Source: Lawsonibacter sp.
GTDB lineage: Bacteria; Bacillota; Clostridia; Oscillospirales; Oscillospiraceae
Length of the DNA stretch: 33,943 bases
Direction: 5' to 3'
Assembly: GCA_022791995.1 (NCBI GenBank)
Contig: JAAWAD010000002.1
Span: forward strand, 1-33,943
The position numbers and the translations under genes are program-made. This document shows positions 1-33,943 of the stretch, piece after piece. Positions within the stretch are counted from its first letter, which is position 1; every line of letters starts with the position of its first letter. The notes under the pieces were generated by a model. That model worked only from the letters and a program-made list of their open reading frames with translations. It was not told the DNA's origin and did not search any database.

Positions 1-495
1 GGTATCGGCCACGGTGCCGATGGTGATGAAGCACTTGGAGCCGTTGAGGACGTAGTGGTCGCCCTCCAGCACGGCGGAGGTCTGCTGGCCGGAGGCGTCG
101 GTGCCGGCGTTGGGCTCGGTCAGGCCGAAGGCGCCTACCTTTTTGCCGGAGAGCAGGTCGGGCAGGTATTTCTTCTTCTGCTCCTCGGTGCCGTGCTCAA
201 AGATGGGGGCGCAGCACAGACTGGTGTGGGCCGACACGATGACGGCGGTGGTGCCGCACACCTTGGCCAGCTCCTCCACGCACATGGCATAGGACAGCAC
301 GTCGCCGCCAGCGCCGCCGTACTCCTTGGGGAAGTAGATGCCCATCATGCCCAGCTTGGCCATCTTCTCCACGGTCTCCATGGGGAAGCGCTCCTCCTCG
401 TCGATCTCCTCGGCCAGGGGCTTGACCTCGGTCTCGGCGAACTCGCGGTACATCTTGCGGACCATCTCTTGTTCCTTGGTCAGATGAAAATCCAT
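1..495 (-). CDS. bcd: butyryl-CoA / short-chain acyl-CoA dehydrogenase, N-terminal 165 residues (cut by window edge)
   Basis: The minus-strand frame starts at ATG 495-493 and stays open to base 1. An AGGAGG site at 502-507 sets the start. The protein begins MDFHLTKEQEMVRKMYREFA and continues with the acyl-CoA dehydrogenase N-terminal helical domain (PMETVEKMAKLGMMGIYFPK, EYGGAGGD, SYAMCVEELA). It then enters the middle beta domain, with the family motif GAFGLTEPNAGTDASG near residues 127-142 that contacts flavin and substrate. Family role: FAD-dependent oxidoreduction of the acyl-CoA alpha-beta bond; in butyrate producers it reduces crotonyl-CoA with electron-transferring flavoprotein. Butyryl-CoA specificity is inferred from hbd lying just upstream on the same strand. 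The active-site glutamate and C-terminal domain are outside the window, so etfBA linkage cannot be seen. A promoter at 699-727 and a Rex-like operator at 591-608 precede it. Confidence 0.88.
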   Translation of the reverse strand, partial: MDFHLTKEQEMVRKMYREFAETEVKPLAEEIDEEERFPMETVEKMAKLGMMGIYFPKEYGGAGGDVLSYAMCVEELAKVCGTTAVIVSAHTSLCCAPIFEHGTEEQKKKYLPDLLSGKKVGAFGLTEPNAGTDASGQQTSAVLEGDHYVLNGSKCFITIGTVADT

Positions 496-590
496 TTTAC
501 AGTCCTCCTAGTTCATATTACTTGGATGCGCGGAAGTCTGCCGCAGGTCCCCCGGCAGAGGGGCGGGCGGCAGGGCGGGGGCGGCCCTCT

Positions 591-608
591 TTGTTAGATT
601 TTTAACAA
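591..608 (-). promoter_or_regulatory. Rex (redox-sensing repressor) operator candidate in the bcd leader
   Basis: TTGTTAGATTTTTAACAA matches the clostridial Rex consensus TTGTTAANNNNTTAACAA at 13 of 14 defined positions. It lies inside a longer perfect repeat CTTTGTTA / TAACAAAG. It is about 85-100 bp downstream of the predicted bcd transcription start and about 95 bp upstream of the ATG, so a bound repressor would act as a roadblock unless another promoter exists closer by. Known in clostridia: Rex senses NADH/NAD+ and represses crotonyl-CoA-to-butyryl-CoA genes. The rex gene itself is not in the window. Confidence 0.6.
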
Positions 609-698
609 AGAAAGCCCGTGAAAGGCGCGCTGTGAAGCCTTGATACCACAGCCGCGCCCCTTTGCTCCCACGGGGCAGGGAGCAAAATTTCTGTTCAA

Positions 699-727
699 AT
701 TATACCGGGTTTCCTCGCCGGGTGCAA
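699..727 (-). promoter_or_regulatory. sigma-A promoter for bcd
   Basis: On the minus strand TTGCAC (722-727), a 17-bp spacer and a perfect TATAAT (699-704). The expected start is near 692, giving a leader of about 200 nt that contains the Rex-like repeat. Confidence 0.6.
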
Positions 728-900
728 GGGGGACAGTCCTGGCAAATTATACAGTTTTTTCAAGCTCTTTTTGTACAAAAGAGCAAAACATGCGGATGTT
801 GACCCGGAGTATGCAAATCTTGCCGGAATGCGGAGGAAGTTGGGAAAATGTTCTTCTTTTCCTTGTCTGTCAAGTCCCTTGACGGCGTATCATGAAGAGG

Positions 901-934
901 AAAAAGCGCGCCGCCAGGTTCCCCCCGGCGGCGC
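901..934 (-). terminator. rho-independent terminator of hbd
   Basis: On the minus strand an 8-bp GC stem (GCGCCGCC at 927-934 pairing with GGCGGCGC at 908-915) is followed by a T run at 901-905. It lies 17 bp past the hbd stop, so bcd needs its own promoter or read-through. Confidence 0.75.
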
Positions 935-951
935 ATTCTGCCTGCGGCAGT

Positions 952-1791
952 TTATTTCTGGGTGTAATCGTAGAAGCCCTTGCCGGTCTTGCGGCCCAGC
1001 AGGCCGCCCCGGACCATCTTCCGCAGCAGCAGGGAGGCGCGGTACTTGGAGTCGCCTGTCTCGTTGTACAGGGTGTCCATGATGGCAAGGCAGACGTCCA
1101 GGCCCACCAGATCGCCCAGGGCCAGAGGACCCATCGGGTGATTGGCCCCCAGCTTCATGGCGGTGTCGATGCCCTCGGCAGAGGCAACCCCTGTGTACAG
1201 CAGATCCGCTGCCTCGTTAATCATGGGAATGAGAATCTTGTTGACCACAAAGCCGGGCGCCTCGGCAACCTCCACCGGCTCCTTGCCGATCTCCTTGGAC
1301 AGGTTCCACACGAAATCAAAGGTCCCCTGGTCCGTGTTGGCCCCGCGGATGATCTCCACCAGCTTCATGTTGGGCACGGGGTTGAAGAAGTGCATCCCAA
1401 TCACCGGGTGCTTCAGCCCCAGCGCCATCTCGGTGATGGACAGAGAGGAGGTGTTGGAGGCGAAGATTGTCCCCTCCTTGCACATCTCGTCCAGCTCGCC
1501 CAGAAGAGCCTTCTTCGTGACCATGTCTTCTTTCACGCACTCGATAATCAGATCGGCGTCAGCGGCGGCGGACTTCTCCTCCACCAGCACATGGGCCATC
1601 AGCTCGTCCTTTGCCGCCTGGTCCATCTTGCCCTTATCCACCCGCTTTTGCAGGGACTTGGACAGGTTGTCCTTGTGCCGCTGGGCGGACGCCACGCTGC
1701 TGGCGTACATCAGGGCGGTGTGGCCCTTGGCTGCGAAGACCTGGGCGATGCCGCTGCCCATGGTGCCGGCGCCGAAAATTGCAACTTTCAT
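952..1791 (-). CDS. hbd: 3-hydroxybutyryl-CoA dehydrogenase
   Basis: 279 aa, the usual length for a clostridial Hbd. The start [14 protein letters not shown] is chosen because AGGAGG sits 9 nt upstream (1801-1806) and the dinucleotide-binding glycine motif GAGTMGSG begins at residue 7; the reading frame extends 45 codons further upstream but without family similarity. Visible signatures are IIECVKEDM, the substrate-contacting [10 protein letters not shown], the catalytic-His segment [17 protein letters not shown] near residue 130, and [15 protein letters not shown] opening the C-terminal dimerisation domain, which ends [12 protein letters not shown]. Role: NAD(P)H-dependent reduction of acetoacetyl-CoA to 3-hydroxybutyryl-CoA in the cytoplasmic butyrate pathway. 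bcd follows on the same strand. The gene has its own promoter (1876-1904) and terminator (901-934). Confidence 0.95.
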
Positions 1792-1842
1792 CGTTGTGTT
1801 CCTCCTAATATTTTGGTTTCTGCCGGACTCGCCGGCGGGACT

Positions 1843-1860
1843 GACCGGGCCTTCCCGGTC
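1843..1860 (-). other. hairpin in the hbd 5' leader
   Basis: A perfect 7-bp inverted repeat (GACCGGG / CCCGGTC) with a 4-nt loop lies between the predicted start of transcription and the hbd ribosome site. There is no T run, so it is not a terminator. It may affect mRNA stability; its role is unknown. Confidence 0.4.
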
Positions 1861-1875
1861 CCGCTCTTGCTCCAC

Positions 1876-1904
1876 AGTATACCTGTTTTTCAGAAAAAAG
1901 GCAA
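1876..1904 (-). promoter_or_regulatory. sigma-A promoter for hbd
   Basis: On the minus strand TTGCCT (1899-1904), 17 bp, TATACT (1876-1881). It points into hbd, with an expected start near 1869. No Rex-like repeat was found next to it. Confidence 0.65.
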
Positions 1905-1938
1905 GAGGGAGTCCGCGATTTTTCACCGCGGTTTTCCG

Positions 1939-3204
1939 TCAGGAGAAAAAGCCGTATCCGGTCTCCAGGCTGTGCAGGCCCCAGCAGCCCAGGGTGTCCG
2001 CGGCGCTCTCCAGCGTATTGCGCCGGGACCACCAGGTCCAGAATTCATAGGCGCCGTACAGCTCGGTCCCCGGGGCGTGGCCCGTGGCCTCTGGGGCGTA
2101 GAGGATAAACTGGGCCCCGGGCTCCAGGGCGGAGCCGTCCGCCCCGTCCAGGCCGTAGGGCTCGCTGGCGATATAGCGGACCCCCTCTTTCACCCACTCC
2201 TCCCCCACGGGATGGCCGGTGGTGAGGACCAGCTCCTCCAGGGCCAGGGACCAGGAGGCGGGGGTGAGCTGGACGGCGGGGCCGAAGGAGCCATGGAAGA
2301 GGCAGAGATACGTGGTGCCGCCGGGGTAGTCCTCCCCGGCGACGCCCATGTCGGCGTCGGTAAAGCTGCCGGTGAAGGCGCCGTCCGGGTCCAGATGAAT
2401 CCAGGTGGACCAGGCCCCCACCCCGCTGGCAAAGTACAGGTCCAGGGGCTTCTCTATGGGCAGGGGCCCCGGCTCTCCGGGCTGGGCCGGCGGATAGGCC
2501 CGGGTCATGGTCTCCTGAAACGCCTCCAGATTCTCCAGCAGGGATTTCTCCGGGGCCCGGACGAAAACCTCTGGAAAGCTGTTCAGAAAGTCCAGGTCCT
2601 CCGTCAGGCCGGTCTGCGCCGCCAGCGCCCCGTCCCGCTCGTCCAGGCGCACGCTGTGGGCCAGCAGCCCGTTGATCTCCCCGGCAAAGGCGGCGATGGC
2701 TTCCGGGTCAAAGCCCCGGTGGAAGGGGGCGCCAAAGCTGAGGTCAAAGGAGACCTCTCCCCACTGCCCCGTCTCCTCGGGGAACAGATCGTCCGGCTCC
2801 CCGGAAAAGCGGCCGATGTGGTAGCTGTACAGAAAGTACCCCGGGTACTCGTTTTCCACACGGTAGTGCAGGATGTAGTCCTCTCCGTCCAGGGTACACA
2901 GATAGACCCCCGGGCTCTCCCGGTTGACCAGCACTCCGTTTTCAAAGAACTGCACCTCTGTGTCCCCCCAGGCGGTGCCCACCAGACGCACCTCCTCGGC
3001 AATGCCGTTGCCGTTCAGGTCCGGGGCGGGTACCGGACCCTGGGCCGGGGCGGCGGGAACATCAGGCCCGGCCTGGGAGACGCTGGCGCTCTGGGAGGAG
3101 GGGGCGGGCGGAGCCGCCTCCGGCGGCGCGGCCTGGCAGGCTGTCAGGGTAAGCAGACAGGCGGTACACAGCAGCGTCAGAAGCTGCCTGACATTTGGAT
3201 TCAT
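1939..3204 (-). CDS. putative lipoprotein of unknown function
   Basis: 421 aa. It begins MNPNVRQLLTLLCTACLL and has a lipobox LTAC with the lipidated Cys near residue 24, so it is probably anchored outside the membrane. A low-complexity Ala/Pro/Ser linker follows, then DLNGNGIAEEVRLV, which resembles the Asp-rich DxNGNG calcium-loop style of FG-GAP/VCBS repeats. The rest is a soluble, aromatic-rich region (YPGYFLYSYHIGRF, GAWSTWIHLDPDGAFTGSF, YGAYEFWTWW) that I cannot assign to a family. The start codon overlaps the stop of the upstream sigma-54-like gene by 4 nt (ATGA), so the pair is probably co-transcribed and translationally coupled. The overlap decides the start; the open frame extends 90 codons upstream but as an antisense-quality low-complexity stretch. 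Confidence 0.75.
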   Translation of the reverse strand: MNPNVRQLLTLLCTACLLTLTACQAAPPEAAPPAPSSQSASVSQAGPDVPAAPAQGPVPAPDLNGNGIAEEVRLVGTAWGDTEVQFFENGVLVNRESPGVYLCTLDGEDYILHYRVENEYPGYFLYSYHIGRFSGEPDDLFPEETGQWGEVSFDLSFGAPFHRGFDPEAIAAFAGEINGLLAHSVRLDERDGALAAQTGLTEDLDFLNSFPEVFVRAPEKSLLENLEAFQETMTRAYPPAQPGEPGPLPIEKPLDLYFASGVGAWSTWIHLDPDGAFTGSFTDADMGVAGEDYPGGTTYLCLFHGSFGPAVQLTPASWSLALEELVLTTGHPVGEEWVKEGVRYIASEPYGLDGADGSALEPGAQFILYAPEATGHAPGTELYGAYEFWTWWSRRNTLESAADTLGCWGLHSLETGYGFFS

Positions 3205-4334
3205 AGGCCGCCTCCCTGGATGCTGTGTCCTTGCTGGTATGCGGGGGCCTCCTGGACAAAGTATTCCAGGGGGAACACCCCCCAGCTGCACTGGAGGTGC
3301 TTCTCCCGCAGGACCCGGCGGGTGTCCTCCGGGGACAGTTCCAGCGTCTGGGCCAGCTCCTCCAGAGGCAGCGGGGCCAGAGCCTGGGGCCCCTGGCGGA
3401 AAAAGGCGTCCTGCTGCCCGACGATGGCCTGGGCGCATCGCAGCAGGGCGCTCTCCCGCTGGCTCACCGCCCACAGCACCTCCTCCGCCTGGCGCAGCTT
3501 GGGGGTCAGGTACTCCGTCACCTCCGGGTCGGACTGCTGGACCATCAGGCGCTGGTAGTAGGGGTCGATGCGGAAGGGGGGACGCTCCCGGCCCCGGCCC
3601 CCCACCAGCAGCTGGCCCGCCTCCTCGGTGACAAAGACGTCAGGCAGAAGGTAGGGGACGTGGCCCGGGGTCTGAAAGACCGCCCCCGGCCGGGGTTCCA
3701 GCTGACGGATGAGGGCATGGGCCTGCTGAACCATGGACAGAGGGACGGAGAGGGCGTCCGCAATGGCCTGGAGCTCGTTCCGGGCCAGGGCCTCCAGGTG
3801 GTCCCGGACGATGGCCAGGGCGGGGCCCTCCTCGTGGATGCGCCGCAGCTGAAGCTCCAGACACTGGGCCAGATCGGCCGCCCCCACCCCCGCCGGCTCC
3901 AGGGAGCGCAGAAGCGCCAGGGCCCGCTCCAGCCGGGGCAGCGGCAGACCGGACTGCCGGGACAGCTCCTCCAGGTCCAGGCGAAAATACCCGTTCTCGT
4001 CCAGACAGGCCGCCAGGTAGAGGACCGGATGGCTCTCCTCCTCTTCCAGGTCCAGCCGGTCCAGCTGCCGGGCCAGAAAGCGGTACAGCGTCTCCTCCAG
4101 ACCGCCCGCCCCTCCGACCCAGACCCGGGGGTCCAGATCCTCCTCCCAGACCTGGTGAAGATACCGGTTCTGGTGGTCGTTGTCCTCCAGCCACCGCAGA
4201 CGGTGCAGCAGCTCCTCCTCCTGGGAGCTGTCCGGCTCCGGCCCGGCGTACTCCAGCTCGACCAGGGGGTTCTCCTGGGCCAGCTCCCGGAGATAGGCCT
4301 CCAGCTCCGGCGTGCTCATTTGCAGCAGCTCCAT
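3201..4334 (-). CDS. sigma-54 (RpoN)-like protein lacking the RpoN box
   Basis: 377 aa, against about 430-480 for RpoN. The N-terminus MELLQMSTPELEAYLRELAQ matches the second half of the activator-interacting region I but lacks its usual first ~15-20 residues. The core-binding domain is well kept: LAACLDENGYF, SLEPAGVGAADLAQCLELQL, IRQLEPRPGAVF, VPYLLPDVFV, AIVGQQDAFFRQG. In the helix-turn-helix the normal HESTVSR segment is replaced by SPEDTRR. The protein then ends soon after GVFPLEYF, before the region carrying the ARRTVAKYR box that reads the -24 element. No RpoN-box coding is seen in another frame before the next gene. The start is set by GGAGG about 10 nt upstream of ATG 4334 and by a promoter whose start site lies only ~30 nt upstream. 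A GTG at 4358 is an alternative start. It may bind RNA polymerase core without normal promoter recognition, or be decaying. Confidence 0.8.
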   Translation of the reverse strand: MELLQMSTPELEAYLRELAQENPLVELEYAGPEPDSSQEEELLHRLRWLEDNDHQNRYLHQVWEEDLDPRVWVGGAGGLEETLYRFLARQLDRLDLEEEESHPVLYLAACLDENGYFRLDLEELSRQSGLPLPRLERALALLRSLEPAGVGAADLAQCLELQLRRIHEEGPALAIVRDHLEALARNELQAIADALSVPLSMVQQAHALIRQLEPRPGAVFQTPGHVPYLLPDVFVTEEAGQLLVGGRGRERPPFRIDPYYQRLMVQQSDPEVTEYLTPKLRQAEEVLWAVSQRESALLRCAQAIVGQQDAFFRQGPQALAPLPLEELAQTLELSPEDTRRVLREKHLQCSWGVFPLEYFVQEAPAYQQGHSIQGGGL

Positions 4335-4371
4335 GGCGCGTACTCCCTCCGCTTCCACAAAAATTTCCGAT

Positions 4372-4400
4372 AGTATAGCACAAAAGGGTTTTTTTGTCTA
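4372..4400 (-). promoter_or_regulatory. sigma-A promoter for the sigma-54-like gene
   Basis: On the minus strand TAGACA (4395-4400), 17 bp, TATACT (4372-4377). The predicted start near 4365 leaves a leader of about 30 nt, which rules out a much longer N-terminus for the protein. Confidence 0.6.
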
Positions 4401-4410
4401 TTCCAAAGGG

Positions 4411-4444
4411 AAAAAAGCTCCCCGGAAATTTTCCTCCGGGGAGC
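4411..4444 (-). terminator. rho-independent terminator of fhs
   Basis: On the minus strand a 9-bp stem (GCTCCCCGG / CCGGGGAGC) with a 10-nt loop is followed by six T residues at 4411-4416. It is 14 bp past the fhs stop and directly upstream of the next promoter. Confidence 0.85.
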
Positions 4445-4458
4445 CTGAAGGGGCCGGC

Positions 4459-6132
4459 TTAGAACAGACCGGTGATTTTTCCCGTCTCGTCCACGTCAAT
4501 CTTCTCGGCGGCGGGGACCTTGGGCAGGCCGGGCATGGTCATGATGTCCCCCGTGAGGGCCACCAGGAAGCCCGCCCCGGCGCAGACCTTCAGATTCCGC
4601 ACCGTGACCGTGAAGCCCCTGGGGGCCCCCAGCAGGGCCGGGTCGTCGGAAAAGCTGTACTGGGTCTTTGCCATACAGATGGGCAGCGAACCAAAGCCCA
4701 GCTCGGTGAGCTGCTGGGCCTGCTTTTTGGCGTTGGGGGTGAGGACCACGCCGTCCCCCCGGTAGATCTTCTGGACGATGTCCGTCAGCTTCTGCTCAAT
4801 AGAGTCCTCGGTGTGATAAGAGAAGCGGAAATTCCCCTGGGTATCGCACAGGCGGACGACCTCCTCCGCCAGGGCCAGTCCACCCTCGCCCCCCTTGGCC
4901 CACACCTGGGACAGCGCCACATGGACCCCCAGCTCCCGGCACTTGGCCTCCACCAGCTCCAGCTCGGCCCGGGTGTCGGTGGGGAAGGCGTTGATGGCCA
5001 CCACGCAGGGCAGGCCGAACACGTTTTTGATGTTGTCCACGTGCTGAAGCAGGTTGGGCAGACCCTGCTCCAGGGCCTCCAGGTTCTCCTGGTTCAGCTC
5101 GCCCTTGGCCGCTCCCCCGTGGTGCTTCAAGGCCCGGACCGTGGCTACAACCACCACCGCGTCGGGGGTCAGGCCGGCCATGCGGCACTTGATATCCAGG
5201 AATTTCTCCGCCCCCAGGTCGGCGCCGAAGCCCGCCTCGGTGATGGTGTAGTCCCCCAGGGCCAGGGCCATTCGGGTGGCGGTGACCGAGTTGCAGCCGT
5301 GGGCGATGTTGGCAAAGGGGCCGCCGTGGACGAAGGCGGGGGTCCCCTCCAGCGTCTGGACCAGGTTGGGCTTGAGCGCGTCCTTCAGCAGGGCGGCCAT
5401 AGCCCCCTCTGCCTTCAGGTCGTGGGCGGTGACGGGTTGGCCCTGGAAGGTGTAGGCCACGATAATCCGGCCCAGGCGGCGCTTCAGGTCCGGGATGTCG
5501 CTGGACAGGCACAGCACAGCCATAATCTCGCTGGCAACCGTGATGTCAAAGCCGTCCTCCCGGGGGACCCCCTGCATCTTGCCCCCCAGACCGTCGATGA
5601 TGTGGCGCAGCTGCCGGTCGTTCATGTCCACACAGCGCTTCCAGGTGATCTGCTTGACGTCAATGCCCAGGGCATTGCCCTGCTGGATGTGGTTGTCCAG
5701 CATGGCGGCCAGCAGGTTGTTGGCCGCGCCGATGGCGTGGAAATCCCCGGTGAAATGGAGGTTGATGTCCTCCATGGGCACCACCTGGGCATAGCCGCCC
5801 CCGGCCGCTCCGCCCTTGACCCCGAACACCGGGCCCAGCGAGGGCTCCCGCAGGGCGACCAGCGCGTTCTTTCCCAGCCGGCGCAGGCCGTCCGCCAGAC
5901 CCACGGTGGTGGTGGTCTTCCCCTCGCCGGCGGGGGTGGGGGTGATGGCGGTGACCAGAATCAGCTTGCCCTGGGGGTGCTTGCTCTCCCGCAGCAGGGC
6001 GTAATCGACTTTGGCCTTGTAGTTTCCGTACTGCTCCAGATAGGCGCCGTCTATGCCGGCCGCGGCCGCAATCTCGGTGATGTGCCGGGGGGTGTGGGCC
6101 TGCGCGATCTCAATATCCGACTTGTAGTCCAT
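4459..6132 (-). CDS. fhs: formate--tetrahydrofolate ligase
   Basis: 557 aa, the normal length for Fhs (10-formyl-THF synthetase). The N-terminus [11 protein letters not shown] is followed by the ATP P-loop [12 protein letters not shown] at residues 64-75. Other family blocks are [71 protein letters not shown] and LCVAING-type [14 protein letters not shown]. The start is fixed by AAGGAGG about 8 nt upstream. Reaction: formate + THF + ATP to 10-formyl-THF, ADP and phosphate, in the cytoplasm; it feeds one-carbon units to purines or, in acetogens, to the methyl branch. It is divergent from a formate-channel gene and near folT, folC and fchA, which supports a formate/folate role. It ends at a strong terminator. 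Confidence 0.97.
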
Positions 6133-6187
6133 GTGTCAGCCTCCTTTAAGTTACACGTAAGTGTGTGTTCGCCCCGTTTGCCCCCCT

Positions 6188-6216
6188 ATTGTACCGCAAA
6201 TTTCTCCGTTCGTACA
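6188..6216 (-). promoter_or_regulatory. possible promoter for fhs
   Basis: On the minus strand TACAAT (6188-6193) has a weak -35 TGTACG (6211-6216) at 17 bp. The -10 is good and the -35 matches at only three positions. Confidence 0.4.
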
Positions 6217-6267
6217 GCCTTTTCCCGTTCTTTTTCAGCAGAGGGGGGCGGACAGGCCGGAAAACCC

Positions 6268-6296
6268 TTGCAAAAGCGGCCTTTCCGTGGTATATT
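6268..6296 (+). promoter_or_regulatory. sigma-A promoter for the formate/nitrite channel gene
   Basis: TTGCAA (6268-6273), 17 bp, TATATT (6291-6296), with an expected start near 6303, about 40 nt before the ATG. It is divergent from fhs. Confidence 0.6.
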
Positions 6297-6343
6297 GCAG
6301 AGACGACGCCGGAATACGCAGGAATGTGGAAGGATGTGGTTGG

Positions 6344-7219
6344 ATGGAGCAATTTCTCTCCCCTGCCCAGATTGCGGCCAGGTACGCCGACGCGGGCAAG
6401 GCAAAGGCGGAGCGTCCGGCTGCGCTTCTGGCGGTGCTGGGGGTGTTGGCCGGGGCCCTGATTGCCCTGGGCTGCGCCGCTACCAACACTGCCGCCTATG
6501 GTGTGGAGGAGGTGTGGACCGCCCGGATGATCTGCGGCCTGCTGTTCCCCTTCGGCCTGGGCATGGTCATCGTGATGGGGGCCGAGCTGTTCACCGGCAA
6601 CTGTCTGATGGTGATCTCGCTGCTGGACGGGAGGTGTACCCTGGGCGCCCTGCTGCGCAGCTGGGCCATTGTCTATCTGGCGAACTTCGCTGGGGCCCTG
6701 GCCGTGGCCGCCGGCTGCGCCTGGTTCGGCCAGCTGAACTACTCCGGCGGGGCCCTGGCCCTGTACACCATGCGCCTGGCGGCGGGCAAGTGCGCCATCC
6801 CCTTCCAGAACGGGGTTGTGCTGGGCATCCTGTGCAACCTGCTGGTGTGCCAGGGGGTGCTGATGGCTATGTCCGCCCGGGACACCGCCGGACGGCTGAT
6901 GGGGGCCTTCCTGCCGGTGTGCTACTTCGTCCTGTGCGGCTTTGAGCACTGCGTGGCCAACATGTACTACATCGCCGCCGGCCTGATGGCCAGAATGGTC
7001 CCCGCCTATGCTCAGCTGGCCGCCCAGAACGGCCTGGACCTGTCGGGGCTGACCCTGTCCGGTTTCCTGCTGGGCAACCTGCTCCCCGTCACCCTGGGAA
7101 ACCTTCTGGGCGGGGCCGGGCTGGGCTGGCTGATGTGGTTCTGCTACCTGAAAAAACGCGGGCCGGCCTCCGGCGAAGGAGTGGGACAGGAAAGGCCAGA
7201 AATTCCCAGGCAAACCTGA
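6344..7219 (+). CDS. formate/nitrite transporter (FocA/FNT family)
   Basis: 291 aa, typical for a six-helix FNT pentamer subunit. It starts MEQFLSPAQIAARYADAG; the frame is open further upstream, but the promoter at 6268-6296 and GGAAGG at 6328-6333 favour ATG 6344. FNT signatures are the first helix AGALIALGCAATNTA, the broken-helix motif AELFTGNCL, and GFEHCVANMYYI, which carries the conserved pore histidine. The C-terminus is short and charged. Family role: formate (or nitrite/hydrosulfide) exchange through the cytoplasmic membrane. Because fhs is divergently transcribed from the same intergenic region, formate is the most likely substrate; this is inference. Confidence 0.92.
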   Translation: MEQFLSPAQIAARYADAGKAKAERPAALLAVLGVLAGALIALGCAATNTAAYGVEEVWTARMICGLLFPFGLGMVIVMGAELFTGNCLMVISLLDGRCTLGALLRSWAIVYLANFAGALAVAAGCAWFGQLNYSGGALALYTMRLAAGKCAIPFQNGVVLGILCNLLVCQGVLMAMSARDTAGRLMGAFLPVCYFVLCGFEHCVANMYYIAAGLMARMVPAYAQLAAQNGLDLSGLTLSGFLLGNLLPVTLGNLLGGAGLGWLMWFCYLKKRGPASGEGVGQERPEIPRQT

Positions 7220-7275
7220 ACAGCTTCTTTACTTGCAAAATCTCTTTTCGGGTATTATGTTGTTGTATAGAATGC

Positions 7276-7294
7276 TTCCGCCCTTCGGGCGGAA
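7276..7294 (+). other. UUCG-capped hairpin in the ATP synthase operon leader
   Basis: TTCCGCCC-TTC-GGGCGGAA is a perfect 8-bp stem closing as a cUUCGg tetraloop, 19 nt before the atpB ATG. It is not followed by T residues, so it is more likely a stability or initiation element. Upstream, TTGCAA (7233-7238), TATTAT (7253-7258) and TATAGA (7266-7271) are promoter-like, but no pair has good spacing. Confidence 0.45.
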
Positions 7295-7313
7295 TGGGAA
7301 GTGTGTGTATGAG

Positions 7314-8153
7314 ATGAAACATAAAAAGCAAAAGCTGCTCCTGTGGCTGGGTATCCTGGGGGTTCTGCTGGTTGGGGTCTTCCTGACCGGCAGCCGGGGG
7401 GGCGGACACGGGGAATCCATCCAGACGGCCATGCGGGACGCCGTGCTCCACGACGTGAACCGGATCAGTCTGCTGGGCCTGAAGGACGTGAACCCGGGGC
7501 TGATCTCTGCCATGCTGGTGACCGCCGTGCTGCTGCTGGCCGCGGCCCTGCTCCGAGTGCTGGTCATTCCCCGGTTCCAGTATGTCCCCGGAAAGCTCCA
7601 GCTGGTGCTGGAGGAGGCGGTGGGCATGTTCGACCGGATGGCCAGGTCCAACAGCCCGCACCGGAACCGCTTTCTGGGGGCCTATCTCTTCGCGGCGGGG
7701 ACCTACATCTTTGTGGGCACCCTCTTCGAACTCTTCGGCTTTCAGGCGGTGACGGCGGGGGGCGCCTCCATTGCCCTGCCGGCCCCCCTGTCCGACGTGA
7801 ACGCCGCCATCTCCCTGGGCTGCCTGTCCTATCTGGTGATCCTCTCCGGCGGAGCGGCCGGGGCGGGATTCCACGGGGTTATGGCAACCCTGAAGGAGTT
7901 CTCCCTGCCCATCTCCATGAGCTTCCGCCTCTTCGGCGCGCTGCTCAGCGGGCTGCTGGTCACCGAGCTGGTGTACTACTATGTCCAGCTCAGCTTTCTG
8001 CTGCCGGTGGTGGTGGGGGTGCTGTTCACCCTGCTCCACGCCCTGATCCAAAGCTATGTGCTTACCATGCTGACCGCGCTGTTTTACGGCGAGGTGTCGG
8101 AACCCGCACCAAAAAAAGAGAAAAAAAAGAAAGGCCGCAGCGCTCAGGCCTGA
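7314..8153 (+). CDS. atpB: F-type ATP synthase subunit a
   Basis: 279 aa membrane protein. It begins MKHKKQKLLLWLGILGVLL, a basic end followed by a hydrophobic helix. The essential arginine lies in ISMSFRLFGALLSG (the family normally reads MRLFGN). The last helix has HALIQSYVLTMLTALFYG, matching the conserved C-terminal Q-containing segment. The C-tail is lysine-rich. Subunit a forms the two half-channels against the c-ring in the F0 sector. The start is uncertain: no strong ribosome site lies before ATG 7314 (GGGAA is 13 nt away), and an in-frame GTG at 7305 with GGGAA 5 nt upstream is an alternative. It is first of seven genes, a-c-b-alpha-gamma-beta-epsilon, with no atpI upstream. Confidence 0.93.
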   Translation: MKHKKQKLLLWLGILGVLLVGVFLTGSRGGGHGESIQTAMRDAVLHDVNRISLLGLKDVNPGLISAMLVTAVLLLAAALLRVLVIPRFQYVPGKLQLVLEEAVGMFDRMARSNSPHRNRFLGAYLFAAGTYIFVGTLFELFGFQAVTAGGASIALPAPLSDVNAAISLGCLSYLVILSGGAAGAGFHGVMATLKEFSLPISMSFRLFGALLSGLLVTELVYYYVQLSFLLPVVVGVLFTLLHALIQSYVLTMLTALFYGEVSEPAPKKEKKKKGRSAQA

Positions 8154-8178
8154 CGGCTGTCTTTGGAGGTTGTTGACA

Positions 8179-8538
8179 ATGAATTTCAGAAAAAAATTCG
8201 TGTGGATGCTCCTTTTGACCCTGCTCCTCACGGCGGCTCTCGCCGTTCCCGCCTTTGCCGCCCCCGGTGAGCCCGAGGACGCTCCGGCCGCCGCCCAGAG
8301 CCAGGAGGAGAGCGGCATCGGCCTGAAGGCGGTCGCCGCCGGTCTGGCCATCGGCCTGGGCGCCGCCGGCGGCGCGGTGGGTATGGGCCTTGCCACCGCC
8401 AAGACGGCGGAGAGCATCTCCCGCCAGCCCGAGGCGGAGGGCAAAATCCGCACTACATTGATGCTGGGCCTGGTCTTTATTGAAACGGCGATTATTTATG
8501 CCCTGTTGGTGGTTATCCTGATTATATTCGTGCTGTAG
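8179..8538 (+). CDS. atpE: F-type ATP synthase subunit c with an N-terminal signal-like extension
   Basis: 119 aa, versus about 70-90 for most c subunits. GGAGG at 8165-8169 fixes ATG 8179. The extra N-terminus is a textbook signal peptide (MNFRKKF, then LLLTLLLTAALAVPAFA, likely cut after AFA), followed by ~20 acidic/Pro/Ala residues. The c hairpin follows: helix 1 GLAIGLGAAGGAVGMGLA, polar loop ISRQPEAEGK, and helix 2 LGLVFIETAIIYALLV with the ion-carrying Glu in FIET. The helix-1 position that is Gln in sodium-type c subunits is Met here, so protons are more likely; this is inference. It lies 25 nt after atpB and 87 nt before atpF. Confidence 0.93.
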   Translation: MNFRKKFVWMLLLTLLLTAALAVPAFAAPGEPEDAPAAAQSQEESGIGLKAVAAGLAIGLGAAGGAVGMGLATAKTAESISRQPEAEGKIRTTLMLGLVFIETAIIYALLVVILIIFVL

Positions 8539-8594
8539 CAGGGCACGCCCCGCCCCGCGGGGACAAAAGCAGAACAATAGGGATCGTGTGCGGC

Positions 8595-8609
8595 CCTGGC
8601 TGCACCAGG
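8595..8609 (+). other. hairpin before the atpF ribosome site
   Basis: CCTGG-CTGCA-CCAGG is a 5-bp stem in the 87-nt gap between atpE and atpF, just upstream of AAGGCGG. Gaps and hairpins next to atpE are common where c is made in excess; a role here is inference. Confidence 0.3.
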
Positions 8610-8625
8610 TAAGGCGGTGTAAGAG

Positions 8626-9138
8626 ATGAATATTCCCCTGAATATTGACTGGCAGCAGATTTTGCTGCACCTTTTGAACTTTGCCGTGCTGGCCGGCGGG
8701 CTGTACTGGCTGCTATACAGCCCGGTGAAGGCGTTCCTGGCCAAGCGGGAGGCGTACTACCAGAATCTGGAGGAGGAGGCCCAGAAAAGGACCGAGGCCG
8801 CCGCCCGGATGGAGCAGGACTGCCGGCAGCAGATGGAGCTGCTGGAGGAGGAGATCCGGGTCCGTCGGGCAGAGGCCCAGTCGGAGCTGCGCCGCTCCAT
8901 CCAGGCCCAGACCGAGGAGGCCAAGGAGCAGGCCGCCCGGATTCTGGCCGACGCTCGGGCCGCGGCCAGCCTGGAGCGGGACAAGATGATGCGCTCGGCC
9001 AACCAGGAGCTGTCCGCTATGGCCGCTGCCGCCGCCGAGAAAATGCTTCTTCAGGCGATGGCCCTGAAGGCGGAGGGCAACCCTTACGACCAGTTCCTCC
9101 GCATGACGGAAGGAGGCGGAACGGATGGAAGCAAGTGA
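8626..9138 (+). CDS. atpF: F-type ATP synthase subunit b
   Basis: 170 aa. It begins [20 protein letters not shown] with one membrane helix ([16 protein letters not shown]), then [22 protein letters not shown], the usual start of the b stalk. The rest is a long charged coiled coil rich in Glu, Arg, Gln and Ala up to [13 protein letters not shown], and a short tail. The length is that of an ordinary b subunit, so it does not carry a fused delta domain. Role: peripheral stalk dimer linking subunit a to F1. Its 3' end overlaps the next gene by 14 nt. Confidence 0.93.
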
Positions 9139-10882
9139 GCGCACCGGGGAGAAGGCGGTCATCAAAAGCAAAACCCAGCCCACCCCGGAGCAGATGGAGC
9201 GGTTTGCCGCCTTTCTGGCCCAGAAGTACCAGCACCCTGTGCCGGTGGAGTGGAAGCAGGAGAGCGAGATGCCCGACGGCTTCCGGCTGGAGGTGGGCTC
9301 GGACGTCTATGACTGGTATCTGGAGAGCTGGCTGCGCCAGCTGAAGGAGCGGCTGGAGGGCCTGACCCCCGGCCAGAGCTCCGCCATCCCCCTGATCCGC
9401 CAGACCATGGAGAACTGGTCCCCCTCCACCCAGCCGGTGGAGCAGGGCGAGGTGCTCTCTGTAGGCGACGAGATCGCCCGGGTGAGCGGCCTGGAGCGGG
9501 CCTCCTTCGGGGAGATCCTCCTCTTCGCCTCCGGGGTGAAGGGGATGGTGCAGGAGCTGCGCCAGGACGAGATCGGCTGTATCCTCTTCGGCGACGACCG
9601 GGAGATTCAGGCGGGAAGCCGGGTCTACCGCACCGGTAAGACCGCCGGCGTCCCTGTGGGCGAGGAGTTTTTGGGCCGGGTGGTGGACGCCCTGGGCACC
9701 CCTATCGACGGCAAGGGGGAAATCCGAGCCACCGAGTACCGGCCCGTGGAGCAGCCCGCCCCCACCATTGTGGAGCGCCAGCCGGTGAACCGGCCCATGG
9801 AGACCGGCCTGCTGGCCATCGACTCCATGTTCCCCATCGGACGGGGCCAGCGGGAACTGATTATCGGGGACCGGCAGACCGGCAAAACGGCCATCGCCCT
9901 GGATACCATCCTGAACCAGAAGGGAAAGGACGTGGTGTGCATCTATGTGGCCATCGGACAGAAGGCCAGCTCTGTGGCCCGTCTGGTGGATACCCTGACC
10001 CAGCGGGAGGCCATGGATTACTCCATTGTGGTCAGTGCCCCCGCCAGCGCCCCCGCCTCCCTCCAGTACATCGCCCCCTACGCCGGCTGCGCGTTGGGAG
10101 AGTACTTTATGCACAAGGGCCGGGATGTGCTGATCGTCTACGACGACCTGTCCAAGCACGCCATCGCCTACCGGGCCCTGAGCCTGCTGCTGGGCCGCTC
10201 CCCCGGACGGGAGGCCTACCCCGGCGACGTGTTCTACCTCCACTCCCGCCTGCTGGAGCGCTCGGCCCACCTGTCCGACGCCCTGGGCGGGGGCAGCATG
10301 ACCGCCCTGCCCATCGTGGAGACCCAGGCGGGCGACGTGGCCGCCTATATCCCCACCAACATCATCTCCATTACAGACGGCCAAATCTTCCTGGAGAACG
10401 ACCTGTTCTATGCCGGACAGCGGCCGGCGGTGAACGTGGGCCTGTCCGTCTCCCGCGTGGGCGGCGACGCCCAGACCAAGGCCATGAAGACCGCCGCCGG
10501 GGCCATCCGACTGGACCTGGCCCAGTACCGGGAGATGGAGGTCTTTACCCAGTTTGCCAGCGACCTGGACGAGGCCACCCGCCGGCAGCTGATCTATGGC
10601 CAGGGGCTGATGCGCCTGATCCGGCAGCCCCAGTACCACCCCATGAGCCAGCACGAGCAGGTGCTGACCCTGCTGGCCGCCCTGCACCACGTGATGCAGG
10701 AGGTCCCCCTGGACCGGATGGAGGAGTTCCGCCAGGAGCTGGTGGACTATGCCCGGGAGCAGGAGCCCGAGCTGTGCCGGGAGATCGACCGGACAGGCCA
10801 GCTGAGCCAGGAGGACCGGCAGAAGCTGCTGGCCCTGTCCCAGTCCTTCCTGAAAAAATGGCAGGAAAAGTGTGGTGGCTGA
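9125..10882 (+). CDS. atpA: F-type ATP synthase subunit alpha with an N-terminal delta-like domain (delta-alpha fusion)
   Basis: 585 aa, about 80 longer than usual. AGGAGG at 9113-9118 fixes ATG 9125, so the extension is translated. Residues ~18-80 read like the C-terminal domain of delta/OSCP: a helix [17 protein letters not shown], a strand pair around VPVEWKQE and [13 protein letters not shown], then a helix [12 protein letters not shown]; delta normally has GGxxxRIGDxVIDGSxxxxLxxLxxxL here. Ordinary alpha follows: N-terminal helix [23 protein letters not shown], Walker A GDRQTGKT at residues 248-255, and [10 protein letters not shown] with the arginine finger. No separate atpH exists between b and alpha. 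Alpha holds the non-catalytic nucleotide sites of F1. The fusion would tie the b-binding part of delta covalently to alpha. Confidence 0.92.
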
Positions 10883-10883
10883 G

Positions 10884-13626
<2,743 letters not shown>

Positions 13627-13634
13627 CAGAACAG

Positions 13635-13670
13635 CCGCCCGTCCCCATGCAGGGGACGGGCGGTTTGCTT
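13635..13670 (+). terminator. rho-independent terminator of the ATP synthase operon
   Basis: A perfect 12-bp stem (CCGCCCGTCCCC at 13635-13646 with GGGGACGGGCGG at 13652-13663), 5-nt loop, then TTTGCTTCTT. It starts 8 bp after atpC. Confidence 0.9.
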
Positions 13671-13695
13671 CTTCAAAAAAGTGAAAGTTCTTTCG

Positions 13696-13719
13696 GTTCC
13701 TTTCTTACAAGAAAGGAAC
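13696..13719. other. inverted repeat between the converging atp and folC genes
   Basis: GTTCCTTTC-TTACAA-GAAAGGAAC is a perfect 9-bp inverted repeat located 30 bp past the folC stop. On the minus strand it could end folC transcription, though the following T content is modest. It could also be a copy of a dispersed repeat, which this window alone cannot show. Confidence 0.4.
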
Positions 13720-13749
13720 GCCCGGCCGGCGAGGCCAAACGGACGGGCT

Positions 13750-15006
13750 TCAGCACAGGCCCAGGAGATGGCGCAGCGCGCCAATCAGGTAGAGGGAGCC
13801 CCAGGCGCACACCGGCGTTTCGGGACCGGAGCGTGCGAGGACGGCCTCCAGCCCCGCCTGGGGAGAGGGGGCGGAAACGGCCTGAGCGCCCCGGCGCTGG
13901 AGGTGGGCGGCCAGGTCCCGGGCGGGCAGGGCACGGGGGCTGTCCGGGGTGACGGTGACAAAGCCCCGGGCCAGGGGGAGCAGAGACTCTGCCATAGAGG
14001 GGTAGTCCTTGTCCTCCAGGACCCCCGTGAGAAACCAGAACGTTTTGCCGGGGTACAGGGCCGCCAGACTTTGGGCCAGGGCAGCGGTGCAGGGAGGATT
14101 GTGGGCCCCGTCCAGCAGAAGGTCGGGGGCGCGGCGGACCAGCTCCAGCCGCCCGGGCCACCGGGCTTCAGCCAGTCCCGCCTGGACGGCCTGCTCCGGG
14201 ATGGGCCAGCCCCGCGCCCGGAGAACCTGCACCGCGTCCAGTACGGCGGCGGCGTTCTGGAGCTGGTGCTCCCCCAGCAGAGAGAGCCGGTAAGGCCCCC
14301 GGCCCCGGTAGGTAAAGGCCGTCCCCTCCAGACCGGAGGACAGGACCTCCAGCGTCTCCGGAGCGGTGCATGTCAGCGGGATACCCCCGTCCCGGCAGAC
14401 CTCCTCCACCACCGCCATTACCGCCGGGTCCTGGCGGCAGAGGACCGCCCGGCTCCCCGGCTTAAGGATGCCCGCCTTTTCCCGGGCAATCTGCGGCAGG
14501 GTGTCCCCCAGCTGCTGGGTGTGCTCCAGGCCGATGGTGGTGAGCACCGCGGCCTCTGGCGGGGGGATGACGTTGGTGGAGTCCAGCCGCCCCCCCAGGC
14601 CGGTCTCAAGTACCACGAGCTCACAACCCTCCCGCCGGAACCAGAGCATAGCAATGGCGGTCATCAGCTCGAACTCGGTCTCCTCCCGGGCGGCGGAGAG
14701 CACCTGGGCGGTCAGCTCCGCCAGCGCCTCCCCGGGGATGGGCTGTCCGTCCACCTGGAACCGCTCCCGGAAATCCCACAGATGGGGAGAGGTGTACAGC
14801 CCGGTGCGCAGGCCCGCCCGGGTGAGGATTCCGGACAGCATGGCGGCGGTGGAGCCCTTGCCGTTGCTGCCGGCAATGTGGACAAACTTCATCCCGGTCT
14901 GAGGGGTCCCCAGGCGGTCCAGAAGCGCCCGGGTGCGCGCCAGGCCCGGGGGCTGCCCCGTCCAGGCGCGCTGGTGGATGAGGGAGACGGCCTCCTGTTC
15001 GGTCAT
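13750..15006 (-). CDS. folC: folylpolyglutamate synthase / dihydrofolate synthase family (FolC)
   Basis: 418 aa, typical Mur-ligase-family FolC. The start is MTEQEAVSLIHQRAW, set by GGGAGGGAG upstream of ATG 15006. The P-loop is HIAGSNGKGSTAAML (AGSNGKGST at residues 45-53), then GLYTSPHLWDFRERF, VLETGLGGRLDSTNV, TTIGLEHTQQLG, REKAGILKPG and the C-terminal LLLDGAHNP. Reaction: ATP-dependent addition of glutamate to folates, keeping them in the cell and raising enzyme affinity. It is 16 bp downstream of folT and so probably shares the riboswitch-controlled transcript. Confidence 0.93.
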   Translation of the reverse strand: MTEQEAVSLIHQRAWTGQPPGLARTRALLDRLGTPQTGMKFVHIAGSNGKGSTAAMLSGILTRAGLRTGLYTSPHLWDFRERFQVDGQPIPGEALAELTAQVLSAAREETEFELMTAIAMLWFRREGCELVVLETGLGGRLDSTNVIPPPEAAVLTTIGLEHTQQLGDTLPQIAREKAGILKPGSRAVLCRQDPAVMAVVEEVCRDGGIPLTCTAPETLEVLSSGLEGTAFTYRGRGPYRLSLLGEHQLQNAAAVLDAVQVLRARGWPIPEQAVQAGLAEARWPGRLELVRRAPDLLLDGAHNPPCTAALAQSLAALYPGKTFWFLTGVLEDKDYPSMAESLLPLARGFVTVTPDSPRALPARDLAAHLQRRGAQAVSAPSPQAGLEAVLARSGPETPVCAWGSLYLIGALRHLLGLC

Positions 15007-15022
15007 GGCGTTCTCCCTCCCG

Positions 15023-15586
15023 TCAGCGGCCGCCGGCATCCAGAATGCCGCTGCGGCGCAGCAGGTGCATCAGGGGCATACAGACCGCGGCCACCAGTAC
15101 GGCGGTGACCGCCCCCGTCACATACCGGCCCGGGGTGATGAACAGGACGGGGGCGAAGGAGGTGCGGTAGAAGAGGCTGTCCAGCCACATCCCCACGGTG
15201 TTCCCCGTGGTGGTGAGGATTGCCCCCAGCACGCACACGGTGCAGCAGGCCGCAGGCCGCCGCTCCAGAGGCAGGCCGGTCCGCCGGAACCAGAGGGCGG
15301 CGCTTCCCACCACCAGAGCCCGGATGGCCGGGGGCCAGATCCACAGAAAGGTGGTGGGCACCAGGCCGTAGGGGCCGTTGACCTGCACGATGAACTCTCC
15401 CAGGACGGCCACCGCTGCCCCCTCCAGCGGGCCGAAGAGCATGGCCGCCAGCACAATGGGCAGCGAGGCAAAGTTGAACTTGAAGTAGGGGGTCTGGATG
15501 GACAGGGTCATCTTCAGCAGGACCATCATGGCGGTGAGCAGGGACAGGGCGCACAGGGTATGGAGGGTGCTTCGGGTTGTTTTCAT
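15023..15586 (-). CDS. folT: folate ECF transporter S component (FolT-like)
   Basis: 187 aa, about six membrane helices and no ATPase domain, as expected of an ECF substrate-binding S component. It begins MKTTRSTLHTLCALSLLTAM. Typical S-component features are FKFNFASLPIVLAAMLFGPLEGAAVAVLGEF-type segments (the GPLEGAAVA loop) and ITPGRYVTGAVTAVL. Folate specificity comes mainly from context: a tetrahydrofolate riboswitch lies directly upstream and folC directly downstream. AAAGGAG at 15596-15602 fixes ATG 15586. The shared ECF energising module (EcfA1, EcfA2, EcfT) is not in the window. Confidence 0.88.
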   Translation of the reverse strand: MKTTRSTLHTLCALSLLTAMMVLLKMTLSIQTPYFKFNFASLPIVLAAMLFGPLEGAAVAVLGEFIVQVNGPYGLVPTTFLWIWPPAIRALVVGSAALWFRRTGLPLERRPAACCTVCVLGAILTTTGNTVGMWLDSLFYRTSFAPVLFITPGRYVTGAVTAVLVAAVCMPLMHLLRRSGILDAGGR

Positions 15587-15594
15587 AAAAATAC

Positions 15595-15627
15595 GCTCCT
15601 TTCTTGGCGTGTTGCCACGAAAGGAGC
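15595..15627 (-). promoter_or_regulatory. ribosome-site-sequestering hairpin (riboswitch expression platform) of folT
   Basis: In the folT mRNA the sequence GAAAGGAGC, which contains the ribosome site, is a perfect complement of GCUCCUUUC 15 nt earlier. A further 4-bp UGGC/GCCA stem stacks inside the loop. The same CUCCU can instead pair with AGGAG (15631-15635) at the 3' edge of the riboswitch. This is the layout of a translational on/off switch. Confidence 0.65.
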
Positions 15628-15637
15628 CCACTCCTCC

Positions 15638-15738
15638 ATGGCAGCGGATGCGGCACAGCACCGCGGGGAACGGAACTCCCCTTCGTCCGCCGGCAACCTC
15701 CCATCCGGCGGCACTTGACGCGCTGTACCTACTCTGTC
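15638..15738 (-). ncRNA. tetrahydrofolate riboswitch upstream of folT
   Basis: Read on the minus strand, the conserved blocks of the THF riboswitch occur in order: AGAGTAG (15729-15735), GCGTCAAGTGCC, GGGAGGTTGCC, CGGACGAA, and CCGCATCCGCTGCC at the 3' end. Known: this class binds reduced folates and controls folate transport and synthesis genes in Firmicutes. It lies 30 bp after the fchA stop. I saw no good promoter between them, so it is probably reached by read-through from the fchA promoter. Confidence 0.88.
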
Positions 15739-15766
15739 AGGATATTCTCTTTTTGCTGGGCGGAAA

Positions 15767-16384
15767 TCAGCTGTACCGTTTCAAAACGGCCTCGTAGACC
15801 TGGTCGGCCACCTTCCAGTACCGCTCCACCAGCGCGTCCGCCTGGGCGTTCAGACCCTCGGCATAGGCCCGGTCGGCCATGGGCTTGGTGTTGACCTTCA
15901 GATTGAGCCACGCGCCGTACAGGGCGCTCCAGCAGAAGATGACGCCCGTCCCCACGTCGGACAGCAGCATGGCGCTGCCCTTGTCCAGCAGGGCCTGGTG
16001 CAGCTCGATGGCCTGGCAGGACAGGCGCAGCAGCTCCATGGGGGGCTCGGCCGCCTGACGCAGGCAGCGCTCCAGCACCTCTCCCCGGGTGGGGTCGTCC
16101 TTGGGAATGGCATAGGCCCGGGACAGGGGCCGGAAGGCGGCGGCATCGGCCTCTACAAGGGAGAGCAGCTTTTCTTGCAGCACCTCCAGCTGAGCCAGAA
16201 TGGCCGTTACCTCTTCCTCCGCGGCGGCGTACCGGGGGTTTCCCACCGTGTAGCGGCCCACCATGGAGCCCAGGGCCGCCCCCAGCGCCCCCACCAGGGC
16301 GGAGGCTCCGCCTCCCCCGGGAATGGGCGTTTTGGCGGCCAGCTGGCGGGTAAAGGCGGCGACGCTCTGTTCCGTCAGGTCCAT
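15767..16384 (-). CDS. fchA: cyclodeaminase/cyclohydrolase family protein (FchA-like methenyl-THF cyclohydrolase)
   Basis: 205 aa. It begins MDLTEQSVAAFTRQLAAKTP and has the family motif PIPGGGGASALVGALGAALGSMV near residues 22-44. Helical segments and a C-terminus with YAEGLNAQADALVERYW follow. Family role: 5,10-methenyl-THF cyclohydrolase (or formimino-THF cyclodeaminase). With fhs, folT and folC nearby, the cyclohydrolase role after Fhs is more likely. Start ATG 16384 has GGGGGAG about 10 nt upstream and a promoter at 16449-16477. No folD is visible in the window. Confidence 0.88.
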   Translation of the reverse strand: MDLTEQSVAAFTRQLAAKTPIPGGGGASALVGALGAALGSMVGRYTVGNPRYAAAEEEVTAILAQLEVLQEKLLSLVEADAAAFRPLSRAYAIPKDDPTRGEVLERCLRQAAEPPMELLRLSCQAIELHQALLDKGSAMLLSDVGTGVIFCWSALYGAWLNLKVNTKPMADRAYAEGLNAQADALVERYWKVADQVYEAVLKRYS

Positions 16385-16448
16385 ATGACAACACTCCCCC
16401 TTCGATGGCCGGCGGACGTTTTTTGGGCCGGCGACAGCTGTGCCCCCT

Positions 16449-16477
16449 ATTCTATCAGCACCTCCCCCCTTTTGCAA
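16449..16477 (-). promoter_or_regulatory. sigma-A promoter for fchA
   Basis: On the minus strand TTGCAA (16472-16477), 17 bp, TAGAAT (16449-16454). Expected start near 16442. The leader contains a GCCGGC inverted repeat (16408-16433 region). Confidence 0.6.
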
Positions 16478-16564
16478 GATGGGCGGAGGATATTTTTTTT
16501 CTTTGGGGGACGGGAACGTGCAACTTTTCCAGGGTGCGCCGGGCGTAAGTGAAGGGGGGATATC

Positions 16565-16861
16565 GTGACAAAGGGGAAGCTTCCAGACAGGGAGCAGATT
16601 TTAAAGCGGATGTGGCGGCTGGCAAACGCCAAGGCGGAGGACGCCGTCCGGCTGGCCTGCTACCCCGAGGAGGAGCGGGAACGGCTGGACAAGCTGGACC
16701 TGGATGCCCTGACCGAGTTCAAGCGGGGGTCCAACGGGGTTATTGAGCTGAAGTTTGCTGACCGGGCCCGGCTGCTGGAGCGGCTGTTGGACGCCGCCGA
16801 CCACAGCGGCGAGGAGCAGGTGGACCGGTTCCTCCAGGCCATGGAGGAAAAGGGGGGATAG
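16565..16861 (+). CDS. phage terminase small subunit-like protein
   Basis: 98 aa, starting at GTG 16565 with AAGGGGGGA about 6 nt upstream. It is helical and charged (EQILKRMWRLANAKAEDAVRLA, LDKLDLDALTEFKRGSNGVIELKFADRARLLERLL). The central EFKR..NG.IELK..DR pattern resembles small-terminase proteins of PBSX-type elements, and it lies 4 nt before the large terminase. In the family the small subunit recognises DNA for packaging. Assignment rests largely on position. No clear promoter is seen in the 85 bp upstream, and it is divergent from fchA. Confidence 0.65.
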   Translation: MTKGKLPDREQILKRMWRLANAKAEDAVRLACYPEEERERLDKLDLDALTEFKRGSNGVIELKFADRARLLERLLDAADHSGEEQVDRFLQAMEEKGG

Positions 16862-16865
16862 CCGC

Positions 16866-18125
16866 GTGGAGCAGCTGAGGTTTTCACCCAAGCAGCGGCG
16901 GGTGCTCACCTGGTGGCGGCCCGGCTCCCCCGACCGGGACAGACAGGCCATCCTCTGCGACGGGGCGGTGCGCAGCGGCAAGACCCTGTGTACCGGGCTG
17001 TCCTTCTTCTGCTGGGCCATGCAGTCCTTTCACAAGCGGAATTTTGCCCTGTGCGGCAAGACCATCGTCTCGGTCCGGCGCAACCTGCTGGAGGAGCTGC
17101 TGCCCCTGCTGGAGCGTATGGGCTTTCGCTGGGAGCAGAAGCTGTCCCGCAACCTTCTGGTGGTCCGCCTGGGGAGCCGGCGCAACACCTTTTACCTCTT
17201 CGGCGGAAAGGATGAGGGCTCTGCCGCCCTGATTCAGGGGATGACCCTGGCCGGAGCCCTGCTGGATGAGGCCGCCCTGATGCCCCGCTCCTTTGTGGAG
17301 CAGACCATCGCCCGGTGCTCGGTGACGGGCAGCCGCCTTTGGTTCTCCTGCAACCCGGAGTCCCCCGCCCACTGGTTCTATCAGGAGTGGGTGGCCAAGG
17401 CGGAGGAGAAGCGGGTGCTGCGCCTCCACTTTACCATGGAGGACAACCCCGGCCTGTCCCGGGAGGCCCTGGAACGGTACCGAACCATGTTCCAGGGGGT
17501 CTTCTACCGGCGGTTCGTCCTGGGGGAGTGGGTGGCCGCCGAGGGGCTGGTCTATGACTTTTTTGACGAAAGTCTGGTCCAGGACCCGCCCCAGGAGGAA
17601 TTGGAGGAGTGGTATATCTCCTGCGACTACGGCACTGTCAACCCCACCTCTATGGGCCTGTGGGGCAGACGGGGGGAGACCTGGTACCGGGTGGACGAGT
17701 TCTACTATGACGCCAGAGCCCGGCGGCGGCAGAAAACCGACGAGGAGTATGCCGACGACCTGGCCCGACTGGCCGGGGGTCGGAGTATCCGAGCCGTCGT
17801 CGCCGACCCCTCCGCCGCCAGCTTCCTTGAGACCCTGCGGCGCAGAGGCTGGCGGGTGCGCCGGGCGGAAAATGAGGTGCTCTCCGGCATTCGCCTGACC
17901 GCCAAGCTGCTGAAGGCGAGCCGACTGGTTATTTGCAGCGGGTGCAGGGACGCCATCCGGGAGTTCTCCCTGTACCGCTGGGAGGAGAAATCCGACGGCC
18001 AGGACCGGGTGCGGAAGGAACACGACCACGCCATGGACGAGATCCGCTACTTTGCCGCTACTGTGGCGGGAAAGGAGACCGAAGTCGGATTTTATGCCGG
18101 GTGTGTGGAGAGAAGGGCGTTTTAA
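16866..18125 (+). CDS. phage terminase large subunit (PBSX/XtmB type)
   Basis: 419 aa. The start is GTG 16866 (VEQLRFSPKQRRVL), with AAGGGGGGAT about 8 nt upstream; the frame is open further upstream but without family similarity. The ATPase has Walker A GAVRSGKT at residues 33-40 and Walker B GALLDEAALM. The motif VTGSRLWFSCNPES follows. The C-terminal RNase-H-fold nuclease shows its acidic residues in CDYGTVNP, VVADPSAASF and HDHAMDEIRYF. It is complete, with no missing catalytic motif. Role: the motor that cuts and pumps DNA into a prohead through the portal. Confidence 0.95.
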   Translation: MEQLRFSPKQRRVLTWWRPGSPDRDRQAILCDGAVRSGKTLCTGLSFFCWAMQSFHKRNFALCGKTIVSVRRNLLEELLPLLERMGFRWEQKLSRNLLVVRLGSRRNTFYLFGGKDEGSAALIQGMTLAGALLDEAALMPRSFVEQTIARCSVTGSRLWFSCNPESPAHWFYQEWVAKAEEKRVLRLHFTMEDNPGLSREALERYRTMFQGVFYRRFVLGEWVAAEGLVYDFFDESLVQDPPQEELEEWYISCDYGTVNPTSMGLWGRRGETWYRVDEFYYDARARRRQKTDEEYADDLARLAGGRSIRAVVADPSAASFLETLRRRGWRVRRAENEVLSGIRLTAKLLKASRLVICSGCRDAIREFSLYRWEEKSDGQDRVRKEHDHAMDEIRYFAATVAGKETEVGFYAGCVERRAF

Positions 18126-18164
18126 ATGGCCCGCGCTGAAATCAAAGATGAGGAGGAATCAGCC

Positions 18165-19340
18165 ATGAAGTGGTGGAAGCAGAAGCGGCGGGAACCCCCC
18201 GTGCCGGTGGTGCAGGTGCGCTCGGTCCAGGGACAGCCCTTCGGGGCGCTGGACCGGTACGTCCCCCTGCGGCCGGGGGAGCTCCCCCTCTACCGGGCCA
18301 TCCGGGAGGGGGTACCCATTGTGGACGCCGCCATCTGGAAGCTGGTGCGCCTGTGCGGCGGCGTATCCGCACGGGCCAGGGACTCCGCCGCCCAGGCGGG
18401 GCTGGAGCGGTTCCTGAAAACCGTGGACACCGGCTGGGGCCAGCGGGGGATTCAGTCCTTCCTGGACCGGTATCTGGACGACCTGTTTACCTGCGGCCGG
18501 GGATTGGGCGAGATCGTCCTGGATGGGGAGGGCAGGGACATCGCCGCCCTGCTGTGCGCCGACCCCGAGCAGGTGGAGGTGAAGGTGGGGGACAGCCCAA
18601 TGGATTTTCGCCTGTGCCTGCGCAGAGCGGGGGCGCCGGAGGAGCTGCCCTGGCAGGCGCTGCTCCTCTTTACCCCGTTCCAGCCCACGGGGGACGCGCC
18701 CTACGGGGTCTCTCTCCTGCAGTCCATGCCCTTTCTGGCCGGTATCCTGATGAAAATTTTTCAGGCCACTGGCCAGAACTGGGAGCGGGCGGGGAATCTG
18801 CGCTTCGCCGTGGTGTGCCGCCCCGGCCAGGATGAGGAGGCCTTTGCCCAGGAGCGGTGCCGCCAGATTGCCGGCGAGTGGAGCGCCGCCATGCAGGCCG
18901 GCCGGGAGGGGGTGGTACGGGACTTTGTAGCCGTGGGTGACGTGGATATCAAGGTCATCGGCGCCGACAGCCCCGTTCTGGACTGCGAGGTGCCTGTGCG
19001 CCAGATTCTGGAGCAGCTGGTGGCCCGGACGGGGATTCCCCCCTTTATGCTGGGGCTGTCCTGGTCCTCCACCGAGCGAATGAGCACCCAGCAGGCCGAC
19101 CTGCTGACCAGCGAGATTACCGCCATCCGCCGGAGCGTGGAGCCCGTGCTGCGCCGGGTGTGCGAGCTGTGGCTGGAGCTGCACGGCTTTGAGGGGCAGG
19201 CGGAGATCCTGTGGGAGGACATCAATTTGCAGGACGTTGTGGAGGAGGCCAGAGCGGCCCTTTACATGGCCCAGGCCCGCCGCCTGTCCGGCTCCGCCCG
19301 GACAGACGAGGCGGATCAGGCAGAGGAGGATAAGACATGA
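18165..19340 (+). CDS. phage portal protein
   Basis: 391 aa. The start is ATG 18165 (MKWWKQKRREPP) because GAGGAGG lies 8 nt upstream; an earlier ATG at 18126 has no ribosome site. Portal-family features are RAIREGVPIVDAAIWKLVRL, a central helix-rich region, GTGIPPFMLGLS-type RTGIPPFMLGLSWSSTERM, and the long C-terminal helix EITAIRRSVEPVLRRVCELWL. Role: a dodecameric ring at the capsid vertex, through which DNA passes and on which the head assembles. It overlaps the next gene by 4 nt (ATGA). Confidence 0.9.
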   Translation: MKWWKQKRREPPVPVVQVRSVQGQPFGALDRYVPLRPGELPLYRAIREGVPIVDAAIWKLVRLCGGVSARARDSAAQAGLERFLKTVDTGWGQRGIQSFLDRYLDDLFTCGRGLGEIVLDGEGRDIAALLCADPEQVEVKVGDSPMDFRLCLRRAGAPEELPWQALLLFTPFQPTGDAPYGVSLLQSMPFLAGILMKIFQATGQNWERAGNLRFAVVCRPGQDEEAFAQERCRQIAGEWSAAMQAGREGVVRDFVAVGDVDIKVIGADSPVLDCEVPVRQILEQLVARTGIPPFMLGLSWSSTERMSTQQADLLTSEITAIRRSVEPVLRRVCELWLELHGFEGQAEILWEDINLQDVVEEARAALYMAQARRLSGSARTDEADQAEEDKT

Positions 19341-20260
19341 GAGTGACCAAGGAGTCCCAGGGGGGACAGGCCGCCGCCCTGAGCAAAGAGGATCTGGTAC
19401 GCATCAATCTGCTGTCCCGGCGGGAGCTGACCGAGGAGGAGGTGTATACCTTTTCCGTGCGGCTGTGCGACAACGAGGTGGACCGGGACCTGGAGCGGTT
19501 CGCTCCCCAGACCCTGGAAGAGCTGGCCGGCCTGTTTGTGGGGAAAAGCGGCCTGTTTGACCACCAGTGGTCGGCCCGGGGCCAGGCCGCCCGCATCTAT
19601 AAGACGGAGGTGGTGCGGGAGGCCAGGAGAGTGACCCGGGTGGGGGACGTCTACTGCTGGCTGAAGGGCTTCGCCTACATGCTGCGCACCGACAGCAACC
19701 GGGACCTGATTGCCGAAATTGAGGGGGGAATCAAAAAGGAGGTCAGCGTGGGCTGCGCCGTGGAACGGGCGGTGTGCTCCATCTGCGGCGGGGACCTGCG
19801 CCAGAGAGACTGCGGCCACGAGAAGGGGAAGGTGTACGATGGACGCCTGTGCTACGCCAGTCTGGAGGGGGCCAGCGACGCCTATGAGTTCTCCTTTGTG
19901 GCCGTGCCCGCCCAGCCTGCCGCCGGCGTGGTCAAAGGAAGAACGGACTTGAAGGCTCTGGCCGCCGCGTTCCCCGGCGGCGTCCAGCAGCTGGAGCAGC
20001 TGGAGGAGGAGGCCCGGCTGGGCCGGCAGTATCTGGACAGACTGCGCCAGGAGGTGGTCCGGCTGGGGCTGCTGGCCGGGGCGGGGCTGGACCGGGAGAC
20101 CCTGAAGTCGGTCACCGGGAAGCTGTCCGGGCCGGAGCTGGCCGCCATGCGGGAGGCCTACAGCCGGCAGGCCGGAAGCCGCTACCCCCTGAAAATGCAG
20201 CTGGAATATGGGGAGAAAACCCTGGTCCGGCAGGAGCAGGACCAGGCGTTTTTGATTTGA
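19337..20260 (+). CDS. prohead protease-like protein with zinc-finger insert and C-terminal coiled coil
   Basis: 307 aa. The start ATG 19337 overlaps the portal stop, with AGGAGG upstream. The N-terminal half resembles HK97-type prohead proteases: VGKSGLFDHQWSARG carries the likely catalytic His and KKEVSVGCAV the likely catalytic Ser. Next come CSICGGDLRQRDCGH, a Cys-Cys-Cys-His zinc-binding pattern, and DAYEFSFVAVPAQPAAG. The C-terminal third is charged and coiled-coil-like (VQQLEQLEEEARLGRQYLDR), so it may double as the scaffold. No separate scaffold gene is present before the capsid gene. Confidence 0.82.
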   Translation: MRVTKESQGGQAAALSKEDLVRINLLSRRELTEEEVYTFSVRLCDNEVDRDLERFAPQTLEELAGLFVGKSGLFDHQWSARGQAARIYKTEVVREARRVTRVGDVYCWLKGFAYMLRTDSNRDLIAEIEGGIKKEVSVGCAVERAVCSICGGDLRQRDCGHEKGKVYDGRLCYASLEGASDAYEFSFVAVPAQPAAGVVKGRTDLKALAAAFPGGVQQLEQLEEEARLGRQYLDRLRQEVVRLGLLAGAGLDRETLKSVTGKLSGPELAAMREAYSRQAGSRYPLKMQLEYGEKTLVRQEQDQAFLI

Positions 20261-20282
20261 ATTTGTCCCAATTCTTTTTGTG

Positions 20283-20305
20283 TTCCCGCCCCGCAGGGGC
20301 GGGAA
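20283..20305 (+). other. GC-rich hairpin between protease and decoration genes
   Basis: TTCCCGCCCC-GCA-GGGGCGGGAA is a perfect 10-bp stem. A T run (20317-20322) follows only after 11 nt, so termination would be weak. It probably modulates expression within the cluster. Confidence 0.5.
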
Positions 20306-20381
20306 TCACAGGGGTATTTTTTCAGAAAGAAATATACAAGCAAATTGGAAGTTGAATTTGAACAAAATGGAGGGCTTGAGG

Positions 20382-20726
20382 ATGAAACAGGTTTCCTTTG
20401 AGGGCATCGGCAACGTGACGGCCACCTTTGCCGCCGGAGAGGGCGTGCGGGGCGGCCAGGTGGTCAAGCTGACCGAAAACGGTACGGTGGGCCCCTGCCA
20501 GGCGGGCGACGCCTTCTGCGGCGTGGCCCTGGAGCCCCGAAGAGGGGGCTGCGGGGTGCAGGTGAAGGGCTTTGTCTCCGTATCCTGCACCGGGACCCTG
20601 GCCCTGAGCTGGGCCAGTCTGTCAGCCGACGGCAAGGGCGGCGTGCAGGCCGCGGACAGCGCGGCGGCGGGCGTGTCTGCCCTGGTGGTCTGCGCGGAGG
20701 AGGGCAGCGCCGTTCTCTGCCTGTAA
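20382..20726 (+). CDS. small phage head protein, probable decoration protein (DUF2190-like)
   Basis: 114 aa, starting at ATG 20382 with GGAGG 8 nt upstream. It is beta-rich and Gly/Ala/Val-rich: VTATFAAGEGVRGGQVVKLT, NGTVGPCQAGDAFCGVAL, then VKGFVSVSCTGTL and a C-terminal VSALVVCAEEGSAVLCL. This arrangement resembles capsid-stabilising decoration proteins that lie just before the major capsid gene. It contains six cysteines. Function is by similarity of pattern and position only. Confidence 0.6.
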   Translation: MKQVSFEGIGNVTATFAAGEGVRGGQVVKLTENGTVGPCQAGDAFCGVALEPRRGGCGVQVKGFVSVSCTGTLALSWASLSADGKGGVQAADSAAAGVSALVVCAEEGSAVLCL

Positions 20727-20745
20727 TGCCTGGAATTGTGGAGCC

Positions 20746-20772
20746 GGTGTCCGTTCCCCAAAGGAGCGGACA
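20746..20772 (+). other. hairpin upstream of the major capsid gene
   Basis: GTGTCCG (20746-20752) pairs with CGGACAC (20766-20772). A second small inverted repeat (GCCGT/ACGGC) surrounds a T run before the capsid ribosome site. Together they could partly end transcription or protect the abundant capsid message. Confidence 0.4.
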
Positions 20773-20825
20773 CAAAAACATCCTGCCGTTCTTTTTCAGG
20801 ACGGCGATTGAAAGGAGCATGAACT

Positions 20826-21836
20826 ATGGCATTTTCCTATCAGAATGTGAAGCTGGACAAGGGCATGTATCAGGAGGCGGGCAGCACCTTTACCCAGGTG
20901 CTGGAGCGCCAGGACCCCAGCGAGCAGTACAAGGGCACCAGCCTGGAGGGTATGGACGCCTTCCAGCGGCAGCTGAAGCGCTTTGACATCAAGGTCAAGG
21001 GGGCGGGCAGCGACGTGGTGGAGAAGTTCTTCCGCACCAGCGACTCCGCCGTCCTCTTCCCCGAGTACATCGCCCGCTCCGTCCGCCAGGGCATGGAGGG
21101 GGATATTCTCCCCCACATCACCGCCGCCGTCACCCAGTTTGAGGGGATGGACTACCGCTCCATCACCTCGGAGGCCGGCGGCGAGAACAAGGAACTGCGC
21201 CAGGTGGACGAGGGGGCGGTGATCCCCTCCACCACCATTCAGGTCCAGGCCAATCTGGTCAAGCTGCGCAAGCGGGGGCGGATGCTGGTGGCCTCCTATG
21301 AGGCGGTGCGCTTCCAGAAGCTGGACCTGTTTTCCGTCACCCTGCGGCAGATCGGCGCCCACATCGCCCGGGCCCACCTGGAGGACGCGGTGGAGGTGCT
21401 GCGCAGCGGAGACGGCAACGGCAACGCCGCTCCTGTGGACAAGACCGCCAAGGCCGGCGCCCTGACCTATGACGATCTGGTGGATTTCTGGGCCAGATTC
21501 GACCCCTACGAGATGAACGCCCTGCTGGTTTCGGGGGACGTGATGGTCAAGTTGCTCAAGCTGCCCGAGTTCCAGAATCCCCTGACCGGCCTGAACTTCC
21601 AGGGGACCGGCAAGCTGGCCACCCCCCTGGGGGCAACCCTGCTGCGGACCTCGGTGCTGCCCGCCGGCACTGCCATCGGTCTGGACAAAAACTTCGCCCT
21701 GGAGATGGTGCGCAGCGGCGACGTGATGGTGGAGTACGACAAGCTCATCGACCGGCAGCTGGAGCGGGCGGCGATTACCACCATCAGCGGCTTTGCCAAG
21801 GTGTTCCAGGCCGCCTCCCGGGTGCTGGAGGTCTGA
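20826..21836 (+). CDS. phage major capsid protein (HK97-fold)
   Basis: 336 aa, starting MAFSYQNVKLDKGMYQEAG; AAAGGAG lies 10 nt upstream. The order of features fits an HK97-fold capsid protein: N-arm with LERQDPSEQYKGTSLEGMDAFQRQLKRF, then VVEKFFRTSDSAVLFPEYIARSVRQGM, DEGAVIPSTTIQVQANLVKLRKRGRMLVASYEAVRF, and a C-terminal half with ALLVSGDVMVKLLKL, PLGATLLRTSVLPAGTAIGLDKNFALEM. Role: the main shell subunit. It follows the protease and decoration genes, as in PBSX-like elements. Confidence 0.88.
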   Translation: MAFSYQNVKLDKGMYQEAGSTFTQVLERQDPSEQYKGTSLEGMDAFQRQLKRFDIKVKGAGSDVVEKFFRTSDSAVLFPEYIARSVRQGMEGDILPHITAAVTQFEGMDYRSITSEAGGENKELRQVDEGAVIPSTTIQVQANLVKLRKRGRMLVASYEAVRFQKLDLFSVTLRQIGAHIARAHLEDAVEVLRSGDGNGNAAPVDKTAKAGALTYDDLVDFWARFDPYEMNALLVSGDVMVKLLKLPEFQNPLTGLNFQGTGKLATPLGATLLRTSVLPAGTAIGLDKNFALEMVRSGDVMVEYDKLIDRQLERAAITTISGFAKVFQAASRVLEV

Positions 21837-21837
21837 G

Positions 21838-22185
21838 ATGACGGCGGAGATCCTGGCCCTGTGCAGGGCCATGGGGGCCGGAGCGGATAGGGAGGAGTTG
21901 CTGCTCCCCCTGGTGCAGGCCGCCCAGCGGGAGCTGGCCGCCTGGCTGCGGCCCGGCGTGTCCCCCAGGGACTGTGGGCCCGCCTTCCCTCTGGCCGCCG
22001 CCATGGTGGCCATGGAGGGTCTGGAGCACAGCCTGGAGGGGGGACAGGCCCTCTCCTTCACGGCGGGGGACCTGTCCATTCGGACGGCGGGGGGTGCGGA
22101 CGCCTCCCGCTCCGCCCAGGCCCGGAGGCTGCTGGCTCCCTGGCTGGGGGAGACCGGCTTCGCCTTTCGGGGGGTGAGAGGATGA
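21838..22185 (+). CDS. phage head-tail connector / head completion protein
   Basis: 115 aa, starting at ATG 21838, one base after the capsid stop, with GGAGG inside the capsid gene end. It is mostly helical (EILALCRAMGAGADREELLLPLVQAAQRELAAWL, then FPLAAAMVAMEGLEHSLEGG), like connector proteins that bind under the portal. It ends in an ATGA overlap with the next gene. The assignment is from position between capsid and tail genes; no specific motif is decisive. Confidence 0.6.
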   Translation: MTAEILALCRAMGAGADREELLLPLVQAAQRELAAWLRPGVSPRDCGPAFPLAAAMVAMEGLEHSLEGGQALSFTAGDLSIRTAGGADASRSAQARRLLAPWLGETGFAFRGVRG

Positions 22186-22511
22186 TGGACCAGGTGTGGC
22201 GGGCCATCCTGGCCCGGTACGGCCAGCCGGTGGCCATTTTGTCGGGAGAAAAAGACACGCCGGTGCGGGCCCTCCTCCAGCCCCTGCGGGAGAAGGGGGA
22301 GCAGACCGTCCCCTCCCCCCTGGGGATGCGCCGGGAGGACCGGTTCTTATACATGGGTCCCCCGGACGTCCCCCTGACCCCGCGGGAGACCGAGGTGGCG
22401 TGGCTGGGTCAGCGCTATGAGGTCCAGACCGCCCACCCGGTGATGGCAGGGAGCATCCACCACTGGTGGGCCGTGTTGCGGCCGGCGGACAGGAGGGAGG
22501 CGGGCGCATGA
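22182..22511 (+). CDS. phage neck / head-tail joining protein
   Basis: 109 aa, starting at ATG 22182 (an ATG at 22185 is also possible), overlapping its upstream neighbour by 4 nt. A short helix (MMDQVWRAILARYGQPV) is followed by beta-rich sequence (GEKDTPVRALLQPLREKGEQ, DRFLYMGPPDVPLTPRETEV, YEVQTAHPVMAGSIHHWWAVLRP). This pattern is typical of small head-closure proteins that sit between connector and tail terminator. It overlaps the next gene by ATGA. Moderate confidence from position and shape. Confidence 0.6.
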   Translation: MMDQVWRAILARYGQPVAILSGEKDTPVRALLQPLREKGEQTVPSPLGMRREDRFLYMGPPDVPLTPRETEVAWLGQRYEVQTAHPVMAGSIHHWWAVLRPADRREAGA

Positions 22512-23005
22512 GCCTGGACAGCGTCCGGGAGCGGATGGCTGAATATCTGCGGGAGCAGGGGGTTCCAGCTGCGGCCGCCTGGCCGGGACAGGAGCGGCTG
22601 GCCCAGGGAGAGCCGGTGGCGGTGGTCTCCCTCCGGGAATGCGAGGCCGGCCCGGCCGGCTTTCAGGACTACCTGGGGGAGCGGCTGGACGAGAGAACCG
22701 GGCTGTGGGAGGAGCTCTATGGACGCAGAGTTACCCTCACCCTGGGTCTGGACCTGTACGCCCCGCCGGAGACCGAGGGGGAACGGCTCCAGCGCGCCTT
22801 TGACGCCCTGGCCCAGGCCCTGACCCGGGGTGGACCCGACGGCCTACATGTGCAGTCCTTTTCCTGCGGAGAGACCACCTATGACCGGGACAGCCGCCTT
22901 CTGAAGCGGCCCGCCCAGGCGGTGTGCGGCGCTTATCTCTACGCGGTGGCCCAGCCGGGCGAGGCCTTTCTGGATTTTGAATTACGGGGTGAATTGAAAA
23001 TATGA
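22508..23005 (+). CDS. phage tail terminator / tail completion-like protein
   Basis: 165 aa, start ATG 22508 with AGGAGGGAGG upstream, in a 4-nt overlap with the previous gene. It begins MSLDSVRERMAEYLREQGVPA. Its body has RRVTLTLGLDLYAPPETEGERLQRAFDALAQALTRG and ends PAQAVCGAYLYAVAQPGEAFLDFELRGELKI. The order, just before the sheath gene, fits the protein that caps the tail where it meets the head (XkdJ position). No decisive motif was seen. Confidence 0.6.
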   Translation: MSLDSVRERMAEYLREQGVPAAAAWPGQERLAQGEPVAVVSLRECEAGPAGFQDYLGERLDERTGLWEELYGRRVTLTLGLDLYAPPETEGERLQRAFDALAQALTRGGPDGLHVQSFSCGETTYDRDSRLLKRPAQAVCGAYLYAVAQPGEAFLDFELRGELKI

Positions 23006-24057
23006 ATATGACAGTACATCAAAGACCGGGGGTCTACTCCTCCTATGACGCCTCCACCGTGGTCAGCGGAAGCGGCCAGGGCCGTCTGGTGGGACTGGCT
23101 GCGGCCAATTCCGCCGCGAAGCCCGGGGTGCTCCATACCGTGACCAGCTACGACGAAGCCGTCACCATTTTCGGCGCGGGCGGGGGACAGGACATGGCGG
23201 AGCTGATTCGCCTGGCCCTGAAAAACGGGGCCTCCGGCGTGGCGGCGGTGGCCGTGTCCGGCGAGATTGGCTATGAGGAGGCCTTCGCCCTGCTGGAGAC
23301 GGCGGAGGCGGCGGTGGTCCTGTGCGACAGCACGGAGCTGACCGTGCAGCAGAAGCTGCGGGACAGCGTGACACACGCCTCTCAGGCCCGGCGGGAGCGG
23401 CTGGCCGTGGTGGCCGGGGCGGCCGGAGACGGAGTGAACGAGCTGATTGTCCGGGCCAAGGCCCTGAACCACGAGCGGGTGGTGCTGGCCGCCCCCTGCG
23501 GCGTGGACCGGACGGGAGAGAGCCTGTCGGGGGCGGTGGTGGCCGCCGCCGTGGCCGGGGCCATCGCCGGGGAGGCCGACCCCGCCGTCCCCCTGGGGGG
23601 CGCGGTGCTGTCCGGGCTGTACGGTTTGGACCGGCGCTTCGGCGACGAGGAGCTGGACCGGCTGATTCTGGGGGGCGTTACCCCGGTGGAGTGCGTGGGG
23701 GGCGTTACCAGCGTGGTCCGGGGAGTCACCACCCGCACCATGACCGGGGACACGGAGGACAGCACCTGGCGGGACCTGTCCACCATCCGGGTGGCCGACG
23801 ATGTGATTCCCGCCCTGCGCAATGCCCTGCGGGCCAAATTCCGCCGGGCCAAGAACACGGAGCAGTGCCGCAGCGCCATCCGGGCCCAGGTGGTGCTGGA
23901 GCTGGAGAACAAGCTGGCCCGGGAGGTCATCACCGGCTATGAGAATGTGTCGGTGGCGGCGGACAGCCAGGACCCCACCCGGTGTCTGGTGGGCTTCTCC
24001 TTTACAGTGGCCCACGGGCTGAACCAGATCTGGCTGACCGCCCACATCACGGTGTAG
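23002..24057 (+). CDS. contractile tail sheath protein (XkdK type)
   Basis: 351 aa, start ATG 23002 overlapping the previous stop (ATGA). It begins VHQRPGVYSSYDASTVVSGSG, the usual sheath opening with RPGVY. Next are RLVGLAAANSAAKPGVLHTVTSYDEAVTIFG and alternating domains. The conserved C-terminal domain includes GVTPVECVGGVTSVVRGVTTRT, DDVIPALRNALRAKF and a final VAHGLNQIWLTAHITV. The sheath surrounds the tail tube and contracts to drive it through the target envelope. Its presence makes this a myovirus-like element. Confidence 0.9.
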   Translation: MNMTVHQRPGVYSSYDASTVVSGSGQGRLVGLAAANSAAKPGVLHTVTSYDEAVTIFGAGGGQDMAELIRLALKNGASGVAAVAVSGEIGYEEAFALLETAEAAVVLCDSTELTVQQKLRDSVTHASQARRERLAVVAGAAGDGVNELIVRAKALNHERVVLAAPCGVDRTGESLSGAVVAAAVAGAIAGEADPAVPLGGAVLSGLYGLDRRFGDEELDRLILGGVTPVECVGGVTSVVRGVTTRTMTGDTEDSTWRDLSTIRVADDVIPALRNALRAKFRRAKNTEQCRSAIRAQVVLELENKLAREVITGYENVSVAADSQDPTRCLVGFSFTVAHGLNQIWLTAHITV

Positions 24058-24075
24058 CCCGTGAAGCAATTCGGC

Positions 24076-24097
24076 CTCCGCCCCCGGCGGGGCGGAG
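24076..24097 (+). other. hairpin between sheath and tube genes
   Basis: CTCCGCCCC-CGGC-GGGGCGGAG is a perfect 9-bp stem in the 67-bp gap. No T run follows, so it is more likely a message-stability or processing element raising tube relative to sheath expression. Confidence 0.45.
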
Positions 24098-24124
24098 AAA
24101 ATTCCTGTCAAAGGAGGTTGAAGG

Positions 24125-24514
24125 ATGAGTATTGCAGGCTTTCCCACCAGCAGCGACATCTATCTGGAGGTGGACGGGACCCGGGTGGCGGTGGTCCAGA
24201 GCTACAGCGCCAGGGCAACCAAATCCAGCCTTTCTGTAGAGGCCTTCGGCGAGGCCGAGCCGGTGGCCACGGTGCCCGGCCAGGAACGGCACGTCATTGA
24301 GCTGACCCGGCTGTACGCCACGGACGAGGCCATCCGGGACGGGCTGAACTTCTACAAGCTGTCCGGCTTCTCTCTGGTCATCTGTAAGCCGGACCGGAAA
24401 ATCATCTACGCCGACTGCCAGTGGAGCGCCATCCAGGAGAACGCCGAGCTGGGCAGCATGGTGCTGGAAAAGGTCACGCTGGTGGCCTCCCGGCGGATTG
24501 AGACGGGGGTGTGA
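24125..24514 (+). CDS. contractile tail tube protein (XkdM type)
   Basis: 129 aa, starting MSIAGFPTSSDIYLEVDGTRVAV with AAAGGAGG 9 nt upstream. It is beta-rich with a central charged helix (HVIELTRLYATDEAIRDGLNF), then FSLVICKPDRKIIYADCQWSAI and a final ENAELGSMVLEKVTLVASRR. This matches the XkdM-like tail tube family and its fixed place after the sheath gene. It stacks as hexameric rings to form the inner tube. Confidence 0.85.
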   Translation: MSIAGFPTSSDIYLEVDGTRVAVVQSYSARATKSSLSVEAFGEAEPVATVPGQERHVIELTRLYATDEAIRDGLNFYKLSGFSLVICKPDRKIIYADCQWSAIQENAELGSMVLEKVTLVASRRIETGV

Positions 24515-24516
24515 CC

Positions 24517-24900
24517 ATGGGGGTGTCGATTCTGGCCGAGCGGGACCGGGTCAGCCTGGACAACGGCATGGACCTGCGCCTGCTGTCCGCTTTGGAGATC
24601 CTACAGGCCCGGCGGGAGGCGGAGGAGCTGGTCGGAGAGGACCGGGAGCGGGCCCTGTGCAGCAACGCCTGCCTGCTGGCCCGGGCCCTGGAGTATACCC
24701 AGGGGCACGGTCCGGTGTTCTCTGATGGAAGGGCGGTGCTGGCCGCCCTGACGGTGGAAGAGATCAGCGCCCTGGCCAGCCGGTGGGGGGAACTCCACCG
24801 CAGCTGCAACCCCGGTCTGACCGTGAGCGAGGAGGAGCTGGAAAACGTAAAAAAAAACTCCGAGCCGACCAGGCCGGACGGCTGCGGTGGCGGGTGCTGA
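24517..24900 (+). CDS. tail assembly chaperone, short (unshifted) form
   Basis: 127 aa, start ATG 24517 with GGGGG 7 nt upstream; a GTG at 24511 overlaps the tube stop. It is helical: ILAERDRVSLDNGMDLRLLSALEILQARREAEEL, then RALCSNACLLARALEYTQG and LAALTVEEISALASRWGELHRS. The place between tube gene and tape-measure slot and the frameshift signal near its 3' end identify it as the XkdN/gpG-type chaperone, which coats the tape measure during tail assembly. Past the slippery site it continues unshifted for 14 codons, to a stop at 24898-24900. Confidence 0.8.
   Translation: MGVSILAERDRVSLDNGMDLRLLSALEILQARREAEELVGEDRERALCSNACLLARALEYTQGHGPVFSDGRAVLAALTVEEISALASRWGELHRSCNPGLTVSEEELENVKKNSEPTRPDGCGGGC
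24852..24858 (+). promoter_or_regulatory. -1 ribosomal frameshift slippery heptamer
   Basis: A run of nine A residues ends in C (24849-24858) and reads A AAA AAC in the phase required for a -1 slip (X XXY YYZ). The shifted frame continues 98 codons to 25154. Tail chaperones of long-tailed phages classically use this mechanism. Confidence 0.8.
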
Positions 24901-25154
24901 GACAGTTCCAGGCCCTGCCCACCGAGCCCCGGGCCCGGGCCATGCGGGACCGGGACTATTTGTGGTGCCTGGCCAACGCCCTTCTGGACCGGGAGGAGGA
25001 GCAGGCCCGGCTGTGTCCCGCCTGCCGGAGCCGGATTGGAGAGCCCTTCTGTCCTGTCTGCGGACAGCCGGCCGGCCGCTGGGGGGAGAGCGGAGACAAC
25101 GCCGCCTTTGACGAGGCCCGCTTTGCCCGCATGAGGGAGGGGGACAGACCATGA
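24858..25154 (+). CDS. tail assembly chaperone, frameshift extension (long form)
   Basis: Read in the -1 frame after the A-rich heptamer, this adds 98 residues to give a fused product of about 212 aa. The frame has no plausible start of its own. The extension begins LRADQAGRLRWRVLRQFQ, has DYLWCLANALLDREEEQARL, and carries two CxxC pairs, CPACRSR and CPVCGQP, which look like a zinc ribbon. In phage lambda the long form (gpGT) recruits tube protein to the tape measure. The stop overlaps the next start (ATGA at 25151). Confidence 0.75.
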   Translation, partial: LRADQAGRLRWRVLRQFQALPTEPRARAMRDRDYLWCLANALLDREEEQARLCPACRSRIGEPFCPVCGQPAGRWGESGDNAAFDEARFARMREGDRP

Positions 25155-25804
25155 CCGACTATCTGGAGCTGGCCTGGGCGGGGAGTGCATCGGCCCTGGC
25201 CCGGGCCCTGGAACGGCTGGAATTCGCCCTGCTGGCGGCGGAGGGGGGAGGCGAAGAGGCGGAGGAGCGCGTGTCCGCCTCCCTCCGGCAGGGGACGCAG
25301 GACCGGCAGCGGACACCGCCCCCGGTTCCCCCTGGAGAGGCGGGCGGGCCGGAAACAGTGCAGGAGCGCCCCGACGGCCAAGAACGGCAGAGGAGAACAA
25401 AGGCCCTTCCCGCGTTTCCCCCGGAGATGTCCCGTCTGGAGGGACAGGCCCAAGGAGAGGAGGGGGCGGGAGACCTCCCCCTTCTGGCCCAGGTGCGGCA
25501 GGGGGAGGCTGAGGCGGCGGAGACAGCGGCCCTCTGGAAAGAGGAGGAGCAAAAAACGGCCCGTCTTGCCTGGAGGGGCGGCGGTGAGGCCCCCAGGAGA
25601 GTCGGGCAGGGGACCGGGGGGTTCTCCGCCTTCGGCGGGACGGCGGGACGGGCAGAGGCTTGGCCGCCGGCGCTGGACAGCCCGCTCTGGAGCGGCCTTC
25701 CCGGCGGGCGGACAGGCGGGGAGCCGCTGGACCAGGCCGAGCAGGTGGATCTGGCCTTTCGCCGGGACAGCCGCCGGTACGACGGGGGCTTTTCCCTGTA
25801 TTGA
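25151..25804 (+). CDS. protein of unknown function in the tape-measure position
   Basis: 217 aa, start ATG 25151 in a 4-nt overlap with the frameshifted chaperone. A short helical N-terminus (MTDYLELAWAGSASALARALERLEF) is followed by ~150 residues of low-complexity Gly/Pro/Glu/Arg sequence and a compact C-terminus (EQVDLAFRRDSRRYDGGFSLY). There are no membrane helices, lytic domain or long coiled coil. In PBSX-type clusters this slot holds a tape measure of roughly 600-1300 residues. Either this is a drastically shortened tape measure, or the gene was lost and something else took the slot. I do not recognise a family. Confidence 0.65.
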   Translation: MTDYLELAWAGSASALARALERLEFALLAAEGGGEEAEERVSASLRQGTQDRQRTPPPVPPGEAGGPETVQERPDGQERQRRTKALPAFPPEMSRLEGQAQGEEGAGDLPLLAQVRQGEAEAAETAALWKEEEQKTARLAWRGGGEAPRRVGQGTGGFSAFGGTAGRAEAWPPALDSPLWSGLPGGRTGGEPLDQAEQVDLAFRRDSRRYDGGFSLY

Positions 25805-25846
25805 CGCACCCGGACCCGCGGACAGAACCAAGAGAGGAGCAAAACC

Positions 25847-26422
25847 ATGCGGCTATCACCCATGCGCTACAAGACCTATACCTGGCCCCACAACCCCAGG
25901 GTCTACTCCATCGACTATGAGCGGAAGATGGCGGTGAACAAGACCCCCTTCGGCCTGTTCCACCTCCAGGACCTGGGGCGGACCAACCGGATTATGGAGG
26001 GGGGCGGCGAGTTTGTGGGAGAGGGGGCCTACGCCCAGTTCGGCCAGCTGGCCAACGTCTTTTACGACAGCGGCCCCGGGCTGCTGATCCATCCCCTGTG
26101 GCAGGCGGCAAACGCCTACTTTGTCTCCCTGCGGCTGGAGCAGGAGCCCAGGCCCGACTATGTGCGCTACTCCTTTGCCTTCTGGGAGGATGACAGCTGG
26201 TACACCGGCGTGGCCAGCCAGACGGTGGGGAGCGCGGCAGACAGCGGCGGGACCCAGAGCTCCATGGCCCGGGAGGGGACCTATCACCGGGTGGCGAGGG
26301 GGGACACCCTGTGGGCCATCGCCCGGCAGTATGGGCAGAGCCTGGAGACCCTGATTGCCCTGAACCCCCAGATCCGCAACCCAAATTTGATTCGCATCGG
26401 GAACGAGGTGAGGGTGAAATGA
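25847..26422 (+). CDS. LysM-containing tail/baseplate protein (XkdP type)
   Basis: 191 aa, start ATG 25847 with GAGAGGAG 8 nt upstream. The N-terminal part (MRYKTYTWPHNPRVYSIDY, FHLQDLGRTNRIMEGGGEFVG) belongs to the phage tail protein preceding the hub. The last ~45 residues are a LysM domain (YHRVARGDTLWAIARQYG, LNPQIRNPNLIRIGNEV). LysM binds N-acetylglucosamine polymers; in phages this XkdP-type protein joins the tail tube to the baseplate. It overlaps the next gene by ATGA. Confidence 0.88.
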   Translation: MRLSPMRYKTYTWPHNPRVYSIDYERKMAVNKTPFGLFHLQDLGRTNRIMEGGGEFVGEGAYAQFGQLANVFYDSGPGLLIHPLWQAANAYFVSLRLEQEPRPDYVRYSFAFWEDDSWYTGVASQTVGSAADSGGTQSSMAREGTYHRVARGDTLWAIARQYGQSLETLIALNPQIRNPNLIRIGNEVRVK

Positions 26423-27369
26423 CAGGACAGGTGACTGACAGCCAGGGGCGCGGCTGGACGCTGCCCAACCCCTTGGTCTGGCGGATGGAGTACACCGCCG
26501 GGACGCCCTGCGACAGCTTTTGGCTGCGCTGCCCCTGGGACCCCGGGGCCTCTGCCCGGCCGGCGGACTGGATCCGCTTTTCCGCCGACCAGGGCGGGGA
26601 GCGGGTGTTCACCGGGGTGGTAGACGAGTGTCAGGTGGTTCAGGACGGCTCCGGCGGAACCCTGGAGCTGTCCGGCCGGGGAATGGCCGCGCTGCTGCTG
26701 GATAACGAGGCCCTGGGGCAGGATTACGTCACCGCCACCCAGGCGGACATCCTCCGGGACCATGTGACCCCCTACGGCATTGTGACCGCCCCTGGCGCCG
26801 CCCTGCCCCCCGTGGCCCGGTTCTCCACCGCCACGGGGAGCAGCGAGTGGTCGGTGGTCTACGACTACGCCCGGTTCTATGGGGGCGTCGCCCCCCGCTT
26901 CGACCGGCTGGGACGGCTGGTGCTTACCGGCTGGAGCGACAGCCGGGAGCGGGTGGTGGACAACAGCTCCTTTGTCACCCGGATGGCCCTTCGGACCCGG
27001 CGCTACGGCGTGCTGTCCCAGGTGCTGGTCCGGGACCGGTACAGCGGCCAGGTGCAGACGGTGGACAACGCCGCCTTTCTGGCCTCTGGGGGCCGGGCCC
27101 GCCGGGTGCTGACCATGCCGGGACGCAGCAGCTTTAAGACCATGCGGTACACCGGCCAGTTTCAGCTGGAAAAATCCGCCGTCCAGTTGGAGGTGGTGGA
27201 GATTACCGTGGCACAGACCTTCTGCGTCTGGCCCGGAGACCTGGTCCGGGTCCAACGCAGCGGCTGGGACAGGAACGGACAGTTCCGGGCGCTTCAGGTG
27301 ACGGTGGGGATGGACGCCAGGGGCGACTGGACCCGGATGGAGCTGGCAAGGCCGGATTTTATTGTGTGA
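26419..27369 (+). CDS. baseplate hub protein (XkdQ / late-control gpD-like)
   Basis: 316 aa, start ATG 26419 overlapping the LysM-gene stop. It opens with beta-rich sequence (GWTLPNPLVWRMEYTAGTPCDSFWLRCPW, ADWIRFSADQGGERVFTGVVDEC), then LELSGRGMAALLLDNEA, ILRDHVTPYGI, a central domain (DYARFYGGVAPRFDRLGRLVLTGW) and a C-terminal barrel (FCVWPGDLVRVQRSGWDRNGQFRAL). This is the layout of the tail hub that closes the tube at the baseplate. The frame is open upstream, but the overlap and the ribosome site support this start. Confidence 0.85.
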   Translation: MTGQVTDSQGRGWTLPNPLVWRMEYTAGTPCDSFWLRCPWDPGASARPADWIRFSADQGGERVFTGVVDECQVVQDGSGGTLELSGRGMAALLLDNEALGQDYVTATQADILRDHVTPYGIVTAPGAALPPVARFSTATGSSEWSVVYDYARFYGGVAPRFDRLGRLVLTGWSDSRERVVDNSSFVTRMALRTRRYGVLSQVLVRDRYSGQVQTVDNAAFLASGGRARRVLTMPGRSSFKTMRYTGQFQLEKSAVQLEVVEITVAQTFCVWPGDLVRVQRSGWDRNGQFRALQVTVGMDARGDWTRMELARPDFIV

Positions 27370-27381
27370 GAGGGGAAGCGT

Positions 27382-27879
27382 ATGTGGACATCCAAGCGGA
27401 GCCGCCGGCCACAGGCCGGAGAGACGCAGGCGGACATGGGGGTAGTTACGCTGGGGGGAGACCCCGCCGGAGTGCTCCTGGGAGGCGAGCGGCGGTGGCT
27501 GCCTGTGTACAGCCCCGGGGGCTACAGCTGGCGGCCCGGCGCCGGGGACCGGGTGCTGGTGGTGAAGGCGGGGGGCGAGCGGGAATCCCCCTGCATCGTG
27601 GGGGCCGTCCAGCAGGGCGGAGACCTGCGCCCCGGGGAGGTACGCCTGGACGGCGGAGAGGGCTCTCTTTTTCTGGGGCAGGAGGCTCTGGAGCTGAAAA
27701 AAGGGGGGTGTACCCTTCGCCTGGAGGAGAAGGCGGGGGAGCTGTCCGGTGGCGGGAGTAGCCTTCGGGCGGGCAGCCGCCTGGAGTTGAACGGAGACAT
27801 CTATGTGAACGGGCAGACCTTGAAAAGCTACATCAAGCAGCTGATTTTGGAGGTGCTGGCCGAGCTGAGCGGAGGCTGA
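27382..27879 (+). CDS. baseplate spike / gpV-like protein
   Basis: 165 aa, start ATG 27382 with GAGGGGAAG 4-8 nt upstream. The N-terminal part has an OB-fold look (GVVTLGGDPAGVLLGGERRWLPVYSPG, GDRVLVVKAGGERESPCIVGAV). It is followed by a repeated beta pattern (GEVRLDGGEGSLFLGQEALELKKGGCTLRLEEKAGEL) and LELNGDIYVNGQTLKSYIKQLI. This suits the trimeric spike at the tail tip. It lies between hub and gp25-like genes, as in PBSX (XkdR position). Confidence 0.78.
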   Translation: MWTSKRSRRPQAGETQADMGVVTLGGDPAGVLLGGERRWLPVYSPGGYSWRPGAGDRVLVVKAGGERESPCIVGAVQQGGDLRPGEVRLDGGEGSLFLGQEALELKKGGCTLRLEEKAGELSGGGSSLRAGSRLELNGDIYVNGQTLKSYIKQLILEVLAELSGG

Positions 27880-27882
27880 GAG

Positions 27883-28299
27883 ATGGAACTGAAGCTGGTG
27901 AATGGAGACTATGTGCCCGACGGGGCAGGGGGCCTGTGCCGCCTGTCCGGGGCGGAGGAGGTGCTGGGCCGGGTGCTCTACCGCCTTACCGCCCGGAGAG
28001 GGGGGCTGCCCTTCCTGCCCCGGCTGGGCAGCCGCCTCTACCTTCTCCTGGGGGAGAAGCCCTCCCGCCGGCAGGCGCTGGCCACCCAGTATGTGGCTGA
28101 GGCCCTGGAGGAGGAGCGGGAGCTGAAGCTGACCGGGGTGGAGCTGGAGCAACAGGGGGACCGGGGACGGCTGCGGGTCTTCCTGGAGTGGCAGGGAGGG
28201 CCCCTCTCGGTGACGGTGGGGCTGGGAGACGCGGGCGGGACAGCGGAGGGGCTGTCTTCCGCCCGGACGGAAGGAGGCGGCGGATATCAAAACCGTTGA
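27883..28299 (+). CDS. baseplate wedge protein (gp25/W-like, XkdS type)
   Basis: 138 aa, start ATG 27883, 3 nt after the previous stop, with GGAGG upstream. It shows the gp25-like pattern: a ring-forming helix with LGRVLYRLTARRGGLPFLPRLGSRLYLLLG, then RQALATQYVAEALEEERELKLTGVEL and a C-terminal strand pair (GRLRVFLEWQGGPLSVTVGLG). Role: baseplate core, starting sheath polymerisation. It ends within the upstream coding part of the J gene. Confidence 0.8.
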   Translation: MELKLVNGDYVPDGAGGLCRLSGAEEVLGRVLYRLTARRGGLPFLPRLGSRLYLLLGEKPSRRQALATQYVAEALEEERELKLTGVELEQQGDRGRLRVFLEWQGGPLSVTVGLGDAGGTAEGLSSARTEGGGGYQNR

Positions 28300-28315
28300 C
28301 GCGATTTATCAGGAG

Positions 28316-29341
28316 ATGCTGGCCTGCTTCGGGGAGCAGACCGGCATGGAGCTGCGGGAGGGCTGTGACCTGTCCGCCCGGCTGTATGCCATGGCGGCCC
28401 AGGTGTACACCCTGTACGCCCAGGCGGCCTGGGTGGTCCGGCAGGCCTTCCCCCAGACGGCGGAGGGTGAGTATCTGGACCGCCACGCCCAGCTGCGGGG
28501 GCTGGAGCGGAAGCAGGGTGCGAAGGCGGAGGGGATGGTCCGCTTTTTTGCGGGGGAATCCGCCCTGGACAGTCGGGTTGTGCCCAGGGGTACGGTGTGC
28601 ATGACGGCGGGGCTGGTCCGTTTCGAGACCGTGGAGGAGGGGATGCTGCCCCGGGGGACCCTCTTTGTGGATGTGCCCGTCCGAGCCGCGGCGGCGGGGA
28701 CGGCGGGGAATGTTTCCGCGGGAGCAATCGTCTCTATGGCGGTGGCCCCGGTGGGAATTGCCTCCTGCACCAATCTGGAGCCCTTCGCCGGGGGTGGGGA
28801 TCAGGAGGGAGACGAGGGCCTGCGCGCCCGGGTGCTGGACACCTTCAAGCGGCTGCCCAACGGGGCCAACAACGCCTTCTATGAGCAGGGGGCCCTCTCC
28901 TTTGACCAGGTGGCCGCCGCCGCCGTGGTCCCCCGGCCCCGGGGAATCGGCACAGTGGATGTGATTGTGGCCACACTGGCGGGAATGCCGGGCCAGGAGC
29001 TGCTGGACCAGCTGACCGACTACTTTCAGGAGCGGCGGGAGATCGCCGTGGAGGTGCTGGTGCGCCCCCCGAGGCCGGTGACAGTGGACCTGTCCGTTCA
29101 GGTGGCGTCCCAGGCGGGCCGGGACAGAGCCCAGGTGCTGGAGGCGGTGGAGACCGCCCTGCGGGGCTGGTTCAGCGGCGAGCGGCTGGGGCGGGACGTG
29201 CTGCGGGCGGAGCTGGGCAACCTGATTTATAGCTGCGACGGGGTGGCCAACTATACCATCGCCGCTCCCGCCGCCGATGTCCGGGTGGACCGGGATGTGC
29301 TGCCCGTGTTGGGCAGTCTGACCGTGGGGGAGATGGCATGA
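28316..29341 (+). CDS. baseplate J-like protein (XkdT type)
   Basis: 341 aa from ATG 28316, the first canonical start. Gp47/J features: EMLACFGEQTGMELREGCDLSARLYAMAAQV, PQTAEGEYLDRHAQLRGLERKQGAKAEG, VPRGTVCMTAGLVRFETVEEGMLPRG, AGTAGNVSAGAIVSM, and EGDEGLRARVLDTFKRLPNGANNAFYEQGAL, then VDVIVATLAGMPGQELLDQL. The frame upstream is coding-like (DIKTVDAIYQ) and belongs to the expected N-terminus, with AGGAGG at 28272-28277. That points to a real start at or near 28286 (ATC), which is non-canonical. ATG 28316 itself has AGGAG directly abutting it, too close to work. Role: baseplate wedge assembly. Confidence 0.85.
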   Translation: MLACFGEQTGMELREGCDLSARLYAMAAQVYTLYAQAAWVVRQAFPQTAEGEYLDRHAQLRGLERKQGAKAEGMVRFFAGESALDSRVVPRGTVCMTAGLVRFETVEEGMLPRGTLFVDVPVRAAAAGTAGNVSAGAIVSMAVAPVGIASCTNLEPFAGGGDQEGDEGLRARVLDTFKRLPNGANNAFYEQGALSFDQVAAAAVVPRPRGIGTVDVIVATLAGMPGQELLDQLTDYFQERREIAVEVLVRPPRPVTVDLSVQVASQAGRDRAQVLEAVETALRGWFSGERLGRDVLRAELGNLIYSCDGVANYTIAAPAADVRVDRDVLPVLGSLTVGEMA

Positions 29342-29901
29342 GCTATGGACAGTACCTGCGGGAGCTGCTGCGGCCCCTGCACATCTACGATTTGGAGGCC
29401 CCCTTCCACGGCGGGGAGCTGGACGCGGCCGGCAGGACCCTGGATCAGGTCCAGGCGGCCCTGGAGGAGACGGAGCGAGAGACCAGTCTGACCACGGCGG
29501 AGACCTGGGGCCTGGAGCGGACGGCGGAGCTGTTCGTCCGCCGCCCGGTGGCCGGCAGTCCCCGGGCCCTGGCCGCCGCCCTGGCCGCTCTGCTGCGCAT
29601 CGGCGGGGACAGCTTCACCCTGCCGGCCATCAACGACACCCTGGCCGGCTGCGGCGTCCCCGCCCGGGCGGAGGAGATCGGGGTGGAGCAGGTGAGGATC
29701 TCTTTTCCCGGTCAGGCGGGCATCCCCAAGGGCTTTGAGGAGATGAAGCAGATCATCGAGGAGATCCTGCCCAGCCACTTGGGGATCGCGTACTGGTTCT
29801 GGTACCTCACCTGGGCGGAGCTGGAGGCGCGCTTTGACTGCTGGCAGGACATCGAGGACCTGCGCCTGTCCTGGGAGGAGCTGGAGGTCTGCATGGTCTG
29901 A
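29338..29901 (+). CDS. baseplate protein, YmfQ/DUF2313-like (XkdU type)
   Basis: 187 aa, start ATG 29338 overlapping the J-like stop by 4 nt. It opens MSYGQYLRELLRPLHIYDL, with a long helix DAAGRTLDQVQAALEETERETSLTTAETWGLERTAELF. The family's alpha/beta core follows (RALAAALAALLRIGGDSFTLPAINDTLAGCGV), then IEEILPSHLGIAYWFWYLTWAELEARF. It is the last phage-like gene: no fibre, holin or endolysin follows, and the germination operon starts 78 bp later. Confidence 0.82.
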   Translation: MSYGQYLRELLRPLHIYDLEAPFHGGELDAAGRTLDQVQAALEETERETSLTTAETWGLERTAELFVRRPVAGSPRALAAALAALLRIGGDSFTLPAINDTLAGCGVPARAEEIGVEQVRISFPGQAGIPKGFEEMKQIIEEILPSHLGIAYWFWYLTWAELEARFDCWQDIEDLRLSWEELEVCMV

Positions 29902-29938
29902 GCGGCAAAAATTCCGGGCGGTTTTTTATGGATAAACT

Positions 29939-29979
29939 CCCTCCTTTGCGGAACACTACTCCCAAAGGAGGGGATTTTT
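29939..29979 (+). promoter_or_regulatory. hairpin covering the ribosome site of the germination operon
   Basis: CCCTCCTTTG (29939-29948) and CAAAGGAGGG (29963-29972) form a perfect 10-bp stem that buries AAAGGAGG, followed by ATTTTT and ATG 29980. It can act as a ribosome-site lock or, given the T run, as a weak terminator between the phage cluster and the ger genes. Confidence 0.6.
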
Positions 29980-31485
29980 ATGCCCGAACCGCTGGACCGG
30001 GGGCCCCACCCCCGGCAGGAGCCACGGATTCCCCTGCCCCTCTCCCTGGAGAACCTGGAGCAGGTCTTTGAAAACTGCGACGACTTCAAAACCCGGGAGG
30101 TCTTCCTCCACGGGGACCCCTCCCGGCAGGTGACGGTGTGCTATGTGGACGGGCAGGCCCGGAGCGAGCGGCTCAACGACTATGTGCTCCGCCCCCTGGC
30201 CCAGGACCCTATGCTGGCCAGCGTGCCGGAGGGCCGGGTCTTCGAGCTGCTGGAGAAGGGGGCCCTCTACGCCCAGGCGGCCCAGCGCCAGACCGAGATG
30301 GACCCGGTGGTCCTGGCCCTGATTGACGGGGCCTGCGCCCTGTTTCTCCCGGGGCGGGCGGACGCCCTCACCGTCCCGGTGGCCACGGAGGAGAAGCGCT
30401 CGGTGGGGGAGCCGGAGAACGAGCCCGCCCTGAAGGGGGCCCGGGACTCCTTTGTGGAGAGCGTGCGCACCAACACCTCCCTGGTCCGCCGCCGCCTCCG
30501 GGCCCCGGAGCTGAAGGTGAAGGAGCACGTTGTGGGCCGGCAGTCCCTCACCCCGGTGGACGTGGTGTGGCTGGAGGGCATTGCGGACAAAGACACCGTG
30601 CGGCGTCTGGAGGAGCGGCTGGACCAGATCGACATCGACGGGGTGGAGGCCGCCGGAAACCTGGAGGAGTACCTGGCGGACACCCGCCGCTCCCCCTTCC
30701 CCCTGCTGCCCTACACCCAGCGCCCCGACCGGTTCTGCCAGGGCCTGCTGGAGGGACGGGTGGGCCTGCTGTGCGACGGCATCCCCCTGGGCTGGCTGGC
30801 CCCGGGAACCATCGACCAGTTCTTCAAGACGGGCCAGGACCGGGCCTATCACTGGATGGTGGCCTCCGCCCTCAGCCTGATCCGCTATCTCTGCGCCCTA
30901 ATTACCCTGCTGCTGCCCGGACTGTATATCGCCCTGGTCACCTTTCACCCCGAGGCCATCCCAGTAAAGCTGGCCCTGTCCATCGTGGCCGCCAAGCAGG
31001 AGGTCCCCTTCTCTACCATCTTTGAGGTGCTTATCATGCTTCTGGCCTTCGAGGTGATTCAGGAGGCCGGCCTGCGTCTGCCCGGGCCCATCGGGGCCAC
31101 GGTCTCCATCCTGGGGGGGCTGGTGGTGGGCAACGCGGCGGTGGACGCCCACATTGTCTCCCCCGCCGTCCTCATCGCCGTGGCCATCGCCGGGGTGGCG
31201 GGGTACACCCAGCCTTCCCAGGACTTCGGCAACGCCCTGCGCCTGTGGCGCTTCCTGCTGGCCATCCTGGCCAGCGCGGGGGGACTTCTGGGGCTGGCCC
31301 TGGGCTGCGCCAGCCTGCTCTACCACCTGGCGGGGCTGGAGACCTTCGGCGTGCCCTATCTGGCCCCCTTTACCACCGGGGCGGGGGCCCCCCGGGGCCA
31401 TCCCAGCCTCTTCCGGCTGCCCCTGCCCGCCATGCGGTGGCGGGACGGGGCGGTCCACACCCGAAACAGGAGGAACCAGCGATGA
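29980..31485 (+). CDS. spore germinant receptor subunit A (GerA/GerKA family)
   Basis: 501 aa, start ATG 29980 with AAAGGAGG 8 nt upstream. The N-terminal ~270 residues are soluble and include FLHGDPSRQVTVCYVDGQA, GARDSFVESVRTNTSLVRRRL and VDVVWLEGIADKDTVRRLEERL, all typical of GerA. The membrane part includes LIRYLCALITLLLPGLYIAL, the family signatures FHPEAIPVKLALSIVAAKQEVPF and FEVIQEAGLRLPGPIGATVSILGGLVVG, and further helices. GerA subunits form nutrient-gated ion channels in the spore inner membrane. It overlaps the C-type gene by 4 nt. Confidence 0.93.
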   Translation: MPEPLDRGPHPRQEPRIPLPLSLENLEQVFENCDDFKTREVFLHGDPSRQVTVCYVDGQARSERLNDYVLRPLAQDPMLASVPEGRVFELLEKGALYAQAAQRQTEMDPVVLALIDGACALFLPGRADALTVPVATEEKRSVGEPENEPALKGARDSFVESVRTNTSLVRRRLRAPELKVKEHVVGRQSLTPVDVVWLEGIADKDTVRRLEERLDQIDIDGVEAAGNLEEYLADTRRSPFPLLPYTQRPDRFCQGLLEGRVGLLCDGIPLGWLAPGTIDQFFKTGQDRAYHWMVASALSLIRYLCALITLLLPGLYIALVTFHPEAIPVKLALSIVAAKQEVPFSTIFEVLIMLLAFEVIQEAGLRLPGPIGATVSILGGLVVGNAAVDAHIVSPAVLIAVAIAGVAGYTQPSQDFGNALRLWRFLLAILASAGGLLGLALGCASLLYHLAGLETFGVPYLAPFTTGAGAPRGHPSLFRLPLPAMRWRDGAVHTRNRRNQR

Positions 31486-32558
31486 AATTGCTTCCTGGTC
31501 TGCTGGCGGTCTGCCTGCTCCTCACCGGCTGCGGCGGCCTGCCCTACCCCAGAGAGATGGGGGATATGGCTCTGCTGCGCACCATGGGCGTGGACCGGGA
31601 GGCCCGGGGACTGACCGTCACCGTGTCCACCGGCCTGCGGGCCAGGGGCCTTCAGGGGGAGACGGAGGAGCCCCTGGTGCTGTCCGCCGCCCGGCCCTCT
31701 CTGGACGGGGCCTGTCTGGCCATGCAGGGGCAGAGCGACAGCTATGTATACTTCGGCTATGTGGACCAGCTGCTCCTAGGGGAGGAGCTGGCTCGGGAGA
31801 GCGTGCTGCCCGCCCTGGACTACTTCGCCCGGGACCGAGAGCTGGGCCTGGGGGCCCGGCTGTGGGTGGTCCGGGGGACCCGGGCGGAGACGGCGGTCCG
31901 GGCCGGCGAGGAGCGGGGGGTGGACCAGCGGCTGGAGACCCTGCGCACCGATGGAGAGATGGGGGCTGCCCTCCTCTCCCGGACGGCGGGGGAGGTGTAC
32001 GCCGACCTGCTGGAGCGGGGCAGCGCCTATGTCCCCGCCCTGTCCCCCGCCGGAGAGGGTTCTGCCGCCCTGGAGGAGCGGGGCTACGCGGTGCTGCGGG
32101 GGGAGCGGCTGGTTGGCTTTCTGGACGGAGAGGCGGCCCGGGGGCTGGAGCTGCTGGTCAGCCAGCCCGAGCTGGACGTGATTGAGGCGGAGCTGGAAGA
32201 GAACCGGGCGGCGGTTCGGGTGACCGGAGCCCGCACGGTCTGCCGCCTGGCGTCCGGCGGAGAGGAGAGCGTGGAGCTGTCCCTGGTCTGCCGGGTGAGT
32301 GCCCAGCTCTCGGAGTACGACCGTCCCCTGGATGCCGGAGAGCGGGAGCGGGTGACCGCAATGTTGGAGGCCAGAGAGAGCGCCCGTATCCAGGCGGCGC
32401 TGGAGCAGCTCCAGGGCTGGGGAACGGACTGCGCCGGTCTGGGGCCCCGGGGAGCGCTGATCTCCCCCGGCCTCTGGCAGAGGACGGCGGACCGCTGGCC
32501 CCAGGCCTTTGCCCAGGCAGAAGTCCGGGTGCAGGTCCGGGTTTCCCTCCACACATAA
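31482..32558 (+). CDS. spore germinant receptor lipoprotein, Ger(x)C family
   Basis: 358 aa, start ATG 31482 in an ATGA overlap, with AGGAGG 9 nt upstream. It has a signal peptide and lipobox (MKLLPGLLAVCLLLTGCGG, Cys near residue 17). The opening LPYPREMGDMALLRTMGVDRE fits the Ger(x)C family's extracytoplasmic domains, as do the Glu/Arg-rich helix TAMLEARESARIQAALEQL and the C-terminal PQAFAQAEVRVQVRVSL. Role: outer-face lipoprotein of the germinant receptor complex. The order here is A-C-B. Confidence 0.88.
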   Translation: MKLLPGLLAVCLLLTGCGGLPYPREMGDMALLRTMGVDREARGLTVTVSTGLRARGLQGETEEPLVLSAARPSLDGACLAMQGQSDSYVYFGYVDQLLLGEELARESVLPALDYFARDRELGLGARLWVVRGTRAETAVRAGEERGVDQRLETLRTDGEMGAALLSRTAGEVYADLLERGSAYVPALSPAGEGSAALEERGYAVLRGERLVGFLDGEAARGLELLVSQPELDVIEAELEENRAAVRVTGARTVCRLASGGEESVELSLVCRVSAQLSEYDRPLDAGERERVTAMLEARESARIQAALEQLQGWGTDCAGLGPRGALISPGLWQRTADRWPQAFAQAEVRVQVRVSLHT

Positions 32559-32580
32559 GAACAAAGACAAGGAGACAAGT

Positions 32581-33639
32581 ATGGGAAAGGATACCATTTC
32601 CACCACCCAGCTGATGGTGCTGGTCTGGGCCGGCGTGCTGGCCCCGGCGGCGGAGCAGCTGCCCGGCCTGCTTCTGCCCCAGGCGGGGCGGGGGGCCTGG
32701 CTGTCGGTGCTGGCCGCCACTCCCCTGGTGCTGGCGGCGGGCTGGCTGCTGCGCCGGGCCGGAGGGGAGGTCGGGCTGGCCCGGGGAATGACAGACCGCC
32801 TGGGCCGGACAGCGGGACGGGGGCTCCTCCTCCTGTATATGATATGGGGGGAGCTGCTGCTGGCCCTCCGCCTGCGGCTGTCCGCCCGGCGGCTGCTGGT
32901 CCTGGGCTGGCGGGACGGCGCTTTGTGGTTCTTCCTGCTGGGGGTGGCGGGCATGGCCCTGTGGATGGGGCGGGGGAGACTGTCCGCCTTTGCCCGAACG
33001 GGGCAGCTCTTTCTGGCGGCCCTGCTGGCCGCCGCCGGGGTGGTGCTGGGGCTGTCCCTGTCCCAGGCCAGGCTGGAGCGGCTGCTCCCCCTGAGCGGGC
33101 CGGGGGTGCTGTCCGCTCTGTCTGCCGCACTGCCCGCAGCCGGCGTGCTGGGCTGGGGACTGTTTGCCGCCTTCCTCGCCGACCGGACGGAAAAGGGCGG
33201 GCGAGGGTGGCACTGGGGCCTCTGGAGCGTGGGGGGATGTCTCCTCCTGGCCCTGGCCCAGGCGGTGATCCTGGGGAATCTGGGAGCGGTGCTGGCCGCC
33301 CGGCTGGACAACCCCTTCTTTGCTCTGGCCAAGAGCGTGGGGGTGGAGGGGGCCTTCCAGCGGGTGGAGGGCATCATCTCCTCTCTGTGGACCTTTGCCG
33401 ATTTGGCCATGGCCGGGGTGCTCCTCTTTGCGCTGCGGGCGATGGCCGGGGAATTTTCCCCCGAAGGAGACGGAAAGAGGACCGCCTGGGCCGCTGGACT
33501 GCTGGCGCTGGTGCTGGCCGGCCTTCCGATTTGGGAGAGGGGGACGGTCGGAAAATGGGTTCCAGCCGGAAATCTGCTGCTGGGATTGGCTGTGCCCGCC
33601 CTGCTGGCGCTGCTTCCGGCCCCGCGGAAAAAGAGGTAG
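32581..33639 (+). CDS. spore germinant receptor subunit B (GerB/GerKB, amino-acid permease-like)
   Basis: 352 aa, start ATG 32581 with AAGGAGA 8 nt upstream; the frame is open further upstream without a ribosome site. It begins MGKDTISTTQLMVLVWAGVL, then about ten hydrophobic helices (LSVLAATPLVLAAGWLL, FFLLGVAGMALWMG, LFLAALLAAAGVVLGLSL and others). The segment FALAKSVGVEGAFQRVEGIISSLW is typical of the GerB spore-permease family. It ends in a basic tail. Role: nutrient-sensing membrane subunit. It is last of the three ger genes; no strong terminator follows. Confidence 0.9.
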   Translation: MGKDTISTTQLMVLVWAGVLAPAAEQLPGLLLPQAGRGAWLSVLAATPLVLAAGWLLRRAGGEVGLARGMTDRLGRTAGRGLLLLYMIWGELLLALRLRLSARRLLVLGWRDGALWFFLLGVAGMALWMGRGRLSAFARTGQLFLAALLAAAGVVLGLSLSQARLERLLPLSGPGVLSALSAALPAAGVLGWGLFAAFLADRTEKGGRGWHWGLWSVGGCLLLALAQAVILGNLGAVLAARLDNPFFALAKSVGVEGAFQRVEGIISSLWTFADLAMAGVLLFALRAMAGEFSPEGDGKRTAWAAGLLALVLAGLPIWERGTVGKWVPAGNLLLGLAVPALLALLPAPRKKR

Positions 33640-33734
33640 CCGGGTATATTTTGTGGTCTGTTAGCGAAAAAAGGGGCATATCTTGTAGCAAAAAAGAAAA
33701 TCAAAAAAAGCCGAAAAAAACTTTGAAAAAAGGC

Positions 33735-33763
33735 TTGACAAAAGCTGGGGAGTTTGGTAAGAT
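33735..33763 (+). promoter_or_regulatory. strong sigma-A promoter (first of tandem pair)
   Basis: TTGACA (33735-33740), 17 bp, TAAGAT (33758-33763), preceded by A-rich sequence that could act as an UP element. Confidence 0.75.
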
Positions 33764-33862
33764 AACCAAGCTTCTGCGGCGGCGGTGTTCGCCGGGCGGA
33801 GTGAGACAGTCGAAAAGCGGCGGAAGAGTACAAAAGGAATTGAAAAATTTCAAAAAAAGTAC

Positions 33863-33891
33863 TTGACAAAGCGAAGCGAATGTGATATCCT
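33863..33891 (+). promoter_or_regulatory. strong sigma-A promoter (second of tandem pair)
   Basis: TTGACA (33863-33868), 17 bp, TATCCT (33886-33891), again preceded by A/T tracts. Two consensus -35 boxes 128 bp apart with A-tracts are typical of rRNA operon promoters. Confidence 0.75.
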
Positions 33892-33943
33892 AGCGAAGTC
33901 GCTTGCGAGAAGAGCTGGAAAGGCTTGGAGCGCAAGAGGATGA

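Follow-up and report, generated by a model that had tools for sequence, protein, structure and literature searches.

The window, a 33,943-nucleotide stretch of Lawsonibacter DNA, carries an F-type ATP synthase operon in which a single reading frame runs from the C-terminal domain of delta straight into alpha, as seen in the translated frame, the Pfam matches and the structure profile. We refer to this arrangement as deltaCTD-alpha. Taken as a whole, the evidence makes it reasonably likely that the operon encodes a natural multi-stalk synthase with a high ion-per-ATP ratio, the stalk number being deduced by analogy with an engineered enzyme of the same layout.

The operon is complete and lies on the forward strand in the order a-c-b-alpha-gamma-beta-epsilon; neither the list of open reading frames nor the profiles disclose a separate delta frame. 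Subunit a occupies 7314..8153 (PF00119, E 6.4e-18), counted from the ATG at 7314, an in-frame TTG at 7233 being a possible alternative start. Subunit c follows at 8179..8538 (PF00137 at residues 53-115, E 1.7e-15), and subunit b, of 170 aa, at 8626..9138 (PF00430, E 1.4e-10), where no delta match is present. Downstream of the fused gene are gamma (10884..11768; ATG at 10884, in-frame GTG at 10872 possible) and beta (11783..13204), both recognised from their reading frames and profiles built here, and epsilon (13201..13626; PF02823 and PF00401). The first-pass annotation had described this order, the missing delta gene and a b subunit of ordinary length, and the reading frames agree with it: the match of b to the ATP-synt_B family is an ordinary one. 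By eye, subunit c has a signal-peptide-like N-terminal stretch (8179-8334) before the hairpin that normally makes up c, and long c frames turn up often in the clade of the Lawsonibacter alpha.

The fused gene (9125..10882) encodes 585 aa. Its ATG at 9125 lies 8 bases 3′ of a seven-base Shine-Dalgarno match, AAGGAGG (9110..9116), and its first 14 bases are also the last 14 of b, so the extended alpha of 585 residues behind a clear AGGAGG site is as originally described. The ATP synthase alpha model TIGR00962 spans residues 89-579 with 734.8 bits (cut-off 484.45), and the beta-barrel, nucleotide-binding and C-terminal domains of alpha (9443..10882) are matched by PF02874, PF00006 and PF00306 at residues 107-171, 228-443 and 450-574. 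Between these domains and the extension lie a linker and the retained N-terminal helix of alpha (residues ~78-106, 9356..9442; predicted helix at 89-97), blocks that have a mean pLDDT of 51 and lower in the predicted model.

That the extension is the C-terminal domain of delta is virtually certain: a curated profile, a profile comparison with solved structures and the predicted fold all lead to it. When residues 1-92 are searched alone, residues 6-77 (9140..9355) align with positions 100-172 of the 172 in PF00213 (OSCP) at 29.5 bits, above the gathering cut-off of 22.3; with the whole protein the match covers residues 7-77 at 25.8 bits. Only these C-terminal positions are matched, that is, the C-terminal domain and not the whole of delta, and a profile built here for the N-terminal domain of delta gave no match in the window operon, which upholds the earlier proposal of a fusion that dispenses with that domain. 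Against NCBIfam, residues 1-92 match the delta, b/delta and N-ATPase-type b models at their C-terminal ends, far below the cut-offs. Profile searches of solved structures return the delta C-terminal domain, with the engineered structure 9JC1 matched at E 8.6e-7, and the structure predicted for the extension agrees in fold with the same domain. The domain had been placed at residues ~18-80; its identity holds, but that start was slightly late, the domain beginning at about residue 6-11.

A search for OSCP across the source genome (80.37% complete, 101 contigs) detects the fused domain (E 1.1e-6) and nothing else. Given that level of completeness, relatives are the better guide to whether delta is encoded elsewhere: among 41 genomes with deltaCTD-alpha, the window included (completeness 63 to 100%), 38 hold at most one OSCP match genome-wide, and the remaining three (G008, G099, G176) additionally carry a classical operon with its own delta.

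The relatives display a series of layouts: separate delta, full delta-alpha, deltaCTD-alpha, a b'-deltaCTD-alpha triple fusion, the delta C-domain alone, and b-deltaCTD with fused gamma-beta. In a survey of the family, OSCP was matched in 143 of 250 genomes and alpha (E 1e-100 or better) in 141. Besides the window, 132 loci (L002-L133) were annotated with profiles built here, giving 133 in total; they were chosen to favour unusual layouts (nearly all of these plus a sample of classical ones), so that the 41 deltaCTD-alpha loci, the window and 40 other family operons, do not represent a frequency. Classical operons with separate delta account for 39 loci, two of which (L009, L115) are one operon, and a full delta is fused to alpha in ten. 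Complete b'-deltaCTD-alpha triple fusions beside a separate b number 12 (L025-L031 and L033-L037; e.g., L027:4014-6251:-), and there is one tandem deltaCTD-deltaCTD-alpha (L021:4044-6065:+) and one b'-deltaCTD with separate deltaCTD-alpha (L039). The delta C-domain stands alone in eight loci, one of them (L096) doubtful on account of a nearby contig end, and is joined to b in six; 13 loci are cut by contig ends and in two no delta was seen. Curated Pfam models confirm the full fusion L016, the triple fusion L027 and the tandem L021.

In L021 and L185 two tandem delta C-domains precede alpha, and the repeat in L021 seems to include the alpha N-terminal helix. Free delta C-domains without an N-terminal domain occupy frames of 76-124 aa in L083, L085, L086, L089, L090, L092 and L093. 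G098, a single contig, holds the operon copies L085 and L086 1.7 Mb apart; the alpha positions used for the tree do not differ between them, and the alpha frame is shorter in the second copy (445 vs 502 aa).

Across the phylum, fused stop-free frames longer than 560 aa occur in at least 20 of 398 genomes from 10 families among the matches listed, from a survey that used one profile and so missed other layouts. Retrieval of 17 of the 19 non-window loci gave 15 deltaCTD-alpha, one full delta-alpha (L215) and one without a delta match (L230). Among named genomes the best 80 of 572 loci by similarity to the window were all fused, one of them in tandem, a proportion that partly reflects selection by similarity and that counts loci rather than genomes (L181 and L199 come from one isolate); at least three repeat family loci (L141/L050, L174/L058, L175/L040). 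These 80 are spread over Oscillospiraceae, Lachnospiraceae, Mogibacterium and others, and fused loci lacking a MAG label come from Eubacterium ruminantium FB3002, Acutalibacter sp. 1XD8-36, Anaeromassilibacillus senegalensis An867 and Lachnoclostridium sp. An181.

This recurrence bears on whether the fusion might be an artefact of a chimeric contig, or a decayed, non-functional remnant of delta. The window is a 33.9-kb contig in a draft genome with 2.19% contamination, and the layout varies within the genus: separate delta (G189, L097) and full fusion (G128, L016) occur as well as deltaCTD-alpha, two further genomes (G039, G237) giving no alpha match. Yet the same layout is found in the 40 other family operons and in all of the best 80 named loci, isolates included, and the formate-THF ligase neighbouring the operon is closest to that of the same-genus genome G128 (83% identity), so that the contig fits the genus. 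The extension is, moreover, under purifying selection in relatives: omega ranges from 0.09 to 0.77 in 16 close pairs (nine deltaCTD-alpha, four full fusions and three triple fusions), with the reservations that some loci enter more than one pair, that some dS values exceed 1 and that in full-fusion and triple-fusion pairs the value refers to the entire N-terminal part. Omega of the extension is equal to or above that of the alpha core, a pace of change that counts against the multi-stalk reading. Recurrence in independent assemblies makes the artefact or remnant reading untenable, and we assign it a negligible probability.

How the domain works depends on how many alpha subunits carry it. The window linker contains one ATG, which has no Shine-Dalgarno match, and no recognisable internal start for a plain alpha. 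Three fused copies per F1 are therefore expected, as the first-pass annotation had supposed, and we consider it highly probable that the fusion is present on all three. An internal start or cleavage could still free plain alpha, giving one fused and two plain copies and a normal single stalk; cleavage would be invisible in the sequence, and the linker is predicted at low confidence. However, start codons in the linker are no better equipped than those of a control taken inside the same alpha genes: over 67 fused loci, 19 of 116 in-frame linker start codons have a Shine-Dalgarno match of at least 4 and four of at least 5, against 308 and 58 of 1619 in the control, whereas a match of at least 4 precedes the true start in 37 of 41 deltaCTD-alpha, 9 of 10 full fusions and 11 of 14 triple fusions. 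Sixteen of the 67 linkers have no start codon at all, and linker length varies little, lying between 16 and 30 residues in all but two loci (65 of 67), where it is 55 and 59. A mixed pool of alpha subunits is very improbable.

An internal start of the kind sought is found in related operons, at a place where one gamma and three beta are required. In the six b-deltaCTD loci (L081, L082, L084, L087, L088, L091) a single frame of 767-814 aa encodes gamma followed by beta (e.g., L082:1684-3984:-), which joins a rotor subunit to a stator subunit in sequence; curated Pfam models confirm the fusion in L081 and L082, and in all six the junction holds a start (ATG in five, TTG in one) with a Shine-Dalgarno match of 6-7 bases. 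The prediction is that each enzyme contains one beta fused to gamma and two that are free. Such bacteria are able to place an internal start where stoichiometry needs one, and none is so placed in the deltaCTD-alpha linker. In L042 (contig G046:C40), too, one open frame runs across gamma and beta, and on this short contig a frame change then interrupts beta; this may be a sequencing error.

In the ordinary enzyme, as described in PMC12229609, a single delta sits atop F1, with its N-terminal domain plugging the axis and holding the N-termini of two alpha subunits and its C-terminal region contacting the third alpha and the b-dimer (PMC8617483 gives a related account for Mycobacterium). Ueno et al. 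2025 (PMC12229609) removed the N-terminal domain of delta and fused the C-terminal domain to alpha, and report enzymes with as many as three stalks, one a subunit accompanying each stalk, and an H+/ATP ratio of 5.8 vs 3.0. In its domains the window protein corresponds one to one to that construct, as a natural version of it, and we infer that it too can carry more than one stalk. With delta trimmed to its b-binding C-terminal domain and joined to the alpha N-terminus, every one of the three alpha subunits would present a dock for a b-dimer stalk; without the N-terminal domain the threefold axis atop F1 would be unblocked, so that two or three stalks could assemble, every stalk bringing its own a subunit. 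More ions would then move per ATP, and ATP could be made at a lower ion-motive force. That more than one stalk is assembled in the cell we hold to be slightly the better bet.

A single stalk is the weightiest alternative, though a distinctly less probable one. Three alpha subunits would carry the domain but just one would bind a b-dimer, either with a and b in normal amounts or with room in the membrane for one, and the fusion would provide a firmer anchor and save a gene. No boost of the translation signals of a or b was seen in deltaCTD-alpha operons when ribosome-site duplex energies were compared with those of classical operons: for a the mean is -7.2 (n=37) vs -11.5 (n=27), that is, weaker, with uncertain start calls for a, and for b -9.2 vs -10.9, slightly weaker. 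The engineered enzyme itself shows 0, 1, 2 and 3 stalks in 15, 51, 26 and 8% of cryo-EM particles (PMC12229609), so that only 34% have two or three, but by biochemistry it carries roughly two stalks and has twice the H+/ATP ratio (PMC12229609). Full delta, N-terminal domain included, is fused to alpha in the ten family loci and in L215 outside the family, where the extra N-terminal domains would sit idle; as three of them cannot share one axis, the fusion may first have served something other than extra stalks, and firmer anchoring may have been its first benefit. Nor is loss of the N-terminal domain tied to the alpha fusion, since standalone delta C-domains and b-deltaCTD lack it too. Against a single stalk stand the b'-deltaCTD-alpha relatives, in which the alpha chain itself incorporates a stalk of b type whose N-terminal helix is hydrophobic. 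Such a helix is present at the N-terminus of the four triple fusions read (L026, L027, L031, L035), and the triple-fusion alpha would thus be membrane-anchored, three times per enzyme. Searches of the open-access literature found no structure or stoichiometry of a natural deltaCTD-alpha enzyme.

Trees were built by quick search on the alpha core, and fused types take several positions in them. Clade tests kept 146 of 152 rows (dropped were L227, L122, L130, L230 and, near contig ends and initially labelled as standalone C-domains, L096 and L131). L032 counted as deltaCTD-alpha in the first alpha tree and was later assigned by hand to the triple fusions, because its contig begins within the gene and L031, its sister, is a triple fusion. 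Over the 146 rows, a single clade of all deltaCTD-alpha is rejected (69 rows, p-AU 0.0033), as is one of all alpha-fused rows (95 rows, p-AU 7.9e-5). The window alpha falls inside a large deltaCTD-alpha clade (36 rows, support 99), and the larger clade enclosing it (48 rows, support 98) also includes full delta-alpha fusions. Two deltaCTD-alpha loci (L041, L043) adjoin full fusions (support 92) within a mostly classical group, and four of the ten family full fusions (L018, L022-L024), which give a partial N-domain profile match, are placed among forms lacking that domain. Parsimony requires at least nine changes for fusion to alpha and at least nine for the N-terminal domain, gain, loss and transfer being indistinguishable in these counts. 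The simplest path is fusion first and then loss of the N-terminal domain, more than once; transfer or fission is also possible. The window alpha is not sister to the alphas of its own genus and is placed elsewhere in the tree, which suggests exchange of whole operons.

It may be, and here we are more tentative, that many Bacillota, above all gut and rumen Clostridia, possess natural synthases in which two or three stalks are matched by an equal number of a subunits, a change of gear reached several times through delta-alpha fusion followed by N-domain loss, and that in one lineage b'-deltaCTD-alpha forms a single membrane-anchored chain that would force three stalks. According to PMC12229609, no ATP synthase so far known has more than one a subunit, and differences in the ion-per-ATP ratio follow ring size. 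Should deltaCTD-alpha enzymes in nature prove to be multi-stalk, anaerobes living near the thermodynamic limit would have, besides ring size, another means of reducing the force that ATP synthesis requires. The graded relatives show how a domain that limits stoichiometry can be fused and then dropped, and the presence of the fusion in cultured species, e.g., rumen Eubacterium ruminantium (L207), makes the proposal directly testable. This bacterium, which is regarded as harmless, has an alpha of 583 aa that bears the extension.

The source genome also contains, on contigs C44, C55 and C96 of G000, two RnfC genes over cut-off and the D subunit of a V/A-type ATPase, so the F-type enzyme is probably not its sole rotary ATPase. 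Rnf is an ion pump of modest drive. A low-gear F-type synthase would make sense beside Rnf and a V/A-type ATPase.

Several known systems invite comparison. The b-delta fusion of mycobacteria (PMC8617483) likewise joins delta covalently to a part of the stator; there, however, a full delta with a duplicated domain is carried on b, in one copy per enzyme, whereas in the window the C-domain is carried on alpha. N-ATPases, like the window operon, have no separate delta, but their stalk is a longer b (PMC5706428), and the window b is of ordinary length. Residues 3-76 of the fused protein align with the end of TIGR03321, the model for N-ATPase b, far below cut-off. Membership of the N-ATPases was considered and rejected: the window alpha scores 623 bits against a TIGR03324 cut-off of 750.5, and the N-ATPase order beta-epsilon-..-a-c-b-alpha-gamma (PMC5709465) differs from a-c-b-alpha-gamma-beta-epsilon.

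The first-pass annotation knew of no published delta-alpha fusion. This does not stand, for Ueno et al. 2025 (PMC12229609) engineered one and named natural cases. The open-access literature yielded no mention of the breadth of the fusion in gut Clostridia, nor of full delta-alpha intermediates, b'-deltaCTD-alpha, tandem deltaCTD or the gamma-beta fusion; the triple fusion b'-deltaCTD-alpha is the boldest new variant among the relatives. The deltaCTD-alpha layout itself is already in print (PMC12229609), and the window is a further natural case. Acidaminococcus fermentans and UniProt entries G4Q3K6 and A0A1I2C5T3 have, by the published description, a natural deltaDeltaN-alpha of the same architecture; they are named in one passage of the Discussion of PMC12229609, which predicts multi-stalk enzymes. 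Closest of all is the engineered Bacillus PS3 deltaDeltaN-alpha FoF1 (PMC12229609; PDB 9JC1), with the same domain removal and fusion and a length of 580 aa vs 585 aa in the window. That enzyme was designed, has a truncated epsilon and had its stalks measured, whereas the window enzyme is natural and retains a complete epsilon; nature may already use multi-stalk machines like the engineered one.
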